Assembly: GCF_028890305.1 (NCBI RefSeq)
Contig: NZ_JARBXM010000001.1
Span: forward strand, 498,501-562,500
DNA: 64,000 nucleotides
From: Candidatus Methanosphaera massiliense
GTDB taxonomy: Archaea > Methanobacteriota > Methanobacteria > Methanobacteriales > Methanobacteriaceae
Direction: 5' to 3'
Shown in pieces: positions 1-64,000 of this stretch. Numbering within the stretch: the stretch's first letter is position 1; each line of letters opens with the position of its first letter. A program made the position numbers and the translations under genes. The notes beneath the pieces were generated by a model. It did not search any database. It was given only the letters and a program-made list of their open reading frames with translations, and was not told the DNA's origin.

Positions 1-649
1 CCATGAAGGAGATGTTATTTTAATGACAGAGGGTTCCGGTGGAGGAACCATTACCACAACATCTATCTATAACAATTATCCTGAAGTAATAAAAGAAACA
101 TTGAATGTACAATTTGTTAAAGCATCCAAATTATTAAATAATTATGATAAACAGGAAGATATTCATGCAATGACCGATATTACAAATGGTGGTATAAATG
201 GAGATTCAAATGAGATAAACAAAACCACAGGCTTAGGAATTCATTTATATCGTGAGAAAATAAATGAGTTAATAAATCCGAAGGTATATTCTATGCTTAA
301 CGACTTAGATATTGACCCTTTAGGTGTATCTATTGATTCATTGATGATAATTGTATCACCAAAATGCGTATCTAGTATAACACAGCTATTAGAAGAGACT
401 AATATTAGAGTAGGAATTATCGGAGAAGTTACTGGTACTGGTAAAACATATATTGAAGATTCTAATGGCGAGGTTGAATTACTCACGCCTAAGTTTAGAG
501 AAGCAGCTTATACTCCTATTAAAAAGATTATTGAAACGATTAATGAAACAGACTTTGAAGAAAACAAAAAAATTATTGATAAATCTGCAAAAGAGGCTAT
601 TGATAAAAAAAATAGGCTTGTAAAATATATTGAAGATAAATATGAATGA
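1..649 (+). CDS. AIR synthase-related (PurM/HypE/ThiL fold) protein, 5' truncated by window
   Basis: The reading frame is open from base 2, so the ATG at 23 is internal and the gene begins upstream of the window. The visible part is the C-terminal ATP-grasp-like domain of the AIR synthase superfamily: a glycine-rich MTEGSGGG stretch, then ITNGGI, then the GVIGEVTGTGK strand-turn near the end. It lacks the C-terminal PRIC-type tail of HypE, so it is not HypE itself. It is most likely one of the AIR-synthase-related proteins common in methanogens; the substrate is unknown. The next gene overlaps its last 8 bases, which suggests translational coupling. Confidence 0.75.
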   Translation, partial: HEGDVILMTEGSGGGTITTTSIYNNYPEVIKETLNVQFVKASKLLNNYDKQEDIHAMTDITNGGINGDSNEINKTTGLGIHLYREKINELINPKVYSMLNDLDIDPLGVSIDSLMIIVSPKCVSSITQLLEETNIRVGIIGEVTGTGKTYIEDSNGEVELLTPKFREAAYTPIKKIIETINETDFEENKKIIDKSAKEAIDKKNRLVKYIEDKYE

Positions 650-1055
650 AAGTGGTCAATTATTAATTTATGATTTAATTTTTGGTGTAATAATTCTCTT
701 AATGATTATTATATTAAGTATGTATATTTTTGAAGAAAATAGCCATTATTATATGAATATGCAGGATTCTGAAAAACCTTTAGATATTCTTAACACATTA
801 TCAGATACTCCTTATGAAGATGGCTATTTGTTAGAAATATTATCTAGAGAGTTAGATAATAATAATACAAATAAGGATACATTACATTTTGTAAATGAAA
901 TTATCTCCTCAAATACCCATTATGAGTACACATTCTCTGATGACAGTAGTGAAGTTATTCTTATTGATACTCGTTCAAGTCATTATAGAGAAGTATTTTC
1001 AGGGAGAAAAATCATTAATAAACATGTGTTTGTGTTAAAATATTATGAGAAATAA
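642..1055 (+). CDS. Small membrane-anchored pseudopilin-like protein
   Basis: Unrecognised protein of 138 residues. I start it at the ATG at 642, overlapping the upstream stop by 8 bases, rather than the TTG at 630. The N-terminus is NESGQLLIYDL followed by about 20 hydrophobic residues, then a hydrophilic, Asp/Asn-rich extracellular-looking domain. The GQL-x-I-x-DL pattern before a hydrophobic helix resembles archaeal class III (prepilin-type) signal peptides, but the usual Glu at +5 is replaced by Asp at +6. The same pattern occurs in the protein at 58617-59471. Function is not known; a pilin-like or other surface role is inference. Confidence 0.6.
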   Translation: MNESGQLLIYDLIFGVIILLMIIILSMYIFEENSHYYMNMQDSEKPLDILNTLSDTPYEDGYLLEILSRELDNNNTNKDTLHFVNEIISSNTHYEYTFSDDSSEVILIDTRSSHYREVFSGRKIINKHVFVLKYYEK

Positions 1056-1115
1056 CTCTCTTATTATTTTTTCAAAAAAAATAAATATCACCAAAAACAA
1101 ATATATTATTAATTG

Positions 1116-1173
1116 AAAGGTGATGAGGTTCCACCTATTTAACCGCCAGTGATTACTGGATGATGACTTCTAT
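1116..1173 (+). promoter_or_regulatory. Fluoride riboswitch (crcB motif)
   Basis: Visible in order: GGTGATGAGGTTCCACC (1119-1135), a short A/T joining segment, AACCGCC, a hairpin CCAGT-GATT-ACTGG, then TGATGACTTCTA ending near 1172. This matches the order and conserved bases of the crcB fluoride aptamer (for example the Thermotoga sequence with GATGAGG...TGATGGCCTCTA), including the elements that form the pseudoknot. A T-run follows immediately. It lies about 150 bases upstream of a cation/proton antiporter gene on the same strand. Fluoride control of an exporter is established for this RNA class; how it acts in this archaeon is inference. Confidence 0.92.
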
Positions 1174-1326
1174 TTTTTATTAAAGGTAATAAATTGTATT
1201 TTGCCTATGATCATCTATTAATCATGGAAAAAAAGGAATCACGATATTTTTTTTATTTGATTTATTTTGTATGCATACTACTTTTATTATTCTTTAATTA
1301 TTTATTAAATAAAAGGAGATTTTTAA

Positions 1327-2460
1327 TTGATTAGTGATATTTATCCTGTAGTACTAGCAGTCCTTATTGTTTTAGCTAGTGTCATTTCAATTAAGTGGAG
1401 TATTTCCATATCTATTGTTGAAATTATACTTGGTATTATTGCAGGAAATTTAGGATTGTTAGAACCTGAAAGTTGGATGATTTATGTTGCTAGTATTGGA
1501 GGTATGGTATTAACATTCCTTGCTGGTACAGAAGTTAATCCAAAGTTAATGAAAGATAATTTAAAAGAATGTTTAATGATTGGTGTTGCATCATTTCTAA
1601 TATCATTTGTACTCGTATTTATTGTATGTGAATATATGTTATTATGGCCTCTTACATCATCATTACTAGTTGCTACTGCATTATCAGAGACTTCTATTGC
1701 AATTGTTTATTCCATTATTCTTGATAAAGAGTTATCTGGTAAAAAGATAGGAACAATACTCATGGGATCTACATTTGTTACAAACATTTGTACGGCATTT
1801 GCATTAAGTGCTTTATTCATGAAACCTACCATAGAAACATTAGTATTTGTAATAGCATCTGTAATTATACTTGTATTCTCATATAAATACTCAGATATTT
1901 TATTTGAAAGTCAAACATTTAGTATGACAAGTAACCAGTTAGAACTTAAATACATATTCCTATTACTTGTATTATTAATATTCTTTGCAACTCTTGGTTG
2001 TGGACAGGCATTACTTCCAGTATTCATACTAGGAGCTATACTTTCTAAACCATTCAGCCATACCAACAAAAATAATATGCTTAAAAGATTACAGACAGTA
2101 GCATTTACTGTTATTACACCAATATTTTTCATAGTTAATGGATCAAAAGTATCAATTCCAGTTATACTTGGAGCATTAGGTGTGTTCTTATTAATATTTG
2201 TAGTACGTCAAATAGGAAAATTTATTGGAGTATATACAATTGTTAAAACAAGTTTAAGTAAGTATCATATGTATATTACAATGGTTATGAGTACGGGGTT
2301 AACCTTTGGATTAGTAGCAGCATCCTATGGACTTAATAATAATATAATTTCATCTCATGTTTATAGTATTCTAACAGGAGTGCTAGTTTTAAGTGCTATA
2401 ATTCCAAGTATTATTGGTAATAAATATTTTGCTCCTACTGAAGAAGATTTAAAAGAATAA
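1327..2460 (+). CDS. Cation:proton antiporter (CPA2/KefB-type membrane domain)
   Basis: A 377-residue protein of about 11-12 hydrophobic segments with the antiporter-type features AGNLGLLEPESW near residue 40 and a conserved acidic FLAGTEVNP segment near residue 65, like the FLxGLE element of CPA exchangers. There is no C-terminal TrkA domain. The start is TTG at 1327, set by AAAAGGAGAT at 1312-1321. The fluoride riboswitch upstream implies it is induced by fluoride. CPA antiporters are among the gene classes known under crcB RNAs in bacteria. Whether it moves F- itself, or Na+/H+ to restore homeostasis, cannot be read from sequence. Confidence 0.85.
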   Translation: MISDIYPVVLAVLIVLASVISIKWSISISIVEIILGIIAGNLGLLEPESWMIYVASIGGMVLTFLAGTEVNPKLMKDNLKECLMIGVASFLISFVLVFIVCEYMLLWPLTSSLLVATALSETSIAIVYSIILDKELSGKKIGTILMGSTFVTNICTAFALSALFMKPTIETLVFVIASVIILVFSYKYSDILFESQTFSMTSNQLELKYIFLLLVLLIFFATLGCGQALLPVFILGAILSKPFSHTNKNNMLKRLQTVAFTVITPIFFIVNGSKVSIPVILGALGVFLLIFVVRQIGKFIGVYTIVKTSLSKYHMYITMVMSTGLTFGLVAASYGLNNNIISSHVYSILTGVLVLSAIIPSIIGNKYFAPTEEDLKE

Positions 2461-2482
2461 ATTTTCTTTTTATAACTTTTTT

Positions 2483-3139
2483 TTATTCTGTTTTTGGTTT
2501 GGTTCTATGACCTTTTTTTCTAATTACTTCTTTAATTATAAGATTCATTGGTGTTCTTTCACCATGAGCCGTGGATTTTCCTTTTTTTATGTATTTTAAT
2601 ATTGTATCTACATCATCTGCTTCTGGTATTTCCGTGTAGCATCGGCCTATTCCTTTAATAAAATGTGCATCACTTGCTCCAATTGGTGGAACGTTATTTT
2701 TTTCAGAAACTTTCTTACTTAAATAATTAGATACTCCAAATATAAATCTTGAATTCTTTGTTTCCATTGCATCGATATCTAATGATTGTACTATGTCCCC
2801 AAGACCACTTCTATAATAACAGTAGGGATGTGCTGCTATTGCTATTCCTGCATTATCATGAATCTGGTCTATTGTTTCTGCTGGAGTCTGTAGTGGTTTT
2901 ATATAATCTGTTATTCCTAATGCTACAATATGTCCCTTAGTACTACTAACTTCTTCTCCAGGAATTAGTAGTAATCCTTCATGTTCTAGTTTTCTTACTG
3001 CCCATGTACCTTCTATTTCATCATGATCTGTTATTGCTATTGCATTTAAACCTATTTTCTGACTATACTTGATTATGTCTTCTAAAGGCGTGATTGAATC
3101 CTTAGAGTATTTACTGTGAATGTGTGTATCAATTTTCAT
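2483..3139 (-). CDS. PHP-domain metal-dependent phosphoesterase
   Basis: A 218-residue PHP-family hydrolase. Metal-binding motifs are in place: DTHIHSKYS at residues 4-12, ITDHDEIEG near 37, a Glu in PGEEVSS near 62, AHPYCY near 100 and GASDAHFIKG near 157. This is the short YciV/TrpH-like form, a class that includes nucleotide and RNA phosphatases. The start ATG is preceded by GGTGA at suitable spacing. It is divergent from fae-hps and convergent with the antiporter gene. The exact substrate is not determinable. Confidence 0.85.
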   Translation of the reverse strand: MKIDTHIHSKYSKDSITPLEDIIKYSQKIGLNAIAITDHDEIEGTWAVRKLEHEGLLLIPGEEVSSTKGHIVALGITDYIKPLQTPAETIDQIHDNAGIAIAAHPYCYYRSGLGDIVQSLDIDAMETKNSRFIFGVSNYLSKKVSEKNNVPPIGASDAHFIKGIGRCYTEIPEADDVDTILKYIKKGKSTAHGERTPMNLIIKEVIRKKGHRTKPKTE

Positions 3140-3369
3140 TATTTCTCACCTTCATTTAGGATTTAATTATAGTTAATACTCTTATTATAGTTAAGTAAAT
3201 ATTTAATTGATATATTTATTTAAATAATATTAGTATTAGTAATCGTATAATATAATAATTAATTAAAACAGAAATATTATTATAATAGAAAATCTATAAG
3301 ACTGTTTTTGAATCCAACATCTTAAAAGATAAAAGGATTAATAATCAAATATAAACGGAGAAATAATTA

Positions 3370-4581
3370 ATGTATGAAATAGGAGAAGCTTTAATCGGAG
3401 ACGGACCTGAATTAGCACATATCGACCTTATTGTAGGTGATAAGAAAGGTCCAGTAGGAACTGCTTACGCAACAAACATGGCAAGTATGTCTGTAGGACA
3501 CACACCATTATTAGCTGTTATAAGACCAAACTTACCAGTGAAACCTGCAACACTTATTGTACCTAAAGTAACAATACAAAACTTAGAAGATGCAAATAAA
3601 ATATTTGGTCCTGCACAAACAGCAGTAGGACGTGCAGTTGCTGATGCTGTAGAAGAAGAAATAATACCTAAAAACATGGTAGAAGATATTGTTATAATGG
3701 TAAATGTATTCATTGATCCTTCAGCTAAGGATTATCGTAAAATTTACCAATACAACTATGGTGCTACCAAATTAGCAATTAAACGTGCATTTGATAAATA
3801 TCCATCAATAGACAAAGTATTAGCAGAAAAAGATAGAGGAACACATCCAATTATGGGATTCAAAGCAATGAAATTATGGAATCCACCATATCTACAAGTA
3901 GCATTAGATTTAGATAATGAAGATAAAATGCGTAGCATAATTAGAGATTTACCAAAACGTGAAAGAATTCTTATTGAAGCAGGTACACCTCTTGTTAAAA
4001 AATTCGGTGTAGATATTATTAGTAAAATAAGAGAAGAACGTCCTGGTGCTTTCATTATTGCTGATCTTAAAACTTTAGATGTTGGAAGAGTAGAAGTTAA
4101 AATGGCAGCAGATGAAACAGCTGATGCTGTAGCTATCTCTGGTCTTGGAACAAATGAATCTATAGAAAAAGCTATACATGAATGTTCAAAACAAGGAATT
4201 TACTCCATACTTGATATGATGAATGTACAGGATATTCCTGCTAAACTTGAACAACTTGAATTAAAACCTAACATAGTTTTATTACATAGAAATATTGACT
4301 CTGAAACAATGAATGATAATGATAATGAACAACAATCCGAATGGGGAAACATTAAAGAAATTAAAGCTAAACTTGGTAAACGCGGTTTAATTGCTGTTGC
4401 TGGTGGTGTAACACCTGAGAAAGTTAACACAGCTCTAGATAATGGTGCTAATATTATAATTGCAGGTAGATACATTATTGGTTCTTCTGATGTAAGAAGA
4501 GCAGCAGAAGATTTCCTCAGATATATGCCACAAGACTCTGACACAATGAGAGTAGCATTAGATGAAGATGAAGAAATATAA
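3370..4581 (+). CDS. fae-hps: Bifunctional formaldehyde-activating enzyme / 3-hexulose-6-phosphate synthase
   Basis: A 403-residue fusion. The N-terminal Fae domain (about 1-165) contains [26 protein letters not shown] and [18 protein letters not shown], and condenses formaldehyde with tetrahydromethanopterin. The C-terminal Hps domain (about 170-390) carries the ADLKTLDVG metal/substrate motif and AVAGGVTPE, the TIM-barrel phosphate loop. In archaea lacking the pentose phosphate pathway this fusion makes ribulose-5-phosphate by running the RuMP aldolase backwards and captures the released formaldehyde. GGAG lies ahead of the ATG. It appears monocistronic with a T-run after the stop. Full length for the family. 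Confidence 0.97.
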
Positions 4582-4613
4582 TTTTATGAATTATATTCTT
4601 AATAACCTCCTTT

Positions 4614-4629
4614 AAGTTTTTTTTTTGTT
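4614..4629 (+). terminator. Poly-T terminator of fae-hps
   Basis: A run of 11 T followed by GTTTTG lies 32 bases after the fae-hps stop. Oligo-U tracts act as intrinsic terminators in archaea. No strong hairpin is needed or seen. Confidence 0.55.
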
Positions 4630-4741
4630 TTGAAAAATTTTTCTGTGAAAATCAGTTCCTACTATAATACTAATTATATGTTATATCTTATTAACTTATA
4701 ACTTAAAAGTTATAACTTATAATAAAATTAATTAAAAAAAA

Positions 4742-5338
4742 TTATAAGGAGGGAATACTTAAATCCTCAGAAGGAAAACGATACTTTTTCTGCACAACAT
4801 CCTTCTCAAACTGAACTCCCTCATTTTCTAATATTAATCGCTTATATAATCCATCATTCATACCTACATACCCACCAATAGTCCAATCAGAACGAACTGT
4901 TCTGTGACAAGGAATAACTATCGGAAATGGATTTGAAGATAAAACATTAGCAACTGGTCTTGCACTTTTAGGTTTATCTATTAACTCAGCTAATTTCTTA
5001 TAACTAGTTACCCTTCCATGTGGGATATCCTTTTGTTTTAACAAAACAATTCTCTGAAAATCCGTGAGAATAGAAAAATCCAAATGACTATAATCAAAAT
5101 GAATATCCTTGCCCATAATAATTTCCTTAACATCAGACATGACTTCCATGATATAATCATCAGGATCTGTTTCAGATAATACTCCATGATAATCTATTTT
5201 ACCATAATTAAATTTCCCAGTGTTAACATCGGGAAGAATAATCTGTTTAAGAAGTTTATCTTTATTATTCCATACAATAGCTATTTCGCCTATTAAAGAA
5301 TTGAAAACAATATATTTTAATGAAGTTAAATTAGACAC
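4742..5338 (-). CDS. ogt: Methylated-DNA--protein-cysteine S-methyltransferase
   Basis: A suicide alkyltransferase of 198 residues that repairs O6-alkylguanine. The C-terminal domain shows the helix-turn-helix region PHGRVTSYKKLA, the Asn-hinge region ARPVANVLSSNPFP and the active site IPCHR, followed by the GGYVG turn. The N-terminal domain is weakly conserved, as is usual. The start is GTG at 5338 without a separate Shine-Dalgarno; an in-frame ATG with better context was not found. The gene stands alone. Confidence 0.93.
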   Translation of the reverse strand: MSNLTSLKYIVFNSLIGEIAIVWNNKDKLLKQIILPDVNTGKFNYGKIDYHGVLSETDPDDYIMEVMSDVKEIIMGKDIHFDYSHLDFSILTDFQRIVLLKQKDIPHGRVTSYKKLAELIDKPKSARPVANVLSSNPFPIVIPCHRTVRSDWTIGGYVGMNDGLYKRLILENEGVQFEKDVVQKKYRFPSEDLSIPSL

Positions 5339-5792
5339 CCCTATTTTTTTTATTAAATCTTAATTATTCATAGTTATATTAAAAGTAGAATATAAGAATA
5401 TTGATTTACTAAATATAACAATGAAATAATTAATTTAGGTTCACGAAAATTCATATTATTTCCGATAATTAGCTAAATCCATAAAATATTATAAAAATAA
5501 GTATTTTACGTTTTTAATTATTCTTATTGTTAAATTTATGAGTTAACATTTGTCTATCCTACGGAATTTTTTTAGTAAACTGTCACTATTCACATAATTT
5601 TAGATAGGATAATAAGTATACTAATTTAAAATAGACAATTATTGGTTAATTGATGAATTCCAGTTATTAATTAATTTTAACAAATCTTTAATTTTTTCTA
5701 TGAAAAAAAATTTATTATAAAAATAGGGATATTCTATATAATTATTTAAATAAAATAATAAGAAAAGAATAATAAGGAGGTATTGATAACCC
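5339..5792. other. AT-rich intergenic stretch without gene
   Basis: Between ogt and the BofA-like gene. I find no convincing coding frame or RNA gene. The only structure is a spaced 7-base inverted repeat, TATCCTA near 5554 and TAGGATA near 5607. The right end holds the Shine-Dalgarno AAGGAGGT (about 5773) and presumably the promoter of the next gene. Confidence 0.5.
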
Positions 5793-6038
5793 ATGATAAT
5801 AGAAATGATAACATTAATCCTATTAATCCTTATTGCAATACCAGTACTATATGCATTACTTAAAATAGGAAGCATATTAATTAAGATTATATTCCACCTA
5901 TTTATGGGATGGATTTTATTAATTTTAGTTAATTTCATACCTGGAATTAGTATCCCAATAACTTTACTAACAATACTAGTATCGGGATTCGGAGGTATCT
6001 TTGGAACAATACTACTAGTAATATTATACTTGATATAG
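5793..6038 (+). CDS. BofA family membrane protein
   Basis: An 81-residue integral membrane protein with two long hydrophobic segments joined by a region resembling the BofA family: GWILLILVNFIPG, then IPITLLTILVSGFGG. BofA is known from Bacillus as an inhibitor of the SigK protease; archaeal members have no sigma factor to regulate and their role is unknown. AAGGAGGT sits about 13 bases ahead of the ATG, a near-perfect ribosome site that supports translation on this strand. The oppositely oriented 99-codon frame over the same DNA is rejected. Confidence 0.75.
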   Translation: MIIEMITLILLILIAIPVLYALLKIGSILIKIIFHLFMGWILLILVNFIPGISIPITLLTILVSGFGGIFGTILLVILYLI

Positions 6039-6053
6039 TGTTATATTAAATCA

Positions 6054-7517
6054 CTATATTAATTTTAAAATATCATTAGATGAATAATTAAATCCATAAT
6101 TATCAAGTGCTTTATCACCTGCAACTCCTAGTATAAAACAGGCTATATAAGCTGCCTCAAATAAACTATTTTTTGTAGATATTGCGGTTGTTAAGCCAGC
6201 GAGAATATCACCTGTTCCACCAACAGTCATACCCTGATTACCAGTACGATTCAATTTATAATCATCAGGAGAAGCAATAATATCAACAACACCCTTCAAA
6301 AGAATAATTGTATTATATTCTTTTGCTAACTTACAAACCATGTCAATCCTATCATCAAATTTATCTGGTAATTCACAGTCGAAAAATTTTTTAAACTCAA
6401 AAGCATGGGGTGTTACAATAACATTTCCTTTTTTAATATTTTCACGATCAACTAATTTTAATGCATCTGCATCAATGATAACTGGCTTATCAGTTTTACA
6501 TAATATATGATTAAATAATTCACGAGTCTTATCATCTAATCCAGCACCTGAACCAATTAATATAGAATCAACTTTACTAATTAATGGTTCTATAACCTCA
6601 TATCCATTCATTGATAACACGTTTCCAGGAACACTTCTAACAATGAATTCTGGATTATATTGTTTAATCAGATTAGCAGAGGACTCTGGAGCCACAATAT
6701 ATATAAGATCTATTGATTGGGAAGTACAAGCTTGTGCTGCAAAAATTACAGCTCCAATGTAATCAGGGTTAGATCCAATAATTAGTACGGACCCATTCTC
6801 ACCTTTATGTGAATTAACCCTGGGAGTACTTAATTTTAATAAATCACCTTCACCAACATATTCCTCTGAAACTCTTGGTATACCGATATCTAATACTTCA
6901 ACATGACCCACATACTTCTCCTCTGCAGATAATAATCCTGTCTTAGCTTTATGTAAGGTTAATGTTTCATGTGCTATAACTGATTTATCATGTACAGCTC
7001 CTGTTTCAGGGTCAAGTCCAGATGGTACATCAACTGATATTCTTATAGCTGGAGAATAATTAATAGTATCAATAGCCTTTGCCGTTGGCTGTCTAATTTT
7101 ACCATTAACTCCTGTTCCTAGAATCGCATCAATTATTATATCAGAATTATCTGGTTTTAACTGTGTTGAATCAGTTATTTTATAAACCTTTAAATTCTTA
7201 TTGGTTTCTGATATTATTTTTATTGATTCCCAGTTAATCTTTGAATCATTGTTATTTATGTTTTCAGGTCTTGTTAATAGATATAAGTGAATATGATATC
7301 CATAATTTAGGAGATGTCTTGCTATTACAAATCCATCACCGCCATTACCACCTTTTCCAGAGTAGATTGATATTTTTTTCTTATCAGGATATTTATTTAC
7401 TATATAATGAGCTATACTTGCACCAGCATTCTCCATTAATACCAATGTAGGTATATTATTGTATTCAGTATTTTTATCAACTGCTCTCATTTCTAATGGT
7501 GTTAATACTTCCTTCAT
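6054..7517 (-). CDS. nnr: Bifunctional NAD(P)H-hydrate epimerase / ADP-dependent dehydratase
   Basis: Repairs hydrated NADH and NADPH. The N-terminal YjeF_N epimerase domain (1-210) shows MENAGASIAHYI and GKGGNGGDGFVIARHL. The C-terminal ribokinase-like dehydratase (about 220-487) shows HKGENGSVLIIG, LIGSGAGLD, VIDADAL and the terminal GNQGMTVGGTGDILAG signature. I place the start at 7517 because GGGTGAT lies just upstream; the ATG 12 bases earlier has no Shine-Dalgarno. It is the usual fused form, about 490 residues. ftr lies 43 bases upstream on the same strand, so the two may be co-transcribed. Confidence 0.95.
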   Translation of the reverse strand: MKEVLTPLEMRAVDKNTEYNNIPTLVLMENAGASIAHYIVNKYPDKKKISIYSGKGGNGGDGFVIARHLLNYGYHIHLYLLTRPENINNNDSKINWESIKIISETNKNLKVYKITDSTQLKPDNSDIIIDAILGTGVNGKIRQPTAKAIDTINYSPAIRISVDVPSGLDPETGAVHDKSVIAHETLTLHKAKTGLLSAEEKYVGHVEVLDIGIPRVSEEYVGEGDLLKLSTPRVNSHKGENGSVLIIGSNPDYIGAVIFAAQACTSQSIDLIYIVAPESSANLIKQYNPEFIVRSVPGNVLSMNGYEVIEPLISKVDSILIGSGAGLDDKTRELFNHILCKTDKPVIIDADALKLVDRENIKKGNVIVTPHAFEFKKFFDCELPDKFDDRIDMVCKLAKEYNTIILLKGVVDIIASPDDYKLNRTGNQGMTVGGTGDILAGLTTAISTKNSLFEAAYIACFILGVAGDKALDNYGFNYSSNDILKLI

Positions 7518-7560
7518 TTTATCACCCATCCTATTATTTTGTAAAGTATCTTTGACTAGT

Positions 7561-8442
7561 CTATTCTAATAGATTTATTTTATATTTTCCAAGATTTCCA
7601 CCATAGTTACCTGCAGATATTTTCTGAACATCAGGTATTGTTTTTATTGCATTTACAGCAGCTTTTGTTGCTTTAATTACATTTTCTTCTGTTAAACCAT
7701 CAAATACTAATTCATACACACCATTTGTATCTTCAGGTAGTTTGGAATCTTCTATTTTATCTTTAAGTGTTGGACAATATTGTTCGTTTGTAGTAGCATT
7801 CATAAATTTATATTTTTTAGATCCTACTTTAGAACCTGATGCTACAATACCTCCAGGAAATGGTGTTATTACTCCAGATATTTCACGTATTGCATTTACA
7901 GCAGCTTCTGCAGCAATTAATGCTGATTGTTGTGTTTTTGCCATGATAAATAGGTTTCCTCCTGCAACAGCATCTACTATTCCGAAGTTTTCTTCTATTA
8001 AGAAATCTCCAGACATTACTGGAATTTTATACATGTCTTTTCCGTATTTTGTTATTTTTTCCTGGTATCCATCTGCAAAGAATGCTAGCTTAAATCCTAG
8101 ATTTGTTTGTTTTTCAGCTTCTGGTAATAGGTTAAACACTGCTGTTGTTGCTGCTGTTAGTACACATTGTCCCACTCTTTCTAGTAATTGTTCTTCTACT
8201 TTTTCTGTCTTGTTTTGACATATGATTATAGAGTATCCAGGTCTGTTATCTGGCGTTTTTTCTGGTGGAACGTATTGATCTATTCCTGCTTCTGCAGGAC
8301 ATCCAATGAATGATGTTGCAAAACCAGTTGCTTCTACTGCAGCACGATATGCTAATTTTCTTGTTGCTGCTGTTATTAATAAATATGATGCTTTTGTTTT
8401 AAATGCTTCTGCATATGTATCTTCAATTATTGGTGAATTCAT
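7561..8442 (-). CDS. ftr: Formylmethanofuran--tetrahydromethanopterin N-formyltransferase
   Basis: The second step of methanogenic CO2 reduction and of C1 oxidation: transfer of formyl between methanofuran and H4MPT in the cytoplasm. The 293 residues match the full family length, with the conserved N-terminus (EDTYAEAF, AATGFATSFIGCPAEAG after allowing for VEATGFAT), MSGDFLIEE, VTPFPGGIVASGSKVG and the C-terminal GNYGGNLGKYKI. Methanosphaera stadtmanae reduces methanol with H2 rather than CO2, so here the enzyme may mainly serve C1 biosynthesis; that is inference from the organism assignment. Confidence 0.97.
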   Translation of the reverse strand: MNSPIIEDTYAEAFKTKASYLLITAATRKLAYRAAVEATGFATSFIGCPAEAGIDQYVPPEKTPDNRPGYSIIICQNKTEKVEEQLLERVGQCVLTAATTAVFNLLPEAEKQTNLGFKLAFFADGYQEKITKYGKDMYKIPVMSGDFLIEENFGIVDAVAGGNLFIMAKTQQSALIAAEAAVNAIREISGVITPFPGGIVASGSKVGSKKYKFMNATTNEQYCPTLKDKIEDSKLPEDTNGVYELVFDGLTEENVIKATKAAVNAIKTIPDVQKISAGNYGGNLGKYKINLLE

Positions 8443-8531
8443 AATTAATCAATCCTCTAAAATGTTAATAAAAATAGTTTAAATAAAATTATAGACTAGA
8501 TATCCTTATTAATATCTAGTCTGGGGGAATA

Positions 8532-9551
8532 TTATTCGTCCAAGTCTACTTTGTCTAATACTCCTGTTCCAAAGTATGGAAGTACTAGTAATCCTAGTCC
8601 TGATACCATCCAGTATGAGATTAGTCTTTCTACTAGTGTTACTGCTGTGGATATGGATGATGGTACTCCTGCCATAGAATATACTAGAATCATTATACCA
8701 TCAACTGCTCCTATACCTCCAGGTAATGCTGGAATCATACCAACTAATGTTGAAAGTAGGAATACTGAGGCAATCATACCAAATGATACTTGGACTCCAA
8801 ATGCTAAAAATACAACATAAACACGTAATATCTCCAAAATCCATACAATAAATGCTATGATTAGTGCTTGGAAGAAGACTTTACGATCTTTCATAAGGTA
8901 TTTTAAACTAGTCTGGAATCCTCTCATTGCAGATTTTGATTTTGATTCATATTTTGTTAAATCACGAGACATGAACCTGTTTAATTGCCTAAAAATCCAT
9001 GCTACAGTTCTAAGACCTAATTCTTCATTAAAGCATATGTACAGTATAAATCCTAGTAATATTACAAAGAGAATTATAACAGCAATTAATGTAATAACCA
9101 TTGTTTGGCTTAAATGTAGCGTGAATATTAAGTAAATCATTGCAATAATAGCCAATGTTAAAAATGGAAATGTATCAAATAATTTATCACTCATTACCGT
9201 GGCGAATGTCTTTCTAAAACCAGCACCAGAACTCTTACTTAATAAATAAGCTCTAACTGGTTCTCCACCACCCCGACCACTAGGTGTTAAATTGTTCACT
9301 GCTAATCCTACAAGTAACATTGCAAACAATGGTAGTTTTTTATAGGATATATCCAATCCAGATACTATGATACCCCATTTTACATTCCACAGAGTCATTA
9401 TAATGAATTGAATTATTATAGCTAGTAATACATATTTCATATCAGCTGTTTGCAAAGCATTTAATACTTCACCTGGACCAATGAAAAGAATCATTGCAAC
9501 TAATATTACAATACCAACTGACAATAATCCAAAGACTTTTTTATAATCCAT
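8532..9551 (-). CDS. Flippase-like (UPF0104 / LPG synthase TM) membrane protein
   Basis: A polytopic membrane protein of 339 residues with about 8 hydrophobic segments. Family signatures: NNLTPSGRGGGEPVRAYLLS near residue 80 and PALPGGIGAVDG near residue 275, both typical of the lysylphosphatidylglycerol-synthase transmembrane domain. Archaeal members are thought to move or flip lipids or polyprenyl precursors, but this is not proved. I moved the start to the ATG at 9551, which has AAAGGAGAT in front. It is divergent from the TrkA-like gene. Confidence 0.8.
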   Translation of the reverse strand: MDYKKVFGLLSVGIVILVAMILFIGPGEVLNALQTADMKYVLLAIIIQFIIMTLWNVKWGIIVSGLDISYKKLPLFAMLLVGLAVNNLTPSGRGGGEPVRAYLLSKSSGAGFRKTFATVMSDKLFDTFPFLTLAIIAMIYLIFTLHLSQTMVITLIAVIILFVILLGFILYICFNEELGLRTVAWIFRQLNRFMSRDLTKYESKSKSAMRGFQTSLKYLMKDRKVFFQALIIAFIVWILEILRVYVVFLAFGVQVSFGMIASVFLLSTLVGMIPALPGGIGAVDGIMILVYSMAGVPSSISTAVTLVERLISYWMVSGLGLLVLPYFGTGVLDKVDLDE

Positions 9552-9732
9552 ACTATCTCCTTTTATAAATTCCCCATATAAATTATTATCAAAATAAAAC
9601 AATTACATAGAGAATAAGTATTTTAATATATTATATATTTCTAATATTTAATAAAATTATAAGAATTATTTAAGTATATCAAAATATAAAAGGATATCTA
9701 TACAATATTTGATATAAATAGAGAGGGACTAC

Positions 9733-10407
9733 ATGGCAGATAATATTATTATTGTTGGAGGAAAAAGGGTATGCATACGCCTAATTGGACTACTAAAAAG
9801 AAAAGCCCGATATAATATTACTGTAATAGAAAATAATAGAAAAATATTGAAAGATATAGAAGACAAATATGATGATGTAAATATAATTAAGGGTGATGCC
9901 ACTAACAAAGCAGTACTAGAACAGGCAGGAATAGCTGATGCAGATATAATAGTAGCAGCAACAAGTATTGATGAAGTTAACCTGCTTATAGGTATTTTAT
10001 CTCAGAATTATAATCTTAAAAAAATTATTGCAAGAACTGCAAATCCTTCTCATATTAAAATGTTTAAAAAATTAGGATTAAATGAAGTAGTAAGCCCTGA
10101 ATTAACAGCGTGTATTGATATTCAGAAACACATTGTAGAACCAAAATCACAGACAATAAATAATGGTGGAAAAGAACAATATGAGATAATAAAGGTTCCA
10201 GTAAAATCAAATAAAGCTATTGGAAAAGAGATTGGAGCAATTAGTCCTGCTGATGATTATATTATAATGTTATGTACTAAGGGTGATAGAGAACTAATAG
10301 CTCAAAATAATATTATCTTAGAAAAGGGTGATATTCTTACAATACTAGCAAAATCTAAAAAGGTTAAAAAAGTAAATAAATTCTTTACAAAAGATAGATT
10401 AATTTAA
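9733..10407 (+). CDS. TrkA-like RCK protein with a degenerate nucleotide loop
   Basis: A 224-residue cytoplasmic protein with the RCK_N then RCK_C layout of TrkA, the regulator of K+ uptake. The N-terminal Rossmann domain keeps VIENN, IIKGDATN and DIIVAATSIDEVN, and the C-terminal part (about 140-220) ends in the TrkA_C beta unit LEKGDILTILA. The GxGxxG loop is replaced by VGGKRVCIRL, losing the second and third glycines, so NAD(H) binding is doubtful. No TrkH-type channel gene lies beside it. GAGAGGGA precedes the ATG. Confidence 0.82.
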   Translation: MADNIIIVGGKRVCIRLIGLLKRKARYNITVIENNRKILKDIEDKYDDVNIIKGDATNKAVLEQAGIADADIIVAATSIDEVNLLIGILSQNYNLKKIIARTANPSHIKMFKKLGLNEVVSPELTACIDIQKHIVEPKSQTINNGGKEQYEIIKVPVKSNKAIGKEIGAISPADDYIIMLCTKGDRELIAQNNIILEKGDILTILAKSKKVKKVNKFFTKDRLI

Positions 10408-10435
10408 AAAAAAAGATAAATAAAAGTAATTAACT

Positions 10436-12757
10436 TTAGTTATCACTTAATCTCCATCCAACAATGGCACATTGACCCATTGAAACACTACCATCTCCAG
10501 CACATGTTTTTTCGTGTTGAACGAAGGTTAATCCTTCATCTTCTACTTTTTTCTTAACAACTTCAGATATGAACTCATTATAGAAGACACCACCTGTACC
10601 TCCTATAACATTGACTTTTTTATCTCTTGCTGTTATTATTGCTATATCTGCTAGTGCTTCTGCAAGTGCTCTTTCAGATGCACATGCTATTTCATCAATA
10701 CCCACGCCACCTTTTATTAGATGTACAACATCAAGTAGTAGTTTACTTGTATCAATTACTAATCTATTATTTTCTAGGGTTGGTTCTAATTCCATTACAA
10801 GTAAATCAAACCCCTCTCTTGCAACAGATTCTAATTTCATAGAACATTCACCTTCATAGCCTCTATTTTTACTAATACCTAATAGTACACTTATACTATC
10901 AAGTACACGGCCCATACTACTAGTACGTGATGTGTTAAAGTCATTGTCTAATTGTTTTAGAACCATGTCTACTTCTTTATCACCATATTTAAAGTATTCT
11001 GAGTATTCATTCTTCATCAGGTCACGTAATTCTTCTTTATCCATTATTGTGTATAGTATCCCCATGGCCATTCTTATAGGATATTTTGTACTTAAATCTC
11101 CTCCAGGCATTGGCTGTGTTTTTAAGCCACCTACATTTTTATAATGTCCGGTATTATTAAGATATAATACTTCACCACCCCATATTGTACCATCTTCACC
11201 ATAACCTACACCATCTGCTGCTATTACAACCATTTCATCTAGATTATGCTCGGCCATTAAGCTAGATGCATGTGCATGATGATGTTGTACTTGTACTAGT
11301 TCTGCATCATATTCTTCACTTAGTTGTCTTGCTAGTTTTGTTGTGTTAAACTCTGGATGCATATCTGCAACTACATAATCAATATTATCTGTTCTTGTAA
11401 GTTTTATTAAATGTTTTATTGCATCTTGCATGAATTCTATTGTTTTTATTTTAGATGTGTTTCCAATATGCTGTGATGGATAACATTTACCTTCCTTTAG
11501 TATGGAGAATGTTACATCTAGTTCCGGTCCTACTGCTAATATATTATGGGTTGTATTTATATTTGAGAAGTCAAATGGCTTAGGCACATATCCTCTTGAT
11601 CTTCTGATAAATCCAGGACGATTATTTCTGAATCTTACTACACTATCATCACAACGATTTAATATTTTCCTATCATGTAGTAAATAGTAGTCTGCTATTT
11701 CATCTAATTTTTCTATTATTTCCTTATTATTTATTAACATAGGATTTCCAGGCATGTTTGCAGATGTCATGACATATGCCGGCTCTAATGTATATTTGAA
11801 TAATAGATGATGTAATCCTGTATATGGTAACATTACTCCCTGATTATGTAATCCTGGGGAAAGAGCTTCGGATAGCTCATAATCACGTGATTTATTTAAT
11901 ATGACTATTGGTCTTGCTACGGATTCTAGTACTTCTTTTTCTTTATCATTAAATTCTACAAATAATGATGCTGTCTTTGTATCTGGCGTCATACATGCAA
12001 ATGGTTGTGTTTTTCGGCCTAATCTTTCCCTTAAATTTAGTATTGCCTCATCAGTTGATGTTTTACATACAAGATGAGTTCCACCTATACCTTTTATTGC
12101 AAGTATTTTTCCCTCATCAATTAATCTACTTGCATCTCTTATAGGGTCTTTAGATTGTATTACCCCATCCTTGTATAGAAATACTTGGGGTCCGCATTCT
12201 GGGCAACATGTAGCTTCTGCATGATATCGTCTGTCAAGGGGATTAGTATATTCTTCTTCACAATGAGTACATAATGGAAAATCATCCATTGTAGTATTTT
12301 TTCTGTCATAGGGTACTTTATCTATTACAGTAAATCTTGGTCCACAATTAGTACAAGCTGTGAATGGATAGTAATAATGCCTATTATTTATGTCTAGTAT
12401 TTCATTTAAGCATTCATCACATATACTAATGTCTGGTGGAATAACTGCAGATCCTGATATTTTATCACTACTCTCTTTTATTGTGAAATCATCATATTTT
12501 GTTTCAGGTGTTACTTCTCCTTTTATTTCTACATCTATATTGTTTATCTCAGAACGTACAGGTTTATATTCTTGTAGTTCGTCAACAAATAATTTAATGT
12601 CGTCATAGGTTCCTTGTATAATTATTTCAACAATATTTCCCATGTTTCGAACATGACCCGTTAAATTCATTAATTTAGCAAGTCTATATACTGTAGGTCT
12701 GAATCCTACTCCTTGTACTATTCCATCAACCAATAAATATGCAGTATATTCTTTCAT
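10436..12757 (-). CDS. hypF: Carbamoyltransferase HypF
   Basis: Makes the carbamoyl-thiocarboxylate precursor of the cyanide ligands of [NiFe] hydrogenases. Domains in order: acylphosphatase-like (1-90) with VQGVGFRP; two zinc fingers (about 108-185) with CDECLNEILD, CTNCGP, CTHCEEEY and CCPECGP; a YrdC-like domain (about 200-385) with KGIGGTHLVC; and a Kae1-like domain with HHHAHASSLMAEH near 490 and the GGTGGVFYN loop near the C-terminus. At 773 residues it is complete. It is divergent from larB, another nickel-related gene. Confidence 0.97.
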   Translation of the reverse strand: MKEYTAYLLVDGIVQGVGFRPTVYRLAKLMNLTGHVRNMGNIVEIIIQGTYDDIKLFVDELQEYKPVRSEINNIDVEIKGEVTPETKYDDFTIKESSDKISGSAVIPPDISICDECLNEILDINNRHYYYPFTACTNCGPRFTVIDKVPYDRKNTTMDDFPLCTHCEEEYTNPLDRRYHAEATCCPECGPQVFLYKDGVIQSKDPIRDASRLIDEGKILAIKGIGGTHLVCKTSTDEAILNLRERLGRKTQPFACMTPDTKTASLFVEFNDKEKEVLESVARPIVILNKSRDYELSEALSPGLHNQGVMLPYTGLHHLLFKYTLEPAYVMTSANMPGNPMLINNKEIIEKLDEIADYYLLHDRKILNRCDDSVVRFRNNRPGFIRRSRGYVPKPFDFSNINTTHNILAVGPELDVTFSILKEGKCYPSQHIGNTSKIKTIEFMQDAIKHLIKLTRTDNIDYVVADMHPEFNTTKLARQLSEEYDAELVQVQHHHAHASSLMAEHNLDEMVVIAADGVGYGEDGTIWGGEVLYLNNTGHYKNVGGLKTQPMPGGDLSTKYPIRMAMGILYTIMDKEELRDLMKNEYSEYFKYGDKEVDMVLKQLDNDFNTSRTSSMGRVLDSISVLLGISKNRGYEGECSMKLESVAREGFDLLVMELEPTLENNRLVIDTSKLLLDVVHLIKGGVGIDEIACASERALAEALADIAIITARDKKVNVIGGTGGVFYNEFISEVVKKKVEDEGLTFVQHEKTCAGDGSVSMGQCAIVGWRLSDN

Positions 12758-12900
12758 GTTTTTATCCCACTTATAAACTATACTAATATTTTTAAATTAT
12801 TTAATATTTAGTATTTATATAGATTATAATTTAATTTTAATATTAAAGATTGTAAATATTTAAATAGAAGGATAGATAATTAAATATAAAGGGATGGAAT

Positions 12901-13680
12901 ATGAGAGATATTTTAAATAAATTACTAAATGGTGAGCTTTCCATTGATGAAGCAGAAGAACAGCTTAGAATTATGCGAACACAGGAAGTTGGAGAGAATA
13001 TTAAATTTGATATTATGAGAGAAGAACGTGTTGGCGTTCCAGAAGCTGTTTACTCCCAAGGAAAAACAGATGCAGACCTTGTAAATATAATCAATAATGT
13101 TCAATTCTCAAAACAGCTAATGATAACAAGACTACCTAAAGACCGATTTAATCGAATAAAAAGTCAATTAAATAAAGATATTCTAGAAAAAGGAACATAT
13201 TATGAAGAAGCATCTATATTAACTATCAACAAAGTAGAACCAAAACATCATCCGGGAAAAATAGGAATAATAACAGCAGGAACTGCAGATGTACCCGTAG
13301 CAGAAGAAGCAAGAATCACATTAAAACAGGCAGGATATGATGTGGTAAGAACATACGACGTAGGAGTAGCTGGAATACATAGATTAATTGATAAAATAAC
13401 ATTACTTCTGGAAGAAAAAGTTGATGTAATCATAACTGTAGCAGGCATGGAAGGTGCATTACCATCTGTAGTAGCAGGACTTGTAAATATACCAATTATA
13501 GCAGTGCCAACATCAACAGGTTATGGTGTTGGAGAAAAAGGATTTTTAGCATTATTTTCAATGTTACAATCATGTGCCCCTGGAATAGCAACAATGAATA
13601 TTGATAATGGATATGGTGCAGGTATATATGCAATAACTATAATGAAACAGATTGAAAAACACGTGAATGAAAAATATTAA
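12901..13680 (+). CDS. larB: Nickel pincer cofactor biosynthesis protein LarB
   Basis: A 259-residue homologue of LarB, the pyridinium-3,5-biscarboxylate synthase that carboxylates nicotinic acid adenine dinucleotide. The N-terminal part (1-110) is LarB-specific (LLNGELSIDEAEEQLR); the rest is an AIR-carboxylase (PurE-like) domain with GTADVPVAEEA, YDVGVAGIHR, VAGMEGALPSVVAGL and PTSTGYGVGEKG. GGGATGG precedes the ATG. No larC or larE is in the window. LarB homologues are common in methanogens, where the client enzyme of the cofactor is often unknown. Confidence 0.92.
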   Translation: MRDILNKLLNGELSIDEAEEQLRIMRTQEVGENIKFDIMREERVGVPEAVYSQGKTDADLVNIINNVQFSKQLMITRLPKDRFNRIKSQLNKDILEKGTYYEEASILTINKVEPKHHPGKIGIITAGTADVPVAEEARITLKQAGYDVVRTYDVGVAGIHRLIDKITLLLEEKVDVIITVAGMEGALPSVVAGLVNIPIIAVPTSTGYGVGEKGFLALFSMLQSCAPGIATMNIDNGYGAGIYAITIMKQIEKHVNEKY

Positions 13681-13788
13681 TTAAACTCCCTAAATAATCC
13701 ACTTTTTTAGATAAAATTAGCATGTAATAAATTAGATAATGAATAATTAATCATTGTAAAAAAATAGTCTATTTTGATAAAATTATAA

Positions 13789-13931
<143 letters not shown>

Positions 13932-14074
13932 ACTTATGTGTATTTATAGTGCTAAGTTTTTAACGAAATTTAGGAATGATATTATTTATTTAAAAACTAG
14001 TATATAAACTTTTATATTAATAGTTGAGAATTAGATATAAAATAATTAAATAAAAAAAAAAGAGGATAAGAATA

Positions 14075-14461
14075 TTACTTTTTATTCTTAATGACAATTC
14101 TCTCAGCAGTAATCTGTGGTGGAATAGTATTTGTTGCATCACCAATAGTATATACATCAATCTTACAACCATTAGTAATGTTATCCATCTTACATTCTAC
14201 CTGTTTATTGTCCTTTGTTTCCTTATAGATTTTAGTATTATTTGTTATTACAACTGACATGTTAGATGTATTGTTATTTTCATCATGTATATATACTGAA
14301 CCTACTATTGTTTGATTAGCTGTATCAGCAACAGAAGTAGTGTTACCTACAACAGTACCTGATAAATCAGGTAGCTGATCCATAGTAGCTGAGTAGGTAC
14401 CATAAGCTACTCCTATTAAAATTACTATTAAAACTAACATTTGAAGTGGACTAAGTTTCAT
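14075..14461 (-). CDS. Membrane-anchored hypothetical protein
   Basis: Unrecognised, 128 residues. An N-terminal hydrophobic segment (residues 7-22, LQMLVLIVILIGVAYG) works as signal or anchor; the remainder is an extracellular-looking beta-rich domain with many Asn/Thr (possible glycosylation) and two cysteines in VECKMDNITNGCKID that could form a disulphide. The spacing VYIHDENNN...VVITNNTKIY suggests a small OB-like or beta-barrel fold, which is only a guess. AGGT precedes the ATG. It follows polB on the same strand's upstream side with no obvious link. Confidence 0.65.
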   Translation of the reverse strand: MKLSPLQMLVLIVILIGVAYGTYSATMDQLPDLSGTVVGNTTSVADTANQTIVGSVYIHDENNNTSNMSVVITNNTKIYKETKDNKQVECKMDNITNGCKIDVYTIGDATNTIPPQITAERIVIKNKK

Positions 14462-14532
14462 AAAATAATACCTATTATCTTTATTATGTTTATTTTTGTA
14501 TTTTTTAATTTATAATGTTTTATAACAATAAA

Positions 14533-16335
14533 TTATTCCTCATTTAAGTCACCAATATATGTGGCATAGAATCCATCGGTATCTGCATATATTGGTTTAA
14601 AATCATATTCTTCAGCTTTTTTCATAGCATTTCTAATATACTCTCTCCCCCATGCTGTAATTGCTGCTGCACACTCTATTTTATACCATCTGAACCTTGA
14701 GTAACCATATGCACCAAACATGGAGTTAGCTAATCTTTTAAGACCTTGTTGTTCAAAGTCATATGCCCTTTTTTGTTCAGGAACCTTTTCCTCTTTCATT
14801 AATTTTTTAATCCTTTGTCTTTCATCGAGAATATAACCAATAATTGAAGGAATAAATCCTTTAGGTTCTTTTAAAAATTTATAACCATTCTCAGGACATG
14901 TGTAATATTCTGATTCATCCATATTCTCACCATCTGTGATTGTATCAGGGGATATGTTCTGAGCTATGATTATGGAAGGATATAGACTTTTGAAATCAAG
15001 GTACGCAATATGCTCAAATAAACCCTTCTCAGGCTCTTTTACATAACCTCCAATAACCTTATTTGATTTTCTTCTCTGAGAATACTCGTCCGTATCTGGC
15101 TTATTAGGAATAATATTATTCTTCTCATATGCCTTTAGCATTAAATACCATTCCACCATTTGTCCTGTAGTCATACGTGCTATGTCAAATAAAGGTTGTC
15201 CTACTAGACGTGTTTGTGCAACAGTAAGCGGTGTTAGTTTATCTCCAATCATGGTTGTTGTAACAGCATCATCCATTGAGTAGTCAAATAATTCTTCTAA
15301 TCGTTCATCATCTGAATCCCAGTACTGGTATATCTGGTCACCTGGAACATCAATCTTTTTCTCATCAAATAGTTCCTCATAAACACGTTCTAGAGTATAT
15401 CTTTCAAGACGCATGTTACGTCTAACAAGAAGATATAAATCTACATGTACTCTTCCCTTTATCACTCCTGCATTGTTAAATCCACGTTTCATGAATTTTA
15501 TCCCACTGCCATCTACACCTAAATCTAATTTTATATTTAATTTTTCTGCTCTCTTTTTTATGTAAGGTAAGTCAAAGTTATCTGAATTATATCCTACTAG
15601 CATGTCGGGATTTTCTTCTTTAATGATTTCTACAAATCTTTTAAGCATGTCTTTTTCGGAAGATAATGTTTCAACAAAGCTTTTATCTGACTTTTTAGTG
15701 GATAATACTTTTTTAAGACCATTATTTCCACATAAACTCATCATGATGATAGGGTCATTTTCTGCAGTTGGCATTCCTTCGGCATTATATACTTCTATGT
15801 CAAAGCTTAAAATTTTGTTACGTTTATTTGTTTTGTGTGTATCTATTGGATTTTCCATCATTTTAAATAAAGTAACGTCTTCATCTATTTTTAGTTCTTC
15901 ACTATATAATATTGAGTCTATTGTTTCTCCATGTAGTTCTATTATATTTGTTGGTGTTATTTGTTTATCTATGAGGTATCTTCTGTAGAATGGAATGTCA
16001 TATTCTCTTATTTGTTTTACAGATGGTAAATCTCGTATTGAATCTCTTAGTTTTGGAACTTCCTGTGGATGGGTAAGTATTACTTTTATGAATTCGCTCT
16101 CTGTTCCTATGTCTATCTTTGTTTCTACTTCTAAATCATCAAGGCCCATTTCTCTTAAATCTTCTAGGCATATGTCAAAGTCATATGGTAATACATAGAG
16201 ATATGGCTTGAAGGTAGTGTCCACTGCAATGACATTTTCTTCTGTTTCTGGATTTATACCAAATAATCGTATTATTGGCTTGTCATTACGTGTTACATAA
16301 TCAATATCATTTAGAACTATTTTTATTGTTTCCAT
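14533..16335 (-). CDS. polB1: Family-B DNA polymerase, large part of a split enzyme (PolB1)
   Basis: 600 residues. Exonuclease motifs: SFDIEVYN near 176, GYNSDNFDLPYI near 248 and YSMDDAVTT near 342. Polymerase motifs: A DFKSLYPS near 446, B LANSMFGAYGY near 533 and C YADTDGFY near 582. The frame stops 11 codons after motif C, so the thumb domain is missing. In Methanothermobacter the B polymerase is made of two polypeptides split in just this place, so this is a natural split rather than decay. The small PolB2 subunit is not in the window. No clear Shine-Dalgarno precedes the ATG. Confidence 0.93.
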   Translation of the reverse strand: METIKIVLNDIDYVTRNDKPIIRLFGINPETEENVIAVDTTFKPYLYVLPYDFDICLEDLREMGLDDLEVETKIDIGTESEFIKVILTHPQEVPKLRDSIRDLPSVKQIREYDIPFYRRYLIDKQITPTNIIELHGETIDSILYSEELKIDEDVTLFKMMENPIDTHKTNKRNKILSFDIEVYNAEGMPTAENDPIIMMSLCGNNGLKKVLSTKKSDKSFVETLSSEKDMLKRFVEIIKEENPDMLVGYNSDNFDLPYIKKRAEKLNIKLDLGVDGSGIKFMKRGFNNAGVIKGRVHVDLYLLVRRNMRLERYTLERVYEELFDEKKIDVPGDQIYQYWDSDDERLEELFDYSMDDAVTTTMIGDKLTPLTVAQTRLVGQPLFDIARMTTGQMVEWYLMLKAYEKNNIIPNKPDTDEYSQRRKSNKVIGGYVKEPEKGLFEHIAYLDFKSLYPSIIIAQNISPDTITDGENMDESEYYTCPENGYKFLKEPKGFIPSIIGYILDERQRIKKLMKEEKVPEQKRAYDFEQQGLKRLANSMFGAYGYSRFRWYKIECAAAITAWGREYIRNAMKKAEEYDFKPIYADTDGFYATYIGDLNEE

Positions 16336-16424
16336 AGATTTAATATATATAAAACAGACTATTAAAAATTTTATAATAATAATTTGATTAAGAAAATTAG
16401 TAAAGTTATTTAATGTAATTATAT

Positions 16425-16730
16425 GGCATGCTGAGAGTAACCCACCTCATGTTTTATTGCAGTATTTATCTTAGCAAGATACCTTTGTCTTCTTTAACAG
16501 AAATGACAATATTTACTTTTGCACTCCATGGATTGATCGTTTCATCGATTATCTATCTTAGGCATCATCAACGTAATTGTATCATCTTTCAAAGCCTGGT
16601 TTAGACGTATCGTATCGTTTCTATTTCAGTGTCACACTTCTCAGCGTATGTTAATTAAATACATCATGGTTTTCTGTAGTGGATGGAGTTTCCTCAGTGA
16701 AATTCACCGTTAACTGCACTTCAGCTTACC
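16425..16730 (-). ncRNA. rnpB: RNase P RNA
   Basis: Minus-strand RNA of about 306 bases. The ends pair as helix P1: GGTAAGCTGA at the 5' end with TCAGCATGCC at the 3' end, one mismatch. CR-I is visible as GAGGAAACTCC followed by ATCC, and the 3' universal region as ACATGAGGTGGGTTACT. CCA-T-CC pairs with GGTGG, giving P4 with its diagnostic bulged U. Length and order fit archaeal type A RNase P RNA. It lies between polB1 and the initiator tRNA gene. Exact ends are estimated from P1. Confidence 0.88.
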
Positions 16731-16781
16731 ATATAAGTTGATTAAATTAATAAAAATAAGTTTATTTTGAAAATTATATGA

Positions 16782-16856
<75 letters not shown>

Positions 16857-16972
16857 TTCTATAAAATTACGTCTCTATTAAGAGCTATTATATATTTAAA
16901 TAAAAAGTAATATATAAAGGTTACTATTTTTTTTACTAAAAAAATAAGATATGATTGAAATAATAAGAATAA

Positions 16973-17440
16973 TTATTCCATGTCATTAAGTTTTTCATCA
17001 ATATCATTAAGTCTTTGTTCTAATTCATCAACACGTTTATTGTTAGAATCTTTATAATCATTAAGATCTTTTTCAAGATTATCATATTTCTCCAGAACTA
17101 TATCAATATCTTTATGTGTTGCTAAATCCCAGTCTGCAATGACTTGTTCACTCTGTTCATCTATAAACTGATTTATCTTATTTGTCATCATATCTGTCTT
17201 AGATATAGTCTCCTCAGTCTCATCCACTTTAACTCTATCTTTAAATTTTCCACCAAAATCATTAACTTTATCTGATAAGTCAATTACGTATGGCTCTTGT
17301 ACTACTCTGCTAGAAATGTTTGAAGCTTGACTATGTATATTTTGATAAAGTGGATTGTTTGTACTCTGTAAATAATAATAAATTAGTATTAGAACTGCTA
17401 TTAATAATATTATTATAGCCAGAATTGATGCAGCTTCCAT
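16973..17440 (-). CDS. Membrane-anchored coiled-coil protein
   Basis: Unrecognised, 155 residues. One N-terminal transmembrane helix (about 5-24), a variable linker, then a charged helical C-terminal half with heptad character (YDNLEKDLNDYK through RLNDIDEKLND). Probably oligomeric and facing the cytoplasm. GGGTGAT precedes the ATG. It starts 13 bases after the stop of the similar protein at 17454-17864, so the two form a small operon and may interact. Function unknown. Confidence 0.7.
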   Translation of the reverse strand: MEAASILAIIILLIAVLILIYYYLQSTNNPLYQNIHSQASNISSRVVQEPYVIDLSDKVNDFGGKFKDRVKVDETEETISKTDMMTNKINQFIDEQSEQVIADWDLATHKDIDIVLEKYDNLEKDLNDYKDSNNKRVDELEQRLNDIDEKLNDME

Positions 17441-17453
17441 ATAATCACCCTAA

Positions 17454-17864
17454 TTATTTTTTAAGAGATTTTTCAAGTTCTGCTTCTTTTTTATCTAATT
17501 TATCCATAAGTTTTTGAAGTTTAACTAATTCACTAGTTGCCTCTAAACGTTCAACTCTTTCATTTACTTCAGTACTTAATAATCCTACTTGACCCATTAT
17601 CTCAGATGTATTTAATCTTATTTGTCTGAGTTTTTCTTGATCTTCCTGAGATAAATCAGACATGTCTTCTTTTCTACGTTTACTTTCCATATCTTTCTCT
17701 ACTAATTCTATTTTCTTAAGTTCTGTTTGTTTTTCTAGTAAAAGTACCTTATTTTTTGATACTGCACTTTTACGCCATTCTATAACAATAAAAATGATTG
17801 CTATTAAAATAATTACAGCTATTATGAGAAAAAAGATTTGGTCCTGTGTAAATGCTATATTCAT
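17454..17864 (-). CDS. Membrane-anchored coiled-coil protein, first of pair
   Basis: Unrecognised, 136 residues. A hydrophobic helix at about 9-28 (FFLIIAVIILIAIIFIVIEW) is followed by a basic cluster and then long charged helices (LLEKQTELKKIELVEKD and the C-terminal KLMDKLDKKEAELEKSL). The layout matches the next gene, suggesting a paired membrane-bound coiled-coil complex. GGTG lies ahead of the ATG. Divergent from the methionine aminopeptidase gene. Confidence 0.68.
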   Translation of the reverse strand: MNIAFTQDQIFFLIIAVIILIAIIFIVIEWRKSAVSKNKVLLLEKQTELKKIELVEKDMESKRRKEDMSDLSQEDQEKLRQIRLNTSEIMGQVGLLSTEVNERVERLEATSELVKLQKLMDKLDKKEAELEKSLKK

Positions 17865-18014
17865 TGCACACCATCTCTCGTTAATTAATTGTATTAATTT
17901 TTAATAATAATACAATGTTATATATTTTATTATATATAATTAATAGGATTTATAATACTATATATTAAAATTAATAAATAGATTAAATATTAACAAATTA
18001 TTTTAGTGATATAC

Positions 18015-18992
18015 ATGTTAGAAGAATATGAAAAAGCAGGAAAAATAGCAGCAAAAGTCAGAAAAGAAGCAGCTAAAAAAGCAACTGCTGGAATGAAAGT
18101 AAGTGACCTAGTTAACTGGGTAGAATCTGAAATAAAAAGTACAGGTGCTGGACTTTCTTTTCCATGTAACGTTTCAATAAACCAGATAGCAGCACATTAT
18201 ACATCACCTCCAACCGATGATACCTTATTCTGTAATGGTGACATTGTTAAAATAGATTTAGGAGCAGAAATTGATGGATACATATCAGATACTGCAGTAA
18301 CTGTAATTATTGAAGGAGATAACAAAGAACCAGTGGATGAAGAAGGAAATCCTCTTAAAATGCCTGGAAGACTTGATGATGGAAATCCAGTCGTTACTGA
18401 AGATGAGATTGAGGAAAGAAGACGAATAATAGATGCATCCAGTTCTGCACTAGAGAATGCTATTAGTATTATTAAAGATGGTGTTACACTAAATGAAATT
18501 GGAGCAGAAGTAGAAAAGACAATGCATGATAAAGGATATACACCTATAGTAAATCTTACAGGTCATAGTTTAGAGAAAAACAATTTACATGCTGGTCTTA
18601 GTATTCCAAACTTCCCTGATGGCAGTGATCATCAACTAAAAGAAGGTGACCATATAGCAGTAGAACCATTTGCTACTAATGGAGTCGGACTAGTTAGTGA
18701 TATACCACAACACTACATATACTCATATTTAAGAAATAGACCGCTACGTCAACCAGATGCTAAAAGATTATTAAAATACATTAGTACAGACTTTTCTCAT
18801 TTCCCATTTGCTAAAAGACATTTCCTTGACAAATATGATGAACATAAATTAAATAGAGCAATGCAACCATTAATTAGGTCACGAGCTATTTACCCATATA
18901 ATGCATTGAAAGAAAAAACAGATGCTATGGTAGCTCAAACAGAACATACCATTATAGTTGAGAAAGATGGTTGTAAAGTTACAACTTTATAA
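18015..18992 (+). CDS. map: Type II methionine aminopeptidase
   Basis: Removes the initiator methionine from nascent proteins. 325 residues from the ATG at 18015, chosen because GTGAT lies in front; a GTG 9 bases earlier is less likely. The pita-bread fold metal ligands are visible: VKIDLGAEIDGYISDTAVTV with both Asp, GHSLEK with His, VEPFAT with Glu, and TEHTIIV with the last Glu. The archaeal/eukaryotic helical insert (about 245-300) makes it type IIa. A perfect stem-loop plus T-run ends the transcript. Confidence 0.96.
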   Translation: MLEEYEKAGKIAAKVRKEAAKKATAGMKVSDLVNWVESEIKSTGAGLSFPCNVSINQIAAHYTSPPTDDTLFCNGDIVKIDLGAEIDGYISDTAVTVIIEGDNKEPVDEEGNPLKMPGRLDDGNPVVTEDEIEERRRIIDASSSALENAISIIKDGVTLNEIGAEVEKTMHDKGYTPIVNLTGHSLEKNNLHAGLSIPNFPDGSDHQLKEGDHIAVEPFATNGVGLVSDIPQHYIYSYLRNRPLRQPDAKRLLKYISTDFSHFPFAKRHFLDKYDEHKLNRAMQPLIRSRAIYPYNALKEKTDAMVAQTEHTIIVEKDGCKVTTL

Positions 18993-19030
18993 TAAAAGAG
19001 GATTATTGTCTTTTATTATTCTTTTTTTTT
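18990..19030 (+). terminator. Hairpin and poly-T after map
   Basis: TAATAAAAGA at 18990-18999 pairs perfectly with TCTTTTATTA at 19009-19018 around a 9-base loop, followed by nine consecutive T. The stem begins on the map stop codon. Confidence 0.75.
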
Positions 19031-19223
19031 ACTTTATTTTACTTTTTATACATAATATTCTTATTTTACTGTAGTATTTATCTATTTTTAACGCCTTATT
19101 TTTTGATAATATAAAATTATTAATATTTTGATTTAAAGATAATAACATATACATATTTTTTTAAAATAAAACAAATAAGCTTGATATGTTCCTATACATA
19201 CTTATTTATTTTGTTCACACCTC

Positions 19224-22200
19224 ATGGAAAATATGTATATTCAACAAAGTAATAGGATGGAAAAAATGTTTAATAATAAGACAAAATTTTTTCTTATATG
19301 TTCCTTATTATTAATAACACTAGTTGGAATATCAGCAATATCAGCTGCTGATACAGATAATACAACAAGTGATACATCACAAAGCAGTATAAGTGATACA
19401 TCACCTGTATTATCCGACCAGCCAGCAACAATTAATAATGTTGATCATAATAAGATAAAAGAAAAACAATCTGTTCAAACAACACAGAAATCAGTGAAAA
19501 AAACCCATAAATCACTGAAACAGGAGGGTACATCTGGAAATTTCGCTGAACTAAATAGCACAGTGAATACAGCAACTGAAGATGTAACCTTAGCTAAAGA
19601 TTATCAGAAAAATAATGATGAACAGCCTGTAATAATAGATAAAACCGTTACAATTGATGGTAAAGGTCATACTATAACCTCAAATAATGGTTCATTTACT
19701 ATTACAAAAGGTAATACAGTTACATTTAAAAACATAATTTTCACAGGTAATTTATATAAAAACTCTGTTATAACTGCTGAAGGTAATGTAACCTTTGATA
19801 ATGTAACATTTATTAATAATACTGTCTCAGGTTATGTTGGAGCTGCATTAGAAACTTCTTCAGATACAGTTATTATTATGAAAAATGTAACCGGAATAAA
19901 AAACGATGGAGTATATGGTTCATTTAACTTTGGAAGATCACAGGTCACAGTTATTGACTCATCATTCTATAATAGTAGTACTAATAACGGAGTACTTACA
20001 TCCAGTAATCGTCAAGTTAGTATAACTGTAATTAACTCAACCTTCGAAAACAATATCGCTGTAAATTATGGTGGTGGAATTAATTCAAGAGGAAAAATCT
20101 ACATATATACTTCTACATTCATAAACAATACATCAAACTCCAAAGGTGGAGCTGTAGCAGGAAGAGGATCCTATCTAGAAATACAAAACTCTAAATTCAT
20201 TTCAAACAGAGTTACTGGAACCGGTTCTTCAAAACAAGGTGGAGCAATATATATAGATTGTGACGCATTACTAGCAAATAATACTATGTCAAAAAACACT
20301 GCATACAATGGTTCAGCAATCTTCCAAAGATCAAGTGATTTATCAAGTGTAAATGTTACTGTTAATAATATTACTGTAGTTGAAGGAGCAAACTTTGATT
20401 TGACTGTTTTCGTAACAGATGACATGAATAACTCAATCTCAGGTTGCGATGTAACTATAACATTTGACAATACAAACTACACCGTGGATGTAGTGGAGGG
20501 AATTGCCACACTTCCAGTTACTAATGATCTTAATGCAGGAAATTATACTGTAACAGCAGTATATAATAATGCAGTAATAGAAAATCAAACAGTTGTTCCT
20601 GGTGTAGTAACAATAATTGAATCACCAGAATTAAGATATAAAACTGTACAGAACCAAATAAATAATATTACAGCTGGTTCAACCATAACATTACCCGACA
20701 ATATAAAAAGAAGACAAGCAGAAGATAACATAACAGTTAATAAAACCGTTACAATAGATGGAAATGGAAATAAAATAAACGCAAATCAAGGCCATATATT
20801 CATTGTAAATAACGGTGCAACATTAACTCTTAAAAATATGATTATCTATAATGCAAATGGCATAGAAGGCGCTATAGCAAATATAACAAAGGGTAAATTA
20901 ATTCTTGAAAATGTAACAATAGCTAATAACACTGTAAAAAATAGTGGATTAAATACAGCAGGAAATCTTATACTACTAGCTGAGGATTCTACTTTAACTA
21001 TAAATAACAGTGCAATTTACAATAACACTGCAGCTATCATAAAAGCAGATGGAAATACTACTATAAATAATACAAGAATATACAATAACACCGTACCTAA
21101 TGATAGTAACAGTCAGGGATGGATAAACTTAGGTGGAAAATTATCCATATACAATTCAGTAATCAGTAATAATACTGGAAGATTAGCTGGTATTTATGGA
21201 TTAACACAGAAATATCCTATGATTGTAGATAATTCAAGCTTCATTAACAATAAAGCAACAATAGGTAATGGTGGAGCAATACAAACACATGAAGATACTA
21301 CTATAACTAACAGTACATTCATAGGAAACAAAGTAACTAATACTATAGGAAGAGATGGTGGAGCCATAATGAATTATGGTGGATTTTTAACCATTATACA
21401 ATCAACATTCATAAACAACACCGCAACAGGTGAAGGATCTATAGTTGATAATTATTATGGTGGCGGATTTAATATAACCAATTCAGTATTAATACCATCA
21501 GGAACACGGTCTGCATTATACAATGAAGATGAAACAGGAAGCGCAGTTACAGCTAACAATAACTGGTGGGGAACAAACACAAAACCTACAAGCTACATAA
21601 AATCAGGCCAATATTATGATGATTACGAAGAGGATTATTTAGACTGCAACCCAATTGTAGTAAATAATTGGGTAATAATGAATTCAACAATAACCCCTGA
21701 TTCAAACATAAGCTACCTTAACAATATAACAATAAAAACAGTATTTAACAAGGTAACTGATGCAACAGGAGCGATATCAACACTTGAAGGTGGATTACCA
21801 GAAGGATTAACTGTAACATACACCTCTGACAGAGATGAATTCTCTTCACCAACAACCACAGTTGAAAATCTAGAAACAACAAACAACTACACATTATACC
21901 AAAGCACATACCTAATCAAGGTTACACAGGCAAATCAGACAATTACCTTAACAGGTAATGTAACAATGCCAGAACCTAAAAAAATAATACTCACGGATGA
22001 TACATACGACCAATACTTTGACAGCGAAGGAAAACTAATACTAAGCATGGTACCACCAAACTCTGAATTACAATTCTCAGGAACATTCAAAAACAGAAAC
22101 ATGACAATAAGTCTTCCAATAAACATGACAACAGCAACCGACCAGGCAATACTTAATAATTGTACAATCACATTAACCTCAGAAGGACAGCACACAAACA

Positions 22201-25064
22201 TAACAAACATAATAATGAATAACAGCAATTATTCCACAGAATTAATCTACATTGACAACACAACAGATATATTAATCAAAAACTGTACACTCACACAATT
22301 TAACAATAACGGCGGAACAACCGCAATAAACCTAACAAACGCAAACAACATAAAAATCATATCAAACAATATAAACGTGACAGGACCATCTGATAACATA
22401 TACTATGATGATAACTACGTAGGCCACACTATAACAACATCAATAACAGGATACAACTCATCCAACAACACTATAGAAAATAACATAATAGTAACAAATG
22501 TTACTGGTGAATCTGAATCCTTTGGAACAATAACAGGAATTTCATTCATAGGAGACCCAATGAACTTCGACGAAGACATAGAAAGTAACTATAACACTAT
22601 TAACAATAACACAATAATAACAGTTTCTAAAGCATATGGATACGGTGTATCCTTCAATGGTAAAGTAAACAATAACAATATAACCAACAACATAATAAGA
22701 ACAACTAGTGACCAGTACGCAAACGGTGTTCAACTAACAGGACCAGCATCATACAACACAATATCAAACAATGATATAAATGTACAAGCTGATGATGTAA
22801 CATATGGATTATATATTTCAACTAACACCATGGGTGCAGTCACATACAACACAATCACATACAACAACATAACAGGTAACTCAAGCTCCGTATATCTCAT
22901 GGAAATTTGGAGCATAAATTATAACAACATATCCTATAACAAACTTAGCGGAAGCAACAACTACGTATTAGGTATAGGAGGATATCGTTCCCGTTATAAC
23001 AATATAACATATAACAATATCACAGTTACAGGTGACATGAAAAATAGTCCTGTAGAAAATGATAATATACAAGTAGAAAACTCAGGAATTAAATTAATAG
23101 GCAGTTCAAACAGTAACACTATTCAATTTAACAATATAAATGTTACAACTCCTGATAACAGTACAAACACTATAAACTTAACCGGAAGTTATTCTAACAC
23201 TGTAACAAACAACACATTATACTCAACATTAAACATAGGTTCAGGTTCTGTATTAACCGAAAGTTACAACACAGTAGAAAACAACACCCCTTCAAATGAA
23301 GTTACATTAACATCTGAAAATGTTAAAACAACAGCATTAAAACCAGGAGTTATAGTAGTAACAGTGACAGATTCACTTGGAAATCCAGTGAACATAGGTA
23401 CTGTAACCTTCACAATGGGAAACGAAACTGTAACAGCAGATGTTGTAAATAGTACAGCAAAAGCAAACTTTACAAATGCTATTGGTACATACACAGTAAA
23501 TATAAAATATAATGGTAACACTGTCTTCAATGAAAATGAAACTAATGTAACATTAACCATTGAAAAAGTAGATACAACAGTTGATTTAACTGGAAACTTA
23601 TCATTATATCAAAATAATACAATAACTGTAACACTAAAAGATGCTGATGGTAACTCAATTAACTCTGGCAGAGTATTTGTTACAATAGGCGATGTTACAC
23701 GTGTAGTAACCATTACTGATGGTGTAGGAACATTCACATATCAACCTACAAGCATGGATGACATTACATTCACAACAGTATATGAAGGAAATGAAATATA
23801 CAACAACGCATCAAACACAAACACAATTAGTGTAACAGATGACAGATATTCCTCAAACATTAAATTAAATTACAATAACTATGTAATGCTTGTAAACAAT
23901 AACTTAAATATCAATGGAGTATTCAAAGTAAATAATGCTAAGACTAATATTAATGGATTAGTTGTAACAGTTGATGGTGAATCCATTAGTTTAATAAACA
24001 TTAAAAACAATGGCAAATTCACATATGTTTACACTCCAACCACTCCAGGTACACATACCATAATGATTAGTTACGCTGGAAATGAAACATGCAAACCATC
24101 AAACGCAACATTAACCATTAAAACAATGGCATTAGTAACAATAAACAGCAACATACCAAGAACAGTGATAATTAATAATACCACCGACTTAACAGCAAAT
24201 ATCACAGATGAACAAGGAAATCCTATAACTGGAACAATCACAATGAAAGTAAATAATAGAGTTATTAACTCATTAAGTGATGTTTCATCCATTAATACAA
24301 AATATGTATTTGACACATTAGGTGATAAAGTAATAACAATCACATACACTGATCCTAATGGAATATATGCTGATAATACTAAAATGGTAGTTCTCACAGT
24401 CGAACCAATACCTGTAACAATGAAGACAACACCAATAAATGGAGTTGTTAGAGAAGAATTACCAGTTACAGTTACAGTAGTTGATGCAGAAGATAATAAT
24501 GTCAATGACGGAATAGTTAAATTTGTCACAGACAATGGCACAGTACTAGGCTATGCACAGGTAGATAAAGGATTAGCAACAGTAAAAATTACACCAGATG
24601 CATCCTTGAATACTAAAGTAGAAGCAAAATACCTTGGAACAGACACATATAACATAGCAAAAGCAACAACAACATTAGTAGTAAGTAACGAAAAAACAAC
24701 TACCACAACCACATCTAACACAACAAAAACATTAAAAACAACACAGGATAACAAGAAAACTGCAACAGTTACAGTAAACAAAGTTAGTGTTAAAGCTGGC
24801 CAAAAAACAAAATTCACAGCACTCATAAAATCAAATGATGGAAAAACTGTTAACAGCGGAAATGTAGTATTTAAAATAAATGGTGTAACCCTAAAAGATA
24901 ATGCAGGAAAAGTAATATCTGCAAAAGTAGTTAATGGTAAAGCAACTGTTAACTATAAAATCCCAGCTTCTATAAAAGCAAGGAATTATGTACTTACCTG
25001 TATCTATAATGAAAACTTCTATGGAAAAACATCAGATAATGCTACATTAACTGTTAAAAAATAG
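19224..25064 (+). CDS. Adhesin-like protein with beta-helix and Ig-like repeats
   Basis: A 1946-residue secreted protein. Signal peptide in the first 45 residues (KFFLICSLLLITLVG then ISAADT). Two right-handed parallel beta-helix blocks (about 60-370 and 470-770, with repeated NNTxxNNG turns and the NNWWGTN closing motif near 775) are separated by an Ig-like domain (376-460). A NosD-like third helix follows (about 905-1350), then several bacterial-Ig-like domains (about 1355-1820), a Thr/Lys linker near 1825 and a last Ig-like domain. There is no C-terminal transmembrane anchor. Such proteins are abundant in gut Methanobacteriales and are thought to mediate adhesion. The start could also be the ATG at 19257. 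Confidence 0.88.
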   Translation: MENMYIQQSNRMEKMFNNKTKFFLICSLLLITLVGISAISAADTDNTTSDTSQSSISDTSPVLSDQPATINNVDHNKIKEKQSVQTTQKSVKKTHKSLKQEGTSGNFAELNSTVNTATEDVTLAKDYQKNNDEQPVIIDKTVTIDGKGHTITSNNGSFTITKGNTVTFKNIIFTGNLYKNSVITAEGNVTFDNVTFINNTVSGYVGAALETSSDTVIIMKNVTGIKNDGVYGSFNFGRSQVTVIDSSFYNSSTNNGVLTSSNRQVSITVINSTFENNIAVNYGGGINSRGKIYIYTSTFINNTSNSKGGAVAGRGSYLEIQNSKFISNRVTGTGSSKQGGAIYIDCDALLANNTMSKNTAYNGSAIFQRSSDLSSVNVTVNNITVVEGANFDLTVFVTDDMNNSISGCDVTITFDNTNYTVDVVEGIATLPVTNDLNAGNYTVTAVYNNAVIENQTVVPGVVTIIESPELRYKTVQNQINNITAGSTITLPDNIKRRQAEDNITVNKTVTIDGNGNKINANQGHIFIVNNGATLTLKNMIIYNANGIEGAIANITKGKLILENVTIANNTVKNSGLNTAGNLILLAEDSTLTINNSAIYNNTAAIIKADGNTTINNTRIYNNTVPNDSNSQGWINLGGKLSIYNSVISNNTGRLAGIYGLTQKYPMIVDNSSFINNKATIGNGGAIQTHEDTTITNSTFIGNKVTNTIGRDGGAIMNYGGFLTIIQSTFINNTATGEGSIVDNYYGGGFNITNSVLIPSGTRSALYNEDETGSAVTANNNWWGTNTKPTSYIKSGQYYDDYEEDYLDCNPIVVNNWVIMNSTITPDSNISYLNNITIKTVFNKVTDATGAISTLEGGLPEGLTVTYTSDRDEFSSPTTTVENLETTNNYTLYQSTYLIKVTQANQTITLTGNVTMPEPKKIILTDDTYDQYFDSEGKLILSMVPPNSELQFSGTFKNRNMTISLPINMTTATDQAILNNCTITLTSEGQHTNITNIIMNNSNYSTELIYIDNTTDILIKNCTLTQFNNNGGTTAINLTNANNIKIISNNINVTGPSDNIYYDDNYVGHTITTSITGYNSSNNTIENNIIVTNVTGESESFGTITGISFIGDPMNFDEDIESNYNTINNNTIITVSKAYGYGVSFNGKVNNNNITNNIIRTTSDQYANGVQLTGPASYNTISNNDINVQADDVTYGLYISTNTMGAVTYNTITYNNITGNSSSVYLMEIWSINYNNISYNKLSGSNNYVLGIGGYRSRYNNITYNNITVTGDMKNSPVENDNIQVENSGIKLIGSSNSNTIQFNNINVTTPDNSTNTINLTGSYSNTVTNNTLYSTLNIGSGSVLTESYNTVENNTPSNEVTLTSENVKTTALKPGVIVVTVTDSLGNPVNIGTVTFTMGNETVTADVVNSTAKANFTNAIGTYTVNIKYNGNTVFNENETNVTLTIEKVDTTVDLTGNLSLYQNNTITVTLKDADGNSINSGRVFVTIGDVTRVVTITDGVGTFTYQPTSMDDITFTTVYEGNEIYNNASNTNTISVTDDRYSSNIKLNYNNYVMLVNNNLNINGVFKVNNAKTNINGLVVTVDGESISLINIKNNGKFTYVYTPTTPGTHTIMISYAGNETCKPSNATLTIKTMALVTINSNIPRTVIINNTTDLTANITDEQGNPITGTITMKVNNRVINSLSDVSSINTKYVFDTLGDKVITITYTDPNGIYADNTKMVVLTVEPIPVTMKTTPINGVVREELPVTVTVVDAEDNNVNDGIVKFVTDNGTVLGYAQVDKGLATVKITPDASLNTKVEAKYLGTDTYNIAKATTTLVVSNEKTTTTTTSNTTKTLKTTQDNKKTATVTVNKVSVKAGQKTKFTALIKSNDGKTVNSGNVVFKINGVTLKDNAGKVISAKVVNGKATVNYKIPASIKARNYVLTCIYNENFYGKTSDNATLTVKK

Positions 25065-25079
25065 ATAATATTATGTTTT

Positions 25080-25122
25080 GTAGTTGGAAACATTTGATTT
25101 CCACTACACTACTTATTTTTTT
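25080..25122 (+). terminator. Hairpin terminator after the adhesin-like gene
   Basis: GTAGTTGGAAA at 25080-25090 pairs with TTTCCACTAC at 25098-25107 with one bulged T, followed by a T-rich tract to 25122. Confidence 0.6.
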
Positions 25123-25238
25123 AATGAATTTCCCTTTTTTTAATAATAAAAATTTATATTCTTGTTTTAATTAATTTAGATTTTAAAAAATAGAAAATAT
25201 TAGGGTGGTGATGTATAATTTATTTTAGTTATTATTAT

Positions 25239-25874
25239 TTACAGTCTTGAAGCTAGCATTACTGCTAAAGATATTTGTTCTGTTACTGCAGATATTGCAT
25301 ATGGTCCGTGTCCTGGGAATATCTGTACTGCATCAAGGTCTGCTATTTTTAGTATTGATTCTCTCATCTGTGCTCTATCACCTGTTGGAAGGTCTGTTCT
25401 TCCAAAGTTTCCGCCTGAGAATAATGTATCTCCACTTATTAAGCTTTTTCCATTAAATAAGGATATTCCACCACGTGTATGTCCTGGTGTGTGTAGTACT
25501 TCATAGTCTCCTAGTTTATCTTTCTCATTTAATGGTTTCATATCTAAATCTGGTACTTCCATGTCAAATGATGTTGCTACTGTTGCATTTTCATCTTTTT
25601 CTTCTACTGTCTGTATATCTAAGGGATGCATGTATATATCATATCCATAGTTATCCTGGAAGTACTTGTCAGCTCCCATATGATCAAAGTGACAATGAGT
25701 ATTTACTATTTTATTTATATCATCCATTGACTTTCCTGCTTCTTTTATGGATTCAATTACATAATCAGTGTATTGTCCAGACCCTGGGTCTATCATCATG
25801 TCATCAATTATATAACAGTTTGAATCTCTTTCTTTTCCTAGTATTATTATTATATCATCTACTTTTTCCATCAT
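25239..25874 (-). CDS. Metallo-beta-lactamase fold hydrolase
   Basis: About 211 residues from the ATG at 25874, which has AAGGGAT ahead of it; the TTG 12 bases earlier is less likely. Metal ligands of the glyoxalase II-like class: THCHFDHMG near 58, HTPGHTRGG near 130, SGDTLFSGG near 150 and FPGHGP near 187. Family members cleave thioesters or other esters, or serve as persulfide dioxygenases; substrate here unknown. It stands convergent to the adhesin-like gene. Confidence 0.88.
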   Translation of the reverse strand: MMEKVDDIIIILGKERDSNCYIIDDMMIDPGSGQYTDYVIESIKEAGKSMDDINKIVNTHCHFDHMGADKYFQDNYGYDIYMHPLDIQTVEEKDENATVATSFDMEVPDLDMKPLNEKDKLGDYEVLHTPGHTRGGISLFNGKSLISGDTLFSGGNFGRTDLPTGDRAQMRESILKIADLDAVQIFPGHGPYAISAVTEQISLAVMLASRL

Positions 25875-25911
25875 ATATCCCTTCAAAAATATTTTTTTAT
25901 TAAAATAAACG

Positions 25912-26523
25912 CTAGTCTAATTTACATTTTAAACCATAACATCCATAAGTTTTTCCGAATATTCTATGATAATTTTTACTACTTTTCTTAAATCCTAGCT
26001 TTGCATAGAAATCAAGTAGGTATGGCTTAGTATACTCTACATCAAGTAGTATTTGTTTACAGTTTGATTGTCTTGCTAGTTGTTTACATTTTTCAACTAG
26101 TTTACTTCCGTTTCCATTTTTCCTGTACTCTGGATTTACATATAGATTTCCAAGATAGTAGTCATTATCCCGTATATGTGATGCAAATAGCCTACTATTA
26201 ACTGAATATTGTAATATCAAAGGTAAACTAGTACATGATGTATCACGCATTGCCTTTATTGTTTGTTCTACAGATATATCTGAACCTCTAAATGATACAG
26301 CTACTCCTTCAATAATATCAGGATTTTCATCATATATTACGGTGATATAGTCTCGGTGATATGGGTTTGAATAATTACTTGTTATTAACCTTTCTATTCC
26401 TGTAATTGCTCTTATCTTATCATTGAAGAATAGTGGATTAAATAGAAATGTGTCTGTTGAGTAAATCCATGCAGCTATTGTTTCTATATCGTCATTTTCA
26501 TTTAATTTTCTAAAGTTTGTCAT
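25912..26523 (-). CDS. GNAT family N-acetyltransferase
   Basis: A GNAT protein of about 204 residues. The acetyl-CoA binding region is YLGNLYVNPEYRKNGNGSKL, with the R/Q-x-x-G-x-G/A motif present as RKNGNG, followed by YAKLGFKK, the usual C-terminal beta-bulge. The N-terminal half (about 1-110) is less conserved and probably binds the substrate, which is not identified. I prefer the ATG at 26523; a GTG at 26538 is possible. Confidence 0.82.
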   Translation of the reverse strand: MTNFRKLNENDDIETIAAWIYSTDTFLFNPLFFNDKIRAITGIERLITSNYSNPYHRDYITVIYDENPDIIEGVAVSFRGSDISVEQTIKAMRDTSCTSLPLILQYSVNSRLFASHIRDNDYYLGNLYVNPEYRKNGNGSKLVEKCKQLARQSNCKQILLDVEYTKPYLLDFYAKLGFKKSSKNYHRIFGKTYGCYGLKCKLD

Positions 26524-26590
26524 GGTAATCGCTCTCACATTGACTTAAAAAAAAGAATAAGTAGTTTTAGTAATTATAGATAGTAGTAAT

Positions 26591-27058
26591 TTATAATTTT
26601 ACTTGCTCATATACTATGTCAATTGCTTTTGGTATTGCATCTTTTACACTATCAGATAATCCTACTTCTACAAATGGTGATGATACTTTTTCTGGTTGAC
26701 ATGCTATGATTACAATCTCTACTTCATCTAAATCATCTAAAGGATCTGCTACTGATAATGAATGTGGATCCTGATATTTTCCTTCAGGTACATCATCTTT
26801 TGATAGAATTTTTACATCCCCTGGTTTTCCACCAAAGTCTGATATATCTAATATGATAATTTTTTTCCACATAGGATTTGGTAGAGAGAATACATAGTAT
26901 GGCGCACTTGTTCCCCCATCTATAGTAATTACATTATCTGGTAATGGTCTTTCATCTAAATGTTCTTCTAATTCTTTTATTGCTGTAGGTCCAAATCCAT
27001 CGTCCTTGAATAGAACGTTTCCACATCCTACAACTAATACTTCTGCATCGTATGTCAA
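26591..27058 (-). CDS. frhD: Coenzyme F420-reducing hydrogenase maturation protease
   Basis: A 155-residue endopeptidase of the HycI/HyaD family that clips the C-terminus of the hydrogenase large subunit after nickel insertion. VVGCGNVLFKDDGFGP near residues 9-24 is characteristic of FrhD, with the first nickel-sensing Asp/Glu; LDISDFGG carries the second Asp and DPHSLS the His. The start is TTG, with GGAG about 9 bases upstream. In many methanogens it sits in the frhADGB operon; here it stands alone. Confidence 0.9.
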   Translation of the reverse strand: MTYDAEVLVVGCGNVLFKDDGFGPTAIKELEEHLDERPLPDNVITIDGGTSAPYYVFSLPNPMWKKIIILDISDFGGKPGDVKILSKDDVPEGKYQDPHSLSVADPLDDLDEVEIVIIACQPEKVSSPFVEVGLSDSVKDAIPKAIDIVYEQVKL

Positions 27059-27157
27059 ATTAATTTTCTCCAGTAATAATTTTATTTATTTTATTTTATC
27101 TTTTTGTTATATTATTTATATCTATACTCTTTATTATTTGATAGTTTGTATTAAATA

Positions 27158-27556
27158 CTAATACATGATATCAGGTACATAACAAGTTATCCTCTTTCTT
27201 TCTTCTTCTTTATTTAACGGTTCATTAAGTAACCTGTTATACCAGGACAATTCAATTTTATTAGTAACCGAATTCATATAAAATGCATATCCCTCATTTT
27301 CATCCTTCATGAATAATATCCATCTATCTGTACCATGCATAGTTTTATATATTTTAGTATAAAACCTATGTCTATCCTCATCACAACTAAAATACATGTA
27401 AACACCATGTACCACTTTTGAGGTCATAGGCTCTAAATCTCCTACATCACTCACATAATGCTCTAATAAATTCATAACCTGCAGAAAAGATAAATGAGAA
27501 TAAAACTTGTTATTTATAGAAATATCTAATAAAACATCATCTTCCTTAATTATCAT
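27158..27556 (-). CDS. Hypothetical protein
   Basis: Unrecognised soluble protein of about 132 residues, without signal peptide or membrane segment. It contains several aromatic residues (RHRFYTKIYKTMHGTDRWILFMK) and ends in CYVPDIMY. The start is set at the ATG at 27556; a TTG two codons earlier is possible. It lies between frhD and dnaJ on the same strand but with gaps of about 100 and 150 bases, so it is likely transcribed on its own. Confidence 0.6.
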   Translation of the reverse strand: MIIKEDDVLLDISINNKFYSHLSFLQVMNLLEHYVSDVGDLEPMTSKVVHGVYMYFSCDEDRHRFYTKIYKTMHGTDRWILFMKDENEGYAFYMNSVTNKIELSWYNRLLNEPLNKEEERKRITCYVPDIMY

Positions 27557-27702
27557 ATCCAATCAATCCCCACGGATAATTTATAGATATTAATGTATTA
27601 TATAAGAAAATGCAATTAAATATAATGCTTAAAAAAAATAGAATTTATAAAAAAAAATTTTAGGAAAAGAAAAAGTGTGGAGGTTAATAAATTAATACAT
27701 GT

Positions 27703-28848
27703 TTAATTATTTAATGTTTCTCTAACCTTATCAAAGAATCCTTGTTTAACGTGAGATATCTCCTCACCACTCACATCAGCAAAGTCTTTGAGAATATCTT
27801 TCTGTTTATCAGATAATTTCTTAGGAACTACAACATGAACTTTAACGTAGAGATTACCTTTACCAGACCAGTTAATATCCTTTATACCTTCACCTTTAAT
27901 TTTAAAGGTGCTTTCGCTCTGAGTTCCTGCTGGTATTTTAAGTGAAACTTCACCATCAATTGTTGGAACATCTACTTTGTCACCAAGACATGCTTGAACA
28001 TAACTTATTGGTAACTCATAGTAAAGGTTGCGGCCATCACGTTTGAATAAGTCGTGTTTTTTAACTTTGATGGTTACATATAAATCTCCTGATGGAGCTC
28101 CTTTTATACCATCGTCACCTTCACCTGCAACGCGTAGTCTTGTACCGGTTTCTACTCCTGCAGGGATGTTGATTGATAGTTTATTAGTAGTTTGTTTAAG
28201 TCCTGTACCATGACATTCAGTACATGGATGTTCTATTATCTGACCTTCACCCTTACACTGTGGACATGGGGATACTGTTGCAAACTGTCCTAGAGGTGTA
28301 TTTTGAACCTGTCTTACTTGTCCGGTACCATTACAATTAGAACAAGTATTTACTGATGAACCTGGCTCAGCACGTGATCCATTACATTTAGGACATGTCT
28401 TTTTATGAGTAACATTTATATCCTTAGATACTCCTGTTGCTACTTCTTCAAGTGTTAATTCAACAGTTTGTCCTATATCAGCACCTCTGCCGGACTGTGT
28501 ATTTGATCCGCCGCCGAATCCGAATAAATCAAAAATACTTCCGAATCCACCATTAGACCCTCCGAAACCACTGAATATATCTTCAAAGTTTATGTTGTTG
28601 AATATATCTTCCTGTGTGAATCCATCCATTCCAGCATGACCATATTTATCATATCTAGCTCTTTTTTCATCATCAGATAAAACACCATAAGCCTCACTTA
28701 GCTCTTTAAATTTATCCTCTGCACCTTCCTCTTTGTTAACATCAGGATGGTATTTCATTGCTAATTTACGGTACGCTTTTTTAATAGTTTTTTTATCTGC
28801 ATTACGGTCTACACCTAATACATCATAGTAATCTCTCTTTTCTGCCAT
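27703..28848 (-). CDS. dnaJ: Chaperone DnaJ
   Basis: A complete type I Hsp40 of 381 residues. J domain (4-69) with the HPD motif in KYHPDVN, a Gly/Phe-rich linker (about 75-125), four CxxCxGxG zinc repeats ([32 protein letters not shown]; about 150-220), then the C-terminal client-binding domain. It stimulates DnaK ATPase. GAGGTG precedes the ATG. It is separated from the J-protein gene by 384 bases containing inverted repeats, so it probably has its own promoter. Confidence 0.97.
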
Positions 28849-29232
28849 GAATATACACCTCTCTTTTCCTTTTCTTTGTAATGAATAATTATTTAATGAT
28901 AATTATGTTTTTGAGTTTATTATATAAAAAAAATAGTATGGGAATTATGATTAATACTCATATGCCCATACCTACAATTATTATTTCCCTTTTCCTACTT
29001 CCGATTATGGGGAAATGTATTTTTAGTTATTTTTTTCCATAACTTTCCAATTTTCCCTTATCACATGTTTTTATAGCTATTTAATTTATATGAATGTGGA
29101 AAAGTTATGTACTAATACATTAAATTGGAGTTTACTTTACCACTTGGGATATATTTATATTTTATATACTGATTTGTATTCTCTAATGAATCCAAAACAT
29201 TATTTATTCTAAACTATACTAATACAATACTT
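28849..29232. promoter_or_regulatory. dnaJ upstream region with three inverted repeats
   Basis: 384 bases without a coding frame. Three successive inverted repeats are visible: GTATGGG/CCCATAC (28936-28971), ATTTCCC/GGGGAAAT (28983-29016) and CATAACTTTCCA/TGGAAAAGTTATG (29038-29109, one extra base). They may be regulatory or part of a structured leader for dnaJ on the minus strand. Nothing here resembles a known RNA family to me. Confidence 0.4.
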
Positions 29233-29664
29233 CTAGAATGGTCCTCTGTGTCTACGGCCATGTCTATTTCTGAAAGATCGTAATGGATGATTTTTCATTC
29301 TTGATAGCTTGTTTTTCCTACGTGCTCCTAGTCCAACATCTATAAGATTAGATACTAAATTATAATTCCTTTCTAAATCAGCTATGTATTTCACACCATT
29401 AAATATAGTATCAGGATGGATTCTTCTAGTTGCATTTTGGAATTTGATGACTCTATGATAATAATCATACTCTCTTCTTTTTGTAGAATCAGATAATACT
29501 GAATAAGCCTCGGTTATTTGCTTAAAATATTCCTCTGATTTTTTTGATGAGTTTATGTCTGGATGGTATTGTTTAGCTAGTTTACGATATGCTTTTTTAA
29601 TAGTTTTTTCATCTGCATTAGGTTTTACTCCTAATATCCTGTAATAATCCTTTCCATAATCCAT
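29233..29664 (-). CDS. Short J-domain protein
   Basis: 143 residues. A full J domain (5-70) with HPD in KQYHPDINS, but no Gly/Phe linker, no zinc repeats and no client-binding domain. The C-terminal half is very basic ([12 protein letters not shown] then [11 protein letters not shown]), which could bind nucleic acid. It would act as a specialised DnaK partner. AGGTG precedes the ATG. It lies between dnaK and dnaJ in the heat-shock cluster. Confidence 0.88.
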
Positions 29665-29834
29665 AACTACACCTTATTTGATTGATTGTTTTCTTCACTT
29701 TTAGTTATATAATCTATTTAATGATTATTATATAAAAAAGGATTATGTTAAGAAATTAGTAATACTAATTCCTAATGCATATCATGTCTGTTCGCCTTTT
29801 TAATAGGATGATTTACGATTTATTATTAACTTGT

Positions 29835-31706
29835 CTATTTTTTCTCGAAGTCAGCATCGATTGTGTCATCGTCGTTATTGGATTGTGATGCGTTAGCATT
29901 CTGTCCTTGTGCTTGTTGTTGTGCTTGTTGCTGTGCTGCTTGCTCTTGAGCTGCTTGTTGATAAATTTCTGCTCCTACTTCTTGAATAGTTTTTTCAAGT
30001 ACATCTGATTTTTCTTTGATTAAATCAATGTCATCTTTTTCAATTGCATCTTTAAGGTCTTTTTGTTGATCTTCAATTGTTTTCTTCTTGTCATCAGATA
30101 GTTGATCTTTAAGTTCTTCTAATGTTTTATCAGATGTGTATACTAATGAATCAGCATTGTTTCTGATTTCAATTTCTTCTTGACGTTTTTTATCCTCTTC
30201 AGCGTGTGCTTCTGCATCTTTGATTTTTTGTTCAATTTCTTCATCAGATAATTTATTTGAAGAGGTGATTGTTATTTTTTGTTCTTTTCCTGTACCTTTA
30301 TCCTGTGCAGATACATTGATTATACCGTTTGCATCTATATCAAATGTTACTTCAATTTGAGGTGTTCCTCTTGGTGCTGCTGGTATACCTACTAATTGGA
30401 ATCTTCCTAGTGTAGTGTTATCGTTTGCCATTGGTCTTTCACCTTGTACAACGTGGATATCTACACTTGTCTGGTTATCAGCTGCTGTTGTGAAGATTTG
30501 GCTCTTCTTGGTAGGAATTGTGGTGTTACGGTCGATGAGTTTTGTTGCTACTCCACCCATTGTTTCAATACCTAATGATAATGGTGTTACATCAAGTAAT
30601 ACTAAATCATCAATTTCACCTGCAAGTACTCCACCTTGAACTGCTGCTCCAGATGCTACACATTCCATTGGGTCAATTCCTCTTTCTACTTTTCTACCTA
30701 TGTAGTTTTCAACGTATTTCTGGATACATGGCATTCTTGTTGGTCCACCTACAAGAATAATTTTATCGATTTCATTTGTATTCATTTTTGCATCGCTGAT
30801 TGCTTGTTTGATTGGAGCTCCACATTTTTCTACAATTGGGTCTACAATTTCTTCAAGTTTTGCTCTTGATAAAGTCATGTTTAAGTGTAATGGACCAGCC
30901 TGTGTTGCTGTAATGAAAGGTAAGTTGATGTCTGTTGTAAGTGTTGTGGATAATTCAATTTTTGCTTTTTCTGCTGCTTCTCTTAAACGTTGTGCTGCTT
31001 GGTCATCATTTAATAAATCTACACCGTTTTCTTTCTTGAATTCTTCTGCGATGTATTTCATGATTGCTGTATCCATATCTGTACCACCAAGGTTGGTGTC
31101 ACCACTTGTGGATTTTACTTCGAAGATTCCTTCTCCGAATTCCATGATTGTTACATCAAGTGTACCTCCACCAAGGTCGAATACTAATATGTTAACATCG
31201 TCTTCATCGGTCTTATCTAATCCGTATGCTAAACTTGCTGCTGTAGGTTCATTTACTAATCTTAATACTTCAAGTCCTGCAATTTTACCTGCATCTTTGG
31301 TAGCTGTTCTCTGGTTATCATCAAAGTATGCTGGTACTGTAATTACTGCTTTTTTTACTGGTTCTCCTAAAAATGATTCTGCATCTTTTTTAATTTTTTG
31401 TAGAATTAATGCTGAGATATCTTGTGGTGTGTAATCTTTTCCTTTGATGTTTACAGTGTAATCTGATCCCATGTGTCTTTTAATTGCACTTATAGTGTTT
31501 TCTGGGTTTGTTACTGCTTGTCTTTTTGCTGGTTCTCCTACAAGTATTTCTCCATTATCTGTGAATGCTACATAACTTGGGAATGATTTACCATATTGTG
31601 TTGCTCCTTCTGCACTTGGTATGATTGTTGGTTTTCCACCTACTAGTGCAGCTGCTGCTGAGTTACTTGTTCCTAAGTCTATTCCTATTACTTTTTCTTC
31701 TGCCAT
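29835..31706 (-). CDS. dnaK: Chaperone DnaK (Hsp70)
   Basis: A 623-residue Hsp70. ATPase domain (1-380) with [34 protein letters not shown] and [10 protein letters not shown]; substrate domain (about 385-500) with [14 protein letters not shown]; helical lid and a Gln/Ala-rich tail near 595-605 ending in [12 protein letters not shown]. In archaea the DnaK system was acquired from bacteria. AGGTGAT lies ahead of the ATG. Follows grpE by 82 bases. Confidence 0.98.
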
Positions 31707-31788
31707 GTTATCACCTTATTGCTTGTTTTATATTTTAATCGTGTTTTTTGAATAATTTAAATAATAATAATTTAGTTATCTTTTATGA

Positions 31789-32316
31789 TTATTTTTTACA
31801 AACTTTAACTTTTGAATATCTTATAACTTTTGAGTTTAGGGTGTATCCTTTTTGTAAGTCTTCTATGATTTCATTGTTTTCGTAGTTATCATTGTTTTCT
31901 GTTAATAGTGCTTCATGTTTGTATGGGTCAAATTTCTGATGTTCTGTGTTTATTGGTTCTACTCCTTCATCTTTGAGGATTTTTGTTAGTTTCTTATAGA
32001 TGAGTTCTACTCCTTCTCTTAAATCTTTGTCTTCTTTAACTTGTAGAGCTCGTTCTAAGTCTTCATATGCCTCCAGTATTTTTAATATTAAGCCTTCATT
32101 GGCGTATTTGACGAAACTTTGTTTTTCTTGTTCTGACCGTTTTTTGAAGTTTTCGAAGTCTGCTCGTGATCTTTGTAGTTTATTTTTGTATAGTTCTACT
32201 TCTTCTTGTAGCTGTGTAATTGTTTCTTCTGGTGATGGTTCTTGTTCTTCTTGTTCTTCTTCTTGTTGTTTTTCTGTGTTTTGTGCTTCTTTTTTGGTTT
32301 TTTCTTCTTCTGTCAT
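31789..32316 (-). CDS. grpE: Nucleotide exchange factor GrpE
   Basis: Exchanges nucleotide on DnaK. 175 residues: an acidic, low-complexity N-terminal tail (1-45, mostly Glu/Gln), a long coiled-coil (about 35-75), and the conserved globular region with [18 protein letters not shown], and [20 protein letters not shown]. It is first in the minus-strand heat-shock cluster and divergent from the ArsR-like regulator gene. GGGTG precedes the ATG. Confidence 0.95.
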
Positions 32317-32629
32317 GTATTACACCCTTCTTTTTTTTATTATATGATTTTTTATAATAACTCTACAGTCATGATAATTTTTTTCTTTTTTATTTGTTAA
32401 TTATAATTTAGTTACTTTTTGTTATATATAAGTTATGTTATTTTAGTAACCATTAGTTACAAAAGTAATTTTTCTTAATATTAAGTTGCATTGTCATAGT
32501 ATATAAACGTTTTGGTCTTTTAGTAACCAAAGGTAATATTTATATATAATTTGAAAATATAATATATAAATAGGAAACGACGAAAAGAAAATAAACATAT
32601 TAAATAAAAAAAATAAAGAAGATGATTAT
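32317..32629. promoter_or_regulatory. Divergent heat-shock promoter region with repeated palindromes
   Basis: The 313 bases between grpE and the regulator contain GTAAC-CATTA-GTTAC (32446-32460) preceded by TTTTA, and a second copy of TTTTAGTAACC at 32518-32528 continuing as AAAGGTAAT. A third, partial element (AGTTACTTTTT) is at 32409-32419. TATA-like sequences flank them: TTATATATAA on the minus strand near 32422-32431, and TTTATATATAA on the plus strand near 32539-32549. This fits an operator pair controlling both directions; binding by the adjacent regulator is inference. Confidence 0.6.
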
Positions 32630-33136
32630 ATGGATTTAGAAGCAGTACTCGATGTAATTGGCTGCAAAACAAGAAGGGACATACTTGCATTACTAACTGA
32701 AGAACCAAGATTTGTAAGTCAACTCTCACAACAACTAAACGTTGGACAAAAAGCAATAATAGGTCACCTTAAAGCAATGGAAGAACTAGGACTAATCAAT
32801 CCAACATACCAAAAAATAGAAAGAGGAAGACCAAGAAAATACTATGAAATAGCACAGGACATCGAAATAAAAATATTCATAAAACCGGACACAATAAACA
32901 TGCACATGATGGGAGAAGAATTCACAGAACTATACAACATAGAAGAAAGACTATACCGAGGAGACCCCGAAGCAATAAGTGACCTGAAAACAATAATACA
33001 AAAATACAAAAACGCACTAAATTACGCAGAAAATCTATTAAGCCAAGTAGAAAACCCTAAAAAACGAACAACGAAAACAATAATAACCGACATATCAAAA
33101 ACAAAAGCAATACCCGAATATAATATAAAAGATTAA
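32630..33136 (+). CDS. ArsR-like winged-helix regulator beside heat-shock genes
   Basis: A 168-residue DNA-binding protein. The winged helix (about 8-80) reads IGCKTRRDILALLTEEPRF, QLNVGQKAIIGHLKAMEELG and the wing RGRPRKYYEI. The C-terminal half is helical (about 90-150) and ends in a basic segment. No metal-binding cysteine pair of classical ArsR is seen. Members of this fold such as Phr and HSR1 repress archaeal heat-shock genes, and the position opposite grpE-dnaK suggests the same job here. Divergent promoter with palindromic sites. Confidence 0.82.
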   Translation: MDLEAVLDVIGCKTRRDILALLTEEPRFVSQLSQQLNVGQKAIIGHLKAMEELGLINPTYQKIERGRPRKYYEIAQDIEIKIFIKPDTINMHMMGEEFTELYNIEERLYRGDPEAISDLKTIIQKYKNALNYAENLLSQVENPKKRTTKTIITDISKTKAIPEYNIKD

Positions 33137-33226
33137 ATACTAAAAATATGAGAAATAATCATATAAAAATATTATTTAATAATAATATACAATGAAACAA
33201 GAAAAATATTCGATTTAGGTGAAAAA

Positions 33227-34018
33227 ATGGTGGATAAAAAAATCATATTATCCGTCTTAATAGTAGTCTTAATAGGAATAATAGCAGCAACATACCAGAT
33301 AAATTTGGGTGATGATGTACTCAACCCATTATCCAGTGTACAGACAGAGAACTCACCGATAACAGACACATTAGCAGCACCAAGTGCAGGTGATTCAGCA
33401 AATACAGCAAATGAAAACCAGCAAAATCCATCAGATAAACAATCAGCAGATGCATCAGGTAGTCAATCAACAGGCTCATCAAACAATCAAGCAACAGACT
33501 CAGCAAATTCACAAGGTTCAGGCAGTGGATCAAACCAGGGATCAGGAGCATTAATTAATGCAAACAATCCAGTAAATACTGGAACTGGTAGTAGTGGAAG
33601 TGGTTCTACTAACGATGGAAGTTCCAGTAACAATGAAGGCTCAACTAATGGAGGAGGCCCAACTAATGGAGGAAGCCCAACTAATGGAGGAAGCCCAACT
33701 AATGGAGGAAGCCCAACTAATGGAGGAGGCTCATCAGTAATAACACAACAAGACCCAAATGATCCAAATGTTCCACACATTCTACCAGATACTTATAATA
33801 CCAAAGTAATCACAGTAGATCAAGCATATCAATTCATAATAAAAGAACCAACACACGCAAAGATAGATAAAAACAGTGCCACAATACTTGATACAGATGA
33901 TGGTAAATGGGTTGAATTTGAAGCAACAGATGATACAACTCATGCTAAAGTGAAAGTATATGTTCCTTTAGAACCAGCAAGAAAACAAGTATGGTACCGA
34001 AATGATGATGCGGACTAA
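33227..34018 (+). CDS. Low-complexity Ser/Gly/Asn-rich surface protein
   Basis: 263 residues. An N-terminal hydrophobic segment (about 5-22) acts as signal or anchor. Residues 45-180 are a disordered linker rich in Ser, Gly, Asn and Gln, including five copies of the hexapeptide TNGGSP or near copies. The C-terminal domain (about 180-263) looks folded, with alternating Val/Ala strands and KVYVPLEPARK. No known domain recognised. GGTGA precedes the ATG. A surface location with a spacer-like linker is inferred. Confidence 0.68.
   Translation: MVDKKIILSVLIVVLIGIIAATYQINLGDDVLNPLSSVQTENSPITDTLAAPSAGDSANTANENQQNPSDKQSADASGSQSTGSSNNQATDSANSQGSGSGSNQGSGALINANNPVNTGTGSSGSGSTNDGSSSNNEGSTNGGGPTNGGSPTNGGSPTNGGSPTNGGGSSVITQQDPNDPNVPHILPDTYNTKVITVDQAYQFIIKEPTHAKIDKNSATILDTDDGKWVEFEATDDTTHAKVKVYVPLEPARKQVWYRNDDAD
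33641..33730 (+). repeat. Five 18-base tandem repeats
   Basis: Five head-to-tail copies of CCAACTAATGGAGGAAGC, with the first and last differing at one or two bases. They are in frame and encode TNGGSP-type hexapeptides in the surface protein, so copy number can change without breaking the reading frame. Confidence 0.9.
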
Positions 34019-34025
34019 AATAAGA

Positions 34026-34056
34026 AAGGTATTTCCTCAAGGATACCTTCTTTTTT
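34026..34056 (+). terminator. Hairpin and T6 terminator
   Basis: AAGGTAT (34026-34032) pairs with ATACCTT (34043-34049) around a 10-base loop, followed by C and six T. It lies 8 bases after the surface-protein stop. Confidence 0.7.
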
Positions 34057-34277
34057 ACACTATTAACAGTAAAAATCATAAAATAATTCCTATAGGATAC
34101 ACTTTAAGATAAGATAATATTATTATTGAGATTAAAATAGAAGAAATAAGATAAACATTAAAAAAATAATTTCTTTTCTAATACATCTCAAATTAAAAAC
34201 TTTTTTTATTCAATAAAAGAAACTTAAATCAATACCCACATAATAACAAATTTAATTTTAAACTAATTTTTTATTTA

Positions 34278-35444
34278 ATGATTAAAATGATAATTAATGC
34301 AGATTTACATGTACATAGTAAATACTCTATGGCTACATCAAAAAATATGAACCCAGAAACTATGGCAATTGAATCCGTTAAAAAAGGTTTAAATCTCGTG
34401 GCAACTGGAGATGCTTTTCATTCAAAATGGCTAAAAGAACTAGAAGATTCATTAATAGAAATAGATGATACAGGAATTTACAAAACGAATGACAATATAG
34501 CACCAAATAATACCAAATTTATAACAACCACAGAACTAGAAGATAATCACAGAATACATCATCTACTTATAATACCATCCATAGAAGTAGCATGGCAAAT
34601 GAGAGATGAATTCACTGTGAAGAATATGGATTCAGATGGCCGACCAAAAATCAGAATGAATGGAGCAGAAATAATGGACATAGCCCGTGAATATGATTGT
34701 ATAATAGGACCAGCCCATATATTTACACCATGGACAGGATTATATAAAGAATATGATTCAATAATGGAATGTTATGATGATAAACCTGACTTTGTAGAAC
34801 TAGGATTATCTAGTGATTCAGATTTAGCAGATACAATCGAAGAATTATGGGATTACACATTTTTAACAAACTCCGATTCTCATTCTCCATGGCCTCATAG
34901 AATAGGAAGAGAATTTAATAAAATGGAATTAGATGAATTATCCTATAATGGATTACGTAAATCAATAAAAGATAATAATATTATAGAAAACTATGGTTTT
35001 GATCCACGTATGGGAAAATATCATGAAACAGGCTGTATTCAATGTCATAAAATATATAATATACATGATGCAATGGCTAGAAATATGAAATGTACCTGCG
35101 GTGGTAGAATCAAGAAGGGCGTGAAGGGTAGAATTCAAGAACTAGCATCATATGATACACCTCAGCATCCAAGTAATCGTCCACCATACCAATATCTGCT
35201 TCCATTATCAGAACTGCTAAGTACTGTGCATGATAAAGGCGTTACAACAAAATATGTGCAAACACGATATGACAATCTTCTAAAACAATTTGGAAATGAA
35301 ATTGAGGTTCTTCTTAATACTCCGATTGAATCTATAGAAAAAGTTGACCCATTATTATCTAAGGTTATAAATTCATATAGAAATAATGGTTTAAATGTGA
35401 ATCCTGGTCGTGGAGGCCAATATGGTACTGTTGAATATAATTAA
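34278..35444 (+). CDS. Endonuclease Q homologue (PHP domain, TIGR00375 type)
   Basis: 388 residues. The N-terminal PHP domain contains NADLHVHSKYS (7-17), ATGDAFH near 42, a GPAHIFTPW segment near 150 and TNSDSHSPWPH near 205. A zinc finger follows (CIQCHK near 252, CTCGG near 271), then a helix-hairpin-helix-like C-terminal region (about 290-375). This order matches archaeal EndoQ, which cleaves 5' of deaminated bases (uracil, hypoxanthine) and is found in Thermococcales and some methanogens. No strong ribosome site; a single-gene transcript is likely. Confidence 0.85.
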   Translation: MIKMIINADLHVHSKYSMATSKNMNPETMAIESVKKGLNLVATGDAFHSKWLKELEDSLIEIDDTGIYKTNDNIAPNNTKFITTTELEDNHRIHHLLIIPSIEVAWQMRDEFTVKNMDSDGRPKIRMNGAEIMDIAREYDCIIGPAHIFTPWTGLYKEYDSIMECYDDKPDFVELGLSSDSDLADTIEELWDYTFLTNSDSHSPWPHRIGREFNKMELDELSYNGLRKSIKDNNIIENYGFDPRMGKYHETGCIQCHKIYNIHDAMARNMKCTCGGRIKKGVKGRIQELASYDTPQHPSNRPPYQYLLPLSELLSTVHDKGVTTKYVQTRYDNLLKQFGNEIEVLLNTPIESIEKVDPLLSKVINSYRNNGLNVNPGRGGQYGTVEYN

Positions 35445-35482
35445 ATAATAATTATACAAAACTAGTTATTCTCTTTTTTTAA

Positions 35483-35557
35483 CGGATTTGGGGGGATTTG
35501 AACCCCCGGTCTCCAGATTAGGAGTCTGGTGCCCTATCCAGACTAGGCTACAAACCC
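35483..35557 (-). tRNA. tRNA-Arg (CCT)
   Basis: Minus strand, 75 bases. Acceptor GGGTTTG/CAAATCC with discriminator G, anticodon arm CCAGA-CTCCTAA-TCTGG with anticodon CCT, T-arm GGGGG-TTCAAAT-CCCCC. No intron or encoded CCA. Confidence 0.95.
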
Positions 35558-35650
35558 ATTTACTAAATAATATAATTAATTTATAAATAATTTATAATAA
35601 TAAAATAATTCTAAAAAAAAAGTTATATATTGTTTGGATTTAATTTTTAG

Positions 35651-35725
<75 letters not shown>

Positions 35726-35838
35726 TTGTTATAAAAAAACGTATTACTATTATTACTATCTTTAGTTCATTCTTTTTATAGTTTACTATTATGGTATTAT
35801 AAAAAATAAAAATTAAACTAAAAAGAATTAAATTTAGT

Positions 35839-35949
35839 TTATTCTATTGAACTACCCATTGCTTGACCAATTAAAGTAATGACTACAAAACCAATGATAA
35901 AGAAGATTAGAATAGTTACATAATCCATGTTAAACATTGCTAATTCCAT
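35839..35949 (-). CDS. 36-residue single-helix membrane peptide
   Basis: A small frame too short for ordinary gene callers. Translation begins MELAMFNMDYVTIL and ends IGQAMGSSIE; the middle (about 11-29) is one hydrophobic transmembrane helix with a short polar C-terminal tail. GGAG lies 8 bases before the ATG and no competing frame covers the region. It stands alone between the tRNA-Arg genes and the PAC2 gene. Function unknown; small subunits of membrane complexes are one possibility. Confidence 0.65.
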   Translation of the reverse strand: MELAMFNMDYVTILIFFIIGFVVITLIGQAMGSSIE

Positions 35950-36177
35950 GATTTTAACTCCTTAATTTTTTTATGAAAAATAAAATCTTTCCTCGGTAAA
36001 GTACTTCTTAGACAGTACTGTATTATATTAATATATATACCTATTTTTACTATTTATAATTTTAGTCCATATGAAAGACTATGAGTTTATACTGGAAAAT
36101 AGGATAAATTCTGTAATTTTATAGTTACTATACGCATATATAACAAAAAATATAGGAAAGGGTTATTTTACTTTTTA

Positions 36178-36957
36178 TTATCCAATATAACGTAAATCCT
36201 CACTAGGTTTAGATACTTGTGGTTCCATTCCTACCTGTCCGAATTGAGGATTATGGGATAATCTTTTAAGTGTGTCTTCAACTTGTTCATTAAGCTCTTC
36301 AAGATCTATTTGGAAGTTTAATAATTCAAATAAGACTAGTAAAACTTCTTTACCAGCACTAGGGTCTACATAAAATCCTGGTGTTTCACCCATAAGACAT
36401 GCTGCATCAATGCCTTTTTCTTCACCGTAATATAGTAATAATCCTGATGCTCCTACTATTGCTCCGCCTTCATCCTTTCTTAGTTCTGCATTGTCAATTT
36501 CTAGTATTTCATCAATTAATTCTTTATTATTACCTGCAACAACTACTCTGCTTTTTTCTATCATTTCACCAGTACCAAGTCCACCTAGGGTAAATATCTT
36601 CTGTACACCTAGATCCTCGAAGTAATTAATTAATAATTTGGAGATTGCTATTTGACCTTCAAAATCGGATCCCTGAGAGTTTCCTGTTAATAATATTATA
36701 TCTTGATTATTTTCTCCGAAATCTTTAATATAATAAAACTCGTTTTTCATATGTTCTATTAGTCCATCTTTTTTCATTGTAACCTGAGGTGGGAAATAGT
36801 CTGATTGAAGTTCTGCGAATTTAGTAGCATCCATTTGTTTTATTATTTGATCAACCACTATTTTTCCTACAAATCCTATTCCTGGTAATCCTTCTAGCAC
36901 TATTGGATTTTCTAGGTCTACTTCCTCAATTTCTTTTATTCTATTTTTGTTATCCAA
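36178..36957 (-). CDS. PAC2 family proteasome assembly chaperone
   Basis: 259 residues of the PAC2/PbaB family. Conserved blocks: PIVLEGLPGIGFVGKIVVD near residue 18, LLTGNSQGSD near 90 and TLGGLGTGEM near 123, then the C-terminal acidic helical part (220-259). Archaeal members assist proteasome assembly or dissociate substrates. The start is a TTG; there is a G-rich ribosome-site-like run upstream. It follows nop10 by 29 bases in the ribosome-biogenesis cluster. Confidence 0.87.
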   Translation of the reverse strand: MDNKNRIKEIEEVDLENPIVLEGLPGIGFVGKIVVDQIIKQMDATKFAELQSDYFPPQVTMKKDGLIEHMKNEFYYIKDFGENNQDIILLTGNSQGSDFEGQIAISKLLINYFEDLGVQKIFTLGGLGTGEMIEKSRVVVAGNNKELIDEILEIDNAELRKDEGGAIVGASGLLLYYGEEKGIDAACLMGETPGFYVDPSAGKEVLLVLFELLNFQIDLEELNEQVEDTLKRLSHNPQFGQVGMEPQVSKPSEDLRYIG

Positions 36958-36986
36958 TGAATAACCCCCTTTTTTTATGTTTTATC

Positions 36987-37151
36987 TTATTCCATCTGTT
37001 GTTTTTTTAGAAGACGTCTATATTTACCATATTTATCTTGTGGTGAGTATCTTGCTGGGAAGATTACTCCGGTTTTTACATTACACTCTGGACAAATATC
37101 TTGTAGAGTATATTCTCCACATTTTTTACATCGTTTCATTTGAAATTTCAT
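36987..37151 (-). CDS. nop10: H/ACA RNP protein Nop10
   Basis: A 54-residue protein not called by a 60-residue cutoff. It has the Nop10 zinc ribbon RCKKCGEYTLQDICPEC, then VKTGVIFPARYSPQDKYGKY and a basic tail RRLLKKQQME. Nop10 is part of the H/ACA ribonucleoprotein for pseudouridylation with Cbf5, Gar1 and L7Ae. The order aIF2-alpha, Nop10, PAC2 is conserved in archaea, although here another gene separates the first two. An internal ATG four codons on is an alternative start. Confidence 0.93.
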   Translation of the reverse strand: MKFQMKRCKKCGEYTLQDICPECNVKTGVIFPARYSPQDKYGKYRRLLKKQQME

Positions 37152-37301
37152 ACTGTTATATTATATATTTTTTATCTAATATTATATTTTATTAGATAAT
37201 ATTGATAATTATTCTTATTATTGTTTGTCAATGCAAATTTACACTTGAAATATACGTCTTTAATTAATATAATTATTTTAGTTATATATGTGGTAAATGT
37301 T

Positions 37302-38285
37302 CTATTCTTTAAACTGTGACATGAATTCAACTATCTCTGGTTCAATTTTTATTAACTCAGAAGATCCAACATGTCCCATATATGAATTAAAACATACAAG
37401 TGTTGAATTTTTTATCAATGCATGCATAGGAATAGCATCAAGCTCCGGAGGGAAATACTGGTCCTCATAAATACCAATAATCAATGTAGGTACACATATA
37501 TCTGAAACAATAGAAGACAAATCATAATTCATAGATGCAACATTTCTATAATAAGCATCCAATACATCCTCCATTGAATCCTCCTCTGCAAACTCATCCA
37601 TATACTTATTAATATCAGATATGGATTGGTCCATATAAAACTGTCTTGAAAGACCAAAGGAATACATTGATTTACTAGCCATCTTCAAAGACCTCTTACA
37701 ATCCCCCGTAATATTACCCCCATTAAAATCAGGGTCAGATGTAATAATATCATTCATAACCTTACTAATAACATAATTCTGACCACCAACCTTATAACTA
37801 CTTACAAGAGATATAAGAAAATCAATACTATCTGGATAAATAGTAGCCCATGTAACAGCCTCAAATCCACCCATAGAATTACCTATTAAACCAAGTGGAT
37901 GAGTAATATTCAAACACTCCTCCAAGAACTGCCTATTAAAATTAACCATATCTAAAACACCATACTCAGGATAATCATTATTTAATCCAGAAGTACTCGG
38001 ACTACTACTACCTGGAGTACCAAGAGTAGATAAAGAAACGAAATAATAATCATCTAAACTAAGAGGCTTACCCTCAACAAGCATTGAACTTATCCTATTG
38101 ATAGAAGAATAATTACCAGTAGTTCCATGGAAATAAATAATAGCATTACATATCTTGCCATCTGCATCATATCGAGGTGTACCTAATGTTATATATTCAA
38201 CAATCTGATTTTCTAATATTCTACCATTAATAAATTCAAAACTCTTCAAAGTATAATAATTTGGTTTTATGGATTTAATGTCCAT
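37302..38285 (-). CDS. Alpha/beta hydrolase, homoserine O-acetyltransferase-like
   Basis: 327 residues in the MetX-like clade. Nucleophile elbow GNSMGGFEAV near 135; acid in the strand VPTLIIGIYEDQYFPPE near 270; catalytic His in GHVGSS near 305. It is shorter than typical MetX (about 370 or more) and lacks parts of the lid, so acetyl-CoA:homoserine activity is uncertain. GGGAGG precedes the ATG. It is inserted between aIF2-alpha and nop10, breaking a conserved order, which suggests later arrival. Confidence 0.78.
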   Translation of the reverse strand: MDIKSIKPNYYTLKSFEFINGRILENQIVEYITLGTPRYDADGKICNAIIYFHGTTGNYSSINRISSMLVEGKPLSLDDYYFVSLSTLGTPGSSSPSTSGLNNDYPEYGVLDMVNFNRQFLEECLNITHPLGLIGNSMGGFEAVTWATIYPDSIDFLISLVSSYKVGGQNYVISKVMNDIITSDPDFNGGNITGDCKRSLKMASKSMYSFGLSRQFYMDQSISDINKYMDEFAEEDSMEDVLDAYYRNVASMNYDLSSIVSDICVPTLIIGIYEDQYFPPELDAIPMHALIKNSTLVCFNSYMGHVGSSELIKIEPEIVEFMSQFKE

Positions 38286-38453
38286 ATTATAATCCTCCCA
38301 TTTATCTGAAAAATAAATAATTTTCTATTAAATATTAATATGTAAATGATTAATTATTTAACACTACTATTTGAAAATAAGTTGTGATTAATAATATTAA
38401 AAAAATTATATAAAAAAAGTATAATTGTGACAAGAATAATTAGAAGAACCTAA

Positions 38454-39236
38454 TTATTCATCTAATTCACGATGGAAACTACCTTGTCCATCATTATCTT
38501 CAACTATTGCCACACATTTATCCGCTGATTCACTAAGGATTTTTTCAGCTGTTGGGTAATCTTCCGCAGTTACCATGACCCTGTATTTTGGAGCTCCTAC
38601 ACATTGAACTTCCACATTATCTGCTTCAATAGCAAGTAATGCTTCCTTAATAATTTCAACACCATTAGGTTTGTATGAAGTTAAATCTACATATCCTGTA
38701 ATCTGTACTTCTGGTGTAGAAATATTCTTTTTAGCTACTTCTGTTATTGCTTTTGCCCACTCAGGTTCAATATCAATGTTTAAGAGGACATCTTCTCCTT
38801 CATCAGAAGCTAATTCAAAACCTTCATATAAATCTCCAAATTCATCCATAATCAGATATCCTACTTCATCATATGCCTCATCTAGTGATTTATTTAATGA
38901 TTTAGCTGAGATTTCTAGTAATTTCTCTGCTTTCTGTTCTATCTTCCATTGTTGCATCCTACGTGTTCTTTGATCTTCACGTATTCTTTTAAGAGATGCA
39001 TCAACATGTCCTTTTTTTGGGTTAACTCTTAATACTCTTGCTACGATTTTCTGATTCTCTCTAACGTAGTCACGTATATTTTTTACCCATCCTGAGGATA
39101 CTTCAGATATGTGAATAAAAGCCTCTTTTCCTTCATATTCCTCTAGTTTAGCAAATGCACCGTAGTTTAATACTTTGTGTACGGTTCCAACAATGAGATC
39201 ACCTTCTTCAGGCCATTCTTTGTTCATTCTAACCAA
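38454..39236 (-). CDS. eif2a: Translation initiation factor aIF2 subunit alpha
   Basis: About 260 residues. N-terminal S1/OB domain ([32 protein letters not shown]; 5-85), a helical middle (about 90-175) and a C-terminal alpha-beta domain ending in the acidic tail. It binds aIF2-gamma and initiator tRNA. I place the start at TTG 39236, giving [12 protein letters not shown], which follows AGGTGAT and fits the family N-terminus; the in-frame GTG at 39245 lies within that ribosome site. Confidence 0.95.
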
Positions 39237-39276
39237 TATTATCACCTGGATTTAGTAATCTATTATATCCACTTAC

Positions 39277-39456
39277 TTAGTGGTCAAGTACTTCAACTAT
39301 TTGTGCATAGATTTTTGAACGTCCACCTTTTGGTTCAACTAATGTTTTTCCACAAACTACACATTTTACTGTAGATGCTGCGTGGTCAAATATTATTTGG
39401 TGGTTTTCACAGTCTCCACATTTTACTTTTAAAAAGTTACTTTCTTGTTTTGGCAT
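39277..39456 (-). CDS. rps27e: 30S ribosomal protein S27e
   Basis: 59 residues from the ATG at 39456, which has GGAGG 9 bases upstream; the GTG at 39471 is part of that leader. The C4 zinc ribbon is [10 protein letters not shown] and [10 protein letters not shown], with the following PKGGRSKI loop typical of S27e. It lies in the usual place between L44e and aIF2-alpha. Confidence 0.96.
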
Positions 39457-39606
39457 GTTTTGTTCCTCCACTTGAATTGTGTGATTATCTACTCTTGTAA
39501 TTATCCGTTGATATTATTCTCCATATTCTAGTTAGTTATCTTAAAAAAAGTATTTTAGAAAAAAAAGAGAATAATAGATATTAATTTTTTAGATAATTAA
39601 TGCTAT

Positions 39607-39891
39607 CTATTGTGATACAAATTCAACTTTTCCTGCACGGATATTTGTTGCTCTTTTTATGTGGGATTTTCCACATTCTTTACATTTGTATCTTAAATCT
39701 AATTTTTTAATTGGTTTACTTCCTGATGGTAAAGGCCTTGGGTAACCTCTGTAACCTGCGGTTACACGTCTGAACTGACGTTGACCCCATTTTAGCTCAC
39801 TAGCTTTTCTTTTTTTAGATGTGTGTACTTCGTGTATTGTATGTTTTTTACATTTTGGACAGTATGTTCTTCGTTCTTTTGGCATTTTCAT
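39607..39891 (-). CDS. rpl44e: 50S ribosomal protein L44e
   Basis: 94 residues. Zinc-binding [13 protein letters not shown] at the N-terminus and CKECGKSH near 75, with the basic centre KWGQRQFRR and [12 protein letters not shown]. First gene of the L44e-S27e-aIF2-alpha cluster. GAGGTGA precedes the ATG at 39891. Confidence 0.97.
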
Positions 39892-40430
39892 CTCTAATTC
39901 ACCTCATGTTTTATATATAAAATAAATTATCCCCTTATTTTCTTTCTGTTGAAATAATTTTATTTTGTGATTGAAAATATATTTAAAGTAATGACAATCA
40001 GTCTTACTTCATTTATTATTTAATTTGTATAATTCCTTTGTTCCTTGGAATTTAGTATAATTTATTGAATTTAATTCAATAATTAAATAGAATGTAAATA
40101 CGTTTTAATAATTAACCGTATTTTACTTGTTATACATCGTTCTAATTTATTAATTATTGCTTTGTATTGTTTAAATTATTTTTTACTCTGCTAATTAGCC
40201 TTAGATTCATGTATAATCATTGTTTTTCATTAAATCCTAATTGTTCTCTAGTCATAGAACAATCAATAATTTATCTATATATTATTATGATATGAATACA
40301 TATTTATAATTATTGTATCATCATCCCTTTATAACTAAGAGTGATATTTAAGCCCTAACATTCAGGTATTCTAATTTCATATTTTTTTACTAAAAAAAGT
40401 TATTTTGGAGGTGATGTTTACAGTAAAATT
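39892..40430. other. Long intergenic region upstream of L44e
   Basis: 539 bases, very AT-rich, between L44e and GINS; no gene recognised. Two palindromes: ATTGAATT-T-AATTCAAT (40064-40080) and ATTGTTCT/AGAACAAT (40240-40263). The left end must carry the promoter and leader for the L44e cluster (minus strand). A plus-strand GGAGGTGATG at about 40407 is discussed under rejected items. Confidence 0.5.
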
Positions 40431-41393
40431 CTACCTTATTACCTTAATTACTTCATTCTGTCTTAGTATTTTTACTATAGATCTTGGTAGTAATACTACA
40501 TCCCTTACTTTGAATGGACCATACGTCTTTTCATTTTCATCTAATATATCAGTAGTTACATCTTTTTTAAATTCTACTAGCTCTTCCTCATTATATTGTA
40601 TTTGTGGTATTACCTCTGTTTCTTCTCGTTTATCTTCTGATGTTACTTGTTTTTCTATTGTATTATCATGGATTTCTTCTTGTTTTTCTTCATCAGTATT
40701 TTGTAATGTTACTGTATCTGTCTGTGGAGGTGCTGGTGGTGTGAATGGTGTAGTAATATCTGTTTTCGGCTTTGATTTTACAGGATTGTTATTTTCATCC
40801 AGTAGTACATCATCTGGTGCCTGTCCAAACATCATTGCTATTTGACTTTCATCAAGTTTTGGTGGTGCTGGTTTACTTGTCTTCTCAGTTGTTGATTCTC
40901 GAGTAATTTCTTCATGTGGAGTTATTGTATCCTGTTTTTCTGGTTTTTTTACTTTCCTAGGTTTAAATCCTATTTTTGTTTCAGTATCTCTGTGTGGTTC
41001 AATGGATTCCATTAATCCTTCTCTATGTGATATTATTGTGTTTACTATGTCTTTGTATAATTTTTCTTCTTCTGGTGTTACATTGTATGGTATTTCTTCG
41101 TATAGTTCTGTGTCTTTTTTATATCCCTTAAAGATATCATGTGATTTCTGAACATTGGATATTGCAGTAGTTATTATCTTAACTTCTCTTCTTTCACAGA
41201 TTTCTACTGTTATTCTCTGTGCATCACGTAACTGATATGCTTCTAGAGATAGGGGATTTTTGTCTACTACTTCTAGTAATTGTTGTAGGTATTGGGATGC
41301 TTCATCATAAAAGGTATCTTCTATTTCTGATAGTGTTCCAGTAGTTCTTTCTTTCTTTTGTATATCTCTTAATCTTTGAAAAAAAGTATCCAC
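40431..41393 (-). CDS. gins51: Archaeal GINS subunit (Gins51/Gins15)
   Basis: A DNA-replication helicase accessory of 320 residues. The N-terminal helical A domain carries FFQRLRDIQKKERTTGTLSE, a strong match to archaeal Gins51, and QLRDAQRITVEICERRE. The middle (about 160-270) is a charged, Pro/Thr-rich linker, and the C-terminal B domain ends in GPFKVRDVVLLPRSIVKILR. The start is GTG. It follows pcn by 66 bases on the same strand. GINS with MCM and RecJ/Cdc45 forms the replicative helicase. Confidence 0.9.
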   Translation of the reverse strand: MDTFFQRLRDIQKKERTTGTLSEIEDTFYDEASQYLQQLLEVVDKNPLSLEAYQLRDAQRITVEICERREVKIITTAISNVQKSHDIFKGYKKDTELYEEIPYNVTPEEEKLYKDIVNTIISHREGLMESIEPHRDTETKIGFKPRKVKKPEKQDTITPHEEITRESTTEKTSKPAPPKLDESQIAMMFGQAPDDVLLDENNNPVKSKPKTDITTPFTPPAPPQTDTVTLQNTDEEKQEEIHDNTIEKQVTSEDKREETEVIPQIQYNEEELVEFKKDVTTDILDENEKTYGPFKVRDVVLLPRSIVKILRQNEVIKVIR

Positions 41394-41459
41394 CTGTATT
41401 ATCCCCTTTTTATTAAATTAATTATTCTATAAGTTATGATATGGTTTATTAGTAGAAGA

Positions 41460-42191
41460 TTATTCTTCTTCTATTCTTGGTGCTAATAAGAATGTTAATT
41501 TACCCTCATCATTTAATAGTTCTAATGTTAATGTTAATGGCATGTCATTTCCTAATGATATATAGGTGTTATCTGCAAATTTTTCTGCTTTTAACATTTC
41601 TTTAATATTTTCTATTGCAAATATAGCTTTTACTGTTTCTGTTACTTTTTCACCGTGGAGGTATTCTACTTTTGCATCAGCGAAGTCTCCTACTGCTTCT
41701 AATGTAAGATTATCTTCATCTATTGTGAATGATACCCTGTCTGCTACTATTTCTATATCTTGTATTGTTTCTTTTAGTGTGCTTATAGGTACACTTATTG
41801 TTACAGGGTATTCAATTTCTGGTGGTGTTGGAGTATCATATTCTAAATCTATGAGTTTTACTTTGAATGTCTTTTTAACTGCTCCTTCAAATGTTAATAT
41901 GAGACTTCCTGCATCTACAGTTAATTCCATTACATCATCAGATTTTGATCTTTTTAGTACTTTCATTAATTCTTCTGTATCAAGATTTAGTTTAATTGGT
42001 TTGTCACATTCAAATATGTCAAATAAGCTTTCTTTTAATTCTAGGTGTACGTATGTTATGTGACTTCTATCAATTGCATTTAATCTAAGTCCATCTGAAT
42101 CTACTTCTATTTGTACTTCGTCAACTATTGATGATATAGCATCGAAACTGGTTTTAAAAATACCAGGATTACTTAATACTAGTTTAAACAC
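41460..42191 (-). CDS. pcn: DNA sliding clamp PCNA
   Basis: A 243-residue clamp. Two PCNA repeats, with the N-terminal [18 protein letters not shown] and the interdomain connector near [18 protein letters not shown]-terminal [11 protein letters not shown]. The start is GTG at 42191 with GGAGAG upstream. Forms a homotrimeric ring that tethers the polymerase, here presumably including the split PolB, to DNA. Confidence 0.97.
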
Positions 42192-42499
42192 TGTGAAATA
42201 CTCTCCTTTTTTTATTATGTTCTTTTTTATCTATTTTCTTTGGAAAATTAGATGACTTTTAATATTTTGATTATGTTTAAATTTTTGATATTTATGAATA
42301 ATAAATTTTATGAATTTACATATTTGTGGATTTTATGCTGTAATGGTTATTAATCCAGTAATTTAATTAGTTTGATTAAATTTGAAAATTAAAAAATTAG
42401 AATTATCATTTATTATGAAATCATCAACTAAGATTAAACATAGTGTATGATAAGTTGTTAGCTTTACTGATTATTTTTTTGGTGGTGAGTGTATTCAGG
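42192..42499. other. Intergenic region upstream of pcn
   Basis: 308 bases rich in A/T with no gene and no inverted repeat that stands out. It must hold the pcn promoter on the minus strand and the 3' end signal of the next gene. Confidence 0.5.
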
Positions 42500-43246
42500 T
42501 TATTTATTATTCCTCTTATTTCTAGGTTTAGGCATGCTACTTTCAGTATCCACATCCTCAAAATCATTAAGACCTATAATATTTAATAGTTCTTTATAGA
42601 ATGCAAATATTATAATAAGTATTCCTATAATTATTAGACCTACAGCTAGTGTTTCGTGTTCAGCATACATTACATTATCTGATACTTTAATAACATCATC
42701 TAATGATTGTATTATACCAATTACTGTAAGGATTAAACCTACTACTATCATCACTACTTTTCTTACTGTTTGCTTGTTGAATTTTATATTTTGGAAGATG
42801 TTTAGTTTTTTTATCTTGTTTGTGTCAAACTGATTTAGTAGAGGTACACCATCTTCATCTACTTTAACATCATCCACTATTTTTGTTGAATCTTCTGATT
42901 TACTAGTTTTTGATAGTTTATCTTTAGGTTCTACTTCGATTTTCTGTTCTTTTTCTTTGTCTTTAGTGTTTTTGTTGTTTATATCCACGTCATCAATTAC
43001 ACTCATTAGCTTGTTAGATTTATCTTCTTCATCATCGTCTGTTTCATCAGTTGGTTTTTCCACTATTGAACCTAGTTCACTATTATATTCAGGTATATCT
43101 TCTGCATCTCTCTGTTCTAACATATCCAATGGATCTATTTCTGTTTCAATCGTTTCTATATCATCAGATGTATCCTCTATTTCATTCAATTCATCCAGAG
43201 GATCTACTTCATCCATATTTATAGAATCATGATCATTTTTTGACAT
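42500..43246 (-). CDS. Acidic membrane protein of unknown function
   Basis: 248 residues. The first 140 are extremely acidic and disordered (repeated DPLDELNE/DPLDMLEQ elements, Asp/Glu and Lys clusters). Two hydrophobic segments follow at about 165-182 and 200-217, then a short polar tail. Topology implies a large cytoplasmic or external acidic arm. No domain recognised. AGTGAT precedes the ATG. It stands between the pcn and tfs genes. Confidence 0.66.
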   Translation of the reverse strand: MSKNDHDSINMDEVDPLDELNEIEDTSDDIETIETEIDPLDMLEQRDAEDIPEYNSELGSIVEKPTDETDDDEEDKSNKLMSVIDDVDINNKNTKDKEKEQKIEVEPKDKLSKTSKSEDSTKIVDDVKVDEDGVPLLNQFDTNKIKKLNIFQNIKFNKQTVRKVVMIVVGLILTVIGIIQSLDDVIKVSDNVMYAEHETLAVGLIIIGILIIIFAFYKELLNIIGLNDFEDVDTESSMPKPRNKRNNK

Positions 43247-43534
43247 GTTATCACTATACTAGTTATTAATTTATTTTTTAAAAATTTTAGATATGATACA
43301 AATTATAATATTTAACATATTATTTCTAAATCTTCTACAATAGGCATGTTAACCTACTATAGTTCAATTGAATATTTTTTTAAAGACAATGAAAAAATAT
43401 TTTAGTAATTTGTAATCTTGTTTAATAATTTCTTTTTTAGTTAATAAATATTTTATGAAGATAAAAACTTTATTAATTTTAATAAGTTCTTTACCTTGTT
43501 TGATTTAGTTAAAAGGAAGAAAATATGATGTTAA

Positions 43535-43852
43535 CTAATCATATTCTCTCCAAGTATAATCACATTCTGTGCATCTGAAAAATCTTGTTTCTGATTCATC
43601 TGCACTTCTTGTTTGTTGTAACCACCAGAATGCAAGTTTATTATTACATTTTGGACATATTACTTTTATTGTAGGTAAAGTTTTTACATTATCATTAGTG
43701 ACTATTACTGTATCTTCTTTATCAACTTTTTCAGATACTTCATATTGTTTTTTTGATTCTTCAGTTACGTTTTTCTCATATCCACAAGCGTCACATGAGA
43801 ATTTACCGTCTTTTGGAAATAGTACTTTTCCACAATTTGGACAAAATTCCAT
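43535..43852 (-). CDS. tfs: Transcription factor S (TFIIS/RPB9-like)
   Basis: 105 residues that stimulate RNA cleavage by stalled RNA polymerase. N-terminal zinc ribbon [10 protein letters not shown] and CDACGYEK; C-terminal zinc ribbon [13 protein letters not shown] and CTECDYTW. The catalytic acidic pair is present in the loop [17 protein letters not shown] precedes the ATG. Full length for archaeal TFS. Confidence 0.95.
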
Positions 43853-43950
43853 TCATATCCCCTTTCCTATATTCTTATGTTTTAATTTTATATTTATGTA
43901 CTAATATTCTATTATTTATATAAAATAATGATATTTGTATTTATCTATTC

Positions 43951-44367
43951 TTATTGCGTGTCCTTAATTAGTCCTGCGTCAGTTATTATTTCTTCATGAT
44001 CAAATGCTAATTTTTCATTTTTTAATTCTGTAATTTTTATATATTTTGCATCTTTTGCATCAGAATCTGATTGTAGTGTTCCATCTATTATATGTGCAGT
44101 GAATACTACTGTCACAGTATGTCCTCTAGGATCACGGTCCGGATCAGAGTAAACTCCTACTAATTTATCTAATTCTACCTCTAATCCTGTTTCTTCTTTT
44201 GCTTCTCGTACTGCTGCATGTTCAACTTTCTCCCCATATTCCACAAAACCACCAGGTAAAGCCCAATGATCCTTATATGGGTCATTTAATCGCTTGATAA
44301 GAACTGTATTATCATTATCGATTATAATAATATCTACAGTTAATGCAGGATTTCTATGTTTTGACAT
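43951..44367 (-). CDS. Nudix hydrolase
   Basis: 138 residues with a canonical Nudix box: GGFVEYGEKVEHAAVREA continuing into KEETGLEVE (residues about 40-65). Preceded by WALPGG. The rest resembles ADP-ribose pyrophosphatases (LVGVYSDPDRDPRGH), but the substrate cannot be fixed. It lies between tfs and rpoL on the same strand. Confidence 0.9.
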   Translation of the reverse strand: MSKHRNPALTVDIIIIDNDNTVLIKRLNDPYKDHWALPGGFVEYGEKVEHAAVREAKEETGLEVELDKLVGVYSDPDRDPRGHTVTVVFTAHIIDGTLQSDSDAKDAKYIKITELKNEKLAFDHEEIITDAGLIKDTQ

Positions 44368-44512
44368 GATTACAATATATATTAAATCATGTTTATGAAG
44401 ATTCCGAATTAAATATAAAATAAATTATAGTGTTATGTATAATAGTTAAAAAAATAGTGATTGTAAAATAATATATTTAAAAAAAAAGATATTTAGTTAG
44501 TTGAGATTTTAT

Positions 44513-44776
44513 TTACTGGAAATTATCTTCAACTACTTGTTTAAAATCTTGTGCTTCTTTCTTAATTTCCTCAGATGCTGTAACTATTGATTCTCTAGGA
44601 TTTGGACTATGTACTTCAAACTCCGGTTGTCCTATAAGAGGGTGTGTTATATCATATGCTGCTGCTTTTACTTCATCCTGTGACATTAATCTTTTTCTTA
44701 GGATGTTACATATCGTATGTGTTTCCCCTGTTATTTCTAATACTAATTTTTCTGGTTGTTCTTCTATTACTTTCAT
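44513..44776 (-). CDS. rpoL: RNA polymerase subunit Rpo11 (L)
   Basis: 87 residues. The RpoD/RpoL dimerisation motif is visible: GETHTICNILRKRL then VKAAAYDITHPL. Forms a heterodimer with Rpo3 in RNA polymerase assembly. The ATG follows directly on the csl4 stop codon, so the two are co-translated. Typical archaeal pair. Confidence 0.96.
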   Translation of the reverse strand: MKVIEEQPEKLVLEITGETHTICNILRKRLMSQDEVKAAAYDITHPLIGQPEFEVHSPNPRESIVTASEEIKKEAQDFKQVVEDNFQ

Positions 44777-45343
44777 TTAATATCCTCCATATCTGCTTGA
44801 TATTTTTCTTGTGTCTATTACTCCGCATTCACATGATAATTTATTACCTTCTGTTAACTTCATGAATTTACGACAGTTAATACACATTGCTTTTATTACT
44901 CCTAGTTCTATTTCGGCTGTTGTTAACTCTACATATTCTGATCCTAGGATATTTATTACTTTTGCTTCTATTATGTCACCTATCTTAAATAAATCATGCA
45001 TTGATGAAACATAATCATTAGTTACCCTGGATATATGAATATATCCTTTATATCCAGCCACTATTCCACGGTTATTATCAACTATTTTTTTAATTGTTAC
45101 TAGTGCCTTATGTGGTTTAACTTCTGTTATATGTCCTACTACAATGTCTCCTAGTTTTATACGCCTTGGAGTGTTTGGTGCTTGTACAGATATTGTCTTG
45201 TTAATTTCATCTATTTTTACTATTCCATGTATAGCTGATTTTATAATTCCATCATCGATGTATGTCCATTCAGCTGGAATATACTCCTCGTAGGTGCATA
45301 ATGTTTCACCAGGTAATACTATGTCATTTTCTTTATGATTCAT
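44777..45343 (-). CDS. csl4: Exosome RNA-binding subunit Csl4
   Basis: About 188 residues from the ATG at 45343. N-terminal domain with VLPGETLCTYEEYIP, an S1 domain (about 60-145) with GDIVVGHITEVK and GYIHISRV, and a C-terminal zinc ribbon CINCRKFMKL and LSCECG. Csl4 sits on the cap of the archaeal exosome and recruits RNA. It ends flush with rpoL. No strong ribosome site was found; upstream in-frame ATGs are possible. Confidence 0.93.
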   Translation of the reverse strand: MNHKENDIVLPGETLCTYEEYIPAEWTYIDDGIIKSAIHGIVKIDEINKTISVQAPNTPRRIKLGDIVVGHITEVKPHKALVTIKKIVDNNRGIVAGYKGYIHISRVTNDYVSSMHDLFKIGDIIEAKVINILGSEYVELTTAEIELGVIKAMCINCRKFMKLTEGNKLSCECGVIDTRKISSRYGGY

Positions 45344-45448
45344 ACAAATTACTACCATCAGATAGATTATTAACATTAATGTTGTGTAGATTTAATAAAT
45401 TATACTATATTAATATTTATTCTTTATTAATAATAAATGTTTTAACAA

Positions 45449-46465
45449 TTAGTCTGTCTGCTCATCATGGATTATAATTTCATCCATCATATAGTCTTCC
45501 CAATCTCTTAATCCTAGAACAATTTCTAATTCCTGAGGAGTAATAACTGGTTTTTTATACATTGCACTATCATCAATAGCTATTCTTGGGCAGGCTGTCA
45601 TTACAAATGCATCTAGATTAAACGGTAGTAATCTATCTGGTGCTATGTAATCCATGTTAAGTATCTGTGCTTTTAATCCATGTTCTTCTAGTAAATCTCT
45701 TAGTTTTAAAGCTAATTCAAATCTTAATTGTCCTTTTTTTGAGGATATTATTATTCCATATGATTTTGCTGATTTTGCCTTTGTTATTCTTGCAAATCTT
45801 ATTCTGAGTATTTTATCATAGAATTTATCAATATCACGTGCTTGGCCTGTGAATGGGTCAGCTAAGATTACTGGTTTTTTTGTGAACAATTTTACTCCTA
45901 ATGCATGGAAGTCACCACTACCGACATAAACTATCACATCAACATTTAAGTTTTTGATTGATGTGAAGTTACATCCTAATACTTGTCCTGTAGATGTACC
46001 TATTCCATTGTCAAGAACTACAGTATATCCATTAGACTTGAATATTTCAATCATATCGTCTAATTTATGTATATGCTGTGTTGTTGTTACTAGTCCAATA
46101 GTCTTTACATCATCATCAAGTTTATTGATAGCATCAAGTATAGGAGCATTTATATCAGCACTAGAATGAGCTTCAATATATAATACAGGACATTCAGTTT
46201 TTATAGGAAGAGCCGTATGTGCAAAGTGAACTACAAGATCAATATGGCCATTAACCTTATTATCTGCTAAATCACATGCACCAAAACAAGGATCTGCATC
46301 AATAATAATATTCACATCATTTACAACACTATTTATCTCTTCTGCAACCATTATGGCATCAGTTTTAAGACCCTCCGGGAATTGTAGAATAACATTTTTT
46401 GCATTTAATTCCTGAATCTTATCCTTTATTGTATCAATTTTATAATCATAATCTATTGTTGACAT
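45449..46465 (-). CDS. dph2: Diphthamide biosynthesis enzyme Dph2
   Basis: 338 residues. Uses an unusual SAM [4Fe-4S] chemistry to transfer an aminocarboxypropyl group to the diphthamide His of EF-2. The three cluster cysteines lie in DADPCFGACDLA near 62, VLGCNFTSI near 165 and MTACPRIAID near 285. Archaeal Dph2 is a homodimer. The start ATG has GGAG about 10 bases before. It follows the phosphoribosyltransferase gene closely. Confidence 0.94.
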   Translation of the reverse strand: MSTIDYDYKIDTIKDKIQELNAKNVILQFPEGLKTDAIMVAEEINSVVNDVNIIIDADPCFGACDLADNKVNGHIDLVVHFAHTALPIKTECPVLYIEAHSSADINAPILDAINKLDDDVKTIGLVTTTQHIHKLDDMIEIFKSNGYTVVLDNGIGTSTGQVLGCNFTSIKNLNVDVIVYVGSGDFHALGVKLFTKKPVILADPFTGQARDIDKFYDKILRIRFARITKAKSAKSYGIIISSKKGQLRFELALKLRDLLEEHGLKAQILNMDYIAPDRLLPFNLDAFVMTACPRIAIDDSAMYKKPVITPQELEIVLGLRDWEDYMMDEIIIHDEQTD

Positions 46466-46486
46466 AAACAAACTCCAAATTCCAAT

Positions 46487-47050
46487 CTAATCCTCAACAA
46501 TTGTAACTTTTCCATCAACCATTTTAATTTTAACAAGTGTATCAAGAGTATAACCGGTTTCTTCCTCAACAATCATTCGTCCGTCATCCTTCTCTATTGG
46601 TACTATTATATGAACAAGATTAGCTCCGATTTCATCAAATGCTTTAATAACACTGATTAATGTTCCACCAGTACTTACAACATCATCTATAAGTAACACA
46701 TTATCTTCTTTATTTATACCATTAATGAATAATTCACTTTCACTGTAACCTGTTTCCTGATGTACTTGTTTTTCTCCTTCTAATCCATAAGATCTTTTAC
46801 GTACTACTACAAATGGAATTCCAGTCTTTAATGATAATGCTGTTGCTAAGGGTATACCCATTGATTCAATACCTACTATTTTATCAACAAGGTCAAGATT
46901 ATAATTATTAATAATATAATCCATAATATCTTCTAACAATTCTGGTTCTACTAGTGGTACTCCATCACTAATAGGATGTACAAAATAATAATAGTTCCCT
47001 TTTTTAACTACAGGACACTCAATTAATGATTTTTTTAATTCATCTAACAT
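46487..47050 (-). CDS. hpt: Hypoxanthine/purine phosphoribosyltransferase
   Basis: 187 residues. The PRPP-binding motif is NVLLIDDVVSTGGTL near residue 117, with GIESMGIPLATALSL near 62 as the PPi loop. This is the archaeal HGPRTase-like form that salvages hypoxanthine, guanine or adenine. GGGGAATTAG precedes the ATG. It is first in the minus-strand run hpt-dph2, and divergent from srp54. Confidence 0.9.
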   Translation of the reverse strand: MLDELKKSLIECPVVKKGNYYYFVHPISDGVPLVEPELLEDIMDYIINNYNLDLVDKIVGIESMGIPLATALSLKTGIPFVVVRKRSYGLEGEKQVHQETGYSESELFINGINKEDNVLLIDDVVSTGGTLISVIKAFDEIGANLVHIIVPIEKDDGRMIVEEETGYTLDTLVKIKMVDGKVTIVED

Positions 47051-47366
47051 ATCTAATTCCCCATATTCATTAAATAAAGAATAATCTTCTTTATCATTCT
47101 AATACTCTAGTCATTACTACTCTTTAAAAATAAATCTTTGTATAACTTATTTTTTTTGATATAAAGAGTAGATTCTTCTATTAAAAAAATATTTATATTA
47201 CTATTATATATTTAGATTAATCATTACTTAAGAAAGTACTTATTGAAGTGGATAAAATTAATATAAATTAGATAATATAATATAATGGATGGATAATATA
47301 ATTAATAATAATATAGACTAATAATCAATTATACTAAATAAATCATCAGAGGAGGGGTCAAGTTAA
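47051..47366. promoter_or_regulatory. Divergent hpt/srp54 intergenic region
   Basis: 316 AT-rich bases. A perfect 10-base inverted repeat, CTACTCTTTA (47117-47126) and TAAAGAGTAG (47162-47171), with a 35-base spacer, lies close to the hpt side. The right end carries AGGAGGGG, the ribosome site of srp54. No RNA gene recognised. Confidence 0.45.
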
Positions 47367-48701
47367 ATGCTAGAAGGATTAAGTGAAAGTCTAACAAAGA
47401 CCATGAAGAAACTGGCAGGAATGTCAGTGATTGACAAAAAAACATTAAAAGAAGTTACAAAAGAAATTCAACGTGCACTCATACAAGCTGATGTAAACGT
47501 AAAAGTAGTATTTGCTCTTACAAAAAAAATAGAGAAACGAGCATTAGATGAAGAGTTACCAAAGGGATTAAGTCCAAAAGAACATGTAATTCGTATTGTA
47601 TACCAGGAATTAGTAAACCTAATTGGAGAAAAACCAGAAGAACTCAAAATTACTAAAAAACCATATAAAATAATGATGCTTGGTTTACAGGGTAGTGGTA
47701 AAACCACAACTACTGCAAAATTAGCAAAACACTTGAAAAAGAAAGGCTATACATCAGCAATAGTATGTACTGATACATGGAGACCAGCAGCATACGAACA
47801 GTTAAAACAATTAACAGAACCCTTAGGTGTACCAGTATACGGAGACCCAGAAAACAAGGATGCAGTGGATCTTGCAAAAAAAGGACTGGAAAAATTCCAA
47901 TCAAAATATGATGTACTTCTAATAGATACAGCAGGACGACATAAAGAAGAACAAGATTTACTGGATGAAATGACCGAACTAAGTAAAGTAGTAGAACCAG
48001 ACGAAGTAATATTAGTAATAGATGGTACTATAGGTCAGCAAGCACGTAAACAAGCAGAAGCATTCAAACAAACCACTACTATTGGTTCAATAATAATAAG
48101 TAAACTTGACGGATCAGCAAAAGGTGGAGGTGCACTCTCAGCTGTAGCAGAAATTAAAGCTCCAATAAAATTCATTGGTACTGGTGAAAATGTAGATGAC
48201 TTTGAAGCATTCGACCCTGAAAGATTCATCTCAAGATTACTTGGAATGGGTGACCTTGATACATTAATAGAAAAAGCAGCAGAGGTAACTTCAGAACAAT
48301 CCGATAAAGAAATGATTGATTCCATAATGAGTGGTAAATTCACATTAAAAGATATGGAAAATCAGCTTGAAATGATGAATAAAATGGGACCAATTCAACA
48401 GATAATGAAGTTAATACCAGGACTTGGAAGCCAATTACCAGCAAATGCATCCCAGGTTACAGAAGACAAACTTAACATGTACAAGGTATTAATGAACTCT
48501 ATGACAGAATACGAATTAGAAAATCCTGAAGTAATTAAAAAATCAAGAGTAAATCGTATAAGTAGAGGTGCAGGTCTTACAAATGAAGATGTAAAAGACT
48601 TACTTAAATATTACAATGTAACTAAAAAAGCATTAAAAGGAATGGGAAAACGTAATATGAGCGGACCAATGGGTAAATTATTAAGACGTATGCCAAGATA
48701 G
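47367..48701 (+). CDS. srp54: Signal recognition particle protein SRP54
   Basis: 444 residues. N domain (1-90), then the GTPase G domain with [15 protein letters not shown] near 106, [11 protein letters not shown] near 140, LIDTAGRH near 190 and [11 protein letters not shown] near 248; the methionine-rich M domain (about 300-444) includes [13 protein letters not shown] and the RNA/signal-binding end. It targets nascent membrane proteins with 7S RNA and FtsY. GAGGAGGGG precedes the ATG. Complete. Confidence 0.97.
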
Positions 48702-48741
48702 TAAGTATACCCTCCCTATTACTACTTTTTTTATAGAATAA

Positions 48742-51700
48742 CTATTTTTTAAATTTTTTCTCATAATCCTCAATAATCGTCTCTACACGATTTGTGAATG
48801 TATGTTCACTCACAACATTTGGATTAACAGGATTTCTATGTAATGCTTCCTCAATTTTATCCTCTAATTCTTCTTTTTTATCATATATTATAATATCATC
48901 ACTACTAAATACATCTTCTAATCCTTTAACATGGTCTGTTACTATTACAGCACCACAGGCTAATCCATCAAAAATTCTGTTAGATATAAATCCTTTTTCC
49001 CGCATGTCCTTCCAATGATCATTTAGTAATACTTTAGTTGATGAATAAGCCTTATATAATTCCTCATTGGGTATATATTCATCTACAATATACTTATCAT
49101 CCAATAATCCTTCCCATTGATGACCGTAAACATCTAAATGATATTTTAATGGTAATAAATCATGAAGAATCTTTCTATAAACAAAACGTGCATTACCTAC
49201 AAATAATAATTCTGTATCATATTTCTCATCGTATTCCCTATGGAAACGTGACACATTTGTACACTGTAATAATCCTTCAACATCCACATCAACTAATGAC
49301 TTAATTTTATCAGCCCAGTAATAAGAAGCAATGTATACCTGATTATATGAATTAAATTCACCGAAACTCACCATATCAGGATGGGATAAATTCCACATGA
49401 TATTATAATGTATAGGTTTTGGTTTATATTCATATAAGCCTCTAAGAACTAATACTATGTCATAAACAGCATCTTTATATTTATCCCAATCATTATAAAA
49501 CTGTATTTTAGAGATATAGCCCTGTTTATTAAATTCTTTTTGTAATTGTACTGCAAAGTGATAATCACCCCATCCCATCTTTTCCCAGTTACTAGGAGCA
49601 GGTATTTTAATCATTACTTTATCAGAAACAATGAAATTTCTTAATATGTCCATTAATTCTTTAGCTCTTTGTTTATATGTGTGATTAGATAACACTATTG
49701 AACGTAGTTCTGATACTTTTGCTCTTCTTTTATCTGGATTATTCAAGTACTCAATAATTAACTGTTCAAGTGATTCTTTTGAATTAAATGTTGGTACCTT
49801 ATCTCCGAATAATTCTTTCAATCCATGTTTACAGTTACTAACAACTAACCTACCACATGCTATAGCATCAAACACCCTATTATTTACCTGTGAAGGTATG
49901 TTTCCCTGTTCTGAAGTATCATCTATAACTATTTTTGTTGAAGCATAAACCCTTGGCATTAGGTCATGTTTAACAAATCCTTTATAGTATTCACTAAGTT
50001 TACTATAACCCCATCCCACACCATATATATTGAATTCATATGGTAAATCTTCTGGATAAATTACACTTGTTATGTTTTCTTCATGTTTTTCGCTGCTTCC
50101 TGCAAAACAATAATCACAGAAATATTCCTCAGCTGGTTCTACTTCATCATTATATAAATCAGTGTTCGTTGCTTCCGGGAATAATATTGGACTATATCCT
50201 GTATTTTCCATTATATGATGTATTCCTTGACTGTTAGAAGACAGTATTATATCAAAAGATTCAAAGAATTCTTGTTTAGTCCATGTTTCAAAGCTATCCA
50301 GTATCCATGCTATATTTATCAATAGATTATTATTTGTTTTTATTTTATTAATATCATAGTCCTCTATGCATGATATTAATACATCTGAGTCTATATTATA
50401 CCAGTTATCCTTATCTTGTTTTCTTGATAAAAATTCTACTTTGTATCCTAATTTTTCTAGTTGATTAGATAATCCATTAGCTATGAAGTAATCTCCTTCT
50501 ACTATATGTTCTCCTCTTTGTGAAACTATGAATGTTATTTTTAGTTCGTTTTCTGAATAGAATAGCTTTTTATCTAATTTATCTTGTAATAATTGTTTTT
50601 TTAAGAAATTATTCCATTTATGTGCATAGTATTTTTTATTTCTAGAATCCCTATTTATTAGTAGTCCATTGATTGTTTTTTCTATTGATGCAAATTCATA
50701 GTGATATGCTACTGCTCTTGATGTGTAATAGTTATGGTATCCTTCTTCATTTAATCGTAGACATAAATCAACGGATTCTAGTCCAAAATTAAATTCTTCA
50801 TCAAATCCTCCAACTTCATTGAATATATCTTTTTTAAGTAGCATTAATGAACCTGTAACTGCCACCACTTGTCTTATTACATCATCTCCATAAATATACG
50901 GTCTTCCATTTCTATAGTTATATGGAATTATTAATCCCTTGTATTCTTTGAACTTTATTCCTTCATGTTGTATTTTGTAGGATTTATCTGCATTATAGTT
51001 AGATGCTGTGGTATCCGGGTATACTAGTCTCGCTCCTACTGCTCCTGCATCATCTTTTAATCCCACATCCATTAGATGATTTAACCATCCATCTAGTAAT
51101 TCAATGTCATTATCCATGAATACCAGGTAATCACCTTTTGCTTGTTTTACTACTTCATTGTATGCCTCTGAGTAACTCTTGTTTAGTTGATTCTTATGTA
51201 TTCTTATTGGTAATACTTCTGTGTATTTGTCTATTATTTTTAGTGAGTTATCTACTGAGTCATTATCTATGATTATTATCTCGTAATTTGGGTAATCAGT
51301 GAATTCTATTAGGGAGTTTAGTAGTTTTGTTAGGTAATCTTCTCCATTACGATTTAATATTAATATTGATACGCTTGGTGCATCAGTACCGTAAATAGTA
51401 TATTCTTTTGATAGAACATCTTCATCAATTAATTCTTTATAATTTTGTTTATCAATATCCCTCAAAAAGTACTTACATGTGTTATTTTTATCTTGTCCTA
51501 CTGTTATATAGTGATATAATGGATTTATTGTAGGATTATCTAAATTATCATATTTATAAAGATAATAGTTATTGTCAAAGTAGCTTGAAGGATTTTTACC
51601 CTCTTTATATCCTCTTGACACATAATGATATGCTGGTGTTTCAAGACAATATTTTACATCAGGATACTTATTTAAGTAGTATTTTTCATCAAACAGGTCT

Positions 51701-53130
51701 GATTGTTCTATTACCTCTGCCATATGTTCATATTTTTCTTTAATCTTATCTTCTTGCTCTATAATTTCTTTTGTTATTATCGGAGAACGTCCTTCTTGTT
51801 TTCCTACAGTTAAATAGTTATAATATGGATTTATATCACATAATGATTCTGGATATTCACTTGTATAGTATCTTGTATCAAAATGTTCATTTGGATTTTT
51901 TCCCTCATCTGCACCAATTGTAACATAATGTTTTATAAGTTCTTTTGTTGATCCTTTAATGTCCCTATTTTGTTGCATATAATATTCATCATCAAAAGTG
52001 TTTGAGTTATATATTGTATTAATACAATCCTCCATATCTTCATCTGAATATTCCCTATGTGTATTATAATTATTTTTCATTCCAATGTTTGCATAATGTA
52101 TTAAAGGGTTTATATCTTCATTTTTTAGATATTTTTGCTTATAATAATATGTGTTGAACGTCTTTGTAGGATTTAAGTTTAATTTATATCCTTCTTTAAG
52201 ATAATGCCCGAGAGGGTCAAGACTGGTTTTTTGAAGCTGAGGATATTGCTTATAATAGTACTTCTCATCAAATAAATCATTTTCATTGATTAATCTTACT
52301 GCGCTTTCTATATCCTCCGATGTCATCTTATTAGTTGTTCGTCTACCCTTATAAATATCATATAATGCGTAATATATCAATGGATTCATATTACTTTTTT
52401 TAACATCAGGATAGGAAAGATAATAATCATTATCAAAGGATTCTGATGGATTCATTCCCTTTTTATATCCTTCTTTAAGATAATGTTCTAATAAATTACT
52501 AGTTTGCTCTGCTACCCACGGATATTTATTGTTATAATACTCTTCATCAAATAAATCATTATTCTTGATTACTTTTAAGGCTGTTTTTATATCATCATCT
52601 GTTAGTTCATCCTTGGTTTTATGGAGTTTATTATCTATTGCATCTTCATAAATTATTCCTGTACGTTCTTTGTTTACTAAATTTTCAGTTAATATCTTGT
52701 TTTTTTCATTAATTAACTTTATTTTCCTGTTTATATCAAAACTTTCCTGTGTTAATTGTCTGTTTAATTCATTGATTGATTTTATATTTTCAGATAACTT
52801 TTTACTCTTTGAAACTATTGTTTTATTCTGTAATGTCTTATCATATAAAACATGATATACTAGTGGATTAATTTCATTTTCAAGTAATCCCTTATGAGTA
52901 TTTAGATATTTATCATTATCAAAGAATTTAGATGGATTAGTACTTTGCTTATAACCAACAAGTAGATAATATTCCAATAGATTGTCTGTCTGTTCGGCTA
53001 TCTCTGGATAATTTCTTTTATAATACTCCTCGTCAAAGAGATTATTCTCTATTATAATTTGCTTTGCTTCTTCAAGCTTAATGCTATCCAGTTCATCCTT
53101 AACGTTTTCATATGACATGACATTAACCAT
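48742..53130 (-). CDS. Giant multidomain glycosyltransferase with internal repeats
   Basis: 1462 residues. The N-terminal third has five repeats (starting near 32, 192, 285, 380 and 480) of the form FDEEYYxxxYP...HYLxxGYKxGxNP...FDxxYYL...NPLxHY, with a coiled-coil at about 110-170. A family 2 (GT-A) domain begins near 587 (SVSILILNRNG) and contains FMDNDIELLDGW near 672. Two CgeB/GT-B-like glycosyltransferase regions follow (about 900-1160 and 1190-1460), each with an EHT-type C-terminal end. Cytoplasmic; likely builds surface polysaccharide or glycoprotein glycans. The start could be the ATG four codons later. It lies between srp54 and pus10, unrelated in function. Confidence 0.85.
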   Translation of the reverse strand: MVNVMSYENVKDELDSIKLEEAKQIIIENNLFDEEYYKRNYPEIAEQTDNLLEYYLLVGYKQSTNPSKFFDNDKYLNTHKGLLENEINPLVYHVLYDKTLQNKTIVSKSKKLSENIKSINELNRQLTQESFDINRKIKLINEKNKILTENLVNKERTGIIYEDAIDNKLHKTKDELTDDDIKTALKVIKNNDLFDEEYYNNKYPWVAEQTSNLLEHYLKEGYKKGMNPSESFDNDYYLSYPDVKKSNMNPLIYYALYDIYKGRRTTNKMTSEDIESAVRLINENDLFDEKYYYKQYPQLQKTSLDPLGHYLKEGYKLNLNPTKTFNTYYYKQKYLKNEDINPLIHYANIGMKNNYNTHREYSDEDMEDCINTIYNSNTFDDEYYMQQNRDIKGSTKELIKHYVTIGADEGKNPNEHFDTRYYTSEYPESLCDINPYYNYLTVGKQEGRSPIITKEIIEQEDKIKEKYEHMAEVIEQSDLFDEKYYLNKYPDVKYCLETPAYHYVSRGYKEGKNPSSYFDNNYYLYKYDNLDNPTINPLYHYITVGQDKNNTCKYFLRDIDKQNYKELIDEDVLSKEYTIYGTDAPSVSILILNRNGEDYLTKLLNSLIEFTDYPNYEIIIIDNDSVDNSLKIIDKYTEVLPIRIHKNQLNKSYSEAYNEVVKQAKGDYLVFMDNDIELLDGWLNHLMDVGLKDDAGAVGARLVYPDTTASNYNADKSYKIQHEGIKFKEYKGLIIPYNYRNGRPYIYGDDVIRQVVAVTGSLMLLKKDIFNEVGGFDEEFNFGLESVDLCLRLNEEGYHNYYTSRAVAYHYEFASIEKTINGLLINRDSRNKKYYAHKWNNFLKKQLLQDKLDKKLFYSENELKITFIVSQRGEHIVEGDYFIANGLSNQLEKLGYKVEFLSRKQDKDNWYNIDSDVLISCIEDYDINKIKTNNNLLINIAWILDSFETWTKQEFFESFDIILSSNSQGIHHIMENTGYSPILFPEATNTDLYNDEVEPAEEYFCDYCFAGSSEKHEENITSVIYPEDLPYEFNIYGVGWGYSKLSEYYKGFVKHDLMPRVYASTKIVIDDTSEQGNIPSQVNNRVFDAIACGRLVVSNCKHGLKELFGDKVPTFNSKESLEQLIIEYLNNPDKRRAKVSELRSIVLSNHTYKQRAKELMDILRNFIVSDKVMIKIPAPSNWEKMGWGDYHFAVQLQKEFNKQGYISKIQFYNDWDKYKDAVYDIVLVLRGLYEYKPKPIHYNIMWNLSHPDMVSFGEFNSYNQVYIASYYWADKIKSLVDVDVEGLLQCTNVSRFHREYDEKYDTELLFVGNARFVYRKILHDLLPLKYHLDVYGHQWEGLLDDKYIVDEYIPNEELYKAYSSTKVLLNDHWKDMREKGFISNRIFDGLACGAVIVTDHVKGLEDVFSSDDIIIYDKKEELEDKIEEALHRNPVNPNVVSEHTFTNRVETIIEDYEKKFKK

Positions 53131-53231
53131 CTAAAATATTTCGTTATTTTATATTTATTAGATATTAAATATATAAGAATTTAATAGAAAACATTAATAG
53201 AAAAAAATACAATTATATAAGGGAATATTAG

Positions 53232-54452
53232 ATGACTAATAAAGATAAACCTATAAATAAATTAGATGAGTGTGCTCTTTGTCCACAATGCTTATCAAGA
53301 ATATATAGAAATCCAGAGGAAAGAAAAAAATCAAAGATACCAACTATCACTTCCTCCCAGAAATGTAGTATATGTGGTAATATCCTATTACATGAAGATA
53401 AATTATTTAATCTCGTTAACAATAAGATTAAATTATTAAATATTGAGTTTAACACGTTTTTAGTAGCTTGCCAGATATCTAATAAAACAATAACTCAAAA
53501 TGAAAATAGAATAAGAAAGATGACAGGATATCATGGAAATAATGATCTTAAACATCAGATAAAACGTGACCTCAATGAGATGATTACGAAGAAATTAGGA
53601 AAAACTCTTGATTATAAGAATCCTGAAGTTGTTATAATGGTTAAGATAAGAAAAAAACCATATAAACATAACCCCTATTATGAACTACGTAATATAAACA
53701 TATTTATAGATTCTAATCCTCTATTTATAGAAGGAAAATACCGTAAATTAGTACGTGGAATACCACAAACAAAATGGCCTTGTACAGTATGTAAGGGAAA
53801 GGGATGTGAAGCCTGTGATTATACAGGAAAACAATACAAGGATACTGTAGAGGATTTAATTGCAAAAGATTTACTTAAAATGACACGTGGAAGCAGCACT
53901 AAATTTCACGGATCAGGACGTGAAGATATTGACGTGTTAATGCTAGGTGAAGGTAGACCTTTTGTTATTGAAGTAAAACATCCATTCAAAAGAGATATTG
54001 ATCTTAAATTCCTAAGACGTGTTGTTAATAGCCATAGTGATGGTAAAATAGAGATTAATGACTTAAAATTTGTTAGCAAGGATAGAAGAGCTGCTATTAA
54101 GAATAGTTCCGTGGAAAGCTACAAGATATACTCTGCAATAGCTACCTTTAAGAATGGTGTTACAAGTAAAGATATTGAAGAAATTGAAAAACTTGACGTA
54201 ATCGAACAAAGAACACCTGTTCGTGTAGAACATAGAAGAGCAGACCTTATCAGAACCCGTAAAATAAATAGTATTAGTGCTGAACGTATTAATAGTAAAC
54301 AATTACGTTTAATAATTAATTGTCAGGGTGGATTATATATTAAAGAATTAATTTCTGGTGATAATGGACGTACACAGCCTAATATATCAAAAATTACTAA
54401 TAATGAAGCAATATGTAGTCAATTAGACGTTTTAAAGGTACATATACCTTAG
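53232..54452 (+). CDS. pus10: tRNA pseudouridine synthase Pus10
   Basis: 406 residues; makes pseudouridine 54 and 55 in archaeal tRNA. N-terminal zinc-binding THUMP-like part with ECALCPQCLSRIYR and KCSICG; catalytic core with HGSGREDIDVLMLGEGRPF (catalytic Asp) near 230 and a second zinc knuckle CTVCKGKGCEACDYTG near 183; C-terminal YIKELISGDNGRTQPN. GGGAAT precedes the ATG. Confidence 0.94.
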   Translation: MTNKDKPINKLDECALCPQCLSRIYRNPEERKKSKIPTITSSQKCSICGNILLHEDKLFNLVNNKIKLLNIEFNTFLVACQISNKTITQNENRIRKMTGYHGNNDLKHQIKRDLNEMITKKLGKTLDYKNPEVVIMVKIRKKPYKHNPYYELRNINIFIDSNPLFIEGKYRKLVRGIPQTKWPCTVCKGKGCEACDYTGKQYKDTVEDLIAKDLLKMTRGSSTKFHGSGREDIDVLMLGEGRPFVIEVKHPFKRDIDLKFLRRVVNSHSDGKIEINDLKFVSKDRRAAIKNSSVESYKIYSAIATFKNGVTSKDIEEIEKLDVIEQRTPVRVEHRRADLIRTRKINSISAERINSKQLRLIINCQGGLYIKELISGDNGRTQPNISKITNNEAICSQLDVLKVHIP

Positions 54453-54872
54453 ATATAATCTTACCTTATACTTTTTTTAAAACATGTGCTCTTGAGGGGT
54501 TATACTTATAAACTATAAAATTAATATATATTACACAATAATAAAACATAGTATACTCTTTAATAGTATAATGATATAATCTATAAAATCAAAACCTAAA
54601 ACAAATAAATATAGATTAAATCATTAAATAAACAATTAAAATAAAAGAGACTATGTAATATAATTAATTTCTTTCATTAGCTCTAAAGAAATTACTGAGA
54701 ATAATAACTTATTACGGATAATATAAAATCTAGTATTCTAAATAAAAAAGAATACACAGATTAAGTATAGTCAAAACCTAAGACTAAAAATAAACCTATA
54801 ATATCGTGATAAAAACCTAATCACATGTAAAACCTATAAAATTATTCTATTAACAAAATCGAGATGATATAG
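54453..54872. other. AT-rich region with five AAACCTA motifs before L21e
   Basis: 420 bases between pus10 and rpl21e with no gene recognised. AAACCTA occurs on the plus strand at 54592, 54774, 54792, 54813 and 54830, four of them in 63 bases. The last copies lie within 45-100 bases of the rpl21e start, so they may be part of its promoter or leader. Confidence 0.5.
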
Positions 54873-55163
54873 ATGAGAAAATCAAAAGGATTTAAAAGTC
54901 GATCAAGATACAAACTTAAAAGAAGTATCAGACCAAAACGAGCTAACCCAATATCCAGAAAAATACAAGTATTCGAAAAAGGACAAAAAGTACACATAAT
55001 AGTTGATTCAAGTATCCACAGAGGACAACCTCATCCACGATTCCACGGAAAAACTGGAGAAATCGTTGGACAAAAAGGAAAAGCATACCTTGTAGCAATT
55101 AAAGATGGTAACAAACCTAAAGAATTAATCGTAAGACCAGAACATCTTAAATTACAAGAGTGA
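54873..55163 (+). CDS. rpl21e: 50S ribosomal protein L21e
   Basis: 96 residues, very basic N-terminus ([16 protein letters not shown]), central [20 protein letters not shown] and [16 protein letters not shown]. First of the L21e-RpoF-KsgA group. Its stop lies just before the rpoF start. Confidence 0.97.
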
Positions 55164-55168
55164 TTATG

Positions 55169-55528
55169 ATGATTGGAAAGAAAGTCATTGATACCCAACC
55201 AGTAACAATATCCGAAGCAAGAGAAATTCTAATGAAAAAAGTAGAAGAAAAAGCTGACGAGAATAATGAAGTCGATGGCCACCAATTTACATATGAACAG
55301 AATTTAACTATTGATTATGTCAATAAGTTTGCACTACTAAGCGCAGAAGATGCAGCAGAACTAAGAGGTAAATTAGAAGAATACCTTACACCAGTGCAAG
55401 CAGTTAAAGTAGTGGATTTAATGCCTGAAGATCTTGATGACCTCAGATTAATATTCGCAAAAGAAAGAGGAAACTTCGATACTGATACACTAGAAAAAAT
55501 ACTAGATTTACTTGATCAGTACAGGTAA
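55169..55528 (+). CDS. rpoF: RNA polymerase subunit Rpo4 (F)
   Basis: About 119 residues from the ATG at 55169. Contains ISEAREILMKKV, the helical tail LTPVQAVKVVDLMPEDLDDL and LEKILDLLDQYR. Pairs with Rpo7 to form the stalk. It follows rpl21e in the standard archaeal order. GTGAT just upstream supports this start over the GTG at 55160, which overlaps rpl21e. Confidence 0.95.
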   Translation: MIGKKVIDTQPVTISEAREILMKKVEEKADENNEVDGHQFTYEQNLTIDYVNKFALLSAEDAAELRGKLEEYLTPVQAVKVVDLMPEDLDDLRLIFAKERGNFDTDTLEKILDLLDQYR

Positions 55529-55668
55529 ATTCCTCAACCTTTTTCCCTACTTAAATTCTTTCAAAAAACAATACCCACCATCAAATAACAAGAAATATCT
55601 ATAAATAAATATTTTATCTATTTTTTTAAACATTATGAAATTTAATTTAGATTTTAAGGATAACTAGC

Positions 55669-56487
55669 ATGTTAAACAATACAAAACAAATACTAGACAA
55701 ATATAACCTCCGATTAGATAAAAATAAGAGTCAAAACTATTTAATTGATAATAATAAATTAAATTTAATTCTAGAAAATGCTAATATACAGCCAGATGAA
55801 ACGATACTGGAAATAGGTGCAGGAATAGGAACATTAACAATACCTATGGCAAAAAAAGCTGGAAAAGTAATAGCAATAGAAAAAGATTCAAATATAGTAA
55901 AAGTTTTGAAACAAAGGATAAAAGATGAAAATATTGAAAATATTGAGGTTATAAATGAGGATGCACTGAAAATAGAATATCCTTCATTTGATAAAGTAGT
56001 ATCAAACTTACCATATCAAATATCATCACCTGTAACATTTAAACTACTTAAATATCCTTTTAAAAAGGCTATTCTAATGTATCAATTAGAATTTGCTGAA
56101 AGAATGCAGGCAAAGCCTGGGACAAAAGAATATTCCAGATTAACTGTTGCATTATATTTCAGGGCAGATATCCATATTATTGATATTGTTCCACCAAATG
56201 CATTCATACCACAGCCTAAAGTTAAAAGTGCAATTATTGAATTAATACCACAGAATTGTGAAGAACCTACAAAAATATTTGAGGACACAACACGTGCATT
56301 ATTCCAACATAGAAATAAGAAGGTAAAAAAAGCATTAATACAATCCGCTCATGAACTTAAAAGTGATAAAAAAGAGCTTAAGAAGAAGTTAAATGATGTT
56401 GACGATGAAATACTCGAAAGAAAAGTATTTACTTTAACACCAGAAGAAATTTTAGTATTAAGTAAGAAGTTAGAGGCAATATTATGA
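55669..56487 (+). CDS. ksgA: 16S rRNA dimethyladenosine transferase KsgA/Dim1
   Basis: 272 residues. SAM-binding LEIGAGIGTLTIPMA near 43 with acidic IAIEKD, catalytic NLPYQISS near 112, and the C-terminal helical domain with FRAD and PPNAFIPQPKV. N-terminal SQNYLID matches the family. Dimethylates the two conserved adenines of 16S rRNA. Normally DUF655 lies between rpoF and ksgA in archaea, but here only 140 bases separate them. Confidence 0.96.
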   Translation: MLNNTKQILDKYNLRLDKNKSQNYLIDNNKLNLILENANIQPDETILEIGAGIGTLTIPMAKKAGKVIAIEKDSNIVKVLKQRIKDENIENIEVINEDALKIEYPSFDKVVSNLPYQISSPVTFKLLKYPFKKAILMYQLEFAERMQAKPGTKEYSRLTVALYFRADIHIIDIVPPNAFIPQPKVKSAIIELIPQNCEEPTKIFEDTTRALFQHRNKKVKKALIQSAHELKSDKKELKKKLNDVDDEILERKVFTLTPEEILVLSKKLEAIL

Positions 56488-57077
56488 AATACAATAATAT
56501 AGAATACACAGAATGTGATGAAGTATACCCTCCTGCAGAAGACACCTTTCTATTAATAGATAATCTTGAAGTTAAAGAGGATGATGAAGTACTAGAAATT
56601 GGTACTGGTACAGGTATTGTTAGTATTGCCGCATCATATACTGCAAAGAATGTTACTTGTGTTGATATTAATCCTCATGCAGTTAAATGTGCAGAAAAAA
56701 ACATTGAACTTAATAATAGAAGTAATATTAATGTTTTTGAAAGTGATTTATTTGAAAATATTGATGTTAAATATGATTTAATCCTATTTAATACACCTTA
56801 TCTACCAGTGACCGAGGAAGAACATGATTCATCTGATGACTATAGTAAAGCATGGGATGGCGGTCTTGATGGCAGACAGGTTATTGATAAATTCATAGAA
56901 CAAGTCGGTGAATATCTTAAAAATAATGGTCGTGTACAATTAATTCAATCATCACTAAGCAATAATGATAAAACAATTGAATATCTTAATAATCATGGTT
57001 TTAATGCTAAAATTAGTGCTAGTGAACATCAATTCTTTGAAGATATTACATTAATCACTGCTAAAAAAATAGAATAG
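56484..57077 (+). CDS. HemK-family class I methyltransferase (release-factor type)
   Basis: 197 residues overlapping the ksgA stop by 4 bases (ATGA). SAM motif LEIGTGTGIVSIAA near 36, acidic VDINPHA near 60, and the family catalytic NPPY-type motif appears as NTPYLP near 103. The archaeal/eukaryotic Mtq2 clade modifies the Gln of the release factor GGQ motif; it is normally next to ksgA. The PrmC-type N-terminal domain is absent, as expected. Confidence 0.9.
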   Translation: MKYNNIEYTECDEVYPPAEDTFLLIDNLEVKEDDEVLEIGTGTGIVSIAASYTAKNVTCVDINPHAVKCAEKNIELNNRSNINVFESDLFENIDVKYDLILFNTPYLPVTEEEHDSSDDYSKAWDGGLDGRQVIDKFIEQVGEYLKNNGRVQLIQSSLSNNDKTIEYLNNHGFNAKISASEHQFFEDITLITAKKIE

Positions 57078-57125
57078 ATAGATTATTTTGGATTATATTA
57101 TAAAATCATTCAAATAACTAACTTA

Positions 57126-57833
57126 TTATTCTTCTTTTTTTGTATAGCCCATTTTGTTTAATAATTTTACTACTATATTTCTGTAGAATCTTACTATATA
57201 TCCTACTACTATTCCTGCTAATATGGTTCCTAAACCAATTCCTTTGAATGTTCCAAATAGTACTAGTGACAATATTATACCTATTACAACGTTACTTGTG
57301 TCAAACATTGTTTTTATTTTACCAAATTCTATGTTTGTTACTTGTTTTACTGCTAATGATACTCCTTCTCCTGGCAGTACTACTGCTTTAGAGTTTACTT
57401 CCAGGAATACACCTACTGCTATTACAAAACAACTTATTATACATATTATCCATTTATCTAATTCTGTTGTTGGTGTTAAAAAGGTCAATATGCCTAATGC
57501 GTAGTCTATGAAGTATCCGAATATTGTGGTTACTACTATTTGCATTAACTGTATTCTTTGGAATCTTGATCTTAGTAAAATTATCTGTATTGCTATTAGG
57601 AGCATGTTAAAAATAACTGTTATTGTTCCTAATGATAATGGACATGCAAAGCTAAGAACGTTAGGTATACAAGATATAGGAGTTGTTCCCAAATCTGATT
57701 TTACAGAGAGTGCAACTCCAAATGACATTATGAATAATCCAATAACTAAAATTGTATAATTTTTTAATAATTCTTTAAAGTTTATTTTATACAAATTAAC
57801 ATTAATAAGACTTTTAAACATCATTTTCTTCAT
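57126..57833 (-). CDS. YczE/YyaS-type membrane protein
   Basis: 235 residues with five or six hydrophobic segments. Family marks: GVALSVKSDLGTTPISCIP near 38, and the FLEVNSKAVVLPGEGV loop near 140. Related to the YitT/YczE group of integral membrane proteins; function unknown. Lysine-rich end. Convergent with the HemK-like gene. Confidence 0.8.
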   Translation of the reverse strand: MKKMMFKSLINVNLYKINFKELLKNYTILVIGLFIMSFGVALSVKSDLGTTPISCIPNVLSFACPLSLGTITVIFNMLLIAIQIILLRSRFQRIQLMQIVVTTIFGYFIDYALGILTFLTPTTELDKWIICIISCFVIAVGVFLEVNSKAVVLPGEGVSLAVKQVTNIEFGKIKTMFDTSNVVIGIILSLVLFGTFKGIGLGTILAGIVVGYIVRFYRNIVVKLLNKMGYTKKEE

Positions 57834-57929
57834 CTAATCATCATTATTACTTATATTAACCATGGTATAAAAAGATGAATAATTTTAAAAGAATTACAGT
57901 TAGTTATATGATAAAAATTGTTATAATAT

Positions 57930-58604
57930 CTACTTTTGTCCACGTATCACAAAATATCGGTAATATTTAAAAAATACATCTACATCTCGGTATCCTATAC
58001 TCTCATACCAATTAATTGTATCTTGTAATGTTGCTGGCTGGTCTAATTTTCTTCTATTTCTTAGTACTTGTTTTTCTTTTTCAGGCATGTCTTGTTTGTT
58101 AAGGTATTGTTCATCTTGTTGTTTATATAATTTCTCAGTTAATGATGTCATTCCACGTACTTGGTCTGCATTTACAAATATTCCGTTTTCTTTGAGATTA
58201 TCATATATTTTTTGATATAACTTTTGTTTTTCATTATCTGTTAAGTGATGTATTGATAATGAGGATATTATTATATCATATTTCTGTGGGAACTCATAGG
58301 TGGTATAATCTGCTTCTATGTATTTGAAGTTATTTTTGTTACTGAATTTCTTTTTTGCTTTTTCCAACATTTCATTGGACATGTCTATTAGTGTGATGTT
58401 ACTTTTCGGATATTGTTTATGTATCATCTCGGTTAATATTCCTGTTCCTGCCCCTAAATCTAGTATTTCCGGTTGGTTGTATCCTTTTGTTTGGTCTATT
58501 GCTGTTTGGTAGAATATATCCATGTAGGGTATTGCATGTTTTCTGTAATTATCATATTCTTCTGATCCCTTGTTAAATGCATCTTTAACTTTCTGATTTT
58601 TCAT
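57930..58604 (-). CDS. Class I SAM-dependent methyltransferase
   Basis: 224 residues of the UbiE/COQ5-like type. ILDLGAGTGILTEMI near 46, LIDMSNEML near 76, DIIISSLSIHHL near 110. Substrate unknown; small molecules are typical. It begins 12 bases after the pseudopilin-like gene upstream, so it is probably co-transcribed. GGAATGAT precedes the ATG. Confidence 0.87.
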   Translation of the reverse strand: MKNQKVKDAFNKGSEEYDNYRKHAIPYMDIFYQTAIDQTKGYNQPEILDLGAGTGILTEMIHKQYPKSNITLIDMSNEMLEKAKKKFSNKNNFKYIEADYTTYEFPQKYDIIISSLSIHHLTDNEKQKLYQKIYDNLKENGIFVNADQVRGMTSLTEKLYKQQDEQYLNKQDMPEKEKQVLRNRRKLDQPATLQDTINWYESIGYRDVDVFFKYYRYFVIRGQK

Positions 58605-58616
58605 GTTTTATCATTC

Positions 58617-59471
58617 CTATGTAGATATTTTTAATGTTAATATGTATATTTGAGGGTTTTTAATAGAATTTAAATAATTCTTTCTATTATTTGTATCATA
58701 TGCTAGGTAGATTTGTTTTTTGTCACTGTTTATATGGATGTATATTGTGTCGTTGTCCTTTCGTATTAGTTGTTCTAGTTTTTGGTTTATTTCTGTTATG
58801 TTCTCTTCTGTTTTTCCAGTTATTGTTTCATTGTATGTATTTGTTAATATATAGTCTGTGTCCTTGTCTACTATAATATAGTACGTTCCTTTGTTTAGTG
58901 TTGATTTATTAATGTTAAATGCTTTGCATGACCATTCTTTATTATCTTTTTCATGATGTAATGGACATGTATTTGAGTAGTTATGATTATATATACTTGA
59001 TATATCATATCCATAATCAATTATTACAGGTGCTTCCATCGAATATACATTTCTATCAATACTTACACTACCTCTTGTTGCGATTATTGTATTATGATTT
59101 GGATTATTTTTTGGATGAATACTTAATTCATAATTTGTACCCGTAGGTAGAAGATTACTTAATAATTGATTATTACTTTTTAGTTTCATTAGTTTATCAT
59201 AACTTATCATTGAGGAAGTGCTATTTTTTCTCAATCCAATTATTTTTATATTATTAAGGCTTTCATTTTCCCAATTATGTGGTGTTCCCTCTGTTTTTAT
59301 AATAGTATTTAATGTATCAGTTAGTATCTGGTCAGTTTCATGATTATTTAATGATGAAACCTGGTTATCATTAATATTATCTATCGTATATATTATTATT
59401 CCCAGAATTATCGTTAATAATATTAAATATAACATCAAATCTGTTATTATTAGTTGTCCCTTTGAATTCAT
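58617..59471 (-). CDS. Pseudopilin-like surface protein
   Basis: 284 residues. N-terminus MNSKGQLIITDLMLYLILL: a short leader, the same GQL-x-I-x-DL pattern as in the 642-1055 protein, then a hydrophobic helix; Asp stands at +6 in place of the usual Glu at +5. The remaining 250 residues are hydrophilic, with a Cys pair (TCPLHHEKDNKEWSC) and many Asn/Thr. Overlaps the upstream gene by 4 bases (ATGA). Prepilin-like secretion or assembly is inferred. Confidence 0.65.
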   Translation of the reverse strand: MNSKGQLIITDLMLYLILLTIILGIIIYTIDNINDNQVSSLNNHETDQILTDTLNTIIKTEGTPHNWENESLNNIKIIGLRKNSTSSMISYDKLMKLKSNNQLLSNLLPTGTNYELSIHPKNNPNHNTIIATRGSVSIDRNVYSMEAPVIIDYGYDISSIYNHNYSNTCPLHHEKDNKEWSCKAFNINKSTLNKGTYYIIVDKDTDYILTNTYNETITGKTEENITEINQKLEQLIRKDNDTIYIHINSDKKQIYLAYDTNNRKNYLNSIKNPQIYILTLKIST

Positions 59472-60409
59472 AATCCATATTTAGTTTTATGTCCATCGTC
59501 AAGATAGATTACCATTGTATTATTTATTACTATCCTATTACCATGATATTGGCTGTTCGGTGTTGTGTTTAGTAATACATGATCTACAGATACCGGTGCA
59601 CTTGTTACATTTTTTGTTGGTAATATGAATGTTTCAAGTCCCATATCCTTACAGGCTGTTTTATTTTCTAGTCTGCAGAATATACATAGTCCATCATGGC
59701 TTTTATGATAATAATGATTAGTTATACAATCCATTATGGTTGTGTTGTTATGTCCATGTTTTTCATATTCCTGATATGGACATTCTCGTATAATGTACCC
59801 CTGTGTTGCATTATCGTATACTTGACTATTATTTGTATTAATTATCTCCTGTAATTGCTTTCCATAGTGTATATTATTATTTGTGGGTTTGATTCCTGTT
59901 TTCAGTGTTGGTAGTGGATCATATACAGGGTACTGTGAGTCTGTTAGTGGAACATGTTCTTGTTTTGTTATTTTTACAGTTGACTTGTTATTGTATGTTG
60001 TTTTTATTGTGTATTCTATTTCTATTTGAAATGGATTCTCAGATGGATTTAGGTTGTTTATTTCACAGTTTATATTGCATCCTGTTTTTTTCTTGTAATC
60101 TATTTCCTTATTGTCTATTTCTTCTTGTATTTTATTTTTTATTGTTGTTCTACTATTTGTTAGTGGTTTATCATCTTTTACTGTTTGTCTTGTTATGTCT
60201 GATAGTGTTTGTTTTGTAATTTGCGGTATTTCTTCTTGAAAATCATTTGTTACACTTGTTAGTTTATTTGATTCTATGGTTTCTGCTGTGTTGTTTATAT
60301 AATAGCTTTGCTCATCAATAGTTATTATTAGTAGAAGTATGATTATTAGAAGCAACATTAGTAGAATCATACTTGTTATATATCCATTATTATCTTCAAG
60401 TATTTTCAT
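59468..60409 (-). CDS. Membrane-anchored surface protein, partner of the pseudopilin-like protein
   Basis: Unrecognised, 313 residues. N-terminus MKILEDNNGYITSMILLML, then a strongly hydrophobic helix (about 13-31) and a hydrophilic, Asn-rich outer domain with cysteine pairs (CNINCEI, CIFCRLENKTAC). The NNGY-I-T leader resembles pseudopilin leaders less well than its neighbour. First gene of the run ending in the methyltransferase; its end overlaps the next start by 4 bases. Confidence 0.62.
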   Translation of the reverse strand: MKILEDNNGYITSMILLMLLLIIILLLIITIDEQSYYINNTAETIESNKLTSVTNDFQEEIPQITKQTLSDITRQTVKDDKPLTNSRTTIKNKIQEEIDNKEIDYKKKTGCNINCEINNLNPSENPFQIEIEYTIKTTYNNKSTVKITKQEHVPLTDSQYPVYDPLPTLKTGIKPTNNNIHYGKQLQEIINTNNSQVYDNATQGYIIRECPYQEYEKHGHNNTTIMDCITNHYYHKSHDGLCIFCRLENKTACKDMGLETFILPTKNVTSAPVSVDHVLLNTTPNSQYHGNRIVINNTMVIYLDDGHKTKYGL

Positions 60410-60559
60410 ATTTTATATAATCTTCACATTATTCTAAAAAATATTACAATGAATATATGTTTATTTTATAATATTTATATTAATATGTGTATTATATTGT
60501 AAAATTAGTATTGAATGTTATGTTTTTTGGAAAGAGTTAAAAAAAAGAATTTAATATTT

Positions 60560-60892
60560 TTAAGAAATATCTAAAGAGTTTACTATTACCTTGAGTTTAT
60601 ATTTCTCTGAGTAATATTCGTCAGATGCTCCCATTATATCTAAGATAACTCTCATATTACCATCATCCAAAAATGATAGTAATCTTGATTGGAAATTACC
60701 CCATTGTTCTTGTATTTGGGTATCATTATATACTCTACTTATTGCAGATATATCCTCAGACCATTTTCCTGCATTATGATACTCTAATTTCTCCTCAACA
60801 GGAAATCCTTTCGTAGTTATTCTTATTGATACTGATATTTCATTATTTTGTGATAACATATCTATTATTGAATAATGAATTATTTTATCCAT
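60560..60892 (-). CDS. Hypothetical protein
   Basis: Unrecognised soluble protein, about 110 residues, starting at the ATG at 60892 with AGGAG in front. No signal peptide or membrane segment. The sequence alternates short strands (ISVSIRITTKGFPVEEKLEY) and helices with Trp in GKWSEDIS and EQWGNFQ, suggesting a small alpha/beta fold. Stands alone on the minus strand. Confidence 0.6.
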   Translation of the reverse strand: MDKIIHYSIIDMLSQNNEISVSIRITTKGFPVEEKLEYHNAGKWSEDISAISRVYNDTQIQEQWGNFQSRLLSFLDDGNMRVILDIMGASDEYYSEKYKLKVIVNSLDIS

Positions 60893-61266
60893 ATAAATCA
60901 ACTCCTATTAGTAGTTTAGATTTCCTAAATTAGTTTACTAATTAATAATATGATTTATACCTATTTATAGTATCTCTTTAATCTCATCTTATTTTAATTA
61001 ATATTATATTTTTCATCTTTTATATTATTCATTAAATCATTGTTCATATTTATTTTATTTATATTAATACTCTAAATTTAGTATTATTTAATATATTTAC
61101 CAGAAATTTCAATAAGACGAAGAATCAATGAAAATTTAGATAGAGTAAAGTTATTACTAATTACCCCTTTTTCCTAAAAAAAGTATTAAATAGTTTTAAA
61201 TATTTTGTTTAACAAATTAATAACAACAATACATATTAGTAATACTATTATTATGGGGAAACCACC
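60893..61266. other. Divergent intergenic region with a palindrome
   Basis: 374 bases between the hypothetical protein and the first CfbA gene. A palindrome AATTAGT-TT-ACTAATT lies at 60928-60943, about 36 bases before the minus-strand start, where an operator could sit. The right half is featureless A/T up to GGGGAAACC ahead of the 61267 start. Confidence 0.45.
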
Positions 61267-61785
61267 ATGAATACAAAAAATGAAAAAACAGGAATACTTT
61301 TAGTAGGTCATGGAAGTAGCCTACCTTACAATAAAGAATTATTAGATACATTATCTGAAAAAATAGAGAAGAATCTACCAGAATACACAATTGAAGTTGG
61401 ATTCATGCAATTTACTCAGCCTACTATATCTCAGGCTGTCAATAACCTAAAGAAAACAGGAATAACTAAAATAATAGTACAACCAGTATTCTTAGCAGAT
61501 GGAATACATACAAGAGTAGATATAAGAAAACAATTAGGACTCAAACCATTAGACACTGAAATACCTATAATAGAAGGTATAGAAAATAATAAAAAAATAA
61601 GAAAAACTAAAAAACGGGAAATAATACCAGTAGATTTTGATGGAGAAATCATATATCTAAACCCTTTAGGACCTGATGATATTATAGTCAACATTATTAA
61701 GGAAAGAGTTGACAAATATTTATATCCTCATCCAAAACAAAATATCACCAAATTAAATGAAGTTGTGGGTGAAAAGATAATATGA
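61267..61785 (+). CDS. CfbA/CbiX-type sirohydrochlorin chelatase, paralogue 1
   Basis: 172 residues of the small archaeal CbiX family, whose members insert Ni (F430) or Co (cobamides) into sirohydrochlorin. Both catalytic His are present: LLVGHGSSLPYN near 15 and VFLADGIHTRVDI near 80. After residue 90 the loop is a Lys/Ile-rich stretch rather than the His-rich one of CfbA. It has a C-terminal extension (YLYPHPKQNITKLNEV) not seen in the others. The stop overlaps the next start by 4 bases. Confidence 0.85.
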   Translation: MNTKNEKTGILLVGHGSSLPYNKELLDTLSEKIEKNLPEYTIEVGFMQFTQPTISQAVNNLKKTGITKIIVQPVFLADGIHTRVDIRKQLGLKPLDTEIPIIEGIENNKKIRKTKKREIIPVDFDGEIIYLNPLGPDDIIVNIIKERVDKYLYPHPKQNITKLNEVVGEKII

Positions 61786-62228
61786 ACGACAAAAAACAGG
61801 ACTCTGGAATTTTATTAATTGGACATGGTAGCAGATTACCTTATAACAAAGAAGTAATTGATAAAATAGCAGAAAAATATTCCGAAATTATGCCTAATTA
61901 TAATATAGAAGTAGGATACATGGAATTATGTGAACCTAGTATCTCACAGGCATTTAATAAACTAAAAGAAACAGGAGTAAATAGAATAATAGTACAGCCC
62001 GTCTTTTTAGCAGATGGAATGCATACAAAAGCAGATATACCAACATTATTAAAATTTTGTGCTAAAGGTTCAGAACCAGATAATGTTAATATTGAATCAT
62101 CAGATAATAACGAGATTATAAAGTCAGAATCATCTGCATTTACTGGTGAACTAATTTATCTTGAACCAATAGGTCCTGATGACGGTATAGCAAATCTCAT
62201 CACCCAACGTATACAGGAAAATTTATAA
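61782..62228 (+). CDS. CfbA/CbiX-type sirohydrochlorin chelatase, paralogue 2
   Basis: 148 residues. Catalytic His in LLIGHGSRLPYN and in VFLADGMHTKADI. The region between them and the C-terminal LEPIGPDDGIANL is an acidic Ser/Asn stretch (about 100-128) with no His cluster. GGTGAAAA lies just upstream. Very similar to paralogues 1 and 3; presumably an ancient tandem duplication. Confidence 0.85.
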   Translation: MNDKKQDSGILLIGHGSRLPYNKEVIDKIAEKYSEIMPNYNIEVGYMELCEPSISQAFNKLKETGVNRIIVQPVFLADGMHTKADIPTLLKFCAKGSEPDNVNIESSDNNEIIKSESSAFTGELIYLEPIGPDDGIANLITQRIQENL

Positions 62229-62399
62229 ATAATTTCTTGATTAATAAAAAATTGTATAATTTATTCTTTTCTTTTTTAAAAAATTATGTTAATAATACTA
62301 ATATAAGGTAAGTTTTTAAATGATTAAAAATAAATAGATAGTAAATAAATATATAATTATTAAGATAACTAATATCAATTTTAAGGGAGGATTTAATAT

Positions 62400-62798
62400 A
62401 TGAGTGATATTATAAAAGGATGGCGTCATAGCGATCAGAGATATAATTTAATAGGAACAAAGTGTAACAAGTGTGGATGTACTTTTTTCCCAAAAAAAGT
62501 AGTATGTCCAAACTGTAGAAGCCATGGTGAAATAGAAGACATCCAATTTAAAGGAACAGGAAAAATATACACTTATTCTATAATACACAGCGCAACAGAT
62601 GACTTTAAAAATAATTCCCCATACGCAGTAGGAATTATAGAACTAGATGAAGGTGCAAAAATAACAGCACAAATAGTAGATTGTGATTTAAACGATTTAC
62701 ACATAGGTGACGAAGTAGAAGTTGTATTTAGAAAAATAAAAGAAGAAGGCAAAGATGGAGTTATATCATATGGATACAAATTCAAACTCAAAGAATAA
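62400..62798 (+). CDS. DUF35 zinc-ribbon/OB-fold protein
   Basis: 132 residues. Zinc ribbon (KCNKCGCTFFPKKVVCPNC) at about 22-40, then an OB-fold domain with GTGKIYTYSIIHSA. DUF35 proteins form channelling complexes with acetoacetyl-CoA thiolase and HMG-CoA synthase in archaeal mevalonate synthesis; those genes are not next to this one here. GGGAGG precedes the ATG. It ends 29 bases into the start of paralogue 3. Confidence 0.85.
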   Translation: MSDIIKGWRHSDQRYNLIGTKCNKCGCTFFPKKVVCPNCRSHGEIEDIQFKGTGKIYTYSIIHSATDDFKNNSPYAVGIIELDEGAKITAQIVDCDLNDLHIGDEVEVVFRKIKEEGKDGVISYGYKFKLKE

Positions 62799-63252
62799 TA
62801 CAGGAATACTACTAATAGGCCATGGAAGCAGACTACCCTACAACAAAGAAGTAGTTAACAAAATCGCAGAAAAATATTCAGAAAAAAATCCTGAATATAA
62901 CGTAGAAGTAGGATTCATGGAACTAGCAGAACCAAACATACCAACAGCATTCAACAAACTAAAAGAAACAGGAGTAGATAGAATTATTGTAACACCTGTA
63001 TTTTTAGCTGATGGAATGCATACTAAACGTGACATACCTAAAATATTAGGTCTTGAACCAGAAATAGAAGAAACAAACGAAGAACACCATCATGACCACG
63101 AACACGGACATGAACACGGACATCATCACCATCATCATGATGAAGAACCACAACACGTAGAGTTTGATGGAGAAATAATATATACAAAACCTCTCGGCGC
63201 TGATGATTTAATAGTAGATATCGTTGCAAGTAGAGTGAATGAACATTTATAA
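62770..63252 (+). CDS. cfbA: Sirohydrochlorin nickel chelatase CfbA (His-rich form)
   Basis: 160 residues from the ATG at 62770, which has GGAG upstream and overlaps the DUF35 gene end. Catalytic His in LLIGHGSRLPYN and VFLADGMHTKRDI; the loop before EIIYTKPLGADDLIVD is His-rich (alternating His/Glu/Gly and a run of six His), as in Methanocaldococcus CfbA. This makes it the likely orthologue that supplies nickel for F430 of methyl-coenzyme M reductase. The His stretch probably binds nickel. Confidence 0.92.
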   Translation: MDTNSNSKNNTGILLIGHGSRLPYNKEVVNKIAEKYSEKNPEYNVEVGFMELAEPNIPTAFNKLKETGVDRIIVTPVFLADGMHTKRDIPKILGLEPEIEETNEEHHHDHEHGHEHGHHHHHHDEEPQHVEFDGEIIYTKPLGADDLIVDIVASRVNEHL

Positions 63253-63349
63253 AATAATAACTCAATCTCCTCCATAAATCTTTTTTTTATTAAATTAATA
63301 GTAAAGAATCTTTTTTTTAAACTAAAAATAATTATAATACATGATAATT

Positions 63350-64000
63350 ATGAAAATATCAGAACTAGGAGAAAGAAAATTAATAAAAATACTTCTTGAA
63401 AAAAGAGATGAAAAACTAACAGTTAAAGATGAAAGAATAATAGAAAGTTATCATGATGACGCGGCTATACAAGAAAATAAGCAGAAATACACAGTACTAT
63501 CCACAGATATGCTAATACAACATACCCATTTTCCTAAACAGATGACATATTACCAGATGGGCGAAAAAGTAGTGACTGTAAACGTTAGTGATATCTTAGC
63601 AATGAATGCAAAACCCGAATCTATACTAGTATCTATGGCATTACCACCAACAATGCTAGTCAATGAATTCAATGAACTAGTAGAAGGTATATTAGATAAA
63701 TGCAGTGAATATAATATCACTCTTATTGGTGGAGACCTAAATGAGAATGATGAAATTATATTAACAGGGACAACAACTGGGCAAATAAATAAAAACATTA
63801 AATTACAAAGTAATATACAAGAAGACAATTTAATAGCTGTAACTGGACAACTTGGAACTCCAGCAGCAGCACTAGACATCCTAAATAGTAATGAAATCAT
63901 AGACATACCAGATAATGAAAGAAAAAATATCATAAATAGTATTCTTGAACCAAATCTTCCACTTAAAACATCAAAATTCCTACAAAAACACCCTGAACTT
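63350..64000 (+). CDS. thiL: Thiamine-monophosphate kinase ThiL, 3' truncated by window
   Basis: The N-terminal 217 residues of an AIR-synthase-fold kinase that phosphorylates thiamine phosphate to the diphosphate. N-terminal ISELGERKLI and DDAAI with the Asp pair, STDMLIQHTHF near 48, VNVSDILAMNAKP near 76, and TLIGGDLNEN near 123. The gene continues past the window end. I chose the ATG at 63350 over 63341. No strong ribosome site. Confidence 0.9.
   Translation, partial: MKISELGERKLIKILLEKRDEKLTVKDERIIESYHDDAAIQENKQKYTVLSTDMLIQHTHFPKQMTYYQMGEKVVTVNVSDILAMNAKPESILVSMALPPTMLVNEFNELVEGILDKCSEYNITLIGGDLNENDEIILTGTTTGQINKNIKLQSNIQEDNLIAVTGQLGTPAAALDILNSNEIIDIPDNERKNIINSILEPNLPLKTSKFLQKHPEL

Follow-up and report, generated by a model that had tools for sequence, protein, structure and literature searches.

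As set out in excerpts of a 2024 review (PMC11139923), bacteria export fluoride with two kinds of protein, Fluc and CLC-F, and eukaryotes with FEX, and >85% of surveyed bacterial strains possess a fluoride exporter. The same excerpts report an association of the fluoride riboswitch with Na+/H+ antiporters, and the link as such is therefore already in print; the protein family found behind the riboswitch here is less expected. An ON design with a terminator-like hairpin is described for the fluoride motif in an excerpt of PMC2864571. A treatment of the present family as fluoride exporters was not found in the open-licence PMC literature, judged by titles and the beginnings of abstracts.

The locus described here lies in a window of 64,000 nucleotides, the whole stretch of archaeal DNA that was analysed, and a riboswitch with its target gene is certain at the level of sequence features. 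A cmscan search against Rfam places a fluoride riboswitch aptamer (RF01734) at 1110..1179 of the forward strand, with a score of 50.9 bits (gathering score 34; E = 3.8e-11, computed for both window strands and 4227 families), and the match spans the full model (positions 1-64 of 64). It is the only RF01734 copy in the 1.79-Mb source genome. The covariance search that the original prediction had proposed thus came out above threshold, and the elements from which a nearly complete crcB aptamer core had been read are all in place: GGTGATGAGG at 1119-1128, the CCAGT/ACTGG hairpin at 1146-1150/1155-1159 and TGATGACTTCTA at 1161-1172, followed by a T-run (1173-1178) and a weak ATGAT/ATCAT hairpin (1207-1211/1221-1225). 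The leader, put at about 150 bases, measures 147 nt from the end of the aptamer to the start codon (1180..1326, forward strand). Upstream, a possible TATA element was read from the sequence (ATAAATATCA, 1081..1090, forward strand) and, by the spacing rule between TATA elements and transcript starts, would possibly set the start near 1110, just 5' of the aptamer; the region is poorly conserved in comparison with a congeneric genome (G122).

The gene behind this leader (1327..2460, forward strand) has a TTG start and a Shine-Dalgarno sequence, GGAG, at 1315..1318, and encodes a 377-aa transporter of the CPA superfamily, placed by PF00999 and by the ion-site analysis in the derived E121/N153 subclade of a fluoride-riboswitch-linked family. 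It is a short gene standing alone in the window, with the next downstream gene on the opposite strand. The Pfam scan returned PF00999 only (111.6 bits, cut-off 26.2), hence no match to PF02537 (Fluc/CrcB), and the score for the CPA2 subfamily TIGR00932 of NCBIfam (64.2 bits) falls below its cut-off of 238.3. Neither CrcB (PF02537) nor CLC (PF00654) was found in the source genome, which is 99.88% complete, and the transporter, as a PF00999 protein, is not a CLC-F. The RF01734 and PF00999 matches confirm that in this archaeon the aptamer precedes a CPA-type transporter instead of CrcB or CLC-F. The description 'cation/proton antiporter' holds as the name of a family, while as a function it is a prediction; it is used here as a family name only, because the canonical Asp-Asp is absent, the riboswitch-linked family occurs in both domains and its genomes are mostly free of Fluc. 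Since the genome search turned up no known fluoride exporter, the transporter may be the cell's fluoride defence, and the two main contenders are still those originally raised, an unusual exporter or pH/Na+ homeostasis. Elsewhere in the window, a gene for a bifunctional Fae/HPS lies at 3370-4581, and the genome looks methanogen-like. An archaeal RNase P RNA on the reverse strand (16426-16729, 165.7 bits) lies next to tRNA-Met (16782-16856). Also on the reverse strand, Rfam matches a tRNA at 13789-13931 (143 bases, 40 bits) that ARAGORN does not report and that is perhaps intron-bearing.

The pairing of riboswitch and transporter extends well beyond this genome. A scan of genome contigs with the family alignment gave 136 relatives, of which 80 were kept, a set biased towards the family by two peptide patterns used in the scan. 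The relatives include Methanoperedens, Micrarchaeota, Deltaproteobacteria, Nitrospinota, Nitrospirae, Elusimicrobia, Omnitrophota and Zixibacteria, among others. RF01734 was present at the Rfam cut-off in 51 of the 79 loci scanned (12/20, 11/20, 15/20 and 13/19 by batch; the remaining locus, L089, is from the same species as the window), always on the strand of the gene and 5' of it; the gene follows within 43 nt in 41 of the 51 and after 54 to 573 nt in the other ten. A model built for this analysis, R1, added aptamers at L134, L092 and L140, the last also seen below the Rfam cut-off. No aptamer was found at the remaining 25 of the 79 loci, 22 of which gave no hit when searched again with R1; at the other three (L096, L131 and L168) there is hardly any DNA upstream of the gene, or none. 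Among 16 Elusimicrobiota members, the five most distant all have an aptamer (5/5). Across 138 Methanobacteriaceae genomes, RF01734 was found in 18 (counting one likely false riboswitch, L018, 22.8 bits), CrcB in 14, CLC in 84 and the antiporter in 21, and the riboswitch was present in 13 of the 21 antiporter genomes against 5 of the 117 others (p 2e-9). Eight of these 21 genomes had no RF01734 match, and a sensitive scan around five of the eight genes (L203-L207) recovered no aptamer.

Several other arrangements of the fluoride aptamer were encountered. It precedes a different CPA protein, with the canonical Asp-Asp, in three Methanobacteriaceae genomes that have no CrcB match (L003 in G132, L004 in G004 and L012 in G119); one of the three belongs to the genus of the window. 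Tandem fluoride aptamers about 370 nt apart stand before one antiporter gene in G016 (L013/L021) and G014 (L016/L022), the gene in G014 being interrupted. Second aptamers in G012 (L019) and G013 (L020) are not followed by an evident gene within a few hundred bases, and the stretch that the two share contains a Shine-Dalgarno sequence and ATG ATC TAA. Matches to the DUF3800-X RNA occur near the antiporter in two archaeal loci (L094:190-263 and L097:1200-1271).

Genomes with the transporter tend to lack Fluc, with a strength that differs between groups; in all of the p-values that follow, the genomes are not independent. Within the Methanobacteriaceae, CrcB occurs in 0 of 21 antiporter genomes against 14 of 117 others (p = 0.13, not significant), and riboswitch and CrcB never occur together (0/18, p = 0.21). 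In one genus (g1), none of the five genomes with the antiporter, two of which are one species, has CrcB, against 9 of 15 others (p = 0.038). The four Methanobacteriaceae antiporter genomes with a CLC (G006, G009, G037 and G042) have GSGIP and GxFxP, which we take to be chloride-type CLC motifs, and no CLC-F signatures. Those signatures are given in excerpts of the review as GNNLI/GMGLI, GREGT/V and GEVTP (PMC11139923). Among 198 Elusimicrobiota genomes of unstated completeness (the phylum of G187 and L150), 70 have CrcB and 16 have the antiporter (E < 1e-50), and CrcB is found in 0 of the 16 against 70 of the 182 others (p = 0.0008). An unclassified CLC is present in two of these 16 genomes, and one gives a CLC match under the threshold. 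Many genomes of this phylum have neither CrcB nor the antiporter, and of four with weak matches that were left out of the family (G368, G337, G365 and G383; E 1.6e-8 to 4.1e-4), G337 and G368 have Fluc. A wider set of 50 genomes of unstated completeness was drawn from the 72 kept loci outside the Methanobacteriaceae (48 non-Elusimicrobia, together with L130 and L150; G187 belongs to this set and to the 16), and of these one has CrcB, seven have CLC and 43 have neither. The single core-family genome with CrcB is G182. The CLCs of G140, G151, G159 and G162 have GREGP with GVFAP or GLFAP, and those of G167, G179 and G182 are by their motifs a poor fit to either class.

The ion site of the family has been rebuilt relative to known antiporters. 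A profile of 17 members, compared with solved structures, retrieves three Na+/H+ antiporter entries (PDB 4bwz, 5bz3 and 5bz2, presumably NapA) as the only solved structures (best E 8.6e-18), while the window sequence on its own retrieves none in the same kind of search. In NapA, an Asp-Asp pair on TM5 binds the ion. In the profile alignment this pair, D156-D157, falls on Thr152-Asn153 of the window protein, which is accordingly not of the NapA Asp-Asp type; A125 falls on Glu121, K305 on Lys298, which is kept, R331 on Gly324 and E333 on Thr326. Across 92 members, near-copies included, Glu69, Thr122, Phe150, Lys298 and Thr323 are invariant, Thr152 and Gly324 are each present in 88 and Thr326 in 90, and the Asp-Asp position is Thr-Asn or Thr-Asp in 88. 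Residues 121 and 153 are E/N in 56 members, T/D in 30, E/D in six and T/N in none. The loss of the acids could be taken for a loss of proton coupling; that reading was rejected because a carboxylate is present at one of the two sites, on TM4 or TM5, in all 92 members, and in the window protein it is on TM4. The exchange between the two positions has a Fisher p of 1.3e-18 that ignores kinship, and it is not statistically replicated, since the tree, with T/D near the root, needs four changes of the combined state and an independent-pairs test cannot reach significance. Four more distant, riboswitch-bearing Elusimicrobiota proteins form a sister subclade with Asn-Asp and the same STGLTFG. Asn-Asp is the usual motif of CPA1. 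Plasmid homologues of Lactococcus, Ligilactobacillus and Niallia retain Asp-Asp and SRGE; in one of Haladaptatus there is Asn-Asp but no STGLTFG.

Relatives of the distant subclade also occur on plasmids, in neighbourhoods that, in addition to the riboswitch, link the family with fluoride defence, yet place it beside Fluc. On pMB6956_1 of Enterobacter cloacae, the family gene has its own aptamer (59.4 bits), its product groups with the four Asn-Asp proteins, and its neighbours are a universal stress protein, MutS, a P-type ATPase, crcB, phosphoglycerate mutase and enolase. Antiporter, UspA and crcB stand in this order on a plasmid of Methylocystis sp. MJC1, with an aptamer found by R1, and a second fluoride-aptamer match by R1 lies downstream of crcB on a Methylocystis plasmid (L213:6656-6717, 39.9 bits). 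Aptamers were present at four of the five plasmid members examined, two of them found by Rfam and part of the training set of R1, against 0 of 4 other CPA homologues; the member without one is from Methylocystis iwaonis (L214), and the four homologues with no R1 aptamer are those of Lactococcus, Ligilactobacillus, Niallia and Haladaptatus. In E. cloacae FRM, a riboswitch-driven operon, ppaC-uspA-eno-gpmA-crcB-orf5249, confers fluoride resistance, and an antiporter is not among the six genes named in the excerpt of that report (PMC5533749). Since plasmid relatives lie beside crcB, the family gene is not always a replacement of Fluc, and a strict reading of the transporter as standing 'instead of Fluc' is weakened.

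Fluoride defence, with which the plasmid neighbourhoods and the riboswitch link are consistent, is very likely the role of the transporter, which would probably be an exporter dedicated to that defence and possibly serves only pH homeostasis. On the latter account, a proton-coupled Na+ or K+ antiporter would expel the protons that HF carries in, with fluoride leaving otherwise or being tolerated. The excerpts of the review offer this explanation for the whole class of riboswitch-linked antiporters (PMC11139923). Its main evidence comes from the plasmid members, found with crcB and UspA and in one case also with enolase and a P-type ATPase, and the three genomes in which a canonical Asp-Asp antiporter follows the same riboswitch (G004, G119 and G132) suit it as well. 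The site itself points both ways: the retained carboxylate and the equivalent of NapA Lys305 limit the export reading, as cation/proton antiporters use them too, and the sister subclade has Asn-Asp, but Asp-Asp and the TM11 Arg/Glu have been lost in a conserved manner, which is unexpected for an ordinary NapA-type antiporter. Pure homeostasis would also leave the window genome, and most of the core-family genomes examined, without a recognised fluoride exporter. It is a serious contender that we rate clearly under an even chance, and fluoride export is a little more likely.

A third account, in which the protein carries phosphate, an organic acid, a divalent cation or some other substrate of importance to a fluoride-stressed cell, seems improbable. 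NhaA-fold relatives carry other substrates, but nothing adjoining the gene in the window hints at one. Fluoride regulons include phosphate and divalent-cation genes, according to excerpts of the review (PMC11139923).

The leaders of the family suggest how the aptamer may control the gene. In many bacterial members a terminator-like hairpin was recognised by eye, in which the aptamer 3' strand precedes its own complement and then a T-run (for example ACCTCTACC...GGTAGAGGTCTTTTTTT in L130), and the overlap of such hairpins with the aptamer 3' strand argues for ON logic. Where archaeal members have a short leader, its Shine-Dalgarno sequence lies directly 3' of the aptamer, which suggests translation control, though a CTCC/GGAG pairing is expected for any such sequence and is no proof on its own. 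By eye, no bacterial-type terminator hairpin was recognised in the window leader, which has an extra stretch; there G122 retains the islands AAAGGTA, ATCATC and TAATCA within otherwise diverged sequence. The 3' pseudoknot strand of the window aptamer, ACTTCTA (1166..1172, forward strand), could alternatively pair with the Shine-Dalgarno sequence, a complementarity to AGGAG that was judged by eye and that any Shine-Dalgarno-like sequence would share. In folding predictions, pairing of the window Shine-Dalgarno sequence is 0.61 in the free fold and 0.20 with the aptamer locked; among three other long leaders, the lock has less effect in L009 (0.73 to 0.57) and L017 (0.76 to 0.50), and in L014 it raises pairing (0.53 to 0.67). 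Control of access to the Shine-Dalgarno sequence is the best, if unproven, reading of the expression platform. A candidate anti-aptamer strand farther downstream, ATGATCATCTATTAATCATGGA (1207..1228, forward strand), is complementary to P3 and the linker of the aptamer (RNAduplex -18.8 kcal/mol; 9/500 dinucleotide shuffles as good) and has weak support as part of the switch. The pairing is not significant in L014 (195/500 shuffles) or L017 (71/500), and the best aptamer partner in L009 (10/500) is a different stretch; the anti-aptamer switch is kept as a weak candidate. That the aptamer is a relic, or is uncoupled from the gene by its 147-nt leader, is very improbable: the leader exceeds that of most relatives in length and G012 and G013 have aptamers lacking an evident gene, but the window aptamer scores across the whole RF01734 model and its core is nearly identical in G122, where the protein is 77% identical and the DNA 5' of the aptamer has diverged.

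From the calculated features, namely the aptamer, the gene pair, the family-wide riboswitch link, the changed site and the genome in which no Fluc or CLC was found, we infer the ON direction, the translational level, fluoride as the transported ion and the proton coupling. Fluoride would enter the archaeon as HF and bind the aptamer while the first part of the transcript is being made, and the folded aptamer would capture its 3' strand in the pseudoknot, leaving the downstream Shine-Dalgarno region open and turning on synthesis of the CPA-fold membrane protein. With its rebuilt ion site, comprising a single carboxylate (Glu121), the invariant Lys298 and Thr/Phe-rich segments of TM5 and TM11, this protein would most likely export fluoride in exchange for protons and take the place held elsewhere by Fluc or CLC-F. 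This whole chain, from fluoride-induced ON switch to an exporter replacing Fluc/CLC-F, is put at close to an even chance. Its extension to the family is more tentative and falls somewhat short of even: the members may constitute a third prokaryotic family of fluoride exporters, proton-coupled carriers of the NhaA/NapA fold in which the Na+ site was rebuilt (Asp-Asp to Thr-Asn/Asp, and PRGEVG to STGLTFG on TM11) and, in one subclade, the proton-carrying carboxylate moved from TM5 to TM4. Should the family export fluoride, many seemingly defenceless genomes would gain an exporter and the NhaA fold an anion substrate, and some methanogens of the human gut and the rumen, like members of several uncultured phyla, would rely chiefly on this transporter for defence against fluoride.

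Set against the described systems, the window aptamer resembles the crcB motif (RF01734) in its full-length match above the gathering score and differs in being archaeal and upstream of a CPA-type transporter. The crcB RNA of Thermococcus kodakarensis is likewise an archaeal fluoride aptamer, present in transcripts, but lies upstream of TK0513, which adjoins crcB (TK0514), as excerpts of that report describe (PMC4247193). The riboswitch-linked Na+/H+ antiporters of Baker et al. 2012, as cited in excerpts of the review (PMC11139923), combine the same gene class with the riboswitch, a likeness at the level of class only. The Fluc (CrcB) channel and the CLC-F fluoride/proton antiporter stand under the same riboswitch elsewhere and possibly do the same job, although they belong to other Pfam families than the window protein. 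Compared with NapA, the window protein keeps the equivalents of Lys305 and Thr126, but has Thr-Asn in place of Asp156-Asp157, Gly and Thr in place of Arg331 and Glu333, and a new Glu at the position of Ala125.
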